Below are positions 1 through 64,000 of a stretch of 64,000 nt of DNA, piece by piece (position 1 is the first letter of the stretch; each line of letters starts with the position of its first letter). The notes beneath the pieces are model-generated. The model had not been told where the DNA came from, searched no databases, and worked only from the letters and a program-made list of their open reading frames with translations. This DNA comes from Salipaludibacillus agaradhaerens (GTDB taxonomy: Bacteria; Bacillota; Bacilli; Bacillales; Salisediminibacteriaceae): positions 1,638,869 to 1,702,868 of the forward strand of contig NZ_KV917378.1 of NCBI RefSeq assembly GCF_002019735.1, written 5' to 3'. Both the position numbers and the translations under genes were made by a program.

Positions 1-922
1 TAACCCAACCACCACGCATGCAACGTAAAGCTAATAAGATGTGGTGACAATGAAGTTGTTCAAAAGGTACACCCATCCTTGCCCTGTCCGATACTTGTCC
101 GCTGTAAGTATTCCGTCCACCTAACTGAACACCTAGTAATGCAGCCATCATCGCTTCTGTCCAGCCGCTATTTGGACTTGGATGTTTAGGGGCATCCCGA
201 CGTGTCAGCTGCCATGCATGACGCAGGCGTATACCTTTTACAAAAAAACCACCAAGCCATAACGTGAGAGCTGTTATTCGGGCAGGCAACCAATTAACCA
301 CATCATCAAGTCTAGCAGAAGACCTGCCAAAATCTTTGTATGTATTATTTTTGTAGCCAACCATTGAGTCTAATGTATTTATCGCCCGATAAGTCATAGC
401 GAGCGGTGCACCGCCAATAAATGCCCAAAAAATTGGAGCTGTAATCGCATCAGTCGTGTTTTCCGCAACTGTTTCCACCGTCCCCCTGACGATCTCTTCC
501 TCATTAAGGTCGGCTGTATCTCTCCCTACGATCGTACTTAACTTTAGACGCGCCTCACTTAAGTCACCTGTGGTCAATGGTTTCACAATATCGCGCGCCG
601 CTTGTCTCAGCCCTTTAATGGCGATTGTCGTAGAGATCATGTATAGTTGCCCGAGTGTACCTGCTACAGGATGAAGTTTATAAAGACTAACTGTAACAGC
701 TGATGTTATTAAAAATACGATTAAAACGATGACTAATGTCAAGAAAACGCCGTTTCGCTTTTTTATGTGTACTGGGCCTCGATTCCACCGTTTATCGAAA
801 AAACGAATAAGACGCCCGATACCTATGACTGGATGGGGGAGCCACCTAGGATCGCCCAGCATGAGGTCGAGCACGATAGCCCCTATCACTATAAGGATGA
901 TAAGAGGAACAACCATATCCAT
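1..922 (-). CDS. cbiB: Adenosylcobinamide-phosphate synthase CbiB (CobD family), 3' end outside window
   Basis: This integral membrane enzyme joins the aminopropanol (phosphate) arm to adenosylcobyric acid. It forms adenosylcobinamide (phosphate) late in B12 synthesis. The frame is open from ATG at 922 to the window edge (307 codons). It has an N-terminal hydrophobic helix, the family-typical LDLMLGDPRWLPHPV-like stretch at about residues 14-32, and DTADLNEEEIVRGTVETVAE in the middle. CbiB proteins are usually about 310-320 residues, so only a few codons are missing. Its ATG overlaps the stop of the upstream ATPase-CbiZ gene as TAATG, which suggests translational coupling. It is the fourth gene after the B12 riboswitch. 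Identification is firm; the exact end is unseen. Confidence 0.9.
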   Translation of the reverse strand, partial: MDMVVPLIILIVIGAIVLDLMLGDPRWLPHPVIGIGRLIRFFDKRWNRGPVHIKKRNGVFLTLVIVLIVFLITSAVTVSLYKLHPVAGTLGQLYMISTTIAIKGLRQAARDIVKPLTTGDLSEARLKLSTIVGRDTADLNEEEIVRGTVETVAENTTDAITAPIFWAFIGGAPLAMTYRAINTLDSMVGYKNNTYKDFGRSSARLDDVVNWLPARITALTLWLGGFFVKGIRLRHAWQLTRRDAPKHPSPNSGWTEAMMAALLGVQLGGRNTYSGQVSDRARMGVPFEQLHCHHILLALRCMRGGWV

Positions 923-2397
923 TATACGTGTTCACCTTTGTCTAAATAATAAGCTAACGCTTTTGTCGTCGCCTCATATACAACGGAACCGATCGCTTTT
1001 CCTTCTGGTGTCCCAGAACCAGCATATGGTGTTTGCTCACCCCGTTGTGTCGTAGCAATGAGTAAACTGTCCGTTGACGTTCCTGTGGCAATTGTACCTG
1101 TATAAGCATCCTTCACATTGGCATCATAAAGGGCTTTTGTTTTAGCTTCTGTAGCTGATAAACATGCATTAACAAGTGCGCCATCAGTAAAATGTCGATT
1201 TAGAAAAACCATCGTATTAATCGTGCCAATTTGACTGATTTTATCATCACGTTCGTGGGAAACAATATCCACAGCATTACTCACACCTGCTGTGACCATC
1301 ACGCGAATAGCGATACCTTCATAAACTTTATTTATCCAAACAGCGTCTTTCAAGCGAACAGCTGTCATCATTCCGACAGCATTTTCATAAGAGATGTGTC
1401 GTTCAGTCATCCAGCGCTTAACATCGTCCGCTGGCGTACTGCAATGATAATTTTTTTCCACATGAAAATTACAAAAGTCCGTTGCCCAGCGAATTCCTTC
1501 ACCGACTACGCCATTAGAAATGGTTCGTAGCGGCTGCTCAACCTGAATATGAATCGCTTTGTCGTCTTTTGCTACCTTCATCATCGTTTCAAGAGGATTT
1601 ACGTCATGTCCTTCTTTTTTGCTGGCTGGTGTCATTAATAATTGTGGTTTCGCTAGTGTGGGATGGGCTTGTGCCTTTACCTCCACGTTATAAACTGCTC
1701 GCAACTCGTCTTCTTGCTTTAAAATATCAACACTTCCTACTTTACGTAGACGTCCTTCATGAAGAAGACCCACTCTATCTGCATAGAGGGCCGCCACATT
1801 TAAATCGTGAAGAATAGCAAAGACAGTTAAACCATGGGTGAGCTGCCGCTCTTTTAATAAATTAAGCATATGAAAAGAGTGTTTAACATCAAGATGGTTC
1901 GTTGGCTCGTCCAGAAGGAGAATATCTGGCTGTTGCGCTAACGCTTTTGCTAGTAAAACCCGCTGCTTCTCTCCTCCACTAATGGTTCTGAATTGTTTAT
2001 GACGATAACGCGCCACATCAGTGAGCATCATGACGTCATCAATTACGGCCTGATCTTTCTTAGATAAATTTTTAAACAATCCTTGTTGGAACGCATAACG
2101 GCCAAGACTGACAATTTCCTCGACAGTAAAGTCAAATGAGATATGGGCTTCTTGTGTTAAAACCGCCACATGACGAGCCTTTTCAAGCTTAGACAAAGAG
2201 GTCAATGGTTGCCCTTTAAGACAAATATTTCCTTGCTTAGTCGGAAGTGTACCGGTTACCAGTTTAAATAACGTCGTTTTTCCACTGCCATTTGGCCCCA
2301 GGAGGGTAAAAAATTCACCTTTTTCAATCGTTAAACTAACATCTTTAATGATAGGTTCGTTGTCATACCCTCCTGACACCTTTGTAAGCTCTATCAT
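922..2397 (-). CDS. Fused cobalamin ABC transporter ATPase (BtuD-like) and adenosylcobinamide amidohydrolase (CbiZ)
   Basis: Two proteins are joined in one 491-residue chain. Residues 1 to about 255 are an ABC ATPase: Walker A GPNGSGKT at 34-41, signature SGGEKQR at 140-146, and Walker B ILLLDEP at 159-165. It would power the BtuC permease. Residues from about 290 to 491 match CbiZ (WATDFCNFHVEKNYHC, TAGVSNAVD, GTINTMVFLNR). CbiZ cleaves the amide of adenosyl-cobinamide or pseudo-B12 to give adenosylcobyric acid, which CbiB downstream reloads. The ATG lies in an ATGA overlap with btuC, after AAGGAGG. The fusion couples import to remodelling of corrinoids. Each domain is confidently assigned; function of the fused chain is inferred. 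Confidence 0.93.
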   Translation of the reverse strand: MIELTKVSGGYDNEPIIKDVSLTIEKGEFFTLLGPNGSGKTTLFKLVTGTLPTKQGNICLKGQPLTSLSKLEKARHVAVLTQEAHISFDFTVEEIVSLGRYAFQQGLFKNLSKKDQAVIDDVMMLTDVARYRHKQFRTISGGEKQRVLLAKALAQQPDILLLDEPTNHLDVKHSFHMLNLLKERQLTHGLTVFAILHDLNVAALYADRVGLLHEGRLRKVGSVDILKQEDELRAVYNVEVKAQAHPTLAKPQLLMTPASKKEGHDVNPLETMMKVAKDDKAIHIQVEQPLRTISNGVVGEGIRWATDFCNFHVEKNYHCSTPADDVKRWMTERHISYENAVGMMTAVRLKDAVWINKVYEGIAIRVMVTAGVSNAVDIVSHERDDKISQIGTINTMVFLNRHFTDGALVNACLSATEAKTKALYDANVKDAYTGTIATGTSTDSLLIATTQRGEQTPYAGSGTPEGKAIGSVVYEATTKALAYYLDKGEHV

Positions 2398-3464
2398 GCC
2401 GTCTTCCTCCTTCCTAAACGATTTCTAATAAGCAGCAACGAAAATACGGGGGCACCTACTAACGCCGTTATGACCCCGATTGGCATTTCCTTTGGTGCAA
2501 TAATCGTTCGAGATACGAGATCAGTTAAAATAAGAAAGCCTCCACCTGTCAATAACGAAAGTGGCAAAACATGTCGATGGTTTGGGCCTGTCACAAGCCT
2601 GACGAGATGAGGAATAACAAGCCCGACAAAACCAATCGTCCCTGAGACAGCCACAGCTGATCCTGTCAGCAACGATGCTCCAATTAAGAGAAAAATCTTC
2701 CCTCTCCTCACATCGACGCCGATATGTTCTGCCGCTTCTTCACCAAGAGCGAGAGCATTCAGTTCACGATAATGATACAGTAAAATTAATGAACCAACGA
2801 TCATAAACGGCAAAATAAGCTGGACATGGCTCCAACCTCGCAAACTGACACTTCCATAAAGCCAGTAAATAATTTGCGTCATTTCGTTTTGGTCGCCGAG
2901 TGCAATGATTAAGGACACGATAGCCCCCATAAAAGAACTTATAATAATACCGGCTAAAATAATCGTCTCGATGGCCATGCTTCTGCTTGTCATTTTCACA
3001 AGACCGAACACGAGCATTAATGTTAGAAAACCAAAAATAATCGCGATAATAGGTTGGGTAAAAACGCCTAAGATAGGAAGTGAGATTTGAAAAAAAATCA
3101 CGATTACCGCGCCCAATGCAGCCCCTGAGGAGACACCGATCGTATAAGGATCTGCTAACGGATTTCGCAGCAGTCCTTGGAAAGCTGCCCCAGCTAACGC
3201 CAGTGATGCCCCTACACAAAATGCTAAAATGACTCTAGGTAAACGAATGTTCCAAATGATTGGCACTTCATTTGCCGGTACATCTGTCAGCCAAACATGC
3301 CCTGTGGTCCGTTCAATAATAATATGAATAATATGAGGAATAGGGACTGTGACACTGCTCCAAAAGAGAGCAAGGAGGATTGTACCGAGTACAAATCCTC
3401 CTGCCAGTATATATATCCACGCAACACGATTATTCAAAAACATCCGGATAAACGAGTTTTGCAA
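2394..3464 (-). CDS. btuC: Corrinoid ABC transporter permease (FecCD/BtuC family)
   Basis: A 356-residue polytopic FecCD-type permease with about ten hydrophobic segments. It forms the membrane channel of the cobalamin importer whose binding protein is btuF and whose ATPase is the downstream fusion. Family landmarks are RLPRVILAFCVGASLALAGA with FQGLLRNPLADPYTIGVSSGA around residues 73-112, and GFVGLVIPHLVR near residue 275. The best start is TTG at 3464, preceded by GAAGGAG at nine bases. It lies inside the btuF 3' end, overlapping by 35 bases. The first ATG (3443) has no such site. Haem and siderophore permeases share the fold; the riboswitch and CbiZ partner specify corrinoids. Confidence 0.92.
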   Translation of the reverse strand: MQNSFIRMFLNNRVAWIYILAGGFVLGTILLALFWSSVTVPIPHIIHIIIERTTGHVWLTDVPANEVPIIWNIRLPRVILAFCVGASLALAGAAFQGLLRNPLADPYTIGVSSGAALGAVIVIFFQISLPILGVFTQPIIAIIFGFLTLMLVFGLVKMTSRSMAIETIILAGIIISSFMGAIVSLIIALGDQNEMTQIIYWLYGSVSLRGWSHVQLILPFMIVGSLILLYHYRELNALALGEEAAEHIGVDVRRGKIFLLIGASLLTGSAVAVSGTIGFVGLVIPHLVRLVTGPNHRHVLPLSLLTGGGFLILTDLVSRTIIAPKEMPIGVITALVGAPVFSLLLIRNRLGRRKTA

Positions 3465-4419
3465 GAGTTTCCACTCCTTCGATTAGACGAGGACCAGGAC
3501 GGGTAACTGTGTCATTATCCACATCATACACTCTTTCGTTCTGAACCGCCGGCACTTCTGACCAACCGTCACGAGCTAACACGTCAGCTTCAGGATTGTC
3601 GATATAATAGCCATACGTCGTAACAATCACGTCTGGCTCTAGTGTGACAATCTCTTCTTCAGTGAATTGAACCCAACCGGACTCTTCTTCAGCAGCGTTT
3701 GTAGCATTAATAGCTTCAAGCATTTCGTGCATGAACGTGCCTTGTCCAGTTGTGAAAATATCAGGTGATGGGCCAACTTCTACCCATACCGTTTGGCGAT
3801 CTTCTTCTGGAATCGTTTCTGCCTGCTCACGGATTTCTTCTAATCGCTCTTCCATACTTGTAACAATCTGATTTGCTTCGTCACTCGTCCCTGTCGCTTC
3901 ACCAATCATATGAATGGTGTCATACGTTTCTTCAAAAGATTCAGCACTACCCATAACGAGGACATCAATGCCTGCTTCTTCATATTCGTTTAAAACATCC
4001 TCATGATTTTGATAATGATACTCTTGCACTAATAGCAGATCAGGACTCAAAGAAAGGATTAATTCTGCATCCATATCCTGTGCGCCAATGATTTGAATAT
4101 CAGCCGTTTCTTCTGGGAAATTACAATATTCTGATACACCGATCATGCGGTCCCCAGCACCTAGTTCAAACACGATCTCCGTGCTGCTCGGAAGTAATGA
4201 TGCAATCGTTTCAGGTGTTTCTTCAATCGTCACTTCTTGTCCAACACCATCAGTCACTGTAACAGGGAAGTCCCCTTCCACAGTTTCATTGGCATTATTA
4301 TCGTTATTAACGTTTACAGTATTATCATTATTTTCTTCCGCTGCACCACAAGCAGTCAGAATCAGTGCTAACACTGTGATCGTACTCATTTGTTTCCATT
4401 TACTTAATAATTGTTTCAT
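3430..4419 (-). CDS. btuF: Corrinoid-binding lipoprotein (BtuF family)
   Basis: Extracellular substrate-binding protein of the B12 importer, 329 residues. A lipoprotein signal (MKQLLSKWKQ, hydrophobic core, LTAC lipobox) anchors it to the membrane. An acidic Asn-rich linker follows, then the periplasmic-binding fold (ETIASLLPSSTEIVFELGAG; LLLVQEYHYQNHEDV). The ATG at 4419 lies nine bases after AGGGGG. A TTG one codon earlier is possible. It is the first gene behind the cobalamin riboswitch and its terminator, so its expression should fall when adenosylcobalamin is abundant. Confidence 0.92.
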   Translation of the reverse strand: MKQLLSKWKQMSTITVLALILTACGAAEENNDNTVNVNNDNNANETVEGDFPVTVTDGVGQEVTIEETPETIASLLPSSTEIVFELGAGDRMIGVSEYCNFPEETADIQIIGAQDMDAELILSLSPDLLLVQEYHYQNHEDVLNEYEEAGIDVLVMGSAESFEETYDTIHMIGEATGTSDEANQIVTSMEERLEEIREQAETIPEEDRQTVWVEVGPSPDIFTTGQGTFMHEMLEAINATNAAEEESGWVQFTEEEIVTLEPDVIVTTYGYYIDNPEADVLARDGWSEVPAVQNERVYDVDNDTVTRPGPRLIEGVETLAKLVYPDVFE

Positions 4420-4566
4420 CAATCTTATCCCCCTCTATTTTGTGCCGCTTCATGTCTTAACGTCTGCTATTCAACGATATAGGTTTAACCTCGATAAATC
4501 TTAAGTCATGTTAGACTGACAGTTATCATGTCTAGCCTATCAGTCAATTATGATTTTTTCGCTACG

Positions 4567-4598
4567 AAAAAAAACGCAGCCCGTAGAGGACTAGCGTA
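4567..4598 (-). terminator. Riboswitch-controlled intrinsic terminator ahead of btuF
   Basis: On the minus strand ACGC(T)AGTCC pairs with GGGCTGCGT across a five-base loop, and seven T follow. It stands between the B12 aptamer and btuF. This fits transcriptional attenuation rather than ribosome-site masking. Formation upon ligand binding is inferred. Confidence 0.85.
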
Positions 4599-4719
4599 AG
4601 ATGATTAAGCCGTATCAAGCATGCCTGTCCAATTCGACCAGTATGCATGGACCTGTTCATAGCAGGGAACAGGCTACAGACACTAAACATCCTTTTCCTC
4701 GAAGGAGCTTAACTAACAC

Positions 4720-4885
4720 GGGTAGGCAGGTCTCCTGACTTACAGAGTAACGGTATACCGCTCCTTCCCATGCAGGTGACTCTACACAGTGGTAATACGC
4801 GGTTACCTTTCTGTTTACAGTGGCGGGACCGCGCTGGATTCACACCAGCTTCCCTATTATCCTAATATTAGGACCTATCCGCAAT
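4720..4885 (-). ncRNA. Cobalamin (adenosylcobalamin) riboswitch
   Basis: Read on the minus strand this is a canonical B12 element: AATAGGGAAGCTGGTGTGAA, then CGGTCCCGCCACTGT (containing the B12 box), and the closing GTCAGGAGACCTGCC. Order and spacing match the cobalamin aptamer class. It is followed about 120 bases later by an intrinsic terminator and then btuF. It should repress import and salvage genes when coenzyme B12 is plentiful. No second B12 box was seen ahead of cobT or cobO. Confidence 0.96.
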
Positions 4886-4996
4886 GTCATTCATTACATG
4901 TCATAATTGGGTAACGAAGCAGAAAAAAATATTTTTTCTGCTGCATACCTTACCTAACTCAGTATAAATGAGTTCGTGCTCGTTGTAAATTTGAAT

Positions 4997-6049
4997 TTAG
5001 CTTTCCTTTTTTTCTTTAGACACATTTGCTTCCTCAAAGCTTGCCATCTCAGTTAAAATGGCGACTGACGCTTCTACCAGTGAAAAAGCAAGTGCTGCAC
5101 CTGTTCCTTCTCCGAGCCGCAAATTCAAATCTAGTAATGGGCTTTCTGCCAATCTCTCTAATGCTACACGATGGCCCTGTTCCTGTGATAAGTGGCCAAA
5201 AATAAGGTAATCCTTCACGTTTGGCGCGAGCATAACGGCCACATTTGCAGCGACAGTGGAAATAAATCCGTCTACGAGGATAGGTACGCGATGAGCAGCC
5301 CCACCGAGCATCGCACCAGCCATGCCAGCAATTTCTAATCCACCTACTTTCGCCAACATATCAATGGCATCATACTGATTAGGATTATGGAATAGAAGTG
5401 CTTGTTTAATAACTGCCTCTTTATGACGCAATATGTCATCACTAACCCCTGTCCCTCTGCCAACAATCTCACTCACTTCTTTATCCGTGATGCAAGCTAA
5501 CAGGGCACTGCTTGCAGTTGTATTACCGATCCCCATCTCTCCTAATATAAGAGAACGGGCCCCTTTTTCTATCATCTGTTCAGCAACATTAATCCCTACT
5601 TTAATAGCAGCTTCCGCTTCCTCTCGTGACATGGCTTTTTCCTTCAAAAAATTCCCTGTTCCGTAACGTATTTTTTGATTAATAAAGCCTGTCCCTTCAA
5701 GATCAGCATTCACGCCTATATCCACAAGGGTAAAACTAGCACCGCTCTTTTTCGCTAACACATTAATGGCGGCTCCCCCATTAAGAAAGTTATAGACCAT
5801 TTGAGCTGTTACTTCTGAAGGATAAGCCGAGACGCCTTCAGCTGCTATACCGTGATCTGCCGCAAATACGAGTGCTGCCGGCGGTGATACAACAGGATAT
5901 GTGGCCCCCGTGATTTCACCTAATTGAACAGCTAGTTGTTCAAGTTTCCCTAAGCTGCCAATTGGTTTTGTTAAGTTGTCTAAACGGTGCTGGACGTCCT
6001 TACCGACTTTTTTATCTACTGTTGTTATTCGACTTATTGTCTCTTTCAT
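4997..6049 (-). CDS. cobT: Nicotinate-nucleotide:dimethylbenzimidazole phosphoribosyltransferase
   Basis: CobT activates the lower ligand of cobalamin. It transfers ribose-5-phosphate from nicotinate mononucleotide to 5,6-dimethylbenzimidazole, giving alpha-ribazole phosphate. The 350-residue length is normal. Visible landmarks are AADHG (63-67), GEMGIGNTT (170-178) and RLGEGTGAAL (311-320), whose glutamate corresponds to the catalytic base of the family. The ATG follows AAGGTGA at four bases. It lies about 290 bases downstream of cobQ on the same strand. The gap holds a diverged repeat copy, so it may have its own promoter or be the last gene of the cob operon. Confidence 0.96.
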   Translation of the reverse strand: MKETISRITTVDKKVGKDVQHRLDNLTKPIGSLGKLEQLAVQLGEITGATYPVVSPPAALVFAADHGIAAEGVSAYPSEVTAQMVYNFLNGGAAINVLAKKSGASFTLVDIGVNADLEGTGFINQKIRYGTGNFLKEKAMSREEAEAAIKVGINVAEQMIEKGARSLILGEMGIGNTTASSALLACITDKEVSEIVGRGTGVSDDILRHKEAVIKQALLFHNPNQYDAIDMLAKVGGLEIAGMAGAMLGGAAHRVPILVDGFISTVAANVAVMLAPNVKDYLIFGHLSQEQGHRVALERLAESPLLDLNLRLGEGTGAALAFSLVEASVAILTEMASFEEANVSKEKKES

Positions 6050-6120
6050 GCCATCACCTTGCTCTCCTGTAAGATATGTTTTACCCGTTTAACCAATTTT
6101 TATGAGTCACACTCGAACTC

Positions 6121-6250
6121 TCGGAAAGCACCCATTTGTAACGAAAGGGGCTAAATCTATTTAGGCAGAAGATAACGGATGCTAATGCCCTGACTTACTC
6201 AACTAACAATCAGTGAGAGAAGAACGAAATCCCCTTGATTGTTTTATCAT
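6121..6250 (-). repeat. Dispersed 152-bp element family 1, diverged copy in reverse orientation
   Basis: A decayed copy of the element that is tandem at 32.7-33.56 kb, here on the opposite strand. Recognisable parts are the ATTTAGGC core, GATAACGGATGCTAATG, CTGACTTACTCAACTAACAATCAGTG and GAAGAACGAA. Its last arm is worn (CCCCTTGATTG). It fills most of the gene-free interval between cobQ and cobT (6050-6343), where nothing else is evident. Confidence 0.8.
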
Positions 6251-6343
6251 CCACCTATTAAGTACAATTTATTGCATATTAGTTGTGTTATTGCTTTAAA
6301 AACACCATTATGAAATCGATTTAGAAGTTAAATGTTAAATTCA

Positions 6344-7861
6344 TCATTGCTTTGAAAATGCGTCCATCTTCTGCTCAATTAACGCCATATTAAGATGGCT
6401 CTCCACCACATCCGCTAATGTGCTCAAAGACTTTTCTCTCACAGATTGATATAAACAGCGGTCGTATGTAACAGGCACTCCCTTCTTTTCACATAATTTG
6501 TTTAATAAAGTATGTCTAAATTCGTCATTTGCAAAAATCCCGTGTAAATATGTGCCAATAATCCTTTCATCTTCACTAATAAAGCCGTCTTTCTCGCCGT
6601 CAGATAAATGGATAAAATGACTCCCATAACTGTTACTATCTCTATTCGTTCGTCCCATATGAATTTCATAACCGTCTACCGGCAAGATGTGACCACTAAG
6701 TTGAACCTGCCCAGATACTAACACCGTCCGTTTATGAGCTGTTAACGTTGTGGTCATATGTTTTATAAGGTTAAATCCCTCCATGCGCCGATGTGCCGAT
6801 TCTATATGTGATGGATCCATAACAGATGTCCCTAGCATTTGGTAGCCACCGCATATTCCAACTATTCGTGTCCCCTCTTTTTCCACTAGCTCAATAACCG
6901 CTTCGGTTATGCCGTTATCCCGTAAATACTGAAGGTCTTCTAACGTATTTTTGCTGCCTGGCAATACAATCATATCCGGTGTCCCTAGCTCGCTTCTTTT
7001 TTTGACGAAACGAACGTGGCAATCGTGTTCTAGAACGAGTGGATCAATATCAGTGAAATTAGCGATCCGTGGGTAATGAAGAACAGCAATATCTAACGCT
7101 TTCGCTAAGTTAGGTCCAGACTCATAATTGGCTAATGCAAGTGAATCTTCTGCATCAATCGTTAGATCCTCAATAAACGGTATCACACCGAGTACAGGAA
7201 GTGACGTATAATCTTCGAACCAGTCAAGCCCAGGCTGAAGAAGTGCTAGGTCACCACGAAATTTATTAATTACAACACCGATAATCCGTTGTCTATCATC
7301 GGGGTCTAACAATTGCAGAGTTCCTACTAAACTGGCAAACACACCGCCTTTGTCTATATCCCCTACAAGAATAACTGGAGCTTTTGCCATAGCAGCTACA
7401 CTCATATTAACCAGTTCTCGCTCATTTAAGTTAATTTCAGCTGGACTTCCTGCCCCTTCAATCACAATCCGTTCATAGTCTGTGGCCAGCTTAGAAAAGC
7501 TTTCTTGTATAAGTTGCTTTCCATATTCATAAAAGTCTTCTCTATACTCTCCGGCTTGCATCGTCCGTAGTGGCTTGCCGTGAACGACGATTTGTGAGCG
7601 ATTCTCCCCTTCTGGTTTTATTAAGATCGGGTTCATATACGTTGTAGCCTGGATTCGAGCCGCCTCCGCCTGAACACCTTGGGCCCTGCCAATCTCTTTA
7701 CCATCTATCGTTATGTAAGAGTTCAACGCCATGTTTTGTGATTTAAAAGGGGCGGTTCGTAGCCCTTTATTAGCAAAAATTCGGCATAAAGCTGTTACTA
7801 ATAAACTTTTTCCTGCATCAGAATGTGTCCCTTGCACCATAATTGGTAAACAGTTAGTCAT
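6344..7861 (-). CDS. cobQ: Cobyric acid synthase (CobQ/CbiP)
   Basis: Glutamine- and ATP-dependent enzyme that amidates positions b, d, e and g of adenosylcobyrinic acid a,c-diamide to make cobyric acid. The 505 residues show the dethiobiotin-synthetase-like P-loop GTHSDAGKS (11-19). The C-terminal class I glutaminase half has nucleophile Cys337 in CGGYQMLG and a histidine in GTYLHGIF near residue 447. The ATG at 7861 lies within the last codons of cbiA (8-base overlap), after GAGGAG, so the two are coupled. It is the third gene of cobO-cbiA-cobQ. Confidence 0.97.
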   Translation of the reverse strand: MTNCLPIMVQGTHSDAGKSLLVTALCRIFANKGLRTAPFKSQNMALNSYITIDGKEIGRAQGVQAEAARIQATTYMNPILIKPEGENRSQIVVHGKPLRTMQAGEYREDFYEYGKQLIQESFSKLATDYERIVIEGAGSPAEINLNERELVNMSVAAMAKAPVILVGDIDKGGVFASLVGTLQLLDPDDRQRIIGVVINKFRGDLALLQPGLDWFEDYTSLPVLGVIPFIEDLTIDAEDSLALANYESGPNLAKALDIAVLHYPRIANFTDIDPLVLEHDCHVRFVKKRSELGTPDMIVLPGSKNTLEDLQYLRDNGITEAVIELVEKEGTRIVGICGGYQMLGTSVMDPSHIESAHRRMEGFNLIKHMTTTLTAHKRTVLVSGQVQLSGHILPVDGYEIHMGRTNRDSNSYGSHFIHLSDGEKDGFISEDERIIGTYLHGIFANDEFRHTLLNKLCEKKGVPVTYDRCLYQSVREKSLSTLADVVESHLNMALIEQKMDAFSKQ

Positions 7862-9230
7862 GCACTTTCCACTCCTCGCATTGCTTCACAAAATGTTCCG
7901 CTGCTTTAGGGCATGAACCAAAATGCAAATGTGTATATCCAGCGATAAGATTTTTCCTAACAATACCTTCATCAGCTCCCCCATATGAGCTTTTCACTGA
8001 AAAAGCAGGTGACTGTTCTCTCTCGCTTTTAAAAGAGGAATAATGAAATTCATGCCCTCTCAATGTCTCACCTTTAGTTAATAAAAAGTTTCCTGGCTGT
8101 GCTGTGACTTGCCGATAGCCGATCGCTTGAAGCGTGTGTGACATGGTCACTTTCCCTTTAATTATACCCACCATGGGATAGTGCTGTCCGTCTGTCGTCT
8201 CAAGAGCTTCACATAAATACATAAAACCGCCGCACTCTGCAAGTGTCGGCATACCACTCTCTATCGCTTCGTTAATTGACCGTTTCACATCGGTTAATGC
8301 CGCCAACTCCGCCGCAAATTCTTCCGGAAAGCCGCCGCCAAGATAAAGACCGTCTACATCAGTTGGTAAAGCCTCACCTGCTAAAGGGGAAAAGAAAACC
8401 AGCTCCGCTCCCGCCCTTTCTAATAGCTCAAAGTTTTCAATATAATAAAAGTTAAAGGCTTTATCTTTAGCTATCGCCAATTTCACTTTAGGTACAGGTG
8501 ACCTCTGTAACGAGGAGTAGACCGCTGTTTCTATTAAAGAGGGGGCTTTTGCAAGGTCATAGAGCTGAGTTAAATCCACTGTTTCACTTGTGAACTGAGC
8601 TAATTCAGTTATAAACTCGTTTAAATGGCCTTTTTCTAACGCCGGAAGCAGGCCAAGGTGACGCTCAGGCAGATTGAGCGTTTTTTCCTGTGGCAAATAA
8701 CCGACCACAGGGATCTCACACATCTGCTCAACAGCTGCCTCAACAAGCTCGTAGTGGCCTTGACTAGCAACACGATTAGCAATAACCCCAACGAGGTTAA
8801 CCGACCGATTAAAATTCTGGAAACCTTTGACGATAGCAGCAGCACTTCTTGCTAACGCTGAACAATCGACCACTAATATAACAGGTGCTCGTGTTATAAG
8901 ACTTATATGAGCAGTACTCCCTTTATCTGATAAGGGATCTTTGCCGTCATAAAGACCCATCACTCCTTCAATGAGAGATATATCTGCCCCATCCGCCCCA
9001 GACTGCAAAACGTGATTGAGCATAGATTCATCGAGCATCCAACTATCAAGGTTACGAGACGTTCTCCCAGTTACCGCTGTATGGTACGCTGGATCTATAT
9101 AATCTGGCCCACACTTAAAACCTTGAACGTTAAGCCCTTTAGCCTTTAACGCGGCCATAAGCCCGATTGTCACCGTTGTCTTTCCAACGCCACTAGATGC
9201 TCCTGCAATAACAAGCCGTCTGTCACTCAT
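7854..9230 (-). CDS. cbiA: Cobyrinic acid a,c-diamide synthase (CbiA/CobB)
   Basis: Uses ATP and glutamine to amidate the a and c side chains of cobyrinic acid. Of 458 residues, the N-terminal ATPase part carries ASSGVGKTT (11-19). The C-terminal glutaminase has Cys333 in AECGGFMYLCE and a final THLHFGSCP histidine. The start is the ATG at 9230, which sits six bases after GGGAGG. The frame stays open upstream to an ATG at 9275, but that one has no ribosome site and would add 15 atypical residues. Placed between cobO and cobQ, it shows the strain can process cobyrinic acid and not only salvage cobinamide. Confidence 0.96.
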   Translation of the reverse strand: MSDRRLVIAGASSGVGKTTVTIGLMAALKAKGLNVQGFKCGPDYIDPAYHTAVTGRTSRNLDSWMLDESMLNHVLQSGADGADISLIEGVMGLYDGKDPLSDKGSTAHISLITRAPVILVVDCSALARSAAAIVKGFQNFNRSVNLVGVIANRVASQGHYELVEAAVEQMCEIPVVGYLPQEKTLNLPERHLGLLPALEKGHLNEFITELAQFTSETVDLTQLYDLAKAPSLIETAVYSSLQRSPVPKVKLAIAKDKAFNFYYIENFELLERAGAELVFFSPLAGEALPTDVDGLYLGGGFPEEFAAELAALTDVKRSINEAIESGMPTLAECGGFMYLCEALETTDGQHYPMVGIIKGKVTMSHTLQAIGYRQVTAQPGNFLLTKGETLRGHEFHYSSFKSEREQSPAFSVKSSYGGADEGIVRKNLIAGYTHLHFGSCPKAAEHFVKQCEEWKVHD

Positions 9231-9287
9231 AAAGGTCCTCCCTTCCTTTCTATTTTTTAGTGTAAAAGAAGGCATAAGGCTTTTTAG

Positions 9288-9833
9288 TTAAAACTCAATT
9301 CCTTCGATTGCCTGGATGCCTTCATCATAATAATGCTTCTCTGGCTCTATGACAGAGACAAGATCTGCCACCTCTTTAATAGCTGGATGAGCAGACCTCC
9401 CAGTGAGAACTAGGTGAACATGTTTTGGCTTTGTCTTAATGACATGAAGAACATCTTGTAATGGTAACACATCATCAATTGGAAACGTTTCAATCGCTAA
9501 AGCGTTATTGATTTCATCTAAAATAACGAGGTCATAATGCCCTTGCATAATTGCCTCTTTCGCAATGGGCCAGCCTGTTTTCAAAGCCTCTCTATGTTCC
9601 TCAGGTGTTTTCGTCCATGTAAAACCCCGTCCAAGCTGGACCATATCTACTCCTATTTTTTCCAACACCTTTTGCTCACCATATGACCGTTCAGGCGACT
9701 TAATAAATTGAAATATTTTCACCGATTTATTATGTCCTACCGCTCTAACAGCTAGTCCAATAGCTGACGTGGTTTTCCCTTTACCATCACCAGTATAAAC
9801 GAATGTCAAACCTCTTTGTTCATTTGTTTTCAC
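9288..9833 (-). CDS. cobO: Cob(I)alamin adenosyltransferase, CobO/BtuR type
   Basis: Adds the 5'-deoxyadenosyl upper ligand to cob(I)alamin or corrinoid precursors from ATP. The 181 residues match the CobA/CobO/BtuR family: P-loop GDGKGKTT (15-22), GRGFTWTKTPEEHR in the middle and LVILDEINNAL. The GTG at 9833 follows AAGGGGG at nine bases. It is the first gene of the cobO-cbiA-cobQ operon, with about 57 bases to cbiA. The roughly 290 bases upstream, shared with the divergent alpha-glucosidase gene, hold no B12 riboswitch that I can see. Confidence 0.96.
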   Translation of the reverse strand: MKTNEQRGLTFVYTGDGKGKTTSAIGLAVRAVGHNKSVKIFQFIKSPERSYGEQKVLEKIGVDMVQLGRGFTWTKTPEEHREALKTGWPIAKEAIMQGHYDLVILDEINNALAIETFPIDDVLPLQDVLHVIKTKPKHVHLVLTGRSAHPAIKEVADLVSVIEPEKHYYDEGIQAIEGIEF

Positions 9834-10078
9834 AGATATGTTCCCCCTTATAAATAATAGGCTCTCTTAATAATGACTCTTTCACCCATCGAATGTCCAC
9901 TAAAACAGAGGAATTGGGAAGGTGTCAATCACCACATTTTAGAACATTTCTTTTATAGTGCAAACGAATGTCCTTTTAACTTATAACTCTCTCTTGTTAA
10001 CCCAACTAATAACTATAAGTTTATTAAATTCATAATTGTATTTCCTCGGTAAATCAGCTATGATTAAATCAGCAACAA

Positions 10079-10092
10079 TGAAAACGTTTGCG
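10079..10092 (+). promoter_or_regulatory. cre-like site (CcpA) upstream of alpha-glucosidase
   Basis: TGAAAACGTTTGCG matches the catabolite-responsive element consensus apart from its last base. It lies 36 bases before the start codon. Overlapping AAACGTTT symmetry would also suit a LacI-family maltose regulator. Repression by preferred sugars is inferred. Confidence 0.65.
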
Positions 10093-10127
10093 CAAAATTT
10101 GCAGTTAATTTAATGAGGTGATTTTGT

Positions 10128-11795
10128 ATGGGGAAAGTTTGGTGGAAGGAAGGCGTAGGCTATCAAGTCTACCCTCGTAGTTTTCAAGATAGTAACGGTG
10201 ACGGTTTCGGTGACCTACAAGGGATCGTTCAGCGACTTGATTATTTGAAAGATTTAGGTATCGATTTTATTTGGCTCAGTCCAATGTATAAATCACCGTT
10301 AGATGATAACGGTTATGATATTTCAGATTATCAAGAAATATTAGAGGAATTCGGAACGATGGGTGATTTCGATGCCCTTCTCAACGAAGTCCATGCACGC
10401 GGTATGCGACTTATTATTGATTTAGTGCTTAATCATACGAGTGATGAGCACCCGTGGTTTATTGAATCTCGTCAATCAAAAGAGAATGATAAACGTGACT
10501 GGTATATTTGGCGTGATGGGCGTGATGGCAAAGAACCTAATAATTGGGAAAGTATCTTCGGAGGCTCTGCCTGGGAATTTAATGAGCAAACGAATGACTA
10601 CTTTTTACATGTATTTTCTAAGAAACAGCCTGATTTAAATTGGGAAAACCCAGAAGTAAGAGAGACACTTTACGACACCGTCAATTGGTGGCTTAAAAAG
10701 GGGATTGACGGCTTTCGTATCGACGCTATCAGTCACATTAAAAAACGACCAGGGCTACCTGATATGCCTCATGAAGAGGATAAAAAATATGTTCCTTCCT
10801 TTGATATGCATATGAATCAAGAGGGAATTATGACGTTTTTGCAAGAGTTCAGGGATAAAACTTACGGGCAATATCCTAACGCGATGACAGTTGGAGAAGC
10901 GAATGGTGTCACAGTAGAGGAAGCACCGCAGTGGGCTGGGGATGCCGGTGTTATGGACATGGTTTTTCAGTTCGAGCATTTAGATTTATGGGATCAAGAA
11001 GGCAAGAAAGGGTTAGATGTGGTAGCAGTCAAAAAAGCGCTCACAAGATGGCAAAAGGCGCTTGAACATGATGGCTGGAATGCTCTGTTTATTGAAAATC
11101 ATGATAAAGCTCGAGTTGTGTCTACGTGGGGGAACGATACCGATTATTGGCGTGAAAGTGCAACATCTTTGGCTGCCATGTACTTCCTCATGAAGGGGAC
11201 CCCATATATTTATCAAGGGCAAGAAATCGGGATGACAAATGGTTATTTCACTGACATTGAGGATTATGATGATGTAGCAGCAAAAAATTTGTACAGAGAG
11301 CAAACAGCTGCTGGCATGCCAGCAAAAGACGTATTGAAACTTCTTGCTCGCACGTCACGAGATAACAGTCGTACACCTATGCAATGGTCCGCTGATCCGA
11401 ATGCTGGCTTTACTGAGGGAACACCTTGGCTAAAAGTGAACCCCAATTTTAAAAAGGTGAATGTGGCAAATCAATTAGAGGATGAGCAATCAATCTTACA
11501 CTTTTATAAAAAATTAATCCAGCTTAAAAAGAATTATGCATTATTTCCTTATGGAAGCTATGATTTACTACTGGAAGACGATGAGCAAATTATTGCATAC
11601 AAACGGCAATTAAACGACAAAATAGCGATCATCATATCTAATTTGTCCCCTTCTGAGGCTGAATGGAGAAGTGAGGATAATAACTTAACATTAACAAGTG
11701 AGGAACTCGTTCTTGCTAATTATGATGTGACGCCCCATGGTTCTCTCACCTCTTTTAAGCTAAAACCTTATGAAGCTAGAGTCTATATTTTTTAA
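10128..11795 (+). CDS. malL: Oligo-1,6-glucosidase / alpha-glucosidase, GH13
   Basis: Intracellular GH13 enzyme releasing glucose from isomaltose-type and short alpha-gluco-oligosaccharides. At 555 residues it has the length of the MalL/oligo-1,6-glucosidase group. Visible: YPRSFQDSNGDGFGDLQGI (15-33), LVLNHTSDEHPWF with the conserved region I, DGFRIDA with nucleophile Asp199, GEAN with acid/base Glu257, and ENHD with the transition-state Asp near 331. No signal peptide. A GAGGTGA site stands six bases before ATG. It is a solitary plus-strand gene with a cre-like site in front. The exact substrate (isomaltose, sucrose, trehalose-type) cannot be fixed by eye. Confidence 0.93.
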   Translation: MGKVWWKEGVGYQVYPRSFQDSNGDGFGDLQGIVQRLDYLKDLGIDFIWLSPMYKSPLDDNGYDISDYQEILEEFGTMGDFDALLNEVHARGMRLIIDLVLNHTSDEHPWFIESRQSKENDKRDWYIWRDGRDGKEPNNWESIFGGSAWEFNEQTNDYFLHVFSKKQPDLNWENPEVRETLYDTVNWWLKKGIDGFRIDAISHIKKRPGLPDMPHEEDKKYVPSFDMHMNQEGIMTFLQEFRDKTYGQYPNAMTVGEANGVTVEEAPQWAGDAGVMDMVFQFEHLDLWDQEGKKGLDVVAVKKALTRWQKALEHDGWNALFIENHDKARVVSTWGNDTDYWRESATSLAAMYFLMKGTPYIYQGQEIGMTNGYFTDIEDYDDVAAKNLYREQTAAGMPAKDVLKLLARTSRDNSRTPMQWSADPNAGFTEGTPWLKVNPNFKKVNVANQLEDEQSILHFYKKLIQLKKNYALFPYGSYDLLLEDDEQIIAYKRQLNDKIAIIISNLSPSEAEWRSEDNNLTLTSEELVLANYDVTPHGSLTSFKLKPYEARVYIF

Positions 11796-11966
11796 CGCAT
11801 TGATTTGAACTGCTTTTCGATAACCATAAGTTTAAACGACTCGCTTTATGAGACTCTTCGTTTTAGCGATAAACTATAAGTCAGTCGCTTTTTAGAATTT
11901 ATCAGAAGTACAGTTTTACAGGGGACTGAACTAACGTTATATTGAGATTAGAGTGACTAAATACAA

Positions 11967-12005
11967 AATCCCGTAACACTTATAGCGTGATACGGGATTG
12001 TTTTT
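11967..12005. terminator. Bidirectional intrinsic terminator between malL and the SDR gene
   Basis: AATCCCGTA pairs with TACGGGATT. It is followed on the plus strand by GTTTTTA and on the minus strand by TTGTATTT. It is placed to end the convergent transcripts of the alpha-glucosidase and the SDR. Confidence 0.8.
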
Positions 12006-12029
12006 ACCTTCTTAATTATTAAAACGTGA

Positions 12030-12815
12030 TTAATAAGCGTTTGTCATACCACCGTCGACTACAAACATTTGACCTGTGACATATGTGTTAAGGTCTGATC
12101 CTAAAAATAAAATGGTCTTAGCAAATTCTTCAGGATCTCCGTAGCGCCCTAATGGAATGGACGCTTCTACCGTTTCTTTAATTTGTTCTACCGGTTCCCC
12201 TGTTTTTTCAGCTCGTGCTTCATCTAAAGCTTTTAATCTATCCGTGTTAATTCTCCCTGGACCGACAGTATTAATCAGCACCCCATACGGTGCAAACTCC
12301 TTTGCTAACGTCTTTGATAATCCTACAATCCCCATCCGATACACATTTGATAACAACAAGCCGTCAATCGGCTCTTTCATAGAGGCTGATGTAATCGTGA
12401 TAATTTTCCCTTTAGATTGCTTTAGGTAAGGTAAGGCATGTTTAATCGCTCTCACAGTACTCATTAACGTTAAGTCATACCCTTTCGCCCACTCTTCCTC
12501 AGTGACGCTTTCAAATGTTCCCGGTGGTGGACCACCCGCATTATTTACGAGGACATCAATTCCTCCTAGACGTGCTGCTGTTTCTTCCACTAACCTTTTT
12601 ACATCTTCTTTAAGTGTCACATCGCAAGGGAGATAATCGATTTTCCCTTCGGCAGTCTTAGCTAATTCCTCAGCTGCTGTTTTTGCGTTTGTGACATTCC
12701 GGCTCGTGATCATGACGTTGGCACCTGAATCTGCATAAGCTTTAGCAACGGCTTTTCCAAGCCCTTTGCTTGATGCGAGAACGAGAACATTTTTCCCTTG
12801 TAGACCTAAATCCAT
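12030..12815 (-). CDS. Short-chain dehydrogenase/reductase lacking the canonical YxxxK pair
   Basis: A 261-residue Rossmann oxidoreductase. Its dinucleotide-binding loop is VLASSKGLGKAVA (12-24) and it has NNAGGPPPG. The active-site serine segment ITSASMKEP is present. Where classical SDRs have YxxxK the protein reads SNVYRMGIVGLSKTLA, with no lysine four residues after the tyrosine. This resembles the FabG-like subgroup with an SNxxR signature. The C-terminal VTGQMFVVDGG is typical. The start is the third of three closely spaced start codons (ATG 12815), eight bases after GAGGAG; 12821 or 12824 cannot be excluded. It is a single-gene unit, and the substrate is unknown. Confidence 0.85.
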   Translation of the reverse strand: MDLGLQGKNVLVLASSKGLGKAVAKAYADSGANVMITSRNVTNAKTAAEELAKTAEGKIDYLPCDVTLKEDVKRLVEETAARLGGIDVLVNNAGGPPPGTFESVTEEEWAKGYDLTLMSTVRAIKHALPYLKQSKGKIITITSASMKEPIDGLLLSNVYRMGIVGLSKTLAKEFAPYGVLINTVGPGRINTDRLKALDEARAEKTGEPVEQIKETVEASIPLGRYGDPEEFAKTILFLGSDLNTYVTGQMFVVDGGMTNAY

Positions 12816-12974
12816 TATCATCACTCCTCAATTAAAGCAGTTTTTTCTTCACTCTCTGTAAAACTATGAGTCTAACATCTCGACTATTAAAAGCGGCAAT
12901 ATTGGTTTTAGTTTATCATCATTTCCGAATTTTCTCACTATATGAGCTATTCCGTGATTAATTATCTTGCCTTT

Positions 12975-13121
12975 TCACAGATAAGCCTCCGTAAACCTCC
13001 CGAGTCACAATAGAGAGGACAGCGACAGCAATTTAGGCGTGAGCTAACGGGCTAATGTCCTGATTCACGCAACTAACAATCAGTGGGAGAAGAACGAAAC
13101 GCCTGATTGAAAGTTCGTTTT
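12975..13121 (-). repeat. Dispersed 152-bp element family 1, full-length copy, reverse orientation
   Basis: Begins CACAGATAAGCCTCCGTAAA and ends CTGATTGAAAGTTCGTTTTA, matching the unit borders in the tandem array. All parts are present but diverged: the CCTCCC stem arm, ATAGAGAGGA, the CTGATTC/CAATCAG/CTGATTG triplet and GAAGAACGAAAC. It occupies the gene-free stretch 12825-13205 between the SDR start and the exchanger stop, in which I see nothing else. Confidence 0.88.
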
Positions 13122-13205
13122 ATAAATACTTATTTATTTACTTAGTTGGATGATGACCCGAATACGTTCCCATCAATAAGCAGATGGTGTTACAGTAAAG
13201 CATCA

Positions 13206-14168
13206 TTAGTTGCGGTAAATAATATAAATGAGATAACTGATGTAACTTATCATGAGAATAAGCCCCTCAAGTTTACTAATCACCCATTTCGTTCTGGAGA
13301 AGACGAGAAGTACGAGTGACAGTAGAATCATGAAGGAAACGTCTAAAAAGATTTTATTTTCTATGTTTAAGGGGTAAATGATTGAAGCCGCTCCAAGGAC
13401 AAAGAGGTTGTTGAATATACAGCTCCCGACAATGTTACCTAAAGCGAGGTCACTATATTTTTTCAATGCGGCTGTGATTGAGGTGACAAACTCAGGTAGC
13501 GAAGACCCAATCGACACAACTGTTAGACCTACGAGCGTTTCACTCATGCCAAAGTAGAGGGCAATGTCTGTACTTGATTCCACAACCCAATAACCACCAA
13601 GGATGACCGCCCCAAGCCCAATCCCGGTATATAACGTGCTTTTTTTCCAGTTGTGAGTTGTCTCTGTTTCTTTTTCAGCAACGGGTACCTGCGTATCACG
13701 ATTGTTCATAGCCAGTTCAAACACATAATACATAAAGATAGCAAAGAAAAGGAGTAAAATAATACCGTCTCCGCGCGATAGCATATTCGATATTTCATGA
13801 TCGACACTTGTATCTCCTACTAACACTAATATAGCCACACTAGATAAGACAGTAAATGGAATTTCTTTTCTAACTGTCTGACTTTCTGCTTTAAGAGGGA
13901 AAATGATAGCAGTAATACCGACAACTCCTGCAATATTAATGATGTTACTGCCGATAACATTCCCGATAGTGACCCCTGGGTTTCCTTCAAGTGCGGCTAT
14001 TATACTCACAGTTGCTTCTGGAGCCCCTGTTCCAAATGCCACGATCGTTAATCCTACAAGCATGGGTGAGACGTTGAAAAAGGCAGCCAGATCGGATGCT
14101 CCTGTTACAAACCAGTCCGCCCCTTTGATTAACAAAACGAATCCTAGCAGCAGTAAAACATAAACCAT
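13206..14168 (-). CDS. Na+/Ca2+ exchanger family protein (CaCA, YrbG-like)
   Basis: A 320-residue membrane antiporter built from two inverted repeats. Each contains the family's alpha motif: GLTIVAFGTGAPEATVS with GNVIGSNIINI in the first half, and GLTVVSIGSSLPEFVTS with GNIVGSCIFNNLF in the second. The acidic residues in GAPE and LPE are the ion-binding positions. It would extrude Ca2+ (or exchange K+/Na+) across the cell membrane. The start is ATG 14168 directly after AAAGGAGGGG. The frame runs on to 14291, but that extension is translated repeat sequence and should not be annotated. Confidence 0.92.
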   Translation of the reverse strand: MVYVLLLLGFVLLIKGADWFVTGASDLAAFFNVSPMLVGLTIVAFGTGAPEATVSIIAALEGNPGVTIGNVIGSNIINIAGVVGITAIIFPLKAESQTVRKEIPFTVLSSVAILVLVGDTSVDHEISNMLSRGDGIILLLFFAIFMYYVFELAMNNRDTQVPVAEKETETTHNWKKSTLYTGIGLGAVILGGYWVVESSTDIALYFGMSETLVGLTVVSIGSSLPEFVTSITAALKKYSDLALGNIVGSCIFNNLFVLGAASIIYPLNIENKIFLDVSFMILLSLVLLVFSRTKWVISKLEGLILMISYISYLIYIIYRN

Positions 14169-14183
14169 CTCTGCCCCTCCTTT

Positions 14184-14342
14184 ATCACAGATGAGCGTCC
14201 GTAAACCTCCCTGCTCAAAATAGAGAGCAGAGCTATAGCTATTTAGGCGAGAGATAACGGATGCTAATGTTCTGATTAACGCAACTAACAATCAGTGGGA
14301 AAAGAACAAAAAACGCCACTGATTGAAGGTTCGTTTTATCAT
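14184..14342 (-). repeat. Dispersed 152-bp element family 1, full-length copy, reverse orientation
   Basis: Starts TTTATCACAGATGAGCGTCC and ends TTCGTTTTATCATA. Both borders carry TTTATCA, a possible seven-base target duplication. It sits 16 bases upstream of the exchanger start codon, immediately before the ribosome site, so the exchanger transcript probably reads through or starts in it. It includes the CAATCAGTGGG/CCACTGATTG hairpin. Confidence 0.9.
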
Positions 14343-14430
14343 AAGACGGTTGTATTATGCATAGGTTATACGTTATTTATACGTCGGTCTATACACAGCA
14401 AAGTGATTAGATTCTTTTTTAAACGTAAAG

Positions 14431-14469
14431 GAGTCAGTTTAACGGTTCAAACCTACGTTAAACTGACTC
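14431..14469. terminator. Perfect 14-bp hairpin downstream of the AspT-type transporter gene
   Basis: GAGTCAGTTTAACG and CGTTAAACTGACTC are exact inverted repeats around an 11-base loop. On the minus strand the following bases are CTTTACGTTTAAAAAAG, a poor but possible U tract. It probably ends the transporter message. Confidence 0.6.
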
Positions 14470-14498
14470 ACTCTTCTTTCATTACTATTAAATTCAAA

Positions 14499-16097
14499 TC
14501 ACAGAACAAACACAAGTAATTGAGCAGCTATTGCCACGAAGATTAAGGCGAAAGGATAAGCAGCTGAATAAGCGATGGCCGGTTCGTCTTCATCCGTCAG
14601 CTGGTTAACAGCGCCTAAACCAGGTGTACTAGTCATCCCACCACAAAGAGCACCTAATGAGTGGAGAATACTTAAATGAAATAGTTTTTTTGCAACTAAA
14701 AAGCCACCGACAATAGGGAAAAAGGTAATTAACGAACCCCCAAAAACGAGCCTTATTCCTTCGGTCATCACGACATCCACTAATCCTTCTCCAGCTGTCG
14801 TACCAGCGCCTGCTAAAAACAAGACTAGACCGATATCCCGGATAACTTGATTTGATGGCTGTAAGAAACGAGCTCTAATGGGGCCAAGCTTACCAAAATG
14901 GCCGATAATTAAAGCAACGAATAAGGGGCCTCCCGCTACCCCTAATGTCATGATGCCAAGCCCTGGAAGGTGAATAGGGATCATACCCACGAATATCCCG
15001 ACTAATAAAATTAAACTTAGCGAAAAAATATGGACGTTTGTAACTGTTAATTGTTTTCTCGCAAATAAACGGTCCACGTCATTTAACCGGTCTTCACTAC
15101 TCACCACGGTTAGCACGTCACCTCGTTCCAATCGCCAGCTCGGCTTCTGATTAAATTCAAAGCCGCCTCGTTCCATCCGAGTTACCGTCACACCATAGTT
15201 ACTTCTAAGTCGAAGCTCTGCAATACTTTTCCCGATCATCTCTTCTGAATCAACTGTGATTTTCCGCAAATTAACGTTATCTTTATTTTCAACATCTGTC
15301 TCGACTTGTCTGCCAACAAGCTTCACTAGCTCTTCTAAGTCGCGCGGAATGCCTACCGCTACGAGCTTATCACCTAGAAGAATGACCGTATCACTCAAAC
15401 TTATAATATTACGACTCCCTCTAATAACCCGACTAATAACGACTGAACTATCTGAAGATAAATGTAGCTCTTTTAATGTTTTTTTATTCATCTCCGTATT
15501 CGTCACTTCAATTGTCATGGCTTCTGGAGACTCTTTATGCCTCACAGGTCCCCTTTTTCGATTCATCTCCGTTTTCAAGTCTAGTCTAATAAATTTCGGT
15601 AATAATTGGACAAAAAAGACAACAGCTAATACACCAAACGGATAAGCAATCCCATAACCTACAGATGCCAATGGATCATTTGTAGCTTGAATTGCAGCTG
15701 CTAGCCCTGGTGTACTCGTTAAGGCACCTGTCATAAGACCGATACTTAGAGCCGGTGATAGTCCAAACAGTTTAGATACAATAATGGTCGTAAAAACGGC
15801 AATAAGCACGACGATAAGTCCAATAATCCCAAAAATAAGGCCAGATGTTTTCATCATGCGAAAGAAACGCGGTCCTGCTTGTAAGCCAACTGCTACTATA
15901 AACAAACTCAACCCTAAATTTTGCACGACTGGGGAGATTTGATATCCAAAGTGTCCAAATATCATTGCCACTAGTAAGACACCAGAAGCGCCAAGGCTCA
16001 ATCCCCTTATTTTAATTTGGCCAAGGAATGATCCGAGAAATAAAATGACAAATAAAAGTACGAGAGGTTCATTTAATAATTCCACGAGTGTGTTCAT
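14499..16097 (-). CDS. AspT/YidE-family transporter with two RCK_C (TrkA-C) domains
   Basis: A 532-residue membrane protein with the aspartate:alanine antiporter (AAE) layout. Residues 1 to about 165 form five hydrophobic segments. Two cytosolic TrkA-C domains follow, at about 190-275 and 280-360 (SSVVISRVIRGSRNIISL; NYGVTVTRMERGGFEF). A second membrane half follows. Both halves carry the duplicated motif GALTSTPGLAAA / GGMTSTPGLGAV. The RCK_C pair implies gating by a cytosolic ligand. The substrate may be a dicarboxylate or amino acid and cannot be told. Its 5' region contains a cre site at 16228-16241, about 130 bases upstream. Confidence 0.88.
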   Translation of the reverse strand: MNTLVELLNEPLVLLFVILFLGSFLGQIKIRGLSLGASGVLLVAMIFGHFGYQISPVVQNLGLSLFIVAVGLQAGPRFFRMMKTSGLIFGIIGLIVVLIAVFTTIIVSKLFGLSPALSIGLMTGALTSTPGLAAAIQATNDPLASVGYGIAYPFGVLAVVFFVQLLPKFIRLDLKTEMNRKRGPVRHKESPEAMTIEVTNTEMNKKTLKELHLSSDSSVVISRVIRGSRNIISLSDTVILLGDKLVAVGIPRDLEELVKLVGRQVETDVENKDNVNLRKITVDSEEMIGKSIAELRLRSNYGVTVTRMERGGFEFNQKPSWRLERGDVLTVVSSEDRLNDVDRLFARKQLTVTNVHIFSLSLILLVGIFVGMIPIHLPGLGIMTLGVAGGPLFVALIIGHFGKLGPIRARFLQPSNQVIRDIGLVLFLAGAGTTAGEGLVDVVMTEGIRLVFGGSLITFFPIVGGFLVAKKLFHLSILHSLGALCGGMTSTPGLGAVNQLTDEDEPAIAYSAAYPFALIFVAIAAQLLVFVL

Positions 16098-16227
16098 TTC
16101 TATTTCCCTCCACCTATCCTAACATCATCCCTTTTATTATAATCTGATAAAAAATGAATGAAAGGACTTACAGGCTATTTTTAATGATATTCTCTCCGTT
16201 TTATCGTAAAATTCATACAGTTGTCAA

Positions 16228-16241
16228 TGATAACGTTTTCA
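16228..16241. promoter_or_regulatory. cre site (CcpA) in a divergent promoter region
   Basis: TGATAACGTTTTCA fits the cre consensus at every conserved position. It lies between the minus-strand transporter (start 16097) and the plus-strand small gene (start 16314), so it could control either one. Confidence 0.72.
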
Positions 16242-16313
16242 AAAAAATCTAAGTGTGACCTTTCGTATTTTCGGGTACAGAACTTTTAAATAAACATAAG
16301 GAGTGTCTCATAA

Positions 16314-16535
16314 ATGGAACGATATAAAGTCATTTTTGAATTTAATAATGGACAAGAAGAAAGCTCATATTACACTGAAAATCCTTCTTCCCGGGTCAAT
16401 GACTGGCTTGAGAGAGAAAGAAGTCATTGGGTCAGACTTGAAAACGCCCTCGTCAATTTGAAAAACGTCAATGTAATCCGTGTAGGATTGGTCAGAGTAA
16501 ACGGTGAATCAGAGGAATTTATTGAGTGGGTTTAG
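16314..16535 (+). CDS. Small hypothetical protein, 73 residues
   Basis: Not recognised. It is charged and soluble, with no membrane segment: it begins MERYKVIFEFNNGQEESSYY, contains a basic-acidic helix NDWLERERSHWVRLE, and ends in beta-like NVNVIRVGLVRVNG. AAGGAG stands ten bases before ATG, which supports translation. It is transcribed alone, divergently from the AspT-type transporter. A 21-bp direct-repeat array follows right after its stop codon. Confidence 0.7.
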   Translation: MERYKVIFEFNNGQEESSYYTENPSSRVNDWLERERSHWVRLENALVNLKNVNVIRVGLVRVNGESEEFIEWV

Positions 16536-16550
16536 GGGGAAAAAGGGGTT

Positions 16551-16670
16551 CCAGCATTAAAGTCTAATATTTCAGCATTACTGACGGTTTTTTCAGCATT
16601 AACCTTAAGTTTCTCAGCACTACTGGCGCCTCTTTCAGCAATCTCCATAGGTTTTTCAGCATTAAACATG
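16551..16670. repeat. Six-copy 21-bp tandem array (CAGCATTA units)
   Basis: TTCAGCATTA-like cores start at 16551, 16571, 16592, 16613, 16634 and 16655, a period of 20-21 bases. On the minus strand the array is open as 7-residue units (NAEK..., IAER..., SAEK..., NAEK..., NAEI...) in a 45-codon frame from ATG 16669 to TAA 16532. No Shine-Dalgarno precedes that ATG, so translation is doubtful. Confidence 0.8.
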
Positions 16671-16697
16671 AGATAAGTAAATTCTATATTAGCTAAA

Positions 16698-16731
16698 AAC
16701 CTCCCGCATGGCGCATACCATACGGGAGGTT
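16698..16731 (-). terminator. Intrinsic terminator after the YjfB-like gene
   Basis: AACCTCCCG pairs with CGGGAGGTT, extended through ATGG/CCAT. TTTTTAGC follows on the minus strand, five bases past the stop of the small motility-type gene. Confidence 0.85.
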
Positions 16732-16735
16732 GTCA

Positions 16736-16936
16736 TTATAACGTGATATCAACTGAACTGCCTAGATGTGGCTGCACTGACATTTCCATATTCTTTACAG
16801 ATGCCCCATCTAACATTTTATCAATAAACTCTGTTTTCTGTCCTGACGTATCCATTACTTTTTTCAAGAGAGATACATCAACTTGCTGTTGCACTTTCAT
16901 TTGACTCATACCGATTGATAATGCTGCAATATCCAT
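16736..16936 (-). CDS. YjfB-family putative motility protein
   Basis: A 66-residue protein matching the YjfB_motility family by its opening MDIAALSIGMSQMKVQQQVDVSLLKK-type pattern, followed by a short linker and a C-terminal polar tail. In Bacillus subtilis yjfB belongs to the sigma-D motility regulon. The molecular role is not known. Start ATG 16936 is five bases after GGAGGTG. A clear terminator follows. I could not identify a convincing sigma-D promoter in front. Confidence 0.8.
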   Translation of the reverse strand: MDIAALSIGMSQMKVQQQVDVSLLKKVMDTSGQKTEFIDKMLDGASVKNMEMSVQPHLGSSVDITL

Positions 16937-17168
16937 AAAAACACCTCCAAACTAATCGTGGCGTCCTAATTACTTAGCTCTATTAAGCTTATCATAATTA
17001 TTTTCCACTAAGAGGTCTCTCAGATAATCATGTTAGAAAGTCACAGACAAGTGTTCAATTGAAGTAGTAGTTATAAGATCAAAAATTTGTTAGTTGAAGT
17101 CGACTTCATCATGATGTTTTTAAAGATATAACACGATTATTATGCAGTAGATGCGGATGAGAATATGA

Positions 17169-17298
17169 ACCAATCAGTGACGTTTTCGATCTTTTCCCCA
17201 CTGATTGATAGTTAAGTTAATCAGGACATTAGCTCCCACCTAAATAGATGTCACTCTCCCCTCTATTTTAAGGAGTTTTTTACGAACGGCTTATCATG
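17169..17298 (+). repeat. Dispersed 152-bp element family 1, diverged copy
   Basis: Forward orientation. Shows CCAATCAGTGACG/CCCACTGATTG, TCAGGACATTAGC, CTAAATAGATG, CTCTATTTTA and the ACGAACGGCTTATC end. It is the leftmost copy in forward orientation; the three copies to its left are reversed. The flanking bases 16937-17168 hold no gene that I can see. Confidence 0.82.
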
Positions 17299-17304
17299 TG
17301 GTAA

Positions 17305-17440
17305 AAAGCGCCTGACACGTGAGACGACGACTCCCTGAGGATGAAGTGCAATCTGAAGAGCGACGGTTTACTTAGCAAAAGTTAGCTGAAGACAAGTCCT
17401 CGGGGAAAGCGTCCGCCTGAAATGCAGGTCACAGTCATTA
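17305..17440 (-). repeat. Dispersed repeat family 2, copy 1
   Basis: Read on the minus strand it runs TGACTGTGACCTGCATTTCA, CGGACGCTTTCCCCGAGG, CTTGTCTTCAGCTAAC and CCTCAGGGAGTCG. The same order of blocks recurs at 42809-42945 and, internally deleted, at 62895-62965. It lies right next to a family 1 element. Confidence 0.75.
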
Positions 17441-17479
17441 CTCGAATGTTGGTATTTTATTTCAAATAATCACATTCAT

Positions 17480-17638
17480 TTAATTACCTCGTTTATTTTT
17501 CCGTGTCAAATATTCGTATTCAAATCCTGCCTCTTCTACAGGGGAATTTTTAAATTGGCTTAGTCGTCCAGGACGATGTTCACCATTATTTGCATTCTCT
17601 TTAAATTGGTTATCTGGTTTTTTATCTTTTTTGCTCAT
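17480..17638 (-). CDS. Small hydrophilic hypothetical protein, 52 residues
   Basis: Not recognised. Very polar, starting MSKKDKKPDNQFKENANNGE and ending EYLTRKNKRGN, with no membrane segment. The start is ATG 17638 behind AGGAGG at nine bases. The frame continues upstream to 17686 but without a ribosome site. It lies 69 bases downstream of a GH1 gene on the same strand and could be its last operon member. The composition recalls small spore-associated proteins, but no family signature is visible. Confidence 0.6.
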   Translation of the reverse strand: MSKKDKKPDNQFKENANNGEHRPGRLSQFKNSPVEEAGFEYEYLTRKNKRGN

Positions 17639-17707
17639 GTACTCCTGCCTCCTATTAGTCGTTTTTTTTAGTTTGTGAAAAGGCAAGAGGAGCTATTCAC
17701 CACACTC

Positions 17708-19156
<1,449 letters not shown>

Positions 19157-19215
19157 TCATATACTTATAATCCTTATGTCATACTGTCATTCATCATCAT
19201 TAAATAAACAGAGTC

Positions 19216-20121
19216 TCATTGTTTGAAGAGTTCACTGTTTTCTGTACGTAAGCGGTAGTTTGCTACAGCACCGATTAAGCCAGCATCATTTTTGAAATAA
19301 CAAATATCTGTGGGAACAGGGAAACCAATGAATTCTGTCAACTTTTCATTTAATTCATCTAGAAATGTAGGACGTCGGGTAATGCCACCTCCAATTAGTA
19401 TTTTTTGTGGGTCTATAACAGAAGCAACATTAATCACACAGTTCGCTAACTGTGTATAGAAGTGATCAACTACATGTAGAGCTCGTTCGTCTCCTTCATC
19501 ATAAGCAGAAAAAACATCTTCTCCAGTCACCTTATCAACCGGCTGTTTCGTTAAATGGGCATAGTCCATTCTCAAGCCTTTAACTGAGGCTTGACGGCTC
19601 ATTGAATTCTTCAACGATAATCCATCTTCCTTATTTCCTGAGATCATGAAGCCAAATTCTCCAGAACGAAAGGAACGTCCATGATAGAGCTGATTATTTA
19701 GAAATAAGGCACCACCAATACCTGTACCTACTGTTAAACAAGCAAAATCAGTCAACTCATTGGCTTTTCCAAGCCATTTTTCTGCTAATGCCACACAATT
19801 AACATCGTTTTCAACTGTTACTGGTAATGATGTTCTCTGCTCTATTAGGGCTTTTAAATGTGTGTCATTAAAGCCTATCACCGCACCTCCCATTTGGATG
19901 TAGCCGGTATCAGGATTAATGAATCCCGGTGCACTAATAGCGATTGCCGTGATTTGCTCACGATAAGTTGCAGCTAGCGAGTCAATCGATGATAGAATTG
20001 TATCTGCGTCTCCGTTATTTGACGAGATAAGTTCTTTCTTTATAATCGTGCCTTGCTTATTGATAAGGCCCCATTTCATCATTGTGCCCCCGATATCAAT
20101 AGCTAAATACATGTTTTCCAT
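19216..20121 (-). CDS. ROK-family sugar kinase, beta-glucoside kinase (BglK)-like
   Basis: A 301-residue ROK kinase: phosphate motif AIDIGGTMMKWGL near the N terminus, ENDVNCVALAEKWLG in the middle and TVGTGIGGALFL. The zinc-binding CxCGxxGC segment and its partner histidine, usual in ROK glucokinases and repressors, are missing; the protein reads RSGEFGFMISGNKEDG there. That absence is a feature of beta-glucoside kinases of the BglK group. Coupling to the adjacent 6-phospho-beta-glucosidase supports phosphorylation of cellobiose-type sugars at C6. Start ATG 20121 stands ten bases after AAGGAG. Further upstream the frame is repeat sequence. Confidence 0.82.
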   Translation of the reverse strand: MENMYLAIDIGGTMMKWGLINKQGTIIKKELISSNNGDADTILSSIDSLAATYREQITAIAISAPGFINPDTGYIQMGGAVIGFNDTHLKALIEQRTSLPVTVENDVNCVALAEKWLGKANELTDFACLTVGTGIGGALFLNNQLYHGRSFRSGEFGFMISGNKEDGLSLKNSMSRQASVKGLRMDYAHLTKQPVDKVTGEDVFSAYDEGDERALHVVDHFYTQLANCVINVASVIDPQKILIGGGITRRPTFLDELNEKLTEFIGFPVPTDICYFKNDAGLIGAVANYRLRTENSELFKQ

Positions 20122-20208
20122 GAGTGTATGACTCCTTTTTAAGTTAACTTTTATTAGCGTCTCAGATAATATTTTTAAACCCACTTCATCATACAAACAC
20201 ACACCAGA

Positions 20209-20372
20209 ATATAACGAATCTTCCATCAGTGGGCGTTTTCACTTCTCCCACTAATTGGTAATTGAGTTAGTCAGAAAATGAGTGGCCGTTTACTCCCACC
20301 TGAATACATTTACCTCTCCTCTCTATTTTTCATGCGGGAGTTTTACGGACGGTTATCTGTGATACAACGACT
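20209..20372 (+). repeat. Dispersed 152-bp element family 1, full-length copy, forward
   Basis: From ATATAACGAATCTTCC to GGTTATCTGTGATACAACGA. The main stem reads ACTCCC against GGGAGT where the array copies have CCTCCC against GGGAGG. This is a compensatory C-G to A-T change that keeps pairing. It lies about 90 bases upstream of the ROK kinase start. Confidence 0.9.
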
Positions 20373-21166
20373 CATCCAGGGACGATTACCCTAGGTTTCT
20401 TTAACAAACTTCGTATCATTTCAGCTTCAGATGTGGCGATCTTCCTTTTCCCGCAGCTCTTTTTTACAAACGCAGCTGATGTCGCTTAGTTATCATTTGT
20501 CGATTTTGCTCGATGTGAATTTTTTCACTTAAATATTTTAAAGATGATAGCTCCCCCTATCTCAACACGTCATGTAGATGGGAACTTTTACTTAGGTAGC
20601 GTGGAGATGCTATCTGATTTCTCAATGTTTCAGCTTGCGGAAACGAGACGAGTTCGCTGTGACAGGCATTCATTTTTAAAAAAAGCCAATGGTCAGCGAT
20701 AGTGTTATTAGACGCCCCAAGAAAATCCCCCTTAATCCCTCGTTATATCGTCCATCACCTTCCTTTAAGTTGCTTGAATCGTTGAGACAAAACGTACGAT
20801 CTCTCGTAAAGCAATAAATAATTATCCGTCATCAACATTAATGTCCTAGCAAAGCCTACCCTCATACAAGTCACTCACTCTGATACAAGTTCATCATCGA
20901 TTTTTATCGCAGCCTTTGCTATTAGGCACAGCTACTTATGCATTGACGAATCCGCAAAATAACGAATTCATTTATAAGGCTAGATAAAATAACCTTATAA
21001 ATGATTTAACAACCCCAAGTTAAACAAATAAAATACTGAAGAATCACCAGTTTAGCGCTTTCATTTCACTTTTAATAGCAACAGAGAGATGACGTTCTCT
21101 CTGCTAAATAATTTACTAAACCGCTTTCGCTTCACTTATTAGTCTATTGGATGAGAAATTAAACTG
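20373..21166. other. Gene-free 790 bp with repeat remnants and a perfect inverted repeat
   Basis: No convincing gene. Weak blocks resembling repeat family 2 occur near 20420-20465 and 20630-20680 (TTTCAGCTT; GAAACGAGACGAGTTCGCTG). CATTTATAAGG (20969-20979) and CCTTATAAATG (20993-21003) are an exact 11-bp inverted repeat with a 13-base loop and no T run. TTTAGCGCTTTCA at 21051-21063 and ACCGCTTTCGC at 21119 are cre-like. Confidence 0.55.
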
Positions 21167-22189
21167 TCAACTATTAATTTTTTTTATGCGTGATGACGAC
21201 CTGATGACTAGCTCCGGAGCTACTTTAACCGCTCCCGGTTTTCCATGGTCCTTGATCATATCTTTAAGCATCATAGCCGCCATATGTCCAATTTTTTCTT
21301 TATCCTGCTTCACAGTTGTTAACGGAGGATCTGAATAACGGGCAGCTAAAATATCATCACAGCCTACAATAGCAAAGTCGTTTATATTGTAACCATGGTC
21401 TCTGATCGCTTTTATTGCGCCAAGTGCCATTAAATCAGAAACGGCGAAAATGGCTTTCGGTATGTCCTTCTCTTGTAAGAGTTCTGTCATCTTCTCATAG
21501 CCACTCTGCTCAAAAAAATCACCATGCTTCATCCATTCTGGTCTTATTGTCAGACCACATGCCGTCATCCCACGTTCAAATGCGTCCGCTCTCATTTCAG
21601 AAATAGGAGAAGACGGCAAGCCGCCGATGAATGCTACTTCTCGGTGCCCTTCTAAATACAAATAGTCAACGACAAGGGTTGAAATTTGTTCATTATCAGT
21701 CATGATGTAGGCGGAATGCTCTCCTGTCAGCTCTAAATCAACGCCGATACATGGAATATCACTTTCATCCAATTTCTTAATAGACGGTTCTATCTCACCG
21801 CCTGCAATAATAAGACACCCATCCACATTGTAGTGTCGACACCTTGCTAAATAATCTTCGCCATTTGGGTTAAAACGTTCATTCGAAAAAAATAATAGAT
21901 CAAAACCTTCCACCCCAATCACTTTCTTGAAAGCGTTTAAAACCTCAATGAAGAATGGATGATTTAAATTAGAGTTAATCTTCCCTGCATAAATAACACC
22001 GATAACATTAGACACTTTTTTAGCCAATGATTGTGCTGAGTATGTAGGACGATACCCATACTCTTCCATAATCTTCAATACTTTCCCTCTTGTTTCTGCC
22101 CCTATATCGTCATAGTTATTAATAATTTTTGAGACGGTAGATTTAGAAACACCTGCTAATTTTGCAATTTCTGTAATCGTTAACTTCAA
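21167..22189 (-). CDS. LacI-family transcriptional regulator
   Basis: A 340-residue repressor. The N-terminal HTH is LTITEIAKLAGVSKSTVSKI with the hinge ETRGKVLKIMEEYGYRP, followed by a sugar-binding periplasmic-type core (NVIGVIYAG; MTDNEQISTLVVDYL; GCDDILAARYSDPPLTTV). The preferred start is TTG 22189, which follows AGGTGA and gives the usual MKLTITEIA opening. GTG 22198 is also in frame but overlaps that ribosome site. It lies upstream of the ROK-GH1 pair on the same strand and is the likely regulator of that pair, by location only. Confidence 0.92.
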   Translation of the reverse strand: MKLTITEIAKLAGVSKSTVSKIINNYDDIGAETRGKVLKIMEEYGYRPTYSAQSLAKKVSNVIGVIYAGKINSNLNHPFFIEVLNAFKKVIGVEGFDLLFFSNERFNPNGEDYLARCRHYNVDGCLIIAGGEIEPSIKKLDESDIPCIGVDLELTGEHSAYIMTDNEQISTLVVDYLYLEGHREVAFIGGLPSSPISEMRADAFERGMTACGLTIRPEWMKHGDFFEQSGYEKMTELLQEKDIPKAIFAVSDLMALGAIKAIRDHGYNINDFAIVGCDDILAARYSDPPLTTVKQDKEKIGHMAAMMLKDMIKDHGKPGAVKVAPELVIRSSSRIKKINS

Positions 22190-22379
22190 TCGCTTCACCT
22201 ACTTGTCTTTGATGATAAGCTTTTTAATAATGAGTAACAGTTAATTTCGATAAACTATTATACCATGTTTTGTCGTATCATTTTTTAACATGGAAGATTA
22301 TCCTTGTTGATTTGGCAACTTACTTTCATTCTTTAAAATAAATGTCACAAATTAACGTCCATCACGAACAATAATAAAA

Positions 22380-22502
22380 CGTTCGTACTTCTCCCACTGA
22401 TTGATCGTTGAGTTGATCAGGACATTAACGGCCGTTTGCACCGGCCTAAATACATTTACCTCTCCTCACTATTTTAAATCGGGAGGTTTACGGACAGCTA
22501 TA
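22380..22502 (+). repeat. Dispersed 152-bp element family 1, 5'-truncated copy
   Basis: Starts at the second hairpin arm (CCCACTGATTG) and keeps GATCAGGACATTA, CCGGCCTAAATAC, CTCTCCTCACTATTTTA and GGGAGGTTTACGGAC. The first arm is lost. It lies in the gene-free stretch between the lacI-type start (22189) and the licR-type stop (22648). Confidence 0.85.
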
Positions 22503-22560
22503 GATAGTAAGGTGCCCCATATCATTACCGTTTCTTAGCGTTTTAAAATCCACAAACACT

Positions 22561-22589
22561 AAAAAATACCGTACATTTTAAACGTACGG
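22561..22589 (-). terminator. Intrinsic terminator downstream of the LicR-type gene
   Basis: CCGTAC and GTACGG pair around a nine-base loop. TATTTTTTAG follows on the minus strand. Confidence 0.75.
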
Positions 22590-22647
22590 CAATCAGAAAG
22601 CAACTAAACTTTTATCTCGTCTTCCGGTGATATCACTAGCTTAACCG

Positions 22648-24603
22648 TTATGGCCCGTGTATACCTTTTAATAACACGTTCATAATGTCTTTTTCTTCTT
22701 TACACTTTAAACATTCCTGCACAAGCGCTGGACTTTCAACTATCTTTGTTAAGAGTGCATACAAGCATTCTAAATCTTCAGTACTCTCTTTTTTCACATT
22801 TAATAAACATACGAGTTGGACTGGTTTGTCTCCCCACATAACGGGCTTTTCCAATGTACAAACCGCTACGAAAGTTTCTTCCCACATCGGGGTAATTGGA
22901 TGAGGGATCGCTACTAAATTTCCGTATGAGGTGGGAGCAATTTTTTCACGGCTGTAGAGACCTTCTATAAAGCTATTGTCCACAAAACCTCGGTTTTGCA
23001 AATGAGCAGCTAACAGTGAAAGAACCTCGTCTTTTGTCTCGCATGGCTGATTAACTAAAATTAAATCGCGATAAAGGTAGTGGCCAACGGTCATATGACG
23101 ATCTGATATAAAATGATCGACTTTGGAAAAATCATTATCTGTCAAAATGGTATTCACATACACAATCGGGACGGGGAGTTCTTCTTGAATTGGCAATGAG
23201 CTGATAATAACATCGATGTCCGCTAATGAGCACTGGCTTAGTTTATAATACTCGGTCGTTTTCACAACCTCAATCTTATCGGCAAAGCGGGATTTCAATT
23301 TATATTTAATCATCTGGGCACTACCTACACCAGAAGCACACACGATAATCGCTCGCTTCGGCTTATCAACTCTCAAATTTCGCCTTTCTATGGCAGCTCC
23401 AATATGAAGTGCCAAGTAGCCAATTTCATTCTCATCAATGGTGACGTTCGTTAACTCCTCCAATGCGATCCCTGCAATGATCCCTGCTTCAAAAGCCATT
23501 GGATATGTTTTTTTAATATCTTGTAGCAATGGATTTCTAATATTCATACCATAGCGGTATCTGTTAATAGCAGGCTTTAAATGAAGACTCATCGCCATAA
23601 TCAGTTCTTCATCCTCTGCAATGTCTAACTTTAGTTTCTTCTCAATGTCGCCTAGTAATTTTTTTGTCAATTGAAGGTAATCATCATCAATAATGGGCGT
23701 TAAATCTTCCACTTTCATATGATGGTTCGCTACTATTTTCGTACCGAGTAAATGCAATGTAATGTAAGCTACCTCTGAATCTGGGAAGGTAACCTGTAGC
23801 TTTTTTTCCGTATCTCTAATAATGTCACATGCTACACTATATTCCTTTTGACCTTTCATTTCTTGATTGTCATCATTGAATAGAGACACATGATGGCCAG
23901 ATATCACACGTTTATAGGCGATGACTAAATGAATAAATAAATTATTAATAGCAATATCAGATAATGTCATCCCGTTTTGTTTAATCCGTTCAAGAATGAT
24001 CGTCCAAATTGCTTGATATTTCTCCGCCTCAATTAAATCAGATAGCTGATTCGTCAAAATTGTTGTGGCTGTTTCTTTTGTTCTATCAAACAAATATTCT
24101 GCTAAACAGAAACGTAATTTCATTTCACTTCCTGTTACCTTTAAGCCATGATTCGGCCTTTTCGCCAATGTTAAACCATAATTAGTAAAAATACGTTTAA
24201 CTTCCTTTAGGTCGTTCTGTAGTGTCGATTTACTCACATGCATGGCATCCGCTAAATCATCAATTTTCACGTATCCTTCTGCCAAAAGTAATGTCTTCAT
24301 GACAAAAACGATGCGCTCTTCAGGGGTATCAGGCACCGTATCATTGTTTTCTTGTTTTGTCTCGACAATTGTTTGTAAATATTTCCTGAATTGTTCATGA
24401 TCATAAATGACAAGATGATATCCCTTACCCCGAATAGACACAATTGTAGCATCATGAGATTTCAGTTGCTTATTGAGTAATTTAATATCAGCTCGTATTG
24501 TCCGTGGTGAGACGTGATTCACATTCGCTAAATAATCACTCGTTATAGGGGCATCTGCTGCGATCAGTTCTCTCAATGTTTTGGTAAAGCGGGGATTTAT
24601 CAT
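22648..24603 (-). CDS. licR: LicR-type PRD transcriptional activator with PTS EIIB- and EIIA-like domains
   Basis: A 651-residue multidomain regulator. It has an N-terminal HTH (about 5-60) and a second HTH/Mga-like domain (95-160). PRD1 (about 185-295, with His225 and His284) and PRD2 (about 305-410, with His341 and His400) follow. Then come an EIIB-like domain with Cys422 in VCASGVGSAQ, and an EIIA-2 domain with His568 in AIPHPI. Such proteins sense PTS phosphorylation and activate oligo-beta-glucoside operons (LicR, MtlR types). The adjacent upstream PTS operon is the obvious target, so LicR is the best analogue. ATG follows GGAG at five bases. A terminator follows the gene. Confidence 0.88.
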   Translation of the reverse strand: MINPRFTKTLRELIAADAPITSDYLANVNHVSPRTIRADIKLLNKQLKSHDATIVSIRGKGYHLVIYDHEQFRKYLQTIVETKQENNDTVPDTPEERIVFVMKTLLLAEGYVKIDDLADAMHVSKSTLQNDLKEVKRIFTNYGLTLAKRPNHGLKVTGSEMKLRFCLAEYLFDRTKETATTILTNQLSDLIEAEKYQAIWTIILERIKQNGMTLSDIAINNLFIHLVIAYKRVISGHHVSLFNDDNQEMKGQKEYSVACDIIRDTEKKLQVTFPDSEVAYITLHLLGTKIVANHHMKVEDLTPIIDDDYLQLTKKLLGDIEKKLKLDIAEDEELIMAMSLHLKPAINRYRYGMNIRNPLLQDIKKTYPMAFEAGIIAGIALEELTNVTIDENEIGYLALHIGAAIERRNLRVDKPKRAIIVCASGVGSAQMIKYKLKSRFADKIEVVKTTEYYKLSQCSLADIDVIISSLPIQEELPVPIVYVNTILTDNDFSKVDHFISDRHMTVGHYLYRDLILVNQPCETKDEVLSLLAAHLQNRGFVDNSFIEGLYSREKIAPTSYGNLVAIPHPITPMWEETFVAVCTLEKPVMWGDKPVQLVCLLNVKKESTEDLECLYALLTKIVESPALVQECLKCKEEKDIMNVLLKGIHGP

Positions 24604-24843
24604 ATTAGCTCCTCTCCTTCTATGCGACGTCGGTATGAGATAAATTCTCCAGTTACTTATCTATCATACTGTTAAATGACAAGGTGGTAGTACTTACAAG
24701 ACATCTTAACGTCCATATGCCATTTTGTAACTGCTCTCGTACGCGTCCAGGTATGAAGGAAACGAGAAGACTTTGACTTACCGTTAGGAGCTTTAAGGTT
24801 AATGCCATCGCCTTCTCATTGTTTTCATTTTAAAGATATGTTC
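24604..24843. other. 240-bp spacer between the GH1 gene and the licR-type gene
   Basis: No gene seen. No terminator is evident after the GH1 gene, so licR could be transcribed by read-through. Bases 24722-24790 vaguely resemble repeat family 2 (GCGTCCAGGTATGAAGGAAA). Confidence 0.35.
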
Positions 24844-26229
24844 TTAAAATCCGTTATTCTCAGCTACTTCTTTAAACCAATAGGCACTTTTCTTTGCCGT
24901 TCGCTCTTGCGTTTCAAGATTCACAGAATAGAAGCCGTAACGATTTTTATAAGCATTCATCCACGACCAGTTATCCATAAACGTCCATAAATGATAGCCT
25001 TTCGTATGACATCCTTCCTCAATGGCTTTATGAAGCCATGTGAGGTGACCTTTAATAAAGTTTATTCGATAGTCGTCCTCAATACGACCATCTTTTAGAA
25101 AACGATGTTCGTCTTGGACACCCATGCCGTTTTCGGAAATAAATGACGGGATATTTCCGTAGTTATTTTTTAAATTTATCATAATATCGTAGATGCCTTT
25201 TTCATAAATTTCCCAACCTCTGTAAGGGTTCATTTTCCTCCCTGGCATCTCATAGTTGTCAAAAAACCAATCTGGCATAAACGGGGACTCTGGGTTCGGC
25301 ACGTGATCTTTCGCTTTAACTCGTCGCGGCTGATAGTAATTGACTCCAAGTATATCGACGGTGTTCTCTTTAATCACAGTTAAATCTTCTTTCTTATAGG
25401 CGGGAAGATGCTCATATTCATTTAACAATTCGATGAGTTCAGTTGGGAATTCTCCTAAAACAGCAGGATCTAAGAAACTCCTATTAAAAAAGAGATCTGC
25501 TCTGTGAGCCGCCTTCAAATCATCAGGATGTTGACTTCTAGGATAAGACGGCGTCAAATTTAATATAATCCCGATTTGTCCCTTTGTATCCAATTTGCGA
25601 AAATGACTAATAGCAAGAGCACTCGCAAGCATTGTATGGTAAGCTACTTGAAATGCTTTCTGTGCATCCACAATGTTTGGATAATGGAAATCATAGAGAT
25701 AACCGCCTTCAACAGGGACAATCGGTTCATTAAACGTGAACCACATTTTTACCCGATCTCCGAATAAGTCGAAGCACTGTTTCGCGTAATCAGCAAACAA
25801 AGCTACCACGTCACGATTTTCAAACCCGCCTTTATCTTGCAGCTCTTTCGGCATATCGAAGTGGTACAAGTTAACAAACGGTTCAATATCGTGTTGTAAT
25901 AGTTCATCAATCACATGGTTGTAAAAGTTAACGGCTTCCTTATTAACCTCACCTTCTCCTCCAGGTATAAGCCGTGCCCAAGAAATTGAGAAGCGAAAGG
26001 AATTATGACCAATCTCCTTCATTCGTTGAATGTCTTCTTTATATTGATAATAAAAATCAGAGGTCATTTCAGGCCCTACACCGTCAAAAAAGCGATTCGG
26101 CTCTATTTTATACCAATGATCCCAAATATTCTCACCTTTACCTCCTTCGTGTGCTGCTCCTTCCATTTGTGTAGCTGAGGCGGCACTCCCCCACCAAAAG
26201 TTATCTGGAAATTTATATTGTACTGTCAT
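24844..26229 (-). CDS. GH1 6-phospho-beta-glucosidase of the PTS operon
   Basis: A 461-residue family GH1 enzyme. Glu168 in FNEP is the acid/base and Glu366 in ISENGMG the nucleophile. The phosphate-site region reads SWMNAYKNRYGF. Ser422 and Tyr431 keep the LacG-like spacing, but the lysine is one position early (Lys428) and Asn429 takes its usual place. This variant occurs in PTS-linked GH1 enzymes. It follows the IIA gene by 19 bases in IIB-IIC-IIA-GH1, so it should split the imported phosphorylated disaccharide. In B. subtilis the lic operon uses a GH4 enzyme instead. GGAG lies nine bases before ATG. Confidence 0.9.
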   Translation of the reverse strand: MTVQYKFPDNFWWGSAASATQMEGAAHEGGKGENIWDHWYKIEPNRFFDGVGPEMTSDFYYQYKEDIQRMKEIGHNSFRFSISWARLIPGGEGEVNKEAVNFYNHVIDELLQHDIEPFVNLYHFDMPKELQDKGGFENRDVVALFADYAKQCFDLFGDRVKMWFTFNEPIVPVEGGYLYDFHYPNIVDAQKAFQVAYHTMLASALAISHFRKLDTKGQIGIILNLTPSYPRSQHPDDLKAAHRADLFFNRSFLDPAVLGEFPTELIELLNEYEHLPAYKKEDLTVIKENTVDILGVNYYQPRRVKAKDHVPNPESPFMPDWFFDNYEMPGRKMNPYRGWEIYEKGIYDIMINLKNNYGNIPSFISENGMGVQDEHRFLKDGRIEDDYRINFIKGHLTWLHKAIEEGCHTKGYHLWTFMDNWSWMNAYKNRYGFYSVNLETQERTAKKSAYWFKEVAENNGF

Positions 26230-26248
26230 TGATCATCACTCCCTATGT

Positions 26249-26566
26249 CTATTCCTTTAGTCGATATATTTCAATAATTTCTACAGCTAAATCACGTACA
26301 GTCATAGATGTCATTAAATGATCTTGAGAGTGAATTAATAACACGTTAACTGGATTTTCTTCGCCAGCTGCTTCCTTCTGTATGAGCTTTGTTTGAAATT
26401 CATGGGCTTTCGTTAATTCTGCTCCTGCCTCTTTTACTAGCTCGTCAGCTTTTGCAAAATTCCCCACTTTCGCTTCTTGAATTGCCTCCATTGCACTCCC
26501 TTTACCGTTCCCTGCATAAAGTATAATTTGAAAGGCTGTCTCTGTTAAATCAATCGGTTGTTCCAT
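26249..26566 (-). CDS. PTS lactose/cellobiose-type EIIA component
   Basis: A 105-residue phosphocarrier, exactly the length of the lac/cellobiose IIA family, mostly helical. Its phospho-accepting His79 is in LLIHSQDHLMTS. It passes phosphate from HPr to the IIB gene product. The start is ATG 26566, eight bases after AAAGGTGG. The GTG at 26578 lies inside that ribosome site and is unlikely. It lies 26 bases downstream of the IIC gene. Confidence 0.94.
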   Translation of the reverse strand: MEQPIDLTETAFQIILYAGNGKGSAMEAIQEAKVGNFAKADELVKEAGAELTKAHEFQTKLIQKEAAGEENPVNVLLIHSQDHLMTSMTVRDLAVEIIEIYRLKE

Positions 26567-26592
26567 GTCACATTCCACCTTTGAACTGTTTG

Positions 26593-27867
26593 TTAGTGTT
26601 TTCTTTCTGTCTCATAAAATTGCTTATCCATGATGCGTAAGAAAGGCCACCATATAATTAAGACGATGAATAGATTAATAGCTTGAAGAACACCGCCTTG
26701 CCAAGAATTTGTAGCTAGTGCACCATTTAATATCATCGGTGTCGTCCATGGGACAATAACCCCTGTTGGTGCTGGAACAATACCTGCTGCCATTGTAAAA
26801 TAGGTGAATATTGCTACGACTACCGGTGCCAAAAGCCACGGAATAAGAACGAGTGGGTTCATAATGATTGGCAATCCAAATATGATCGGTTCGTTAACAT
26901 TAAAAATACCAGCTGGAGCACCTAGTTTTCCCAGTTCTTTCATTTGACGGCTTTTTCCGATAATAAATATACCGATAATAACAGCTAACGTCATACCTGA
27001 GCCGCCCATTCCAACGATGAAAGAATCTATAAACTGTTTACTGACGATATGAGGTAATGCTTCTCCATCTTGAAACGCTAGCAAATTCTCATTGGCTAGT
27101 GCGTACCAGATCGGATCAAAAACTGAATTCACAATAATTTGCCCATGAAGTCCAAAAAACCAGAATAATTGTATTAAAAGGACGGCAACGATTGTTGCAG
27201 GCAATCCTGCCCCTAAGGCTGTCAATGGCGCTTGAACGACGGTATATATGAAGTCCTGAACACTTTCAAAACGCGTCATATCAAAAATAATTCTTACAAC
27301 TAAAAACGTTGTGAGCGTAAAGGTCATAGGAATTAATGCACTGAAAGATCTGGCCACCGCTGAAGGAACGCCTTCTGGCATTTTGATCGTAAAGCCTTTT
27401 CTCGTAAAATATTGATATAACTCTGCTGCTAAGAAAGCCGTGAATATACCAACAAACATGCCTTGAGCACCAAGACTCGTTGTCGGTATGACACCTTCTA
27501 CGCCTTCAAGTACTTGTGGTGTCAAAATTAAAAAGGCTGCAAGTGCCGCTACACCACCATAAATAGCTTCGCCTTCATAGCTTTGCGTCAGTTTGTATCC
27601 TATTCCAATAATGACGAACAACCCCATAATGGTTAATGTCGCATTAGAAGCAGAGCTTAACGCCCCTTGATATGTCCCAAACGCCTCCTCACCTATAAGA
27701 CGATCGAGAAACGGTAAATTAGCAATAACAACAAAGATCGAGCCAAAAATAATTAACGGTAGCGCTACCATAAAACCGTCTCGAAGTGCTGTCAAATAGC
27801 GGTTATTGTTCAACTTGTCTGCCACCGGCATTAAAAACTTTTCTAACATTTCCATAAATTTATTCAT
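26593..27867 (-). CDS. PTS lactose/cellobiose-type EIIC permease
   Basis: A 424-residue membrane permease that binds and translocates a beta-linked disaccharide. Features are an N-terminal amphipathic start (FLMPVADKLNNNRYLTALRDG), about ten hydrophobic segments, and the family signature GIFNVNEPIIFGLPI around residues 320-335. Its closest functional analogues are CelB/LicC permeases; cellobiose or lichenan oligosaccharides are the likely substrates. GGGAGGG stands nine bases before ATG. Confidence 0.94.
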   Translation of the reverse strand: MNKFMEMLEKFLMPVADKLNNNRYLTALRDGFMVALPLIIFGSIFVVIANLPFLDRLIGEEAFGTYQGALSSASNATLTIMGLFVIIGIGYKLTQSYEGEAIYGGVAALAAFLILTPQVLEGVEGVIPTTSLGAQGMFVGIFTAFLAAELYQYFTRKGFTIKMPEGVPSAVARSFSALIPMTFTLTTFLVVRIIFDMTRFESVQDFIYTVVQAPLTALGAGLPATIVAVLLIQLFWFFGLHGQIIVNSVFDPIWYALANENLLAFQDGEALPHIVSKQFIDSFIVGMGGSGMTLAVIIGIFIIGKSRQMKELGKLGAPAGIFNVNEPIIFGLPIIMNPLVLIPWLLAPVVVAIFTYFTMAAGIVPAPTGVIVPWTTPMILNGALATNSWQGGVLQAINLFIVLIIWWPFLRIMDKQFYETERKH

Positions 27868-27897
27868 TATTTATTTCCCTCCCTATAAGCAGGATAC

Positions 27898-28209
27898 TTA
27901 GTTTAAACCAGCCAACTCTAAAGCCTTTGTCAATACAGCCTCTCCGTTAACTCTCCCGTAAGCCACTGGATCAATTACATCTACAGGTACATTCAACTCT
28001 TCTGCTTTCGCCTCATATTTCTTCTTCATGAATCTCATTTGTGGCCCGATTAATAAGACATCGACCTTTGGCAGCTCTGGAATTACTTTGTCTTGAGCAA
28101 CTGCCCAAATTTCCGCCTCTATCCCTTTCTCTTCAGCTACTTTCTCCATTTTTGACACAAGTAGACTTGTAGACATACCTGCAGAGCATGCCAGCATAAT
28201 TTTTAACAT
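27898..28209 (-). CDS. PTS lactose/cellobiose-type EIIB component
   Basis: A 103-residue cytosolic IIB protein with phosphocysteine Cys8 in IMLACSAGMSTS. The remainder is the P-loop-like alpha/beta fold typical of LicB/CelA (DVLLIGPQMRFM). It is the first gene of the operon. The start is ATG 28209, six bases after GGGAGGG. The upstream in-frame ATG 28224 precedes that site and is not supported. Confidence 0.94.
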   Translation of the reverse strand: MLKIMLACSAGMSTSLLVSKMEKVAEEKGIEAEIWAVAQDKVIPELPKVDVLLIGPQMRFMKKKYEAKAEELNVPVDVIDPVAYGRVNGEAVLTKALELAGLN

Positions 28210-28248
28210 TAGAATCCCTCCCATAAATTATTATTGATGTGTAATGCC

Positions 28249-28306
28249 ATTATATTTTAGAAGCGCTTTCAACTAAACTCACTCTTTTGCCGTTAGTTAA
28301 CGGCAA
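28249..28306 (-). promoter_or_regulatory. Promoter of the PTS operon: -10, cre and a 20-bp palindrome
   Basis: On the minus strand TATAAT (28254-28249) has no good -35 at 17 bases. A cre site TGAAAGCGCTTCTA (28271-28258) lies just upstream of it. A palindrome of 9-bp arms, TTGCCGTTA/TAACGGCAA with two bases between, is at 28287-28306. The weak -35 with an upstream palindrome fits activation by the LicR-type protein, and the cre fits CcpA repression. These roles are inferred. Confidence 0.72.
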
Positions 28307-28464
28307 TGATTATAACCAAAAATTTACTAAGATAATATTTCTAAATAAAACATCTTTTCTTAAGCTGGTAAGGCGTCTTATCTTATATGGAAGAGTAGAG
28401 ACAATAGCACAAAAGAAAGTAACCTCCACTCATCATTAATTAATGGTACCTTCACTAAATAAAA

Positions 28465-28497
28465 AGTGCGTATTGATGGTAATCATCAATACGCACT
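28465..28497 (-). terminator. Intrinsic terminator of the MMPL / YhgE-like operon
   Basis: AGTGCGTATTGATG and CATCAATACGCACT pair exactly (14 bp, five-base loop). CTTTTTATTT follows on the minus strand. It is about 175 bases after the YhgE-like stop, and the intervening sequence shows no gene. Confidence 0.85.
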
Positions 28498-28672
28498 CAT
28501 ATCGTCCAATAGCAATGTTTGTGTATATTTTAAGTGACACTTCAATGCCAAACATGTTTTTAATAAATCCGCTTTTAAGTGGCTGTTAGTTAGGCGTTGC
28601 CATGCTTTATCTTTAGTTTGCTAAGTGGATAAGACAACATGTAGCATAGATGAGACATGTGTAAAGTTTATA

Positions 28673-30508
28673 CTAGAACAAATCCATTAACCTACTCCAA
28701 AAACCTGGTTCCTCCTCTTCTTCTTCTGTCGCAGATTCTTCCTCTTCCTTTGTAATGCTTTCTGTTTTAATGACAAACTGCACAGAATCAATGTTCTCGT
28801 TTTCATCTGCTACAAATGAAATCGCATCGAAGTCACCAATTTCGTATTCTGCAAGCATGTCATCAATTTCATCTTGCATTTGATCTGGTAAATCACTTGT
28901 GGTCTCGTACAACTCATTTGTTCCTTCTTCAAGCTCAGCGGTGCCGCTTTCTAACTCTGACGTACCGCCCTTTACTTCCCCGATGCCATCATGTAAAGCA
29001 TTATAGGAGCTCGTAAGTTCCGAAACACCACCTGTGTAATCGACTAATCCGTTATGAAAATCGCCGTAATGGGATGACAAGTCACTTAACGCATCTTCTA
29101 ATTGGTTAAAAGAAGCTGCTATATCCATATTCTCTATAGAATGTGACAACTCACGCGACATCGTTTTTAAACCACTTGCCATGTCGTCTAAAGCAGTGCT
29201 GACATCATTAAGGGTAGGTTCAACCGCGGCGAATGCCTCATTAACAGCATCATACGTCCCTTTTGTTGTAAGAGCAGCTGAATAGGTTTCAACTAATTTA
29301 TCAATGACGTCCGCATCAGCGCCACTCAAGTACAAGCTTTGTATCTCTTCTTCCGACAGTTTATACTCAGGGATCGCAGATATAGCGTCATCTAAACTAG
29401 CATAAGCAAGCCCATAATTTTCTTCAAGAAGTGAAAGCCCTTCTCCCGCTTCTTGAAGACCTTCAGCTAATTCCGCAAGAATGTCTGGTAGCTCCTGTAA
29501 ATCTCCGAGGTTCATGTCATCAGGGTCACCGTCTAGCGATTGACTTATTGTACTTAATGCGTCATCAATTTGATTAGAAGCGCTCAATAAATCAGATGAA
29601 CTACCATCTAGCTCTTTCATCCCGTGATGATAATCAGCTGAGCCACTGTGTAAAGCACCTACGCCTTCATTAAGCTCACCAATACCTGAATGGAGCTCCG
29701 ATACGCCCTTATTAACGTCACTAATCGCATCAGCTAATAGTTCCATATCACCTGTCATATCGTCAATTTCAGGAGCATCAATCGCCATCGCATAAGGAAG
29801 TGCTGCTATATCAATTCCTTCCATTTCAAAATCAGTGATATCTGCTTCTACTGTAAAATCTCCCTCTTCATCAGGCATGATAGAAAACGTGATTTGTTCA
29901 TTTTTTCCTACATTCGCAATGGTTCCATCCTCTGCACGAATCCGCCTCGCTTTTTCACCATTTAGTTCAATGGAAATTTGGACTAAATAATGCTCGTAAA
30001 AAACAGGATCAAATGTTTCGTTTGCTTCAGTCGTTACATGAATGGCTAAATGGCCATCGGCCCCTGCTAATTCGTCGGGTGCCACTTCTTTACCATTTAA
30101 ATCGTAAGTGAACGTTATATCCCAAGGAAGGACGGCATTTTCCATATTGCCCTGATAGTAAAAACGTCCTTCAGGCGCTACGAGCTCAATCTCTTCACCC
30201 GATTGGTTTATAGGGGATAAATCTGTTAAATTTTCCACGTTTGAATAAGTGCCATAATCTTTAATCACACCAGGATGTATGACATCAAATATGTTCACCA
30301 CATAAATATCATTCATTTCTCCTGCGGCGCTAAGTGTGGCATACACCACTTCATCTTTTGCAGCAACTTCGCCCTCATTTAAAGAAGTAGGTTCATCAGC
30401 CGCTATCGTCTGGGAACCTGTTTGATTCGCATGTACAGGCAAGGAAGGGATTAATAGCAAGAAAGCCAATCCACTCAATAGTAGATGTTGTTTTTTTATC
30501 ATCATCAT
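28673..30508 (-). CDS. Exported YhgE/Pip-like protein with Gly-spaced helical repeats
   Basis: A 611-residue protein with a signal peptide (MMMIKKQHLLLSGLAFLLLIPSL-type core, VHA end). An extracellular beta-rich part covers about 40-250. A helical part follows with repeated LxxGxxxL units such as ELHSGIGELNEGVGALHSG near 265-295 and again near 510-545. This pattern is seen in YhgE/phage-infection-protein and MMPL-associated proteins. It ends in an acidic Glu run before GFWSRLMDLF. The ATG overlaps the MMPL stop as ATGA, so the pair is co-translated. It is probably the extracellular partner of the MMPL exporter; the cargo is unknown. Confidence 0.78.
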   Translation of the reverse strand: MMMIKKQHLLLSGLAFLLLIPSLPVHANQTGSQTIAADEPTSLNEGEVAAKDEVVYATLSAAGEMNDIYVVNIFDVIHPGVIKDYGTYSNVENLTDLSPINQSGEEIELVAPEGRFYYQGNMENAVLPWDITFTYDLNGKEVAPDELAGADGHLAIHVTTEANETFDPVFYEHYLVQISIELNGEKARRIRAEDGTIANVGKNEQITFSIMPDEEGDFTVEADITDFEMEGIDIAALPYAMAIDAPEIDDMTGDMELLADAISDVNKGVSELHSGIGELNEGVGALHSGSADYHHGMKELDGSSSDLLSASNQIDDALSTISQSLDGDPDDMNLGDLQELPDILAELAEGLQEAGEGLSLLEENYGLAYASLDDAISAIPEYKLSEEEIQSLYLSGADADVIDKLVETYSAALTTKGTYDAVNEAFAAVEPTLNDVSTALDDMASGLKTMSRELSHSIENMDIAASFNQLEDALSDLSSHYGDFHNGLVDYTGGVSELTSSYNALHDGIGEVKGGTSELESGTAELEEGTNELYETTSDLPDQMQDEIDDMLAEYEIGDFDAISFVADENENIDSVQFVIKTESITKEEEESATEEEEEEPGFWSRLMDLF

Positions 30509-32559
30509 TTCTCCTTAAAATAATTTGCTTTCCACGTTGTTTTTTCAATTAACTTATCGAAAATAACTAACGTAGCTGGAAGGAAGAACAAGACCATTAA
30601 AAAAGCTAGAAGCGCGCCTCTACCTAACAATAATCCGATAGAAGAAACGATTTGATTAGAAGACGTCAGCCATAAAATAAAGCCAACACTGGATAAAATT
30701 GAAGCAGAGACAGCAATAGAGAACGTTTTTTCGTCTAACGTGTGCTTAATCGCTTTGAACGCTGACATTTCCTTCCGCTTCTCTTTGTAATGTTCAGTGA
30801 ACAGTATGGCGTAGTCCACTGTAGCAGCTAACTGTACCGTACTGACAATTAAATAACCGACAAAGTCTAATGGCGTATTCGTAAAATATGGGATGGATAA
30901 GTTTAGCCACACAGCTACTTGAATAGTCAGTAAAAGAACGACTGGAAAGGAAAGTGATCGGAATGTAATAATGAGAACAATGGCAATAGTCACCACAGTT
31001 AACACGTTAACGAGTGTGTTATCTTTCGTTACAATTGTTTTCATATCATAGAGTGTGACACTTTCGCCAAGTAAATGGGCATCCTCTGCATAGTATGATC
31101 GCGCCACCTCCTCAACCTTTTCCACTAATGCAAATGGTCGCTCCCCCTCTGCTGCTAAATCTGTATTTATTACTATTCTGCTGTAGTTTTCTGACAAGAA
31201 TTGTTCTGTTAACGATTCTTCTAAATAGTCTGCTGGAATGACAGGACTTATGGCGGTTGCGTATGAGATCACACTTGTGACGTTAGGCAGTTGCTCCAAG
31301 TCAGTCCCAAGCTCTGCTTCTCTCGCTGTATCTCCTTTTGGCACTAGGAGAACAATAGGCGTGAGCTCTCCAAATGTATCTTCAACAGCAATGAAATCAC
31401 TGCCTGCACGTGTTGTTTCAGGTTGCTCACCTAACCCATACGTAAAGGTTGTATGACTTTGTGCTAAAAAGCTTGGCACCATAACGATCGCTACGATAAA
31501 AAGACTCACATATCTCATTTTAACGACACCTTTTCCGATGCCTTTAAATGCTGGTATAAATTGTTTGTGTTGTGTTTTATCAATCCATTTATAAAAATAT
31601 AATGTAAGAGCTGGTAGAAATACCATGACACTAATAAAACTGAAAAGTATCCCTTTCACGAGATTCAACCCTAGATCTGAGCCTATCTCGAAATTCATAA
31701 ACGTCAATGCCATAAACCCAAAGAATGTGGTGGCAGCACTTGCGGTAATAGCGGGAAATGACCGCTTCATCGCCAGGTGCATCGCCTCTTCTGGTGAATC
31801 GCTTTCCTTTCGAGAATCTGAGAAACTGTGAAGCAAGAAAATAGCATAATCCAACGAAACAGCCAACTGCAAAATAGGGCTGACCGATTGGGTAACGAAC
31901 GATACCTCTCCAATAAAAATATTTGTTCCTAGATTAATTAGAATCGACACACCAATTGCCACAAGAAAGAAGACGGGCTCCATCCAAGATGTGGTCGATA
32001 AAATTAAAATAATGATAATAATCGGTATAAGTAAAGCCGCGGCATACATCGTTTCTGTACCAGCCATTTTTTGAGAAATCGCGGTGTCTAATGCCTCTCC
32101 AGTCAACGCATTATCTTCTCCAATAACCTCATAGATCGCTTCTGTCACTTCCACCTCATCACCGCTGCTTACAGTAAACGAGTAGAGAGCATGTCGGTCT
32201 TTATAATAAGATTCGACTGTATCGTCATCCGCCATTTCTAACGGTATCTTCAAATCCATGACATCATCAAGCCATGTCACATCGCTTACCCCTTCAATAC
32301 TTTCAAGCTGCTCCTTATAGACAAGCGCTTCTTGAAGTGACACGTCTTTGACCATCACTCTTGTATTAGGAACGGACGCCTCAAATTCCTCTTCCATAAT
32401 ATCTAGCGCTTTTGTTGAAGACGCATCATCAGGCAAATATTCCACCATGTTATAGTTAACAGAAACAAAAAATTGCAAACCGGACCCTGCAATAGCGAGA
32501 ATCATAAATAGAATGACGACAAGCTTTTTATGTTTAATAATTCGTGCTGCTATATCAAT
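30505..32559 (-). CDS. MMPL/RND-family exporter, apparent ATT start
   Basis: A large export protein of the RND superfamily (MmpL branch). It has duplicated halves, each with a big extracellular loop and a five-to-six segment membrane bundle. Landmarks are LAVSLDYAIFLLHSFSD and its copy LAATVDYAILFTEHYKE, the proton-relay segments. The first internal ATG (32505) lies in the middle of transmembrane helix 1. Upstream the frame has no ATG, GTG or TTG before a TAG. An ATT codon at 32559 sits nine bases after AAGGAG and gives IDIAARIIKHKKLVVILF, a normal MMPL N terminus (684 residues). It is divergent from the TetR gene. Confidence 0.88.
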   Translation of the reverse strand: MDIAARIIKHKKLVVILFMILAIAGSGLQFFVSVNYNMVEYLPDDASSTKALDIMEEEFEASVPNTRVMVKDVSLQEALVYKEQLESIEGVSDVTWLDDVMDLKIPLEMADDDTVESYYKDRHALYSFTVSSGDEVEVTEAIYEVIGEDNALTGEALDTAISQKMAGTETMYAAALLIPIIIIILILSTTSWMEPVFFLVAIGVSILINLGTNIFIGEVSFVTQSVSPILQLAVSLDYAIFLLHSFSDSRKESDSPEEAMHLAMKRSFPAITASAATTFFGFMALTFMNFEIGSDLGLNLVKGILFSFISVMVFLPALTLYFYKWIDKTQHKQFIPAFKGIGKGVVKMRYVSLFIVAIVMVPSFLAQSHTTFTYGLGEQPETTRAGSDFIAVEDTFGELTPIVLLVPKGDTAREAELGTDLEQLPNVTSVISYATAISPVIPADYLEESLTEQFLSENYSRIVINTDLAAEGERPFALVEKVEEVARSYYAEDAHLLGESVTLYDMKTIVTKDNTLVNVLTVVTIAIVLIITFRSLSFPVVLLLTIQVAVWLNLSIPYFTNTPLDFVGYLIVSTVQLAATVDYAILFTEHYKEKRKEMSAFKAIKHTLDEKTFSIAVSASILSSVGFILWLTSSNQIVSSIGLLLGRGALLAFLMVLFFLPATLVIFDKLIEKTTWKANYFKEK

Positions 32560-32667
32560 CTTAATCCACTCCTTTTTCTACACACCCACTACTTTTTAAA
32601 TATAAACAGAATAGTATTTCTTCACTATGTACAACAACCTTTTATAAACAAGCCTTCATACAATAGA

Positions 32668-33560
32668 TTTCCCGCTCTCCTCCCACTGATTGCTCGTGAG
32701 TGAAATCTGGACATGGCCACCGTTACCTCCTGCCTATATAGAGTTAGCTCTCCGCTCTCTATTTTGAACAAGGAGGTTTACGGACGGTTATCTGTGATAT
32801 AACGAACCTTCAATCAGTGGGGGGTTTGTTCTTCTCCCACTGATTGGTAGTTGAGTCAATCAGGACATTACCGGCCGTTACCTCCCCCTAAATAGATGGC
32901 TCTCTCCTCTTTATTTTGAGCAGGGAGGTTTACGGACGGTTATCTGTGATATAACGAACCTTCAATCAGTGGGGGTTTTGTTCTTTTCCCACTGATTGGT
33001 AGTTGAGTGAATCAGGACATTACCGGCCGTTACCTCCCCCTAAATAGATGGCTCTCTCCTCTCTATTTTGAGCAGGGAGGTTTACGGACGGTTATCTGTG
33101 ATATAACGAACCTTCAATCAGTGGGGGGTTTGTTCTTCTCCCACTGATTGGTAGTTGAGTCAATCAGGACATTACCGGCCGTTACCTCCCCCTAAATAGA
33201 TGGCTCTCTCCTCTCTATTTTGAGCAGGGAGGTTTACGGACGGTTATCTGTGATATAACGAACCTTCAATCAGTGGGGGGTTTGTTCTTCTCCCACTGAT
33301 TGGTAGTTGAGTCAATCAGGACATTACCGGCCGTTACCTCCCCCTAAATAGATGGCTCTCTCCTCTCTATTTTGAGCAGGGAGGTTTACGGACGGTTATC
33401 TGTGATATAACGAACCTTCAATCAGTGGGGGTTTTGTTCTTCTCCCACTGATTGGTAGTTGAGTCAATCAGGACATTACCGGCCGTTACCTCCCCCCCTA
33501 AATAGATGGCTCTCTCCTCTCTATTTTGAGCAGGGAGGTTTACGGACGGTTATCTGTGAT
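32668..33560 (+). repeat. Six-copy tandem array of the 152-bp element (family 1)
   Basis: The 3' landmark CGGACGGTTATCTGTGAT starts at 32781, 32933, 33085, 33237, 33389 and 33543. The period is 152, 152, 152, 152 and 154 bases; the last unit has two extra C. The first copy is clearly diverged; the other five are nearly identical. Each unit holds hairpin 1 (CAATCAGTGGG/CCCACTGATTG), a third CAATCAG arm, and a long stem (CCGTTACCTCCC against GGGAGGTTTACGG) around AAATAGA/TCTATTT. There is no coding frame. It fills the interval between the divergent MMPL and TetR genes. Confidence 0.97.
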
Positions 33561-33579
33561 AAATGTTATAATAGATAAA

Positions 33580-33595
33580 TGTAACACCTGTTACA
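33580..33595. promoter_or_regulatory. Candidate TetR operator
   Basis: TGTAAC-ACCT-GTTACA is a perfect 6-bp inverted repeat 78 bases before the tetR start. A half-site-like CTGTAACA recurs at about 33646, next to the ribosome site. This is typical of autoregulated TetR genes; binding is inferred. Confidence 0.6.
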
Positions 33596-33673
33596 TTGTT
33601 AAATTATATAAAGTGTAATTGTTAAAATCAACGGTGTAAGCGCTCACTGTAACAAAAAAGGAGGTTTTGATAC

Positions 33674-34237
33674 ATGGAAAAACGACGACATGCTTCCAAT
33701 GTGTTTGCAAAGGAATGTATTTCCACCGCTTTATTACAACTGATGGAATCCAACAAATACGAGGACATCACGATTACAGACATCACTAAAAAAGCCGGTG
33801 TATCACGTGTGACCTATTACCGTAATTTTGCCAATAAAGAAGCCATTATTATCAGTTATTTAGACGACTTATTTTATCAGTATCAGCAAGAGACACAGCA
33901 CCTTCCAGAAGAGGACGATTACCAATTTCTTCTTTATGCGTTTTATTTTTTTGAAAAATATAGTGATATTATGTCGAGACTGTATGAAGCCAATTTAGCT
34001 ACTTTAGTGTTAGACTGTTTCAATAAATATGTGTTGTGGTGCATAGACGAAAGTGAAGAACGCCTGCTAAAATATGCGCCTCATTACCAGTCAGGTGCTA
34101 TTTTCAATGTATTTATCGAGTGGATCAAAAGTGGTAAAAAAGAAAGTGTGGAAGACATGGCTGCATTAGTTCAACAGCTAAACAATATGTCATTTAAGAA
34201 AACGTCTATTACTATCCCTAACACAACACATTTATGA
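33674..34237 (+). CDS. TetR/AcrR-family transcriptional regulator
   Basis: A 187-residue repressor. Residues about 10-60 are the TetR HTH (ALLQLMESNKYEDITITDI, KKAGVSRVTYYRNFANKEAI). The rest is an all-helical ligand domain with no further recognisable motif. AAGGAGG stands eight bases before ATG. It is divergent from the MMPL/YhgE-like pair, which it presumably represses together with itself. Note that the candidate operator is now nearly 1 kb away from the MMPL start because of the repeat array. Confidence 0.9.
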   Translation: MEKRRHASNVFAKECISTALLQLMESNKYEDITITDITKKAGVSRVTYYRNFANKEAIIISYLDDLFYQYQQETQHLPEEDDYQFLLYAFYFFEKYSDIMSRLYEANLATLVLDCFNKYVLWCIDESEERLLKYAPHYQSGAIFNVFIEWIKSGKKESVEDMAALVQQLNNMSFKKTSITIPNTTHL

Positions 34238-34377
34238 TGTTAAACGAGTTAATGTACTATGTAGCTCGAAAGGTGTGTATGACAGAAACTGTCATGGCGC
34301 TTCTATATATTCGATCGATGAAGAGGCACCTCTTATTATATGAAATTTTTATTCCTATGAACCAATTTCATAAAGCT

Positions 34378-34405
34378 AAGCTTCAATCAGTGGTGTTTTA
34401 CTGCC
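34378..34405 (+). repeat. Remnant of family 1 element
   Basis: CTTCAATCAGTGGTGTTTTA followed by CTGCCCCTTAAG is the first arm of the element and little else. The rest of 34238-34500 shows no gene. Confidence 0.5.
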
Positions 34406-34521
34406 CCTTAAGAATGGGATAAACGAATATTTGCTATAAAATAATTAGTCTTGTTTTAGCTTTTTCGTGTTGACATTCTTTCCCTATCTGAAATATTTTA
34501 AGGTAACTTGCTATCAGGTAG

Positions 34522-34550
34522 AAAAAAACAGGCGACATAGATCGCCTGTT
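34522..34550 (-). terminator. Intrinsic terminator after the third GH1 gene
   Basis: AACAGGCGA and TCGCCTGTT pair around six bases. A run of seven T follows on the minus strand, about 85 bases past the GH1 stop. Confidence 0.87.
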
Positions 34551-34634
34551 TCCACTATCCTTCGTATTAGACACGCATGTCACATTTTTCGATCATCCTG
34601 TTCGCAAGTATCCTCCTATACTTCTTAAGGGGGG

Positions 34635-36059
<1,425 letters not shown>

Positions 36060-36170
36060 TCATTCTCCTTTTTAATTTAATGACATGAAGCTACGTTTAA
36101 AAGTCATATGTAACTTTGACTATCTCCTTTATTTAAGTCCACATTGGACTAACAGAGAAGATAAGATTAG

Positions 36171-36184
36171 GATAAACGCTTTCA
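36171..36184 (-). promoter_or_regulatory. cre site upstream of the third GH1 gene
   Basis: TGAAAGCGTTTATC on the minus strand fits the cre consensus except near its end. It is placed upstream of the GH1 start codon, so CcpA repression is likely. Confidence 0.65.
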
Positions 36185-36424
36185 AGCAGTAATATCATAA
36201 TTGAATCACATACACCATACATAACAAACCTTAAAAAATGAATCATCTCACCTTCAGCTAAATAAGACGATAAATCTTTTTACATCAGAAAGCTCAGACG
36301 TTGCTGATCCTCCAAAGCCAACACCTTTCCCTACAAACCCTTCTATAAAAAGGGCCATGGGTTAGAGTTACCATTTAGTTATTATCGTTCTTTTTTCTTG
36401 TGGGAAATTTAATTTTGGCACTTC

Positions 36425-36719
36425 TTTAATGACATATAGTGGAGACAAAAATCATATTAATTCTCCCACAAATTTTTTTGATGGCCTTTGGTTCGCCCTC
36501 TTAAGTAGTAGACAAACACCCTCCTTTTCCGATGATACCAGTGCTCCTATTAATTTGCTAGCCTCATCATTTAAAAGAAAAGCGAGCACAAAACCTTCAC
36601 CCTCAGTTTTAGTTTAATCGTTCTTCTGCCATATTTACACGTAACGTTTTTCCTTCCCTAAGCGGAAACAAATTACTAGGTGTATCGTGGGTGTTCGAGT
36701 CCCCAAAAATTAAAGACAT
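36425..36719 (-). pseudogene. Possible decayed small gene in two frames
   Basis: Not recognised. On the minus strand ATG 36719, preceded by AAAAGGA, opens a 36-codon frame (MSLIFGDSNTHDTPSNLFPL..., stop near 36609). The next frame continues with protein-like sequence TEGEGFVLAFLLNDEASKLI...GELI to a TGA near 36455. The two could be one small gene broken by a frameshift, or two short reading frames. The surrounding 36186-36947 contains nothing else that I recognise. Confidence 0.35.
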
Positions 36720-36889
36720 CGTAGTCAGTCCTTTTTGCTTTTAAAGATCAAGAGTCATACGTCAACATGTGACGATTTTGATAATAGAGATACACGATTT
36801 GGATGGTTTGATTAGAAGTCTTTAGGTTATTTACGCGAATACAGAAAAGGAAATAGAGGAAATCCCTTCTTTCATCACTTAAATCACGT

Positions 36890-36934
36890 CAAGGATGACA
36901 CCTACTCAAGGCGTCATCCTCAACATGTTTTTTA
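36890..36934. terminator. Hairpin downstream of the GGDEF-EAL gene
   Basis: AGGATGAC and GTCATCCT pair across about 15 bases. A T run (GTTTTTTAT) lies on the plus-strand side only, so its polarity relative to the minus-strand gene is uncertain. Confidence 0.4.
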
Positions 36935-36947
36935 TAAAAAATAATCA

Positions 36948-39212
36948 TTAGCCCAAACTTTTTTCTTCTTCCACTTTAGTTAAATACATAGCAAACTCAT
37001 TCGCAGGTGCTGGTTTTAGGTAATGATAACCTTGTCCATAATGACAACCGTCTTGTAAAAGCTCTTCCGCCTGAGTCTCATGTTCAATCCCTTCGGCAAT
37101 AATTTTCAGCCCTAGATTCCGACCAATTTGGATAATTGATTTGACGACAGAGTGTCCTTTATTATTTGTCATATCGTCCACAAAAGCTTTGTCAATTTTA
37201 ATTGTATTTATAGGTAATTCTTTTAAAAGATATAATGACGAGTAGCCAGTGCCAAAATCATCGATGGCCGTCTTGACACCTAAATGTTGCAGATCATTTA
37301 AAACTTTCGTCGATCGGCTTGGATCTTGCATGATGCTTTCTGTGATTTCCAATTCAAGTTTTCCCACAGATAGCCCTGTTTTCTGTAATGTCGTCTGCAC
37401 TAAATGAACGAAAGACTCTTGTTGAATTTGACGAGCTGACACATTAACAGACACATATAAATACGCGTACCCTTCATCATGCCAACGTTTCGCTTGTTCA
37501 CATGCCTTGCGTAACACCCACTCTCCGACACAGACGATTTGCCCTGTTTCTTCAGCAATAGGGATAAACTCTGCTGGGGACACAAATCCAAGTTCAGGGT
37601 GCACCCAACGCAAAAGGGCTTCCATACCGATAGGTCTCCCAGTTTCTAATTCCACGATCGGTTGATATACAAGAAATAACTGTTCTGTTTCAACTGCTTT
37701 TCTTAGTTCATTTTCCACCCTTATCTTGCGTTCATGAGCTAATGCCAACTCAGCATTATACACACAATATTGATTACTCCCATTCGCTTTTGCTAAATAC
37801 ATGGCAGCATCTGCATTTTTAAGTAATGATGCGCTATCGTTTCCATTCTCGGGATACGTACTAATACCGATGCTAGGGGTGACACTCATTTCATGGCCCT
37901 TCACATGAAATGGAACGGTAAACAAATGAATCACTTTTTCTGCTAATTGAATGTACTTCTCTTGATCAACACCAGAAAGAATGAAGACAAACTCATCGCC
38001 GCCAAGCCGATAAACACGATGAGCATTTAATCCTGTGTTCAACCTGTTTCCAGCTCTGATGAGTACTTCATCGCCAATATGGTGACCGAGAGTATCATTT
38101 ATTGCTTTAAAACGGTCCAAATCAATAAGCATTAGAACGGTACTCGTATGATGCCGTTCACTATGTGCCAAATAACGTTCAATTTCCTCTTGAAAGCTTA
38201 CTCTGTTTTTTAACCCTGTCAATGGATCATGATAGGCCAAGTGCTTGTACTCTTTCATTAACTGCTCATTTCGCCTTATGACTAAGAACTGCCGACCCAT
38301 AATTGCCAAGAATACGATCGTCGCCCCCACACTTAACAAATTAAAAGACCAATCATAGCTTTGAGCGCTTAACACAATTAGGACAACACTACTTAGATAT
38401 GGAAAAAGTGTCTCTTGACTTTGTATCTCATCGTTTATTTCTAATACAGGAGATGTGGCATTATGCTGAGCCTTTAAGCCCGCCAAGCCAATTACCATGA
38501 GGGAAGTTAACCAAACCGGATCTATAACCCCACCTGGAGTATATTCACCATGGGTTAACGTCGTATAAGCGTAACCCCAGTCGGCACAAGCTTGGAGAGA
38601 AAAGCTTATTACCACATATAATACCGTTTCCTTTTCGTTCGTTTGCTTAGACAAATAGTATAGGTAAGTCATTGCAAAAATAATGCCTAAAGAAGCTACT
38701 GGGTAAATCAAGCTAATAATCGTTAAGCCTACTGAATTATCAGTAGCAACGAGCACAGGTCTAATTAAGTAATGACTGCTTATAGAGGTAGCCACAATCA
38801 TGAACGTCACGATGTTAAACACGTAAGGCTTATGGGAGACTGTAAGACTTAAAAGCTTCACTTTATAAATTAAACCGATAAAAAAGAAGAGATAAGTAAA
38901 AAGCCAAAATAAATATGAGCTATCAGGAAACACATGATCTCCTGTCATCATAAAATTCATAACCCAAAAAACATTTGATATAAGATAGAAAATCAACCCT
39001 ATAGAAATGAATAACCAAAAATATTTTTCTCTCCCTCTGATCATACGGTAAGCATTAAATGTCCATAGAAAACTTAAAGTTCCCCATAAAATTGGAAAGA
39101 CACTCACTCCTATCGTACGCATGGCGGGATTATCTCTAAATAAATACAGCCATCCGCACACAAAAGTGAGCGACATAACGAGATAAATTATTATTGAACG
39201 TTTCGTCTGCAT
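36948..39212 (-). CDS. Membrane-bound GGDEF-EAL cyclic-di-GMP protein
   Basis: A 754-residue signalling protein. Residues 1 to about 310 form roughly nine membrane helices of an unassigned sensor. A GGDEF domain (about 320-490) has an intact GGDEF at 404-408. No RxxD inhibitory site is visible before it (NAHRVYRL). The EAL domain has MEALLRW at 530-536, EITES, DDFGTGYSSL and KIDKAFV, so the phosphodiesterase residues look complete. It may make, degrade or switch between both activities for cyclic-di-GMP, controlling motility or biofilm. It stands alone; the chemoreceptor and YjfB-like genes elsewhere in the window agree with a motile cell. Confidence 0.93.
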   Translation of the reverse strand: MQTKRSIIIYLVMSLTFVCGWLYLFRDNPAMRTIGVSVFPILWGTLSFLWTFNAYRMIRGREKYFWLFISIGLIFYLISNVFWVMNFMMTGDHVFPDSSYLFWLFTYLFFFIGLIYKVKLLSLTVSHKPYVFNIVTFMIVATSISSHYLIRPVLVATDNSVGLTIISLIYPVASLGIIFAMTYLYYLSKQTNEKETVLYVVISFSLQACADWGYAYTTLTHGEYTPGGVIDPVWLTSLMVIGLAGLKAQHNATSPVLEINDEIQSQETLFPYLSSVVLIVLSAQSYDWSFNLLSVGATIVFLAIMGRQFLVIRRNEQLMKEYKHLAYHDPLTGLKNRVSFQEEIERYLAHSERHHTSTVLMLIDLDRFKAINDTLGHHIGDEVLIRAGNRLNTGLNAHRVYRLGGDEFVFILSGVDQEKYIQLAEKVIHLFTVPFHVKGHEMSVTPSIGISTYPENGNDSASLLKNADAAMYLAKANGSNQYCVYNAELALAHERKIRVENELRKAVETEQLFLVYQPIVELETGRPIGMEALLRWVHPELGFVSPAEFIPIAEETGQIVCVGEWVLRKACEQAKRWHDEGYAYLYVSVNVSARQIQQESFVHLVQTTLQKTGLSVGKLELEITESIMQDPSRSTKVLNDLQHLGVKTAIDDFGTGYSSLYLLKELPINTIKIDKAFVDDMTNNKGHSVVKSIIQIGRNLGLKIIAEGIEHETQAEELLQDGCHYGQGYHYLKPAPANEFAMYLTKVEEEKSLG

Positions 39213-39593
39213 GACTAATTCAACTCACAATCGTTGCTTAAAATTAGGCGATTCTTTTCTCTTAAGTGTCTTTATATCCCAGACATTCTGTAAATTGATT
39301 ATACCATCCTACGTATAAAAAGCGTTGGCGAATTCTTTAGATAACACTCACGTCATAACACTTTTTTATCGACGCTATTTGTTGGTATCCTGTACGTGTA
39401 ACAAACTCTTAGCTTTCACGATAAGAAGATAAAACGCCTAAATCATTAACTAGATAGTAAGCTTTAACATTTGATTTCTTCCGTATAGGTGAGTGGGCAA
39501 TAAGTCAGCCAGAATCTCTTTTTAATAGACACCTTTCTGTTATATCGGGTTCTGATGACATGATATTAATGACGAGATAGTGTAAAGAGACAC
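39213..39593. other. Gene-free 380 bp
   Basis: I see no gene, RNA or repeat here. It should hold the promoter of the GGDEF-EAL gene near its left end. Confidence 0.4.
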
Positions 39594-39620
39594 AAAAAAG
39601 CCGCTGGAGGTCCAGCGGCT
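39594..39620 (-). terminator. Intrinsic terminator after the fructokinase-type gene
   Basis: AGCCGCTGG and CCAGCGGCT pair around a four-base loop, followed by TTTTTTG on the minus strand, 24 bases past the stop. Confidence 0.92.
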
Positions 39621-39643
39621 GACTAACATTATGATAAGTTAAA

Positions 39644-40510
39644 TTACGCTTCTTTTAAGGCTTTTTCAGCCAATAGTAAGGAGCCGACAATGCCAGCATC
39701 TCCTTTTAGTGCAGGTGTCACAATGTACTCTGATAGATCAGGTGTGGCGACGTATCCATTTAATAGACGACTGAATTCTTCCCGTAAACTGGCTAGCAAA
39801 TGATCCTGCATCATAACCCCACCGCCAAGAATGATTTTCTCAGGACGTAACGTTAACGTGTAGCTCATCAGGGCCTGTGCCATATAATACGCTTCAATTT
39901 TCCAGAATTTATCGTCCTGAGGGATCGTATTGCCTTTTCTACCAAAGCGCTTTTCAATAGCAGATCCCGATGCTAATCCTTCTAAACAGTTTTTGTGGAA
40001 TGGACACCCTCCCTCAAATGGATCTTCTGCATGAGGCTGGACAAGTATATGGCCCATTTCTGGATGACTGAACCCTTCAAGAATGTTCTCTCCATAAATG
40101 ACACCACCGCCGACACCAGTTCCAACCGTCAAATAAAGACAACTTGCATTATTGACAGCACTCCCCTTCATCTTCTCACCGTAAGCAGCAGCATTAACAT
40201 CTGTCGTCCAGAAGACGGGAACATCATACTTCTCCTTTAACGTGCCAACGAAATCAAAATGGCTCCAAAATGGCTTCGGGGTATCTGTAATAAATCCATA
40301 TGATGGTGACTGCTCATTGACATCAATTGGACCAAATGACCCGATACCTAAAGCTTTCAATTGAAATTTATCAAAAAATTCAAAGACATCATTGAACGTT
40401 TCCTCAGGGCTTCTTGTAGGAAAGGCGATCCTTTCTACGATTGTTAAGTCATCATTAGCTACTGCACAAACAAATTTAGTTCCACCTGCTTCAATTCCAC
40501 CTAGCATCAT
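39644..40510 (-). CDS. ROK-family fructokinase (ScrK/GmuE/YdhR type)
   Basis: A 288-residue ROK kinase starting MMLGGIEAGGTKFVCAV, the opening typical of Bacillus fructokinases. Its zinc motif is HPEMGHILVQPH...CPFHKNCLEG (His, Cys, His, Cys), in contrast to the zinc-less ROK kinase at 19.2 kb. The ATP motif is LTVGTGVGGGVIYG. It phosphorylates fructose, or possibly mannose, at C6. The start is one of two adjacent ATG codons behind GGGGG (40510 or 40507). It is a single-gene unit with its own terminator. Confidence 0.88.
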   Translation of the reverse strand: MMLGGIEAGGTKFVCAVANDDLTIVERIAFPTRSPEETFNDVFEFFDKFQLKALGIGSFGPIDVNEQSPSYGFITDTPKPFWSHFDFVGTLKEKYDVPVFWTTDVNAAAYGEKMKGSAVNNASCLYLTVGTGVGGGVIYGENILEGFSHPEMGHILVQPHAEDPFEGGCPFHKNCLEGLASGSAIEKRFGRKGNTIPQDDKFWKIEAYYMAQALMSYTLTLRPEKIILGGGVMMQDHLLASLREEFSRLLNGYVATPDLSEYIVTPALKGDAGIVGSLLLAEKALKEA

Positions 40511-40795
40511 TATCCCCCTATTATCATTACGATCTTTTTTAGAAAATGAGTGTCACATCGTATTAATGGTGTGGTTTCACCTCTTAAAATGATAGGACAC
40601 TACGTTTCATTCTATCATTTCTAATAGACCATTTTCAGAAAAATAATGCATTTTTCTTTAAAATAATGTGAAATGATTTTAAGCGATCTGTTAAACCTAT
40701 ACGGTTCTTTTTTCAAGCAAAAGGCCACTTTTCACAACGACACAGATAGAAGAGAGTGATACGCTGGATCAATGATATTATTAAGTTAGACAGCT

Positions 40796-41524
40796 TTAAA
40801 CACCACGTTTATTCCCCCACATTAATGTGTGCAATTGCGGAAGAACTCGCGCGTCATTCAGCTCACGATCTGCCACCGTTTTTTCAGTGAGCCACTCATA
40901 TTTTTCTAGAAGGTGTGTCGTTAAGGACGACTTATTTTCTGTAACAGGATCACTATTTCCCACTTGTAAATAGAATGACACATGGGGATAACGCTTATGC
41001 ACCTTTTTAGCATAATCAAAATCACGATCATCAAATACTACAACTTTTACACTGATATTCGCCACCCTATCGGCTTCCGTTAATCGTGTCATAATGTCAT
41101 CAAGGACATCAAAATCGGTTGACATCATTGAACTAGGGGGTTTTGGAGAGAGTGTTAAATCATCTATCCTATAAAACCAGTCCTGCCACTTGCTCCCTTG
41201 TGTTTCAAGGGCAATGTTTATTTGATAATCTTTTAATAAATCGATAAAGTCACTCATGTTTTTAAACAGGGCTGGATTGCCACCTGAAATGGTCACGTGT
41301 GAGAAATTGTTTGGTGCCAACGCTTGTAAGCTATTCCATATCTCAGTAGCGGTCATCTGTCTAATATCGTCCTTTGCAGAACCGTCCCACGTAAATGCTG
41401 AATCACACCAAGCACAGGAATAATCACATCCTGCTGTACGCACAAACATCGTTTTCTTCCCCACGACCATGCCTTCACCTTGGATTGTCGGACCAAAAAT
41501 CTCCAATACAGGAAGCTTACTCAC
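40796..41524 (-). CDS. queE: 7-carboxy-7-deazaguanine synthase
   Basis: Radical-SAM enzyme converting 6-carboxytetrahydropterin to 7-carboxy-7-deazaguanine in the preQ0/queuosine pathway. Residues 33-40 carry the CxxxCxxC iron-sulphur motif (CDYSCAWC). The N-terminal IFGPTIQGEG is characteristic. Length is 242 residues. It overlaps queD by 8 bases and is the last gene of queC-queD-queE. Confidence 0.95.
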   Translation of the reverse strand: MSKLPVLEIFGPTIQGEGMVVGKKTMFVRTAGCDYSCAWCDSAFTWDGSAKDDIRQMTATEIWNSLQALAPNNFSHVTISGGNPALFKNMSDFIDLLKDYQINIALETQGSKWQDWFYRIDDLTLSPKPPSSMMSTDFDVLDDIMTRLTEADRVANISVKVVVFDDRDFDYAKKVHKRYPHVSFYLQVGNSDPVTENKSSLTTHLLEKYEWLTEKTVADRELNDARVLPQLHTLMWGNKRGV

Positions 41525-41996
41525 CGTTCATCCACTCCCGTCTTGCTTCCGCATAACTCGTCGGCGTTTCATATAAACGAACAAATTCCACTCTTGCTCC
41601 TTGTTCCTTCACTAACGTTTTATGAGTGGCAAGAGACTCGGCCATTTTTTCATAAATCCATACGACCATGTTTTCAGCGGTGGTATTCATATTTGGTAAC
41701 GTTTCATTTAAATAACGATGATCGAGATACACTTCAATATCGTTTTTCCAAATCGTTTTTATCTCCCCGAAGTCTATCATAAGACCTGTGTCGTCAACGA
41801 ACCCACTGATGCCAAAAATAACTTTATACGTATGGCCGTGAAGGTTTTTACACTTACCTTCGTAACAGTGGAGGTGGTGGGCTGCATCGAACGTAAACTC
41901 CTTACTGACAAGAACCCTTTTTGTATGGTATTTCAGCTCCTTGCGGGAAATATCTTCATCTATCTTCTCAAGCTTATCGACAATTCTGAACTCCAT
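41517..41996 (-). CDS. queD: 6-carboxytetrahydropterin synthase
   Basis: Makes 6-carboxy-5,6,7,8-tetrahydropterin from dihydroneopterin triphosphate, step one of queuosine-base synthesis after GTP cyclohydrolase. The 159 residues include the zinc ligands and catalytic cysteine in FDAAHHLHCYEGKCKNLHGH and LDHRYLNE. The start is ATG 41996 seven bases after AAAGGAGG. It overlaps the queC stop as TAATG. The longer in-frame extension to 42071 lies within queC and is not used. Confidence 0.95.
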   Translation of the reverse strand: MEFRIVDKLEKIDEDISRKELKYHTKRVLVSKEFTFDAAHHLHCYEGKCKNLHGHTYKVIFGISGFVDDTGLMIDFGEIKTIWKNDIEVYLDHRYLNETLPNMNTTAENMVVWIYEKMAESLATHKTLVKEQGARVEFVRLYETPTSYAEARREWMNGE

Positions 41997-42652
41997 TACT
42001 GTGCCTCCTTTCTTGCCACATATTCTTCTAATCCTTTTTGCCTTAACACACATGCTGGACATTCTCCGCAACCGTCTGCGATGATGCCGTTATAGCACGT
42101 TAACGTTTTCGTTCTAACATAATCAAACGCTTTTAGTTTATCAGCTAGCTCCCACGTATCTGCCTTATCAAGCCACATAAGAGGTGTATGAATGACAAAT
42201 TGATGATCCATTGATAGATTTAACGTGACGTTCAGTGACTTTACAAAAACATCTCGACAGTCTGGATAACCACTAAAGTCTGTTTCACACACACCCGTCA
42301 CAATGTGATCGGCCCCTACTTGCTTGCCAGCTATAGCGGCAAACGTTAAAAACAATAAATTTCGCCCTTCAACAAACGTAGATGGTAGCTCGCCTTCTTT
42401 TTGTTCAATGTCAATGTTATCTCTCGTTAAAGCATTAGGAGCTAATTGGTTTAACAGCGCCATATCTAATACGGTATGTTTAACACCTAATTCCTCAGCA
42501 ATGGACTTAGCCACTTCAATCTCTAATTGGTGACGCTGGTTATAATTAAATGTGACAGTTTCAACTTCTTTAAAACGCTCTAACGCCCAAAACAAACAAG
42601 TGGTGCTGTCTTGTCCACCACTAAAAACAACGATAGCTTTTTCATGTTTCAT
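41996..42652 (-). CDS. queC: 7-cyano-7-deazaguanine synthase
   Basis: ATP-dependent enzyme forming preQ0 from 7-carboxy-7-deazaguanine and ammonia. The N-terminal PP-loop [10 protein letters not shown] (about 9-18) and the C-terminal zinc cluster [16 protein letters not shown] are present in 218 residues. It is the first gene of the que operon, with AAGGAG nine bases before ATG. Only about 30 bases upstream a family 1 repeat begins. No preQ1 riboswitch is visible where many bacilli have one. Confidence 0.96.
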
Positions 42653-42683
42653 ATTATCTTTCTCCTTATTAAATGATTCTCGT

Positions 42684-42795
42684 AATATAACGAACCTTCA
42701 ATCAGTGAGGGTTTTTGTTCTTCTCACACTGATTGGTAGTTGAGTCAATCCCACTTAAATAGATGTGGCTCTCCTCTCTATTTTGAGCGAGGTCA
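42684..42795 (+). repeat. Dispersed 152-bp element family 1, internally deleted copy
   Basis: AATATAACGAACCTTCAATC to CTCTATTTTGAGCGAGG. The segment between TTGAGTCAATC and CACTTAAATAGATG, about 25 bases in the array copies, is missing. It lies directly upstream of queC. Confidence 0.88.
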
Positions 42796-42808
42796 AAAAC
42801 CGAATAAT

Positions 42809-42945
42809 GAATGTGACCTTCACTTCAGATGCCGCTTTATCAAGGGCATGTCTTCAGCTACCTTTTTCTCGGTAAATCCGCGCAAAAGTGGACCTTCAGA
42901 CTGCGATTTAACCTCTAGGAGTCGCTGTCTTACGTTTCAGCCACT
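42809..42945 (+). repeat. Dispersed repeat family 2, copy 2
   Basis: ATGTGACCTTCACTTCAGAT, CCGCTTTATCAAGGGCATG, TCTTCAGCTACC, GACCTTCAGACTGCG and TCTAGGAGTCGCTGTC follow the same order as the copy at 17305-17440 (other strand). As there, it lies beside a family 1 element. Confidence 0.72.
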
Positions 42946-43165
42946 TTTTATTATCCACATATTAAAATCCTATGAAAAACAAAAAAACCACGCCCCCTAA
43001 GGACATGGCAATACATCATTTTCCTTAGTTTTTTATAGAGGGTTGAGCTAGAACCTCTTTCCAGCATAAGCTGGTATTCATTTATCACTCGTGAGACACT
43101 TATGTATTATATCATAGATCCCATTAACGCCACTACATATGTTCATTAATCTAAAACAGCGATAA

Positions 43166-43518
43166 TTATGATGACACATCACCACTATGAGACGCGTGTG
43201 TTTTTCTTGAAATGCTTGTAAGACCGGCTGCAATAAGTACCGTTGCTGGGAAGATGCCCAAAGCATTGTAAAAACAGCTAGTGATAAAAATTGCAATGCC
43301 ACTGCCAATCATTATCCATCCGCCTACTTTGGCATAAGGTTTTACTATACTGCCACCGATAACAGCTATGATACTAAATACTAAACTAGTTTGTCCAAGT
43401 CTAAGTATCGCCAAAATATACTTTCTTAAAGTGCTCCTAACAGCATCGTAATTAAAGATCCGCCAACACTGATTAACCCACCGATAATACCTAAAACTTT
43501 TTCTGTCGTTTGACCCAT
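43166..43518 (-). pseudogene. Frameshifted small membrane protein (paralogue of the 43.7-kb gene)
   Basis: ATG 43518 after GGAG opens MGQTTEKVLGIIGGLISVGGSLITML and stops shortly after. Another frame then supplies LGQTSLVFSIIAVIGGSIVK...AGLTSISRKT to 43166. Joined, they match the intact neighbour MSRTTEMILGILGGLIGFGG...SAFLFSILAIIGAIIVK along the whole length. At least one indel near 43420-43440 has broken it. The family looks like DUF4064-type four-helix membrane proteins of unknown role. Confidence 0.72.
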
Positions 43519-43689
43519 TTTTCAAGCTCCTCTAGATTGTTTTCTAAGTATTACTGTATTTTAGCATATAATGGGATCCTGTCCTCTCTTTCAATTTACC
43601 TAAATTATTTACGAATGTTAGTGAGACTTTAAACCTTATACTTATATTTACGCTATATAAGAACCATTTTCATAGAAAACCATTAAAAA

Positions 43690-43723
43690 AGACCCTTTCA
43701 GAGACAATGCTCTAAAAAGGTCT
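43690..43723 (-). terminator. Intrinsic terminator after the intact DUF4064-like gene
   Basis: AGACC and GGGTCT pair with an inner AGAG/CTCT helix. TTTTTTAAT follows on the minus strand. Confidence 0.75.
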
Positions 43724-43735
43724 GCTTAATTGTGT

Positions 43736-44080
43736 TTATGCAGCTGGTGCTTCAGAAGTTTTAGGCTTTCTTAAGATCCCCATTAAACCTGCTGAAATTA
43801 GGAATAAAGCAGGAACGACGCCAAACATACTAATAGAAATTAAAATAGCCACACCGCTAATCACCATTAGCCATCCACCTAGTTTAGCTTTAAACTTCAC
43901 GATGATTGCGCCTATAATAGCAAGAATACTAAATAAAAATGCAGATGTTCCAAGCGAAGATATTTGACTGCTTCCGCTTACTGCTTCATCAACTGTGCCG
44001 ATGAACAATGCAAAGAAAGCCCCTCCAAAACCAATTAATCCACCTAAAATTCCTAAAATCATTTCTGTTGTACGACTCAT
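43736..44080 (-). CDS. Small membrane protein, DUF4064-like
   Basis: A 114-residue protein with four hydrophobic segments: an opening MSRTTEMILGILGGLIGFGG, SAFLFSILAIIGAIIV, KLGGWLMVISGVAILI and VVPALFLISAGLMGIL. The C-terminal KPKTSEAPAA tail is polar. Function is unknown. A broken paralogue lies 217 bases downstream on the same strand, so the pair arose by tandem duplication. It has its own terminator. Confidence 0.75.
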   Translation of the reverse strand: MSRTTEMILGILGGLIGFGGAFFALFIGTVDEAVSGSSQISSLGTSAFLFSILAIIGAIIVKFKAKLGGWLMVISGVAILISISMFGVVPALFLISAGLMGILRKPKTSEAPAA

Positions 44081-44451
44081 GTTAAATATGTACCCCTTCC
44101 AAAAATTAATTTATAACAACAGCTATATTTTAGCACATTATTCCACAAATAGAAACTAAATAACTAAAACTTTAGACTCAAATAACCGGATAAATCTATT
44201 AAAACATTGGAAAAATACAGGTGTTTTGGCAAATGCACTTTAAAATACCTAGGATGAAGCATTATATTTGGTTCATTAATCATCCAGTCATCTCAAGCCC
44301 CCTAGAAGGCCTCGAGTAGTTCACTCTTCGAAATATTCATTTTTTTAAGATCACCGTTGAAAAAGAAACTTCCAAATGAGCATAATCGGTTGTCAAAGAT
44401 GTTTTCCCCTCTCTATCCAAATAACTTAATAGAAAAACGAAATAATCAAAA
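44081..44451. other. Gene-free 370 bp
   Basis: I see no gene, repeat or RNA here between the membrane-protein gene and the Hsp20 terminator. Confidence 0.4.
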
Positions 44452-44488
44452 GCACCTCTAAATGTAATCTTGTATTATTTAGAGGTGC
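44452..44488 (-). terminator. Intrinsic terminator after the Hsp20 gene
   Basis: GCACCTCTAAAT and ATTTAGAGGTGC pair exactly, followed by TTTTGATTATTTC on the minus strand. Confidence 0.85.
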
Positions 44489-44515
44489 AAGTAGTATTAT
44501 TATAATGGTTTTGCT

Positions 44516-44950
44516 TTATTTGAGATCGATACGGTAGCCGCTTCTTCCGTCTAGTTCCGCATTAGATTTAGGGACAGTTAGTTCAAGTAACCCATTCTTA
44601 AACTTTCCGTTTATTTGTGTTTCATCAATATCTCCAACATAAAATTTTCTTTGGATTGTACCCGTTGTTCGTTCCCGCCGGATAAAGTGATCATCATCTT
44701 TCATCTCTTCTGTTGCTTCTTTTTTTCCATCAATGAAAAGATAGTTATCTTTGTACTCAACGGTGATGTCATCTTTTGAGAAACCAGGAAGTTCCGCTTC
44801 AATCACATAGTAATTCTTTTCGTCCTTCACATCCACACGTGGTTGAAGCCCAAAATGGTCATCAAATAAACTCGTTATCCCATCCTTCGAGAATAGACTT
44901 GGTAGCCCTTCAAACAACTCACGATCTTTTTTTGGAAATAAGTTTACCAT
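44516..44950 (-). CDS. Hsp20 / alpha-crystallin small heat-shock protein
   Basis: A 144-residue chaperone that holds unfolding proteins in oligomers. The alpha-crystallin domain spans about 40-135 (YVIEAELPGFSKDDITVEYK; FYVGDIDETQINGKFKNGLL). It ends with ELTVPK and a short tail with YRIDLK. The start is ATG 44950, six bases after GGAGGTG; five more codons upstream overlap this site. No CIRCE operator is visible, so control may be through sigma-B or be constitutive. Confidence 0.92.
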   Translation of the reverse strand: MVNLFPKKDRELFEGLPSLFSKDGITSLFDDHFGLQPRVDVKDEKNYYVIEAELPGFSKDDITVEYKDNYLFIDGKKEATEEMKDDDHFIRRERTTGTIQRKFYVGDIDETQINGKFKNGLLELTVPKSNAELDGRSGYRIDLK

Positions 44951-45116
44951 GCTAACCACCTCCAAAAAAATTTATTAACTTTCATAAATGGTATTACCAC
45001 GTAAATTATATATAAACCTATTTTCATAAGTGTTGCCTGAATTTAATAGCACCAGTTTTGTAACTAGAATGCGCCATATTTACTCGGGTCTTAGTCTTAC
45101 CGCCTATTTCTCTTCT

Positions 45117-45384
45117 ACGTGGCACTGATGCCCTCTTTTCACGACACTCACTTCGCTTTTCACCTCTGAGTGGCACTCGTTTTCCCTTTTTTGCGACACT
45201 CACGACGCTTCTCACCTCTGAGTGGCGCTCTTCCTCTCTTTTCACGACACTCACAACGCTCCACACACCTGAGTGGCGCTCTTCCTCCTTTTTCACGCCA
45301 CTCACGACGCTCCACACGCCTGAGTGGCGCTCTTCCTCTCTTTTCACGACACTCACTACACTTCCACCTTCTGAGTGGCGCTGG
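45117..45384. repeat. 51-bp tandem repeat array, six units
   Basis: GAGTGGCGCTC-type landmarks start at about 45117, 45168, 45220, 45271, 45322 and 45373 (period 51, once 52). Each unit has a GAGTGGCG arm, a pyrimidine stretch (CTCTTCCTCTCTTTT), a CGACACTC or CGCCACTC arm, and ACGACGCTCCACACGCCT. One unit (45271) has an exact GAGTGGCG/CGCCACTC pair. Because 51 is a multiple of three, frames stay open on both strands, giving spurious Arg/Glu-rich readings. It lies in the gene-free span 44951-45563. Confidence 0.9.
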
Positions 45385-45563
45385 TTTCCACAAATCCAGA
45401 CGCTTTGCGAAGATCCCCTCTTACGCCCTTTTTAAAATGACTCTGTGATATAGACTATTTAGCACAGTTGGCTTGTTCGTGTTGGAAAAACAATTTTGAA
45501 CTCTAACTGTAACAAATTAAAGCTTTATCCTTTGTCTTTTTTTGTTCTCGCTCCCTATTCAAA

Positions 45564-45591
45564 AAAGCTATCCTTGTTAGAGGACAGCTTT
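45564..45591 (-). terminator. Intrinsic terminator after the esterase gene
   Basis: AAAGCTGTCCT pairs with AGGATAGCTTT around a short loop. TTTTTTGAATAG follows on the minus strand, 22 bases past the stop. Confidence 0.85.
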
Positions 45592-45613
45592 ATTATAAAA
45601 TGACGATGGATTT

Positions 45614-46396
45614 TTAATTAGTTGTCTTTAAAGGTAGCCAATCTAGGGCACGGGCGATCATTCTATCCCAATAAGCCCATTCATGACCACCAGGACCTTC
45701 TTCATAAGTTAAATTGGCATTCACTTGTCGTGCATAATCTCTAAATCTCACATTATCTTCATATAAAAAGTCCTCTGTCCCACACGCTTGAAAAAGGGCT
45801 GGTTTAGCCCCTTCATATACCCCCAACTTTTTAATTAAATGAAAAAGATCAAGATCTGTCCCTGCGATTTTCGTCCCTTCACCAAAGGCATTTACAAATA
45901 GGGAGTCTGGTTGACTTGCTTCTCTCATATCAACTGCACCAGATAATGACACAGCTGCAGCGAAGCGTTCCGGTTGCCGCAGCGCCAATTTAAAAGCCCC
46001 GTATCCTCCCATAGACAGACCAGCTGCAAAGGTGTCTTCACGGTGCTGAGAAATAGGAAAAGTTGCTCTCATAAACTCAGGCAGCACCTTACTAATATAC
46101 GTCCAGTAACGATGGCCATGTACCATATCCGTATACGCACTCATATCAGCATTTGGCATGACGACCGCCAATTTTTTTTCTTCAGCATATCGTTCAATAG
46201 AGGACAGACGTAGCCATGCTGAATAATCATCAGTTGCACCATGCAAAAGATATAGGACAGGAAAAGGGTCAGTAACATAAGAAAAATCATCACTTGGTGT
46301 AAAATCTACAGCATTCATTCCCACCGGTAATAAAACATTGACAGAGGTTTGCAACATTAATGCTCGTGATTTAAAGCTTAATTGAATTAAAGCCAT
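45614..46396 (-). CDS. Alpha/beta-hydrolase esterase (EstA / S-formylglutathione hydrolase-like)
   Basis: A 260-residue cytosolic esterase of the esterase-D group. It shows LYLLHGATDDYSAW (oxyanion loop), nucleophilic serine in GLSMGGYGAF, aspartate in TEDFLYEDN and histidine in GGHEWAYWD. It probably acts on short-chain acyl or acetylated substrates such as acetyl-sugars or tributyrin. The neighbouring secreted cellulase makes acetylxylan or acetyl-oligosaccharide deacetylation conceivable, but that is speculation. The start is ATG 46396, eight bases after GAGGAG. Confidence 0.88.
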   Translation of the reverse strand: MALIQLSFKSRALMLQTSVNVLLPVGMNAVDFTPSDDFSYVTDPFPVLYLLHGATDDYSAWLRLSSIERYAEEKKLAVVMPNADMSAYTDMVHGHRYWTYISKVLPEFMRATFPISQHREDTFAAGLSMGGYGAFKLALRQPERFAAAVSLSGAVDMREASQPDSLFVNAFGEGTKIAGTDLDLFHLIKKLGVYEGAKPALFQACGTEDFLYEDNVRFRDYARQVNANLTYEEGPGGHEWAYWDRMIARALDWLPLKTTN

Positions 46397-46704
46397 CGAA
46401 CCCACTCCTCTTTTATGATGTCAGCCATCTTACTAAATAGCACCGCCAAAATGACGTTCCAAGGCGTAATTAAAGTATAACAAACGAGCCCATTTCCATC
46501 TCTTGAAAACCCTTTCTTTTTATCAAGAAGGTACTTTAATCCAATACGTTGGCATTATCCCCTTCCCCTCGGGGACTAGGCTCACTTCTTTTTAACTATG
46601 TTTATTCGTCAGAGACTATATGCATTCATAGAACGTTAGATAACTTGACACCTCCTGAATAAAAATTGGTGACTGTTGATAGAGGATTGCTTCTCCTCAT
46701 GTCT
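46397..46704. other. Gene-free 310 bp
   Basis: I see no gene or repeat between the esterase start and the cellulase terminator. Confidence 0.4.
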
Positions 46705-46745
46705 TAAAAAACACCGTCACTTCTAAAGTTCTAAAGCACGGTGTT
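46705..46745 (-). terminator. Intrinsic terminator after the cellulase gene
   Basis: AACACCGT and ACGGTGTT pair across a 20-base inner region, followed by TTTTTAAG on the minus strand. Confidence 0.8.
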
Positions 46746-46817
46746 GGTAAGATGAGATTCGTTTGCCTTCTTCCAAAAACGATAGGTAGGCTGTTTTATC
46801 TATTAATTAAAATCATG

Positions 46818-48530
46818 TTACCGTCTACCTTGAACATAATTGCCATTTTTACGTAAGGTATATTCCACCGTCTCTCCGCTCCAAAAATGAAATGTTAAAT
46901 GGATATCATCATCCCGTACCGCGTTAAAGAAGGCTTCTGATATAATAATTTCCCCTGTGGCGTAATTAGGAGAAAACGCCTCGCCAAATTCTTTAAATGA
47001 CGTCCAATCTTGCGGCCCAGCATATTCTCCGTTTGCATAAACAGCTTCCATCGTCGCAAGACTATCACCATTAAAATGGGTAGGGATCGCAAAATGCCAT
47101 GTTGAGCCATCTGTATTTTCGACCGTTGGCACGTCCACATTCTGTAATTGAAAACGCCAGTCTGCTCCAGAATTAAATTGTGCTGTGATGACTGCATTGG
47201 TTCCTAATTGACCAGGGGTAATTAGTCTTGTGAGGGTGTCCGCTTTTAGCGTTAATACGCCTCCTGCTAGTTCATAATCCTCTCCTAGAACAAGCGATTC
47301 CTCCCCTGCCTGTAAGGCTGTTAGCTCATTTCCGTTTAAGTAAAGCTGTATATCTTGATCTCTAATTGGCTTTCCGTCCTTCACATGAATCAAATTAGAC
47401 TCTGCTGTAGCAGAACGCCCCTCCCAACTCGCTTTTAATATGTCATGAAATTCTTGATCATACCATGCATAAGTTTCTCGATTTAAATGCTGGCCGTTAT
47501 CCCATAACATATGGGTTATATCACGTTCATTGAGATGATGGATGAGAAACTCAAAAAACTTTAATTTCTCCCCTTGCTGAATCACATCCGTACTTTTGTC
47601 AAAGCCTAACAAACCGAATTCGCCTAATACAACTGGGACACCACGCGCTGTAAATGTGTTATGAACACGGTCAAAGGTGTCTATAATATCTTGTTGTGTT
47701 TCCTGTTCAAAATGAGTGTACCCTGCTATATTGACACTAAATGGCCAGAAGCCATAATAATGCACCGTGGCAATTAAATAAGGATCATCCAAGTCTTCCA
47801 TTGTTTGATACAAGCGATCTAGTAAATCCTGAGACGTGGCTGTTTCTATCGTAGGCAATACTAAAGGGCGCTCCACATTATTGCCTCCTGACTCTCTGAC
47901 AATATAATAGAACGTCTTATTTAAATCTTCTAAGTAAGCATGATGATTTTCTTGAATCTCTCCCCACTCCTGCGTAAACCTAGGCTCATTGACACTCTCA
48001 AACATCAACTTATGGGAGTGGCTTTTGAATTTTTCCGACAATTGTTCCCAAATAGCTGTATATCTTGCCATGACCTCATCATAGTTATGTTCCATATCAT
48101 ACATCCACAGCCATGAGTCATGATGCACATTTAACATCACATATAAGTCTTCCTCCAACGCCCAATCTATCGCTTGCTCCACCCGATTGATATAATCTTC
48201 ATTTATCGTATAATCTGGAGAACCACCCATTTGATTTTGCCATGTCACTGGGATACGAATGCTTTTATACCCTTCATCAGCAATCGTTTTTATTAACTCT
48301 CTTGTTACACGAGGATTCCCCCACGCTGTTTCATCATCTCCAACAGCGTCAAACGTATTTCCTAAATTCCAGCCAGGCTGCATGTCAGCTACATAGGAGT
48401 GAATATCCAACTGTGACGAAGTGACATCTTCAGCTGATGTCATTGGAACAAACATTGACACACTTAAACAGAGAATTAAACCAAACAAGACAGTTTTTTT
48501 CAACGTACACTTCGCTTTGGTATAACCCAT
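46818..48530 (-). CDS. Secreted GH5 endoglucanase with CBM_X2 and CBM46-like modules
   Basis: A 570-residue extracellular cellulase. The signal peptide is about 1-33 (basic start, LFGLILCLSVSMFV core, TSA end). The GH5 catalytic domain (about 40-370) has WNLGNTFDA, acid/base Glu182 in ESVNEP, HYYG (257-260) and nucleophile Glu304 in VLGEFG. CBM_X2, an Ig-like module (about 375-465), follows. A C-terminal domain (about 470-565; WRFQLQNVDVP, IHLTFHFWSGETVEY) resembles CBM46. The order GH5-Ig-CBM46 is that of B. halodurans Cel5B, active on beta-glucan and xyloglucan. GGAG stands seven bases before ATG. It supplies substrates for the PTS and GH1 systems in this window. Confidence 0.93.
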   Translation of the reverse strand: MGYTKAKCTLKKTVLFGLILCLSVSMFVPMTSAEDVTSSQLDIHSYVADMQPGWNLGNTFDAVGDDETAWGNPRVTRELIKTIADEGYKSIRIPVTWQNQMGGSPDYTINEDYINRVEQAIDWALEEDLYVMLNVHHDSWLWMYDMEHNYDEVMARYTAIWEQLSEKFKSHSHKLMFESVNEPRFTQEWGEIQENHHAYLEDLNKTFYYIVRESGGNNVERPLVLPTIETATSQDLLDRLYQTMEDLDDPYLIATVHYYGFWPFSVNIAGYTHFEQETQQDIIDTFDRVHNTFTARGVPVVLGEFGLLGFDKSTDVIQQGEKLKFFEFLIHHLNERDITHMLWDNGQHLNRETYAWYDQEFHDILKASWEGRSATAESNLIHVKDGKPIRDQDIQLYLNGNELTALQAGEESLVLGEDYELAGGVLTLKADTLTRLITPGQLGTNAVITAQFNSGADWRFQLQNVDVPTVENTDGSTWHFAIPTHFNGDSLATMEAVYANGEYAGPQDWTSFKEFGEAFSPNYATGEIIISEAFFNAVRDDDIHLTFHFWSGETVEYTLRKNGNYVQGRR

Positions 48531-48906
48531 GTGTCCTCTCCACCTTTCAAATTTTTTAATGCGATACTACCAGGTTTGAAAGAGTCTTCTTATATGGTCA
48601 ATCACCACCTTCTACATCGTTACTAGTTTATAATCTAGCATATATTTCTATTAAAAAATACCGTCAAAATTAGTGATTATTAACAAAAAAGGAACCAATT
48701 TATATAGGTGAAAGTAGGAGTGGAAGACTGGTAGTCAAAAACTTGATGAGGTAAGAGCTTAACTGCCACTTGGCTATTTGTATAGATAGTAGCTCAGAAA
48801 AACCTTATATGTTTCTTTTTTGCTGTCGCAACGCTTGCTTAGAGTGAATGACGTTCCTTTAATCCCCATCCACTTCTATATACGTTAACTTTTATGCGGG
48901 TGCAGA
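48531..48906. other. Gene-free 375 bp
   Basis: Contains the presumed cellulase promoter region at its left end. I see no repeat, RNA or short gene. Confidence 0.4.
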
Positions 48907-49576
48907 CTAATCTGCACCACGCTCACTGACATCACGTTGACTTATAATTTCTTGCCCGTTTAACGCTTGTGTAGCCAGTTGATCTGCTTCACGGTTTTCT
49001 TTACGGGGGATTAACTTATAAGTAGCGGTCATGCCTAATTTAGCTAAATGCTGATCAATACGGTCAGCCCATTTATTTAACACCTCCTCCATACACGCCC
49101 ATTCTCCTTTTAACTGATTGATCACAACTTGAGAATCACCGTAAATAGTGATAGGTAGATGATGCGCACCGATCCCTTCAAGTTCTTTAAGTCCTAAATG
49201 TAAAGCGGCATATTCTGCTTCGTTATTCGATGTCAATGACGCCACGGTAGCGTTTCTTCTCACCCGATAAGACGTGTCATTTTGTTCATAATAAATCACA
49301 CCCAAGACCAGATCGTTGTGTCTCCAAATCAAATCCCCCATCAAAATACACAGAGAGATGATGCGGCTCCGTTTTAATCTCTTCTAAAAATCTTTTAAGT
49401 TCTTTTAACGTCCACGGACTATCACGCTCATCTCTAAAGACGATCTGTTTTATCCGTCCTGTCCGCTGAAAATCTTCTGCGATGGTAATTGCTTTTTCGG
49501 CCTCCATACCTTCTGAATGAAAGGTTGTTCGAATACCTTTAGTCGTGCAGTATGTCACTTCAAGTGTTACGTTCAT
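48907..49576 (-). pseudogene. RNase HI-like protein (YpeP family) split by one frameshift
   Basis: The first frame (49576 to about 49300) gives an N-terminal domain MNVTLEVTYCTTKGIRTTF... and the start of an RNase H fold, LSVYFDGGFDLETQRSGLG. It then runs into a stop. Shifting by one base at GGGTGTGATT (about 49297-49301) continues VIYYEQNDTSYRVRRN... to 48907. All four RNase H acidic residues survive: YFDGG, NNEAEY, YGDSQ and NREADQ. The joined product is about 222 residues. One extra T would explain it. Either a recent mutation or a sequencing error. Confidence 0.82.
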
Positions 49577-49909
49577 TGTTTGTTCTCCTCTCTGTAATAG
49601 CCTCTTTCTAATTTAACCATTTTTTTCGTTTCCCTTTCTTTTAAATACACAATAACACCAAGTTCACCATATAAAAACGAGTCCTACAGTGATCTTCCGC
49701 TCCAAAGTGATAAAACCTCTCGCATCATTAGATCTTCAAACGTCGCTTATGGGTGTTGAAAACTTAATGGTGACTGAGTCATTCAATTATTTAAAATAAC
49801 AGTCTAGAAATTTATAAGGGACTCATATACTAACTCACTCTATAAAAAAGAAAAGAAACGTTACTCATCTTGTTTAGCTTTGATCTTCATTTAACACCCT
49901 TTCTTGTCA
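49577..49909. other. Gene-free 330 bp
   Basis: Nothing recognisable between the RNase H-like start and the P450 terminator. Confidence 0.4.
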
Positions 49910-49949
49910 CAAAAAAAGTTCACCCTCTTTCAAAAGAGTGGCGAACTTT
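49910..49949 (-). terminator. Intrinsic terminator after the P450 gene
   Basis: AAAGTTC and GAACTTT close a larger helix with CACTC and GAGGGTG inside. TTTTTTTG follows on the minus strand. Confidence 0.85.
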
Positions 49950-49985
49950 GAACGTGTTCATCTTTCGTTATCTATGCTAGAACCA

Positions 49986-51245
49986 TTAAGTGATTCGTTC
50001 CACATTCGTCAGTTTAACTTTACTTTGTGGCACAGTAGGTATTTCAGTCAAACTAAATGAGAGATCTTGCTCTGGAAGTGTATAAGATAGGTGATTGACT
50101 AAATAGTCTAGACTTTCTTTCATAACATCTATTGTTATCCATTCTCCTGCACAGCGGTGTCCAATATCAAATTCACCGCCCCCTTGTGGAATAAAATCAA
50201 ATGGACTCTTATCCCATTCGGCAAAGCGCTCCGGTTCAAAACGATCTGGATTTTCCCAATCATCTGGGTGATGATTTGTGCCATATAAATCTAGCAATGT
50301 TAACGTATCTTTCTCAAATTCATAGCCGTTCCACGTAAACGATTCTTTCACTTTTGCTGCGGTAAAAGGAAAGAATGGATAGTAACGACGTACTTCTTGA
50401 CTAAACCATTGTAACTGAACATTATCCCCGCCTTTTAAAGACTCGGCCTTCTCAGGATACTCATGAACAGCTAACGCAGTAAAGGCTATATAAACAGAAA
50501 TAGCCACGATAGGACGCAATAAATTTAATAACTCAACAGCTACAATGTTCTCATCCAATAATTCCCCATTATGATCTTTATGCCATGAAAAGGCATGAAG
50601 AGCCCGAGATTTGGCTACTTCCCGTTCATTGTTTCTTACCTCTTTAACAAGTTCTTCTATCCAATTCTCTGCTTTTGACCTCGCTCGCCACCCTTTAAAA
50701 TGGCTTAGACTCACATCAGCCGGTGTTTCGAACATGTCACTCAATTGCTCTGCTCGGTGCGCCACTTCATTTTCATCTAAAGGGACCCCAGTCCATTCAC
50801 AGGCTACACGTGTTAATATTTTTTTCACTTCTTCATACAAGACAATTTCCTTTTGAGCTTCCCATTCAGTAGCTGCTAGTTCCCAATATTTTTTAGTTAA
50901 TCGACGAATTTCCTGCAAATCATCTTTAGACATTAACGACATGAACATCGCCTTTCGATGTTTGTGTGCTTCACCATCAAGGCCTTGCACGCCGCCTTCA
51001 CCAAATAGCGTCTTCTGAACAGGTTTCGGCGCGGCTCCCTCTCGCTTAAATTTATCATTGTCGTAAAAAATCTTCGCCGCTTCACTTCCTGATAGACAAA
51101 TGGCTTTATCTCCTAATAATCTCGTTTCAAATACGTTCGATTGCATTGTATGCCGTCGATTAATAATAAACTGATAACCCTCTTTTAATAACTTTAAGCT
51201 ATGATCAAGACCTTCCTCTTTAGGCATTTGACGATTTTGACCCAT
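49986..51245 (-). CDS. cypC: CYP152 fatty-acid peroxygenase (cytochrome P450)
   Basis: H2O2-dependent fatty-acid alpha/beta-hydroxylase like B. subtilis CypC (YbdT). The 419 residues show ExxR (Glu284-Arg287), haem ligand Cys365 in the CYP152-specific GGGEFDIGHRCAGEW, and the Arg244-Pro245 pair in LLRPIVA. This pair binds the fatty-acid carboxylate and replaces the usual acid-alcohol pair. No reductase is needed. ATG follows AGGAGGG at five bases. It stands alone with its own terminator. Confidence 0.95.
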   Translation of the reverse strand: MGQNRQMPKEEGLDHSLKLLKEGYQFIINRRHTMQSNVFETRLLGDKAICLSGSEAAKIFYDNDKFKREGAAPKPVQKTLFGEGGVQGLDGEAHKHRKAMFMSLMSKDDLQEIRRLTKKYWELAATEWEAQKEIVLYEEVKKILTRVACEWTGVPLDENEVAHRAEQLSDMFETPADVSLSHFKGWRARSKAENWIEELVKEVRNNEREVAKSRALHAFSWHKDHNGELLDENIVAVELLNLLRPIVAISVYIAFTALAVHEYPEKAESLKGGDNVQLQWFSQEVRRYYPFFPFTAAKVKESFTWNGYEFEKDTLTLLDLYGTNHHPDDWENPDRFEPERFAEWDKSPFDFIPQGGGEFDIGHRCAGEWITIDVMKESLDYLVNHLSYTLPEQDLSFSLTEIPTVPQSKVKLTNVERIT

Positions 51246-51506
51246 TCTATCCCTCCTGTAAAGTAGTGATCTTCTACTATCAGTCTTCCTCTCCTGTCAT
51301 GCTTTATAAACCTTATTTTCACAAAGAGAACCCATTTCATCATACAAAATTCATCTAAAAAGAACGCCCCTTTCAATGATCTGCCGTTACAAACAGACGT
51401 TTTCCAAAAGCTCGACTTTTCCTAGAAGCCATTAAAAAAAACGACGACATGTGATAAAGACTCTTTCTCATTGTCCGCTTGTTCATATTGAAAATGATTT
51501 TAACGA

Positions 51507-51576
51507 TCTTTCTCCTAATATAGAGTTAGCTCTCCTCTCTATTTTGAAGCAGGAGTTTTATGGACGAATATCTGTG
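51507..51576 (+). repeat. Family 1 element, 3' half only
   Basis: CTCCTAATATAGAGTTAGCT to AGGAGTTTTATGGACGAATATC. Only the long-stem part remains. Its sequence is nearest to the diverged first copy of the array (TATAGAGTTAGCTCTCC). It lies in the gene-free stretch 51246-51606. Confidence 0.78.
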
Positions 51577-51606
51577 AAAAAAATTCCTATAGACATGTGG
51601 CATCGT

Positions 51607-52332
51607 TTATTCCTTAACATGAAACGGACATTTTCCTTTAATAGGCTCGGCGTCATCGCCGATAAAAAATTGTTTCCATTCATTATGTTCAGGATCACCA
51701 TAATGACTTATATCCGGATGTTTCGGAAGGTTATCCCATATTTCCACCCGTTCTCTCACTTTTTCCCGAGACATCGCCCCGCCAGGCTCCGTACCTTCCA
51801 ACCCTTTAAATATTCGGCGCGGTTGAAATCCGAGTATTAAAGAATTTCCTAAATCCCTCGTTTTACGCTGTTTATATGCTGGCGCGTTGCCAAATACAAA
51901 AATGGGCTCTTGATTAAAATGAAAATCCCACAAATAGTGGTCAGGGTCTTTAGGCTGGTTCTTTGGCCAATTCTCAGGATCGTGTTCATGAAGATACTGT
52001 AATACCTCCCAAAAATAAGCCCTGTAATAGTTAAGGGTTTTCTCCTCTTGCTCTGGTTCAACAAACACAAATAATCCGTGGCGAGTCAATTGAGGCTGAT
52101 TAAACAAGCTCAAAAAATCAGTTAATGTATGAGGCAGACTAGACCAGTCATCATGATTTATAAATGAATAGCGTAATTCTCCACGCTTTTCTCCCTGTTG
52201 ACCAAAGTAGCACGGAAAATCTTTGCGCGTCACGATGCTTCGAAACGTGGCATATTCTTTACAAAACCAATCTGGCTGCTTGTCTTCATTTATATGTGAT
52301 TGGGTCAATAAACGGCTATGTGTGACGGTCAT
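51607..52332 (-). CDS. YqcI/YcgG family protein
   Basis: A 241-residue soluble protein matching the YqcI/YcgG family: HSRLLTQSHINEDKQPDWFC near the start, FPCYFGQQGEKRGELRYSFI, LPHTLTDFLSLF, and the C-terminal NEWKQFFIGDDAEPIKGKCPFH. The conserved cysteines in FPCYF and GKCPF hint at metal or redox chemistry, but no activity is established. Start ATG 52332 stands nine bases after AAGGAGG; further upstream codons have no ribosome site. Single-gene unit. Confidence 0.85.
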   Translation of the reverse strand: MTVTHSRLLTQSHINEDKQPDWFCKEYATFRSIVTRKDFPCYFGQQGEKRGELRYSFINHDDWSSLPHTLTDFLSLFNQPQLTRHGLFVFVEPEQEEKTLNYYRAYFWEVLQYLHEHDPENWPKNQPKDPDHYLWDFHFNQEPIFVFGNAPAYKQRKTRDLGNSLILGFQPRRIFKGLEGTEPGGAMSREKVRERVEIWDNLPKHPDISHYGDPEHNEWKQFFIGDDAEPIKGKCPFHVKE

Positions 52333-52494
52333 ACGTGAAAACCTCCTTAAATGGCATCCTTTTTCCTGTCTATTCCCAGCCTCTTGTAGTTTCAAACAGT
52401 TCCCTTTTCAATCGTCTTTTTTAACACTTTTCTCATAGTAAACCAATGTCATTATACAAAATACCTCTGTAAAAATGACTCATACATGGCTCTT

Positions 52495-52540
52495 TCCCTA
52501 TAGACGAACACTTTCCCGAGAGCTCGTCTTCAGCTAAATG
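52495..52540 (+). repeat. Fragment of repeat family 2
   Basis: GACGAACACTTTCCCGAGAG then CTCGTCTTCAGCTAA matches the CGGACGCTTTCCCCGAGG...CTTGTCTTCAGCTAA block of family 2. The rest of 52333-53056 contains no other feature except the leader of the next gene. Confidence 0.5.
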
Positions 52541-52895
52541 ATGAAATAAAATCTCTTTCCTCATTTTATCTTCAGAATAGATCGTTAGTCTTTCCTTCAA
52601 CTAAAGTATAATCTCTTAGTAGAGACTGCTTTATGTCATATTGATCAACTAGTTCGGAAAAATCCCTCGCTGGTAATGTTAAATCATACAATTGAAAGTT
52701 AGAATGTGGTAATGAATTAAGACAATATTCTTTATAAAAAACTATTTTTTGTCACATTTTGTCCTATTCATACTAAATTAAGCGATTCTCTTTTCAAATA
52801 AAGAGGAATAAAGTCTTATTTTCGACTTTAACCGACATAAATTTACTCCCCCCAACTTCTCCTCATTTGAGAAAGTCGCGCCTTTCACCTCTTTT

Positions 52896-53002
52896 TACCT
52901 ATTAAAAATCACATCTCTGTAACTAGCTTTTTTATGACATAATTAAAGCTGTTATTTATTTTTTTGCAGATAAGGATGGTTCATGTAAGAAAATAATATA
53001 AA
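52896..53002 (+). promoter_or_regulatory. Conserved leader of anchored protein 1
   Basis: AAAATCACATCTCTGTAACT, TATGACATAATTAA and TTTTGCAGATAAGGATGG recur almost unchanged in front of the paralogue at 54913. TGACATAAT looks like an extended -10. In this copy the ribosome site AAGGATGG is followed by an ATG with an immediate TAA, and the real start lies 70 bases further on. Confidence 0.55.
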
Positions 53003-53056
53003 TATATGACATTAAATAAAATGAAACCATAAAAAATGAGAGAGGGTCACGATATC

Positions 53057-54583
53057 ATGAAGGGAAAAATATTTTTGGGTGTTATAGCATTAATAGCCGC
53101 TATTAGCGGTCTCTTACTATATTCATCACTCTCTTCTCCTGAGGCTAAACTATTTAGCGCCTTTAACGCATTAATGGATGAAGAGTCCGTGCAAGTAGAA
53201 AGCGAATTTACACTGAATCATGAATTTGATTTTGATTCAAACACCTTCTATTCATATGAAGAGGAAGTAGTAACGATGATGCTAACTGACATAATGGAGG
53301 AAGTGACAGGAACCAGTTCCGTTATTTATGACAAAAAGGAAAAAGTCATGGAGATCGGGGGAAATTATGACCTCTCAGGAGACATTCATGGTGATGAAGT
53401 GTCACTTAGTATGCCATTTCGGCTTTACTTAGATGAAAATAAAAATGAAATTGTGATTGATTTAGACGCTTATTCTAATTTTAGCTTAGATATGATAGAC
53501 GTCTTATCTTATAATATTTTCCCTCACCTACCAGAGGTTAAAGAGACGTTAGCTCTATCACAAGATAGCGAGTATTCAGGCACCTCTACCGCTTATGAAT
53601 TAGAATCTTATTTCATGCCGATTATTAAAAATTATTTTGAAGGAAAAGCATACATCATTGACTGGGAATTAGAAGACAGTTTATTTGAATTTGAGATGGG
53701 TGAGGAAGAAGCCCAGTTGGCTGAATTTATTCTTACAAACATAATAGAAAACATCGAGTCACAAGGTGATGACAATCAACTCATTCAAGAAGAAGATGGC
53801 TGGATCATCATCACATTTGACGATCACGAACTAGTCGATGCCATCCTTTATGCCTTTGAAGAGGTTGAAAATAACGATGACATGGCTGATTTATATGAGA
53901 ATATTGCATCAGAAGACCTTGACGACTTAATTGAGGAGTTAGAGCTAACATTTAAAGAATTTAAAGAATACTCGATTGGCGAAACGACCATCAGCTTTGA
54001 AATTGAACAAAATAAAATTGTCACCATGAAAACGGAAATGACGTCAACTTATGGTGAAAATGGCATAACAGCTGAAAGCACATCGTCAAGTATTAGTACA
54101 TTCACTTATGGTGATGAAGCAGCATTTGTGTTATATGGAGAAGATCGCCAAAAAACGAACCTCGATGGCTTCTTTTACGACTTAGATAAGGAATTAGACA
54201 ATTATCTCATAGAGCTTTATGGTGATTGGAGTGACTCGTATTATACACCAGGCTACAGCTCTTACTATGACCATGACTATGATTATGACTACGACTGGGA
54301 TTGGTGGGATGATGAAGACTACGATTATGATGAGTGGTTTAATGAAGAGTGGGATGACGATTATGACTATGATTATGATTGGCATTACGCTCCAGAAGAT
54401 TACGCGTATTATTATGACTATTATGACGTAACAGAAGACCAACTAGAGGCCATCGAAAATCAAGACGTCACTCACCTAGATTTCGGCCTTTCGGAAGAGG
54501 ATATGTATAGCTGGGTACTTGAACTTGAATTCGCTAGACTAGTAGAACCGGGAACGGCGGCTCATTATTTACCGCGTCTCTAG
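53057..54583 (+). CDS. Unrecognised anchored acidic protein 1, with Asp/Tyr-rich tract
   Basis: Not recognised. 508 residues: a short cytosolic MKGK, a membrane anchor (about 4-24), then SSPEAKLFSAFNALMDE and a long acidic extracellular part. Residues about 395-458 are almost only Asp, Tyr, Trp and Glu (DHDYDYDYDWDWW and similar). The last 55 residues (VTEDQLEAIENQDV..., RLVEPGTAAHYLP) are shared with the next gene. The tract may bind cations or wall polymer; that is a guess. ATG 53057 follows GAGAGGG at ten bases. The earlier ATG at 53036 has no ribosome site. Paralogue of the next gene. Confidence 0.8.
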   Translation: MKGKIFLGVIALIAAISGLLLYSSLSSPEAKLFSAFNALMDEESVQVESEFTLNHEFDFDSNTFYSYEEEVVTMMLTDIMEEVTGTSSVIYDKKEKVMEIGGNYDLSGDIHGDEVSLSMPFRLYLDENKNEIVIDLDAYSNFSLDMIDVLSYNIFPHLPEVKETLALSQDSEYSGTSTAYELESYFMPIIKNYFEGKAYIIDWELEDSLFEFEMGEEEAQLAEFILTNIIENIESQGDDNQLIQEEDGWIIITFDDHELVDAILYAFEEVENNDDMADLYENIASEDLDDLIEELELTFKEFKEYSIGETTISFEIEQNKIVTMKTEMTSTYGENGITAESTSSSISTFTYGDEAAFVLYGEDRQKTNLDGFFYDLDKELDNYLIELYGDWSDSYYTPGYSSYYDHDYDYDYDWDWWDDEDYDYDEWFNEEWDDDYDYDYDWHYAPEDYAYYYDYYDVTEDQLEAIENQDVTHLDFGLSEEDMYSWVLELEFARLVEPGTAAHYLPRL

Positions 54584-54819
54584 TTTCATATGTGTTAGAA
54601 AGGTAAGCTCCTAATAGAGGCTCTTACCTTTTTCTTTTTAGACATTTCAGCTCATAAATCTATTATCCATAAGATAATCCTTTGTCGTAATTTGTAATAT
54701 TTAAGGGGCTAACATAGAAGAAAAGGGATATTTAAGGGCATAATGACTGCATTAATTACCATTTACTACCTTAAAATAACCCCATCCCACCTCCTATCAT
54801 CCATTTCGTGACCAAACTC

Positions 54820-54912
54820 CTGTTTAAAAACGCATCTAAGTAACTAGTTAAAATATGGCATAATAAGGCGGTATGTTTATTATTATTTTACAGATAAGGT
54901 GGATTGTATCTC
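54820..54912 (+). promoter_or_regulatory. Conserved leader of anchored protein 2
   Basis: AAAACGCATCTAAGTAACTA, ATGGCATAATAAGG and TTACAGATAAGGTGG parallel the leader of the first paralogue. TGGCATAAT is again an extended -10 candidate. AAGGTGG serves directly as ribosome site for ATG 54913. Confidence 0.55.
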
Positions 54913-56388
54913 ATGAACGGAAAAGGAAAGTTTATTTTAAGTATTGTCGGATTAGCCGTCATTATCGTTGGCGGTGTTTATCTTTATTCTCTACTATCTA
55001 GCCCAGAAGCGAAACTGGCTAAAGCATTTGAAAATCTCCTCGAAGAAGATGTTGTTCAAATTGACAGTGAGTTTTCAGTAGCTTACGACTTTGACTTCAC
55101 GCCGGAAGATATGGACATTTACGGTGAAGAGGCCATTTATTTCGATATTTTCAAAGACATTATGGAAAATATTACAGGAACAAGCTCAGTTATTCTTGAT
55201 ACCGAAAACAAGGTTATGGAAGCTGGAGTAAACTACGGTGTGTCTGGAGATATTCAAGGTAGTCCTATTTCCTTGCAAATTCCATTGAAATTTTACATGG
55301 ACCAAGGCGCAGAAGAGATTGCTTGGGACTTAGATCCATACGTAGGCTTTACAGAAGATGCGGTAAGTACTGCTGCCCATCATATTATTCCTCATATACC
55401 AGAAGCTAAAGAAACACTCGCTTTACTTAATGATGGCACTTACTCCGCAGAATGGGCCACTGAAGAATTTACTGACGTCATTACACCGATTGCGGAGGAG
55501 ATTTTAGGTGGCAAAAAAATAACTGAATCTCTCGATACACAAGAGAGTATATTCGACTCAGAGATTTCTGATGACGTAACCGAACTTGGGTCATTTATAG
55601 CTATCAACATGTTCGACTATTTAAATGCTGAAGAAGAGTCCTTTTTAACTGAAGAAGACGATTGGATCTATCTTTCTTCTGAGATTAATACTTTTTACGA
55701 CGCGCTCATTTATAGCCTTAAAGAAGTTAAAAACGATGACCACATGTTAAGGGTATATGATGACATCCTTTACCATTACAGTAACGAAAAAATTGATGAT
55801 ATAAAAGAAAAATTGACTGAGGATATAGAGGGAATGGAAGAAGAACTTGATGATATAAAAGAAGGTCTGAACGGCGACTTCACGTTCGGTTTTAACATTA
55901 AAGGTGGCGTTATCACATCAATCACACAAGAGGCAGAAGTACAGGTAAATCCATCAGTCTTTGATGAAGGAGATCCAATGCTAGATGATGTTACCATGTC
56001 AGCTACTATGTCGATGACTAGTCAATTATTGTACGGAGACGATGCTGAATTTACTTTCTACGGGCAAGATCGAGAAGAATTTGATGAGGCAGAAGCCCAA
56101 AGTATAATTGAAAATCACGTAGCCTTATATATGATGGAGAATTATGAGGCATTTGAAGGTATCATGGCGCCAGATGACATGTCAGCATCACCTGATCAAA
56201 ACGATGCCACGTCTTATCAAGACTATGAACTCACGGACGACGATTTAGCCTTTTTTGCAGCTATTGAAGATGGAGAAGTCACAGCTGAAGATGTGGGAAT
56301 GGATGAAACTGAGTTTTACTTAGAAGTACTGGCTTTAGAAGCTGAGGGTCTTGTGGCACCTGGCACGGCAGATCAGTACTTACCGTAA
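54913..56388 (+). CDS. Unrecognised anchored acidic protein 2
   Basis: Not recognised. 491 residues with the same plan as the preceding gene: anchor (about 6-26), SSPEAKLAKAFENLLEED, VQIDSEFSVAYDFDF, TGTSSVILDTENKVMEAG, LSGDIHG/VSGDIQG-type block and a C-terminal tail ending LVAPGTADQYLP. It lacks the Asp/Tyr tract; the position is taken by GIMAPDDMSASPDQNDATSY. It is clearly a tandem duplicate including the promoter region, but diverged. Likely cell-surface protein. AAGGTGG stands ten bases before ATG; an in-frame TTG at 54904 is less likely. Confidence 0.8.
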   Translation: MNGKGKFILSIVGLAVIIVGGVYLYSLLSSPEAKLAKAFENLLEEDVVQIDSEFSVAYDFDFTPEDMDIYGEEAIYFDIFKDIMENITGTSSVILDTENKVMEAGVNYGVSGDIQGSPISLQIPLKFYMDQGAEEIAWDLDPYVGFTEDAVSTAAHHIIPHIPEAKETLALLNDGTYSAEWATEEFTDVITPIAEEILGGKKITESLDTQESIFDSEISDDVTELGSFIAINMFDYLNAEEESFLTEEDDWIYLSSEINTFYDALIYSLKEVKNDDHMLRVYDDILYHYSNEKIDDIKEKLTEDIEGMEEELDDIKEGLNGDFTFGFNIKGGVITSITQEAEVQVNPSVFDEGDPMLDDVTMSATMSMTSQLLYGDDAEFTFYGQDREEFDEAEAQSIIENHVALYMMENYEAFEGIMAPDDMSASPDQNDATSYQDYELTDDDLAFFAAIEDGEVTAEDVGMDETEFYLEVLALEAEGLVAPGTADQYLP

Positions 56389-56390
56389 CT

Positions 56391-56482
56391 TAATATAACG
56401 AATCTTCAATCAGTGGGAGTTTTCGTTCTTCTCCCTCTGATTGATCGTTGAGTGAACCAAGACATTAGCAGCCGTTAACTGA
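56391..56482 (+). repeat. Family 1 element, 5' half only
   Basis: ATATAACGAATCTTCAATCA through CTCCCTCTGATTGATCG to GACATTAGCAGCCGTTAAC. The long-stem half is missing. It begins within a few bases of the stop codon of anchored protein 2. Confidence 0.85.
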
Positions 56483-56527
56483 CGCTCAACACACGTTAAA
56501 CAGACACTAGGACATAACCTTGTGAAG

Positions 56528-56562
56528 AAAAATAGCCCTCACGTTATGTGAGAGCTATTTTT
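56528..56562. terminator. Bidirectional terminator between anchored protein 2 and the CitMHS gene
   Basis: AATAGCCCTCAC and GTGAGAGCTATT pair around five bases, with TTTTTTATT on the plus side and TTTTTCTTC on the minus side. It can end both convergent transcripts. Confidence 0.85.
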
Positions 56563-56703
56563 TATTTCTACATCTATGTTGAGATGAGGTCACATTATTG
56601 GTCCATCACATTCCTTTTTCGATAACTAAGTGACTGGTTTCTTCTCATTAGCTTAATGCTTCCCTCATATTCTTATTAACTATCTTTTAATCTAGCTCTC
56701 TAA

Positions 56704-58020
56704 TTAAAAGGTGATAATGCCCATCACAATTGCAATGACAATGAGTACAAGGCTAAACGCCCACATCCAGAAAAATGAGTAACGGATATGCTTCCCCATT
56801 TCTAATCCAGCAAGCCCAAGCCCAAGCCACAATGCAGGTGAAAAGGGACTTATAAATGTACCAATAATATTACCGATCATCATCGCATAAGCCGCCGAGA
56901 CAGCATCAACACCAAAACCAGTAACAATTTGCTCTACCACAGGTAAAAGCGCAAAATAATAGGCATCAGTATTTAATATGAGTTCAAACGGCACACCAAG
57001 AACCCCGATAATTAAATGTAAATAAGGAACAACACTATTCGGTAGAAACGTCACCAAGTCCACCGCTAATGAATCCAACATGCCAGTACCACTTAATATG
57101 CCTAAAAAAGAACCAGCAGCTAAAATAATCGACGCCATTAGAAGGGCGTTCGGTGCATGTGCTCTTATTCTTTCCATTTGAATGTCGACTTTCGGATAAT
57201 TCAATGTGAGAGCAATACTTAAACCTATCATAAAGACAAATCCGGCTGGAATAAGTCCCCAAACGAGTAAACCAACTAAACCCATTGTTAACGTTAAGTT
57301 TAGCCATAAGAGTTTAGGTCTTCGCAAATCAGCACTCTCTTCTTGCGAATCACTTCTTTCATAAGGCATCTCTTCTGTTGCTGCATCTTCCGTACCATAA
57401 TATCTAGAAATTCTTCTCTTTTCTCGAATTCCTAACAGAACGCCTAACAATATAAGCAATAAAATCGCAATAATTTGCAGTGGAATAAGGGGACGCCATA
57501 AAATATTTGGATCTACCCCCAATACTGCAGCCGTTCTTCCTAACGGGCCTCCCCACGGAACCATGTTGATAATACTCGCACTCGTTCCAACTAACAACAA
57601 CAGTAAATACGGACTCATTTTCAGCCGTTGATAAAGAGGTAGTAACGCCGGAATCGTTATAAGAAAAGTTGACGCTCCTGATCCATCAAAATGGGCGATT
57701 GCCCCGATGACCACTGTTCCTGCTGCAACCGCAACCACATTTCCCCGACAGAGCTTTACCATTTTATTAATAATAGGATCAAATAAGCCAGTATCTTGCA
57801 TGACACCAAAATAAAGAATGGCAAAAATAAACATGATGACTATCCCCATCACACTATCTATACCATCATTAAAAAAGAGCCCTATTTCTTCAAATCCGAA
57901 TCCAGCGAATAGTGCCCCTAAAATCGGAATAATCACAAGCCCAATAATAGGGCTGACCTTTCCCTTAATCAATAAAATAACAATGGTCATAATCGTGATA
58001 AATCCTATAATACTCAGCAT
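56704..58020 (-). CDS. CitMHS-family citrate transporter
   Basis: A 438-residue secondary transporter with about 11 hydrophobic segments, related to B. subtilis CitM/CitH, which import citrate complexed with Mg2+ or Ca2+. Landmarks are GVMQDTGLFDPIINKMV, HFDGSGASTFLITIPALLPLY, and VPWGGPLGRTAAVLG. A charged cytosolic loop lies at about 200-235. Near the end are ILNTDAYYFALLPVV and GTFISPFSPALWLGL. The metal specificity is not readable. AAGGAGG is six bases before ATG, and a cre site lies at 58055-58068. Confidence 0.92.
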   Translation of the reverse strand: MLSIIGFITIMTIVILLIKGKVSPIIGLVIIPILGALFAGFGFEEIGLFFNDGIDSVMGIVIMFIFAILYFGVMQDTGLFDPIINKMVKLCRGNVVAVAAGTVVIGAIAHFDGSGASTFLITIPALLPLYQRLKMSPYLLLLLVGTSASIINMVPWGGPLGRTAAVLGVDPNILWRPLIPLQIIAILLLILLGVLLGIREKRRISRYYGTEDAATEEMPYERSDSQEESADLRRPKLLWLNLTLTMGLVGLLVWGLIPAGFVFMIGLSIALTLNYPKVDIQMERIRAHAPNALLMASIILAAGSFLGILSGTGMLDSLAVDLVTFLPNSVVPYLHLIIGVLGVPFELILNTDAYYFALLPVVEQIVTGFGVDAVSAAYAMMIGNIIGTFISPFSPALWLGLGLAGLEMGKHIRYSFFWMWAFSLVLIVIAIVMGIITF

Positions 58021-58054
58021 TCATATCCTCCTTTGTCTTTCTACTAGTTTTTTC

Positions 58055-58068
58055 TGAAAGCGCATTCA
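58055..58068. promoter_or_regulatory. cre-like site upstream of the citrate transporter
   Basis: TGAAAGCGCATTCA matches cre with one weak position. It is 35-48 bases upstream of the transporter start. B. subtilis citM is known to be under CcpA, which fits. Confidence 0.62.
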
Positions 58069-58284
58069 TTTTAACTAAAAAAAAGAATTTTTTAACTGTG
58101 GTAATTTCACCATGTCAGACAACTTAGAAGATTAAACATCTGAATTTTCAACTAATTTAGAAATGTTTGAATTCAAAAGACAAAAAGAGCCGTTAAGGAT
58201 GCAAGGCAATGATGTTTTTTTCTTTTTTAAAAAACGCTCCTTTCGCCCCTATTTCTAAAAATAACACTCTTAAAAAGATAGTGT

Positions 58285-58312
58285 CAATAGTGACATTTTT
58301 TAGGCACTATTG
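58285..58312. promoter_or_regulatory. Inverted repeat between citM-type and deoR-type genes
   Basis: CAATAGTG (58285-58292) and CACTATTG (58305-58312) pair around 12 bases, with AGTGTCAATAGTGACA overlapping the left arm. Further on ACTTATAA-TCA occurs twice (about 58350 and 58407). These could be operators of the DeoR-type protein. The rest of 58069-58476 has no other feature. Confidence 0.45.
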
Positions 58313-58476
58313 TCTTAGGTAAAAGACACAGATTATTATGTTTTTACTTACAACCACTTATAATCAATTATTTATACTTGATATCCCTTATCCTTTATGT
58401 TAAATTACTTATAAATCATCAATTAAAAAGACATTAACTTAAAAATACCTTACGATCACTTACAGAAGGTGATGAC

Positions 58477-59253
58477 ATGTATCAAGAAGAGCGATTAATC
58501 GCGATTATTTCTTACCTTAAACAGCATAAACGTATTTCTGTCGAACAAATTTGCACCTTGTTCGATGTTTCTAGAGATACTGCCCGCCGTGATCTTGTGA
58601 AGCTAGAAGAAGAAAAATCCATCGTCCGTACACGCGGAGGGGCACTCCTTCCATCCCACGTGGAATTGAAACCCTATTTAAGCCGACTTGAAACCGTTTC
58701 TGAAGAAAAAAAGAAGATAGGAAAATTAGCTGCTTCTCTCATTTATGAAGGAGATCGTGTCATTTTAGATACGTCGACAACGGTTCAGGCGTGTGCGGAG
58801 CAGTTAGCCAATGTCAATTGTACGATCATTACAAACTCTATCAACCAAGCTGATGTTCTTTCGAGCAAAAGTAATATTAATATTCAGCTTCTTGGTGGGA
58901 CCTTAGAAAAAGATCACCGTTTCTTATACGGGGCCTCCGTTGTGAATAAACTATCTGAGTATTATGCGGACAAAGTATTCATTGGTGTTATAGGTATTTC
59001 ACAGGAGGGACTTACCATTGCTCATGAAGAAGATGGTGTTGTGATGCGTAAGATGATGCAACAAGCTAAGCAAGTGATTGTATTAGCTGATCACACTAAG
59101 CTTGGTAATACTGACTTCTTCAAATACGCCCATTTATCTGACGTTGATCTACTTATTACTGATAAAATCCCCCCTAAGCCTTTTCGTGAGTTATTACAAC
59201 AATATGATGTCGAACTACTTACAGCCGACGAAGAACAGACAGGAGATGATTGA
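58477..59253 (+). CDS. DeoR-family transcriptional regulator
   Basis: A 258-residue repressor of sugar-phosphate metabolism type. HTH at about 3-57 (RLIAIISYLKQHKRISVEQI, FDVSRDTARRDLVKLEE, then RTRGGALL). The DeoRC sensor fold follows, with DRVILDTSTTVQACAEQL, TNSINQADVL, LLGGTLEKDHRFLYG and KVFIGVIGIS. GAAGGTGA is followed by ATG. Its stop is directly adjacent to the HAD phosphatase start, so the pair is one unit and the phosphatase likely acts on the effector's pathway. Divergent from the citrate transporter. Confidence 0.93.
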   Translation: MYQEERLIAIISYLKQHKRISVEQICTLFDVSRDTARRDLVKLEEEKSIVRTRGGALLPSHVELKPYLSRLETVSEEKKKIGKLAASLIYEGDRVILDTSTTVQACAEQLANVNCTIITNSINQADVLSSKSNINIQLLGGTLEKDHRFLYGASVVNKLSEYYADKVFIGVIGISQEGLTIAHEEDGVVMRKMMQQAKQVIVLADHTKLGNTDFFKYAHLSDVDLLITDKIPPKPFRELLQQYDVELLTADEEQTGDD

Positions 59254-60126
59254 ATGGTCAAGATGATTGCAATTGATTTAGATGGTACGTTACTTAATGA
59301 AAGAAAACAGCTAAGTGAAGAAAACCTCCATGCTATTAAATTAGCTCAGTCACAAGGAGTTGAAGTGGTGATCGCCACGGGAAGAGCTTACTTTGATGTC
59401 AAAGCTATTTTTGAGCATACTGGCTTAAAAACGTGGGTTATCAGTGCTAATGGTGCATGTATTCATACGCCTTCAGGCGATCTCTTCCATCACGTGCCTA
59501 TGGAGAAGAAAGACGCGTTAACCATTTTAAGATGGCTAGAACAGCATGATTTTTATTATGAGGTTTTTTCTGAAGACGCCATTCTCACCCCATTAAATGG
59601 ACGACAAATACTAGATATTGAACTAGATCGTTTAACATCCGCTAACCCTGACGTAGATACCGCTTTTTTTGAGGAGATTATTCATGGGCAATTTAGCCAG
59701 ACAGGATTTGTTCAAATCGACAGCGCTGAGAGCATTGCCGACGATGACATTACCGTTTATAACATCCTCGCCTTCTCATTAGATGAGGACAAATTGCTCA
59801 AAGGATGGCACCACTTTTCTGATTCCCCGGGCCTTACACTTGTAAAATCAGCTAAGCATAATTTTGAGCTGGAGCATGAGAAGGCTGCCAAAGGCATTGC
59901 CCTCGACATCCTCGCCAAAAAATTAGGAGTTCCTTTAGCTGCTACCGCTGCAGTTGGTGACAGCTTTAATGATTTATCCATGTTAAAAATCGCCGGATAC
60001 AGTGCCGCCATGGGGAATGCTCCGTTAGAAATTAAACAGGCAGCTGACACTGTGACGTTACCCAATACTGAAAACGGCGTGTCTCATTTCATCCATGAGT
60101 TAGTGAAAAAGACGTGCCTTAAATAG
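59254..60126 (+). CDS. HAD-superfamily Cof-type sugar-phosphatase
   Basis: A 290-residue Cof/YidA-like phosphatase. Motif I is DLDGTLL with the nucleophilic aspartate at about residue 8. ATGRAYFDV provides motif II, and a large cap domain covers about 85-190. The lysine in VKSAKHNFELEHEKAAKG is motif III, and GDSFNDLSML is motif IV. It dephosphorylates small phosphorylated metabolites; the substrate is unspecified. It follows the deoR-type stop with no gap and has GGAGATGATTGA in front. Confidence 0.92.
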   Translation: MVKMIAIDLDGTLLNERKQLSEENLHAIKLAQSQGVEVVIATGRAYFDVKAIFEHTGLKTWVISANGACIHTPSGDLFHHVPMEKKDALTILRWLEQHDFYYEVFSEDAILTPLNGRQILDIELDRLTSANPDVDTAFFEEIIHGQFSQTGFVQIDSAESIADDDITVYNILAFSLDEDKLLKGWHHFSDSPGLTLVKSAKHNFELEHEKAAKGIALDILAKKLGVPLAATAAVGDSFNDLSMLKIAGYSAAMGNAPLEIKQAADTVTLPNTENGVSHFIHELVKKTCLK

Positions 60127-60241
60127 GAGGCTCTCTTAATGGGGGCTATTCATCTCATATCCAATGTTTTTTTCAATAAATCGTATCTGCTAAGTGCTAG
60201 AGTATCTTTCAAATAGCACTTAATCCGATGCTTCTTATAAC

Positions 60242-60296
60242 ACTTAAACTGCTTCAAGCGTGACGTTTCAGGCGGCGTGATCAAAGCAGTTTGAGT
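60242..60296 (+). other. Inverted repeat downstream of the HAD gene
   Basis: ACTTAAACTGCTT (60242-60254) and AAGCAGTTTGAGT (60284-60296) pair with one mismatch around a GC-richer 29-base loop. No T run follows, so it is not an ordinary terminator. It precedes the strong terminator at 60306. Confidence 0.5.
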
Positions 60297-60305
60297 TATA
60301 AATCT

Positions 60306-60355
60306 GCAGCCCACTGACCTCTTACCATAAGGAAAGTCAGTGGGCTGCGCTTTTT
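60306..60355 (+). terminator. Intrinsic terminator of the deoR-HAD unit
   Basis: GCAGCCCACTGAC and GTCAGTGGGCTGC pair exactly (13 bp), followed by GCTTTTTC. Confidence 0.92.
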
Positions 60356-60429
60356 CTCATCGTGGTTTTAGTTAGGCATAATTTAATAAGCAAACGAAAA
60401 ATACCGACGGATCGTACTTCCCGTCGGCA

Positions 60430-60582
60430 TAAAACAAACTTTCAATCAATGAGCATTTTCACCTTCTTGCACTGATTGGTCGTTGCGTGAATTAGAACAT
60501 GTGCGTCCGTTATCTCCCGACTAAATAGCGTTAGTTCTCCTCTCTATTTTGAGGCGGGAATTTTACGGACGCTTATCTGCCA
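60430..60582 (+). repeat. Dispersed 152-bp element family 1, full-length diverged copy
   Basis: ATAAAACAAACTTTCAATCA to TTACGGACGCTTATCTGCC. Hairpin 1 reads CAATCAATGAGC/GCACTGATTG. The long stem is CTCCCG against CGGGAA, and AAATAG/CTATTT is intact. It fills the space before the chemoreceptor stop codon. Confidence 0.9.
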
Positions 60583-60612
60583 AAAATCATCTGTCAAACT
60601 TACTTACATTTT

Positions 60613-62679
60613 TCACTTATCAATATTAAAGAATTTAATTCTTTCCTTCATCCCATTGGTCATGTTTCCTAAGCTCGTTGCTGAGGCGGCCACTTCTTCA
60701 GTGGACGACGCCATTTCTTCAGCAGATGCTGATATTTCTTGCGCTGAGGCCGCCACATTTTCCGCTATTTCTCCAGATTTTTCAATTTCTTTTAAAACCA
60801 GCTCTTTATCTGCCTTAATTTTTTCAGACGTCTCCTTTGTCGTCTCTACTTTTGGCCTCATACTTTCTACCGCTTCAATAATATTGTTGAAGGCTCCCAT
60901 CGTGTCATCTAAATGGCCTCGTTGTGATAAGAGTTCATTATTCACTTCATTGGTGGAGCCAACCATGACCCCTGCCTCACTGGCCACACCTTTTATAATT
61001 TCATTAATAGTTTCAGACGACTCTCTACTTTGTTCAGCTAGCTTTCTTATTTCATCTGCTACAACAGCGAAGCCTTTCCCAGCTTCTCCTGCTCTCGCCG
61101 CTTCGATAGCTGCATTAAGGGCCAATAAATTGGTTTGGTCTGCGATCGCATTAATGAGATCTGTCATTTCATTCACTTGACTAATGTTCACTTCCACAGA
61201 TTTAACCCGTTCAATTAATGTACTGAACGTCCCAGTTAGCGCTTCAAACGATGAGGTCATATTACTCATAACCTCACTACTCTCACTTGCGACCGTCATG
61301 ATAGATGTAGAGGTGCCATCCACCTCTGTGATGGACTCGTTCATAAAATCTAAATCAGTACCGAACTGTTGAATCATTCTATCTACATTTTTTAATGCTT
61401 CATATTGATCTGTCGTACTTTCTGCCACATCTGTAATAGCGGCTGCCACATTTTCTGACGTCGCACTCATTTGTTGGGAAAAGGAGGATAACGTTTGGGC
61501 ATTGTCATCTATATTAGCCGCATTTGATTGAAAGTTTTTAACGACATCAATTAAATTGTCTTGCATGGTAAAGAGCGACCTTCCGATATCTCCTAATTCG
61601 TCTTTTCGTTGTAGCTCTTTCTCTTCAAAAGTGTTGATTAGATCACCATCGGCCACTGCTTCAGCCACATCACTGTATCTTTTAGCTGTTTTACCCATGC
61701 GTGTTGAGAAAATAACGATTAACGCTGTGACTACAATTAGTGACACAACACTTGTTATAATAAACATATACATTAAACGATTTAAACTGGCATAGAGCAT
61801 TGATTCTTTAACACTAATGCCAACTTTCCAGTCTGTTTCAGGAATCGTGGAATAGTAAAAGAGCGTCGTCTCGTTCCCCTCATTATACTCACTTTTCCCT
61901 GTGTCACTTCCTAGCATATTTTCTGCCGCGGTCACTAACGACGTATTACTACTTTCCTGAATATTCGCTACTGTTAATAGCTCCTCATCTACACCACCAA
62001 GGTAAACGCCATTGTCTTCTAATAACATAGCTACACCATCGTAATCAATCTCAAGATTAGCAATCATCGTTTGGATACTACTTATGTCGATGTCTACCGT
62101 CACTACACCAGCTAATTGCCCATTTGATTCGTAGAACGGATAAGCGGCTGTGACCATCGCGACGTCAGTAGATGGATCAAAATAAGATTCCGTCCATCCG
62201 CCATCAGGTTGTTTCCCAACTTCATACCACTCTGTTGTCCAAATGTTAAGGTCACCAGTCGTGTATGTATCATCAAGAATAATACTATCCCCTTCTTTAA
62301 AGGCAAATGGCGCAAACTGTTCGATCTCTTCTACAGTGTAAGGTTCAAACCAAATCCCCATTCCAAATGTCTCATCGTACATCGGTAAATATCCTTCCAA
62401 CAAAGCCTTATAATCTGCTTCATTGAATTGGTCTAAATTAGCTTCAACGGTTTTTGCCATACTTTTTACCACCGCTTTTTGCGTGGTTAACACATTATCT
62501 ATAGACTGAACGGTTTCCTGTATTTTCGTGTCCATTTGATTGTCTAACTGAGTTTCAATGATCGTCTTTGAAAAAAAATACCCGATCAATGAAATTACGA
62601 GTAAGACAACTAATATGACAGGAATTATAAATGAAATAATCGATTTAGCAATGGTTTTGTTCGTGATTTTCTTAAGCAT
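60613..62679 (-). CDS. Methyl-accepting chemotaxis protein with dCache sensor
   Basis: A 688-residue transmembrane chemoreceptor. A first membrane helix (about 12-36) is followed by an extracellular dCache domain (about 37-295; [38 protein letters not shown]) and a second helix (about 305-330). HAMP covers about 331-385. The long cytosolic coiled coil has its hairpin tip at [20 protein letters not shown] and continues [20 protein letters not shown]. The dCache type senses small ligands such as amino or organic acids. AAGGGG precedes ATG by nine bases. Signals to CheA/CheW encoded elsewhere. Confidence 0.95.
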
Positions 62680-62799
62680 ATTTCTACGCCCCTTAAAGTA
62701 TATTTGAGAGACATTTTGCCATACTCTCTTAATTTAACGGTAGCATAAATGGGGGCTAATAGAACTAGTCTATTTTTCATAGTCATACTTATAAGGGTA

Positions 62800-62842
62800 T
62801 AAACATTGATATATCAATAAGGATGTAAATGTTGGTATATCA
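62800..62842. promoter_or_regulatory. Two 17-bp direct repeats upstream of the chemoreceptor gene
   Basis: TAAACATTGATATATCA (62800-62816) and TAAATGTTGGTATATCA (62826-62842) are 26 bases apart. TGATATATCA in the first is palindromic. Possibly a regulator-binding pair; no family can be named. Confidence 0.35.
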
Positions 62843-62894
62843 GCCTGCTTAAGAATCAATTTCATAACGTAAAATAAGATGTCAACATTTGCAT

Positions 62895-62965
62895 AATGAC
62901 TGTGATCTTCACTTCAGACGGACGCTTTATCCTCAGGGAGTCGCCGTCTCTTTTACTTCAGCTTT
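62895..62965 (+). repeat. Dispersed repeat family 2, internally deleted copy
   Basis: ATAATGACTGTGATCTTCAC, TTCAGACGGACGCTTTATCC and TCAGGGAGTCGCCGTCTC match both ends of the copy at 17305-17440, with the middle missing. The rest of 62976-63104 is featureless. Confidence 0.72.
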
Positions 62966-63100
62966 TTTAAAACGGCCAGATTAGACTATTTTGATTCATT
63001 CACTTATACGTGTTGGAAATTTAATTGTGACATTCATTCACCTTAGCTGCTAAAAAGAATTAACTTTCTAGTAGTTACACTTATATAGCCTTCATTTCCC

Positions 63101-63136
63101 ATAAAAAAAGACCTCCAAATATGACTGGAGATCTTT
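63101..63136 (-). terminator. Intrinsic terminator after the DUF443-like gene
   Basis: AAAGATCTCCA and TGGAGGTCTTT pair on the minus strand with one wobble, followed by TTTTATGGG. It is about 180 bases past the stop. Confidence 0.75.
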
Positions 63137-63316
63137 CTCTTGCAAACAACGTCTTAACTACACATCAACTAGACCGTGGAGAATGATTATTTCCTAAAAG
63201 CACATCAAGGTCTAGAGAAACTTTGAAGCTTTCGGATCAGATAACACCCTTTGAGACTTTTCAAGTAACCTTTGTTGTTTGGTTAGTCATCTTTGATAAC
63301 TCAGCACTTCTCCCTC

Positions 63317-63970
63317 TCATCTATTCATTTCATTGCCCTTCAAAAGCATTCCATAAGTTTTATTAGGCATTACAAGCATGAAATGACTAATTGAAAAAAA
63401 CGTCAAAAAAAGCATTGCAAACACTATATATATTATATTGGGGGAATGTAGCACTATTCCAAAGAAACCTATGGTCCCCCCTAGAAACATCACATAGACT
63501 AAAAGAGATACAAGAATAATTTTATTTGATATAGGTCTAATCCTTATCTTTTCAGTCGACAATTCTTTGAGGTTAACTTGCCTATAAAACATGCGTTTGT
63601 ACCTACTACTTATATAACAACGACAAATTCCCATGGCAACAGTGGCTATCAATAGAATTACTATCGTCATCATTAATGACACATTCAAATTAAAATAATC
63701 TAATACACTGTCGACGACTTTCCATAAAAAAAATGCTATGCAGCCCATTACGATACTATTGATTTTAGCTTTTTGTTCCCGGGGTGCTTGAATGTCTGCC
63801 AACAATTTTTCATCATCGCATTTATATACTGTATGTGGAACTAACCAAAAAGCAAAAGGGATAAGTGCTTTCCACACAGGTGTTTCTATATCAAAGAAAT
63901 AGTGTTCTCCATTTATCGTAATGAGTCGATACCTAAAATTATTATTTACTTGTTGTATTTGTGCATCCAT
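63317..63970 (-). CDS. DUF443 / tandem five-TM family membrane protein
   Basis: A 217-residue membrane protein. The N-terminal cytosolic part NNNFRYRLITINGEHYFFDI then WKALIPFAFWLVPHTVYKCD, and five hydrophobic segments (about 42-58, 76-94, 98-118, 150-172, 180-205), resemble the DUF443 family known from staphylococci and bacilli. Its function is unknown; such genes often occur in tandem, and further copies could lie beyond the window edge. GAGGATATGTT precedes ATG 63970. A terminator follows. Confidence 0.7.
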   Translation of the reverse strand: MDAQIQQVNNNFRYRLITINGEHYFFDIETPVWKALIPFAFWLVPHTVYKCDDEKLLADIQAPREQKAKINSIVMGCIAFFLWKVVDSVLDYFNLNVSLMMTIVILLIATVAMGICRCYISSRYKRMFYRQVNLKELSTEKIRIRPISNKIILVSLLVYVMFLGGTIGFFGIVLHSPNIIYIVFAMLFLTFFSISHFMLVMPNKTYGMLLKGNEMNR

Positions 63971-64000
63971 AACATATCCTCTGTTAATTTTAAATTTATT

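What the first reader, a model, noticed from the sequence alone, without database searches (positions are those of the whole stretch)
32668..33560. A 152-bp structured element amplified in tandem and scattered about 17 times over 64 kb
Seen directly: six head-to-tail units (period 152, 152, 152, 152, 154) plus dispersed copies at 6121, 12975, 14184, 17169, 20209, 22380, 34378, 42684, 51507, 56391 and 60430. None overlaps a plausible coding region, and truncated copies exist for both halves. Five array units are almost identical while the dispersed ones are diverged, so the array was amplified or homogenised recently. There is no ORF, so the element would be mobilised in trans if it is a MITE, or kept as a structured RNA/DNA element. 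The copy density (one per 4 kb) is high for a bacterial repeat. I do not recognise it as a named family.
Basis: seen in the sequence. Interest (0 to 1): 0.8.

Follow-up and report, generated by a model that had tools for sequence, protein, structure and literature searches.

The report
Fork-oriented TTTAT jumping repeat of Bacilli
A folded, gene-free piece of DNA of about 150 bases sits in at least 150 places in this bacterium, typically between TTTAT letters and mostly facing the way DNA is copied; relatives of it occur in many other Bacillus-like genera, and the enzyme that moves it is unknown.

Summary
Each consists of two stem-loops between TTTAT repeats. Sister genome G007 carries two such elements where the window and G006 have a single clean ATAAA, so insertion duplicates 5 bp. 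The array has 6 units here, 5 in G007, 1 in G006, with concerted evolution.

Two further results: (1) orientation follows the replication fork (103 of 123 clusters with the origin set by dnaA), even where both neighbouring genes oppose it (10 of 11). (2) The fold is kept across genera by compensatory change (35 of 41 pairs); a covariance model finds relatives in 38 of 398 Bacilli genomes (22 of 146 genera). No Rfam match.

G000 and G007, with at least 150 copies each, have no detectable Y1 transposase or reverse transcriptase, so the machinery is unidentified.

The nearest known kind is bcr1-bcr3 of the Bacillus cereus group (similar size, TTTAT, MITE-like). No bcr1 sequence was available; sequence membership is untested. 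I read it as a non-autonomous element inserting as a single strand into the lagging-strand template at TTTAT.

The parts
32643..32800 (-). array unit 1, most diverged (69-70% identical to units 2-6); its outer end reads TTTAT
32797..32952 (-). array unit 2
32949..33104 (-). array unit 3
33101..33256 (-). array unit 4
33253..33408 (-). array unit 5 (profile hit 33254-33407)
33405..33562 (-). array unit 6; the 5' TTTAT of the active strand is ATAAA on the + strand at 33559-33563
6104..6255 (+). dispersed copy, decayed
12972..13123 (+). dispersed copy; G007 has a long variant at the likely same site
14182..14339 (+). full-length dispersed copy; absent from G006, long variant at the same site in G007
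17160..17304 (-). dispersed copy, part of a 384-bp stretch absent from G007
20209..20365 (-). full-length dispersed copy
22250..22254 (.). empty target ATAAA: G007 carries a family-A plus a family-B element exactly here; G006 is empty too
22346..22510 (-). dispersed copy, decayed
34370..34423 (-). deletion remnant of a family-B element, ATAAA at both ends
42685..42798 (-). dispersed copy, internally deleted
51436..51580 (-). dispersed copy, decayed
56393..56498 (-). dispersed copy, truncated; G006 has a family-B element at the ATAAA of this site
60429..60585 (-). full-length dispersed copy, shared with G007

Best explanation
It is a non-autonomous mobile element of a wide superfamily in Bacilli. 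Read 5' to 3' on its active strand (the minus strand at the array): TTTAT, a long stem-loop SL1, a linker (TTCAACTAAC-like outside this genus), a second stem-loop SL2, about 10 nt, TTTAT. SHOWN: at one letter-perfect site, insertion turned one ATAAA (TTTAT) into one on each side of each element; elements can lie head to tail sharing that motif; the active strand tends to run with the replication fork whatever the direction of the neighbouring genes; the fold is kept between genera by compensatory change. INFERRED: the folded single strand, freed on the lagging-strand template, is the substrate of a recombinase supplied in trans, which joins it to TTTAT in another lagging-strand template. Once a pair exists, unequal recombination or slippage amplifies and homogenises arrays such as this one. 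NOT IDENTIFIED: the recombinase. No Y1 (IS200/IS605-type) transposase and no RVT_1 reverse transcriptase was detected in G000 or G007.
For: Clean empty site for an A+B tandem pair in two genomes. The 14182 copy is missing from G006 with 5-6 bp between the flanks. Base conservation falls to near background right outside TTTAT on both sides: an exact TTTAT at the 5' and 3' end in 84 and 82 of 130 G000 copies, 25 and 27 of 30 in genus g5, 20 and 25 of 26 in other genera; both ends in 52 of 80 cross-genus matches, where TTTAT has a frequency of 0.0032 per base. Fork: origin placed by dnaA; 103 of 123 G000 clusters co-directional, 10 of 11 where both neighbours run against the fork, 54 of 67 where both run with it, 13 of 14 between convergent and 20 of 23 between divergent genes; Fisher p about 8e-6 against 'follows the genes'. 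With two fitted breaks 133 of 150 copies, 113 of 130 clusters. G007 34 of 39 and G006 30 of 45 clusters. Covariation: 25 of 41 pairs with double changes, 121 cells against 32 shuffled and at most 36 slid; across genera 35 of 41, 299 cells against 83 shuffled and at most 53 slid. Patchy: 3 of 8 genomes of the genus (own included) with at least 150 copies, 0 in the other 5; 5 of 35 in the family. Array 6 / 5 / 1 units in G000 / G007 / G006.
Against: No enzyme is identified: PF01797 and PF00078 find nothing in G000 and G007, and no longer, autonomous version showed up in 2.04 Mb of fetched, partly redundant sequence with about 640 half-elements of each kind. Fork bias is weaker in G006 (30 of 45) and in G024/G026 (58 of 74, 55 of 73, with breaks fitted to the data and no origin located); 13 of 67 clusters beside fork-directed genes run against the fork. 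Only one empty site is letter-perfect: at the 14182 site G006 reads TCGTAT, not TTTAT, and the other pairs printed were not clean. The five inner junctions of this array read TATAT. A3 and A7 were fitted to the model's structure, which favours its pairs; 44 of the 74 sources of A7 were picked by a pattern in linker and SL2, which biases conservation there. The active-strand argument from G-T pairs is modest: in pairs C>T 0.103 against G>A 0.072, unpaired 0.119 against 0.114.
Confidence: 0.55

Rival explanations
1. It is the bcr1-bcr3 type of repeat, known from the Bacillus cereus group, in other Bacilli: the same kind, moving by the site-specific-recombination-like mechanism proposed for TTTAT-bearing bcr elements. 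This rivals the novelty more than the mechanism.
For: [quoted passage not shown] bcr elements are 100-400 bp and bcr1 averages 39 copies per strain. PMC2267715 (passages) gives bcr1 as a structured family of 167 bp (147 in the literature). Size, target motif and fold agree.
Against: bcr1 is described as specific to the B. cereus group (title seen in reference lists). No bcr1 sequence could be read here.
Confidence: 0.5
2. An IS200/IS605-like Y1 transposase moves it in trans, as in REP/RAYT systems: stem-loops at both ends, TTTAT as cleavage site, 'TAA' guides at the foot of each stem, lagging-strand coupling.
For: The anatomy fits: NTAA just before SL1, CTAAC just before SL2, TTTAT about 10 nt after SL2; fork orientation as recalled for IS608. 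That IS606 uses TTTAT is recalled and comes from no call.
Against: No PF01797 match at E<=0.001 in G000 or G007, both with at least 150 copies; 23 of 30 genomes without the element have one. The ends of the G006 IS200-like element differ.
Confidence: 0.2
3. A SINE-like element that moves through an RNA copy made by a reverse transcriptase.
For: Strand-specific fold, conserved 3' stem-loop, polarity; an RNA entering the lagging-strand template would give the same orientation (inference).
Against: No RVT_1 match in G000 or G007 and only one broken match (7 stops) in G006; 18 of 30 genomes without the element have one. Carriers G024 and G026 do have matches.
Confidence: 0.08
4. A host-maintained regulatory RNA, terminator or replication-associated site rather than a mobile element.
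For: Compensatory change across genera; 0 of 139 copies inside a called ORF; orientation with the fork; paired sites change at 0.55-0.87 of the unpaired rate within G000.
Against: No match in 5 of 8 genomes of the genus and 30 of 35 of the family; several sites differ between G000 and G007, 89-93% identical in the main aligned stretches; neighbours in all arrangements.
Confidence: 0.07

Closest known systems
bcr1, bcr2, bcr3 (group A repeats of the Bacillus cereus group)
   Same: about 150 bp for bcr1, intergenic, folded, many dispersed copies, TTTAT motif, called MITE-like and suggested mobile by a site-specific recombination-like process (PMC6542083, PMC3446304, PMC2267715: passages read)
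   Different: reported as specific to the B. cereus group; here a relative is found in 22 of 146 Bacilli genera sampled; fork orientation, an exact empty site and cross-genus covariation were not in the passages I read; sequence relation untested
IS200/IS605-type single-strand elements and REP/RAYT systems
   Same: subterminal stem-loops, no terminal inverted repeats, short fixed target, orientation with replication (family features recalled)
   Different: no Y1 transposase detectable in two of the richest genomes; TTTAT on both sides; no autonomous partner found
MITEs such as ERIC, RUP, nemis
   Same: short, non-coding, folded, mobile in trans
   Different: no terminal inverted repeats seen; two separate stem-loops; oriented with the fork. 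PMC3733652 (passage) counts bcr1 among MITEs
Integron cassettes / attC sites
   Same: folded single strand as recombination substrate (recalled); head-to-tail arrays
   Different: target is a 5-bp TTTAT dispersed between genes; an integrase was not sought

Membership tests
bcr1-bcr3 (B. cereus group repeats) | length about 150 bp, no ORF, intergenic | tested here: met
bcr1-bcr3 (B. cereus group repeats) | TTTAT motif at the ends | tested here: met
   not in every copy, and TATAT at the inner junctions of this array
bcr1-bcr3 (B. cereus group repeats) | sequence similarity to the bcr1-bcr3 consensus | not testable with these tools
   paper not held, no consensus in the passages read; indirect: no B. 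cereus group plasmid among matches
bcr1-bcr3 (B. cereus group repeats) | restricted to the B. cereus group | tested here: not met
   relatives of this element in many other genera; whether bcr1 itself occurs outside the group was not tested
IS200/IS605 or REP/RAYT derivative | Y1 transposase in the genome | tested here: not met
   0 matches to PF01797 in G000 and G007; G006, G024 and G026 do have matches
IS200/IS605 or REP/RAYT derivative | stem-loops near both ends, no terminal inverted repeats | tested here: met
   absence of inverted repeats judged by eye
IS200/IS605 or REP/RAYT derivative | insertion next to a short fixed target, oriented with replication | tested here: met
   bias weaker in G006, G024, G026
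MITE | terminal inverted repeats of 15-30 bp (wording of PMC3733652, passage) | tested here: not met
   ends compared by eye
any Rfam 15 family | match to a covariance model | tested here: not met
   nothing at a gathering score within an element
RNA-mediated retroelement | reverse transcriptase in the genome | tested here: not met
   0 matches to PF00078 in G000 and G007; G024 and G026 have matches

The most novel reading that the evidence does not exclude
A large, so far unrecognised class of replication-coupled single-strand insertion elements, spread over much of the Bacilli, moved at TTTAT by a recombinase that is neither a Y1 transposase nor a reverse transcriptase and may be a chromosomal housekeeping enzyme; bcr1 of the B. 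cereus group would be one branch of it.
Probability: 0.35. Interest if true: 0.85.

Novelty: new variant of a known kind. Interest (0 to 1): 0.62.

Why it matters
A repeat type that looks like one reported as peculiar to the B. cereus group turns out to have relatives across Bacilli. The work gives a covariance model to find it and makes its mobility testable: an exact TTTAT duplication, a relation to the replication fork that does not depend on gene direction, and two genomes rich in copies (one of them, G007, with an insertion pair newer than its split from G000) in which no Y1 transposase or reverse transcriptase was detected. Finding the enzyme would answer how gene-free elements with at least 150 copies move.

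Tried and rejected
Rejected: known RNA family (the matches and the two, in L187 and L075, are below the gathering scores). Rejected: carriage by phages or plasmids as a main route (no phage match; plasmid matches in 0 records with a window-genome copy, and in 3 records at E 1e-5 or 5 at E 1 with a copy of genome G293; 0 viral contigs with one motif, and 4 with another, not examined further). Not supported as mobiliser: Y1 transposase and reverse transcriptase in G000/G007; the G006 IS200-like element, whose ends differ. Led nowhere: RNAalifold on the plus-strand alignment gave 0 pairs, and 16 pairs without double changes on the minus strand; covariation appeared only when several families were aligned to the model. 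An autonomous long form was looked for among half-elements in 2.04 Mb of fetched, partly overlapping sequence: 13 halves with a distant partner, not followed one by one. Six literature searches by name, motif and sequence letters: no listing that I saw showed this element outside the B. cereus group; the library holds open papers only. Of the 44 named loci that I gave to model R2, 42 gave a match; the two that did not, L246 (Oceanobacillus luteolus) and L299 (Priestia megaterium), show only linker and SL2-like letters, so Priestia is not claimed. Rows dropped: hits under 100 bp and duplicates (146 rows to 139 copies), then 8 of 123 clusters at stretch edges for the neighbour counts; I transcribed hits from cut-off listings (G007 68 and G006 51 of at least 150 each, G024 77 of 80, G026 73 of 76), 3 of the 29 loci (L227, L232, L233).

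Full report
OBSERVATION. The array and the dispersed copies are real. Tandem Repeats Finder reports period 152 with 5.8 copies at 32676-33561. The core motif is far above chance (24 against 0.77 expected). In the whole genome there are 73 BLAST matches and 150 model matches, the cap of the search.

ANATOMY. Aligned copies share sharp edges. On the strand I call active (minus at the array) the element reads TTTAT, stem-loop SL1, a linker, stem-loop SL2, about ten bases, TTTAT; the part between the two motifs is about 147-149 bp. Base conservation falls to near background right outside TTTAT on both sides in three sets of copies; an exact TTTAT is present at the 5' and 3' end in 84 and 82 of 130 copies in G000, 25 and 27 of 30 in genus g5 and 20 and 25 of 26 in other genera. 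Tandem units share one 5-bp junction, which is why the period is 152; in this array the five junctions read TATAT and the outer ends TTTAT.

INSERTION SITE. In G007, a same-genus genome 89-93% identical in the main aligned stretches, two elements of different families (A, as in the array, and B, abundant in the G006 stretch) lie head to tail. The window (22250-22254) and G006 have one ATAAA there, with the same adjoining letters. This is a 5-bp duplication of TTTAT/ATAAA. The copy at 14182 is missing from G006, leaving 5-6 bp, which read TCGTAT there. Other candidate pairs were not clean enough to read.

ARRAY. The array lies between an MMPL gene on the minus strand and a TetR-family gene on the plus strand (Pfam). 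The orthologous place holds 6 units here, 5 in G007 and 1 in G006. Units 2-6 are 97-100% alike in this genome and units 2-5 98-100% in G007, but 95-97% between them; the first G007 unit looks half old, half new type. I read this as concerted evolution by recombination or slippage.

FORK ORIENTATION. dnaA places the origin near 2.875 Mb in G000. With that origin, 103 of 123 clusters have the active strand running with the fork; with two breaks fitted to the data, 133 of 150 copies or 113 of 130 clusters. Neighbouring genes do not explain it: where both neighbours run with the fork the element does so in 54 of 67 clusters, where both run against it still in 10 of 11, between convergent genes in 13 of 14 and between divergent ones in 20 of 23 (8 of 123 at stretch edges left out; Fisher p about 8e-6 against following the genes; ORFs called mechanically). 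G007 shows 34 of 39 and G006 30 of 45 clusters; G024 and G026, with no origin located, 58 of 74 and 55 of 73 for fitted breaks. The bias is strong in two genomes and weaker in three.

FOLD. A unit of the array folds better than all 200 shuffles on either strand, more so on the minus strand (z -5.7; plus -4.0). Across families the stems are rewritten by compensatory change: 25 of 41 pairs with changes on both sides and, over 81 sequences, 35 of 41, with 299 doubly changed cells against 83 shuffled and at most 53 in slid controls. The alignments were fitted to the model, so these numbers lean towards it, and 44 of the 74 sources behind the second were chosen by a pattern in linker and SL2, so conservation there is partly built in. 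Within G000, transitions at paired sites run at 0.55-0.87 of the unpaired rate, with a modest preference for changes that keep G-T pairs on the active strand. My reading is that single copies decay with at most partial constraint while the mobile source must fold.

DISTRIBUTION. In the genus 3 of 8 genomes (own included) have at least 150 copies and 5 have none; in the family 5 of 35. A broader model finds relatives in 38 of 398 Bacilli genomes (own included), 22 of 146 genera, with at most seven candidates scored per genome and strict filters, so this is a lower bound. Two, from Oceanobacillus luteolus and Priestia megaterium, do not. No Rfam family matches at its gathering score.

MACHINERY. 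No Y1 transposase and no RVT_1 reverse transcriptase is detectable in G000 or G007, though G007 has an insertion pair newer than its split from G000. The carriers G006, G024 and G026 do have Y1 matches, and 23 of 30 non-carriers do too, so presence does not track the element. G006 IS200-like elements have other ends. No autonomous form was recognised among about 640 half-elements of each kind in 2.04 Mb of partly redundant sequence.

COMPARISON. The nearest known kind is group A of the bcr repeats. [quoted passage not shown] PMC3446304 (passages) calls bcr1-bcr3 MITE-like and finds 84 of 165 and 62 of 155 bcr copies in transcripts of two strains; PMC2267715 (passages) lists bcr1 as a folded family. 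The original 2004 paper is not held; I know of it from reference lists and recall. So 'works like bcr1' is well supported, and 'is bcr1' is untested in sequence. IS200/IS605 elements are the best mechanistic analogy (lagging-strand coupling and the TTTAT target of IS606 are recalled), but the defining transposase was not found in G000 and G007.

VERDICT. A real, mobile, widespread element; the kind is partly known from the B. cereus group; range, fork orientation, exact target duplication and covariation are what this work adds. The mechanism is inferred and its enzyme unknown.

Noticed in passing
window 17301-17482, 42794-42950 and 62854-62928; L135:6031-6215, L163:1637-1812, L189:1369-1524: A different repeat family of about 160-185 bp (GTCCTCGGGGAAAGCGTCCGCC type) has three matches in the window, one of them partial; at 17096-17480 it lies beside an element copy in a 384-bp stretch missing from G007.
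   Followed up: partly
G007 stretch (L136, L138), G000 L202:1509-1724: Long variants of the element carry about 60 extra bases (GGGCCAACAGGATGTTGG...) in place of the linker. At the site of the window copy 14182, G007 has the long and G000 the short form with otherwise matching SL1, which suggests gene conversion or module exchange between copies.
   Followed up: partly
L185 and L187 (G006 IS200-like elements): Two of four near-identical IS200-like insertions in G006 lie right beside family-B elements.
   Followed up: no
window 45133-45386: A 51-bp tandem repeat, 4.9 copies, 83% matches, overlapping ORFs on both strands.
   Followed up: no
window 4708-4893 and 43019-43063, minus strand: A cobalamin riboswitch and a PreQ1 riboswitch by Rfam.
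   Followed up: no
G006 stretch, 78179-78321 against window 56393: G006 has a family-B element at the ATAAA in front of a family-A-like start where the window and G007 carry a family-A element alone: target re-use at the same place.
   Followed up: partly
plasmid CP079755.1 (Klebsiella grimontii), 221561-221624: A 3'-half match of the element (80.9% over 44% of the query) in a plasmid recorded for a Gram-negative host; could be transfer, a mixed assembly or chance.
   Followed up: no
L299 (Priestia megaterium), near 2801; L246 (Oceanobacillus luteolus), near 2882: Linker plus SL2-like letters without a recognisable full element; possibly another subfamily.
   Followed up: no
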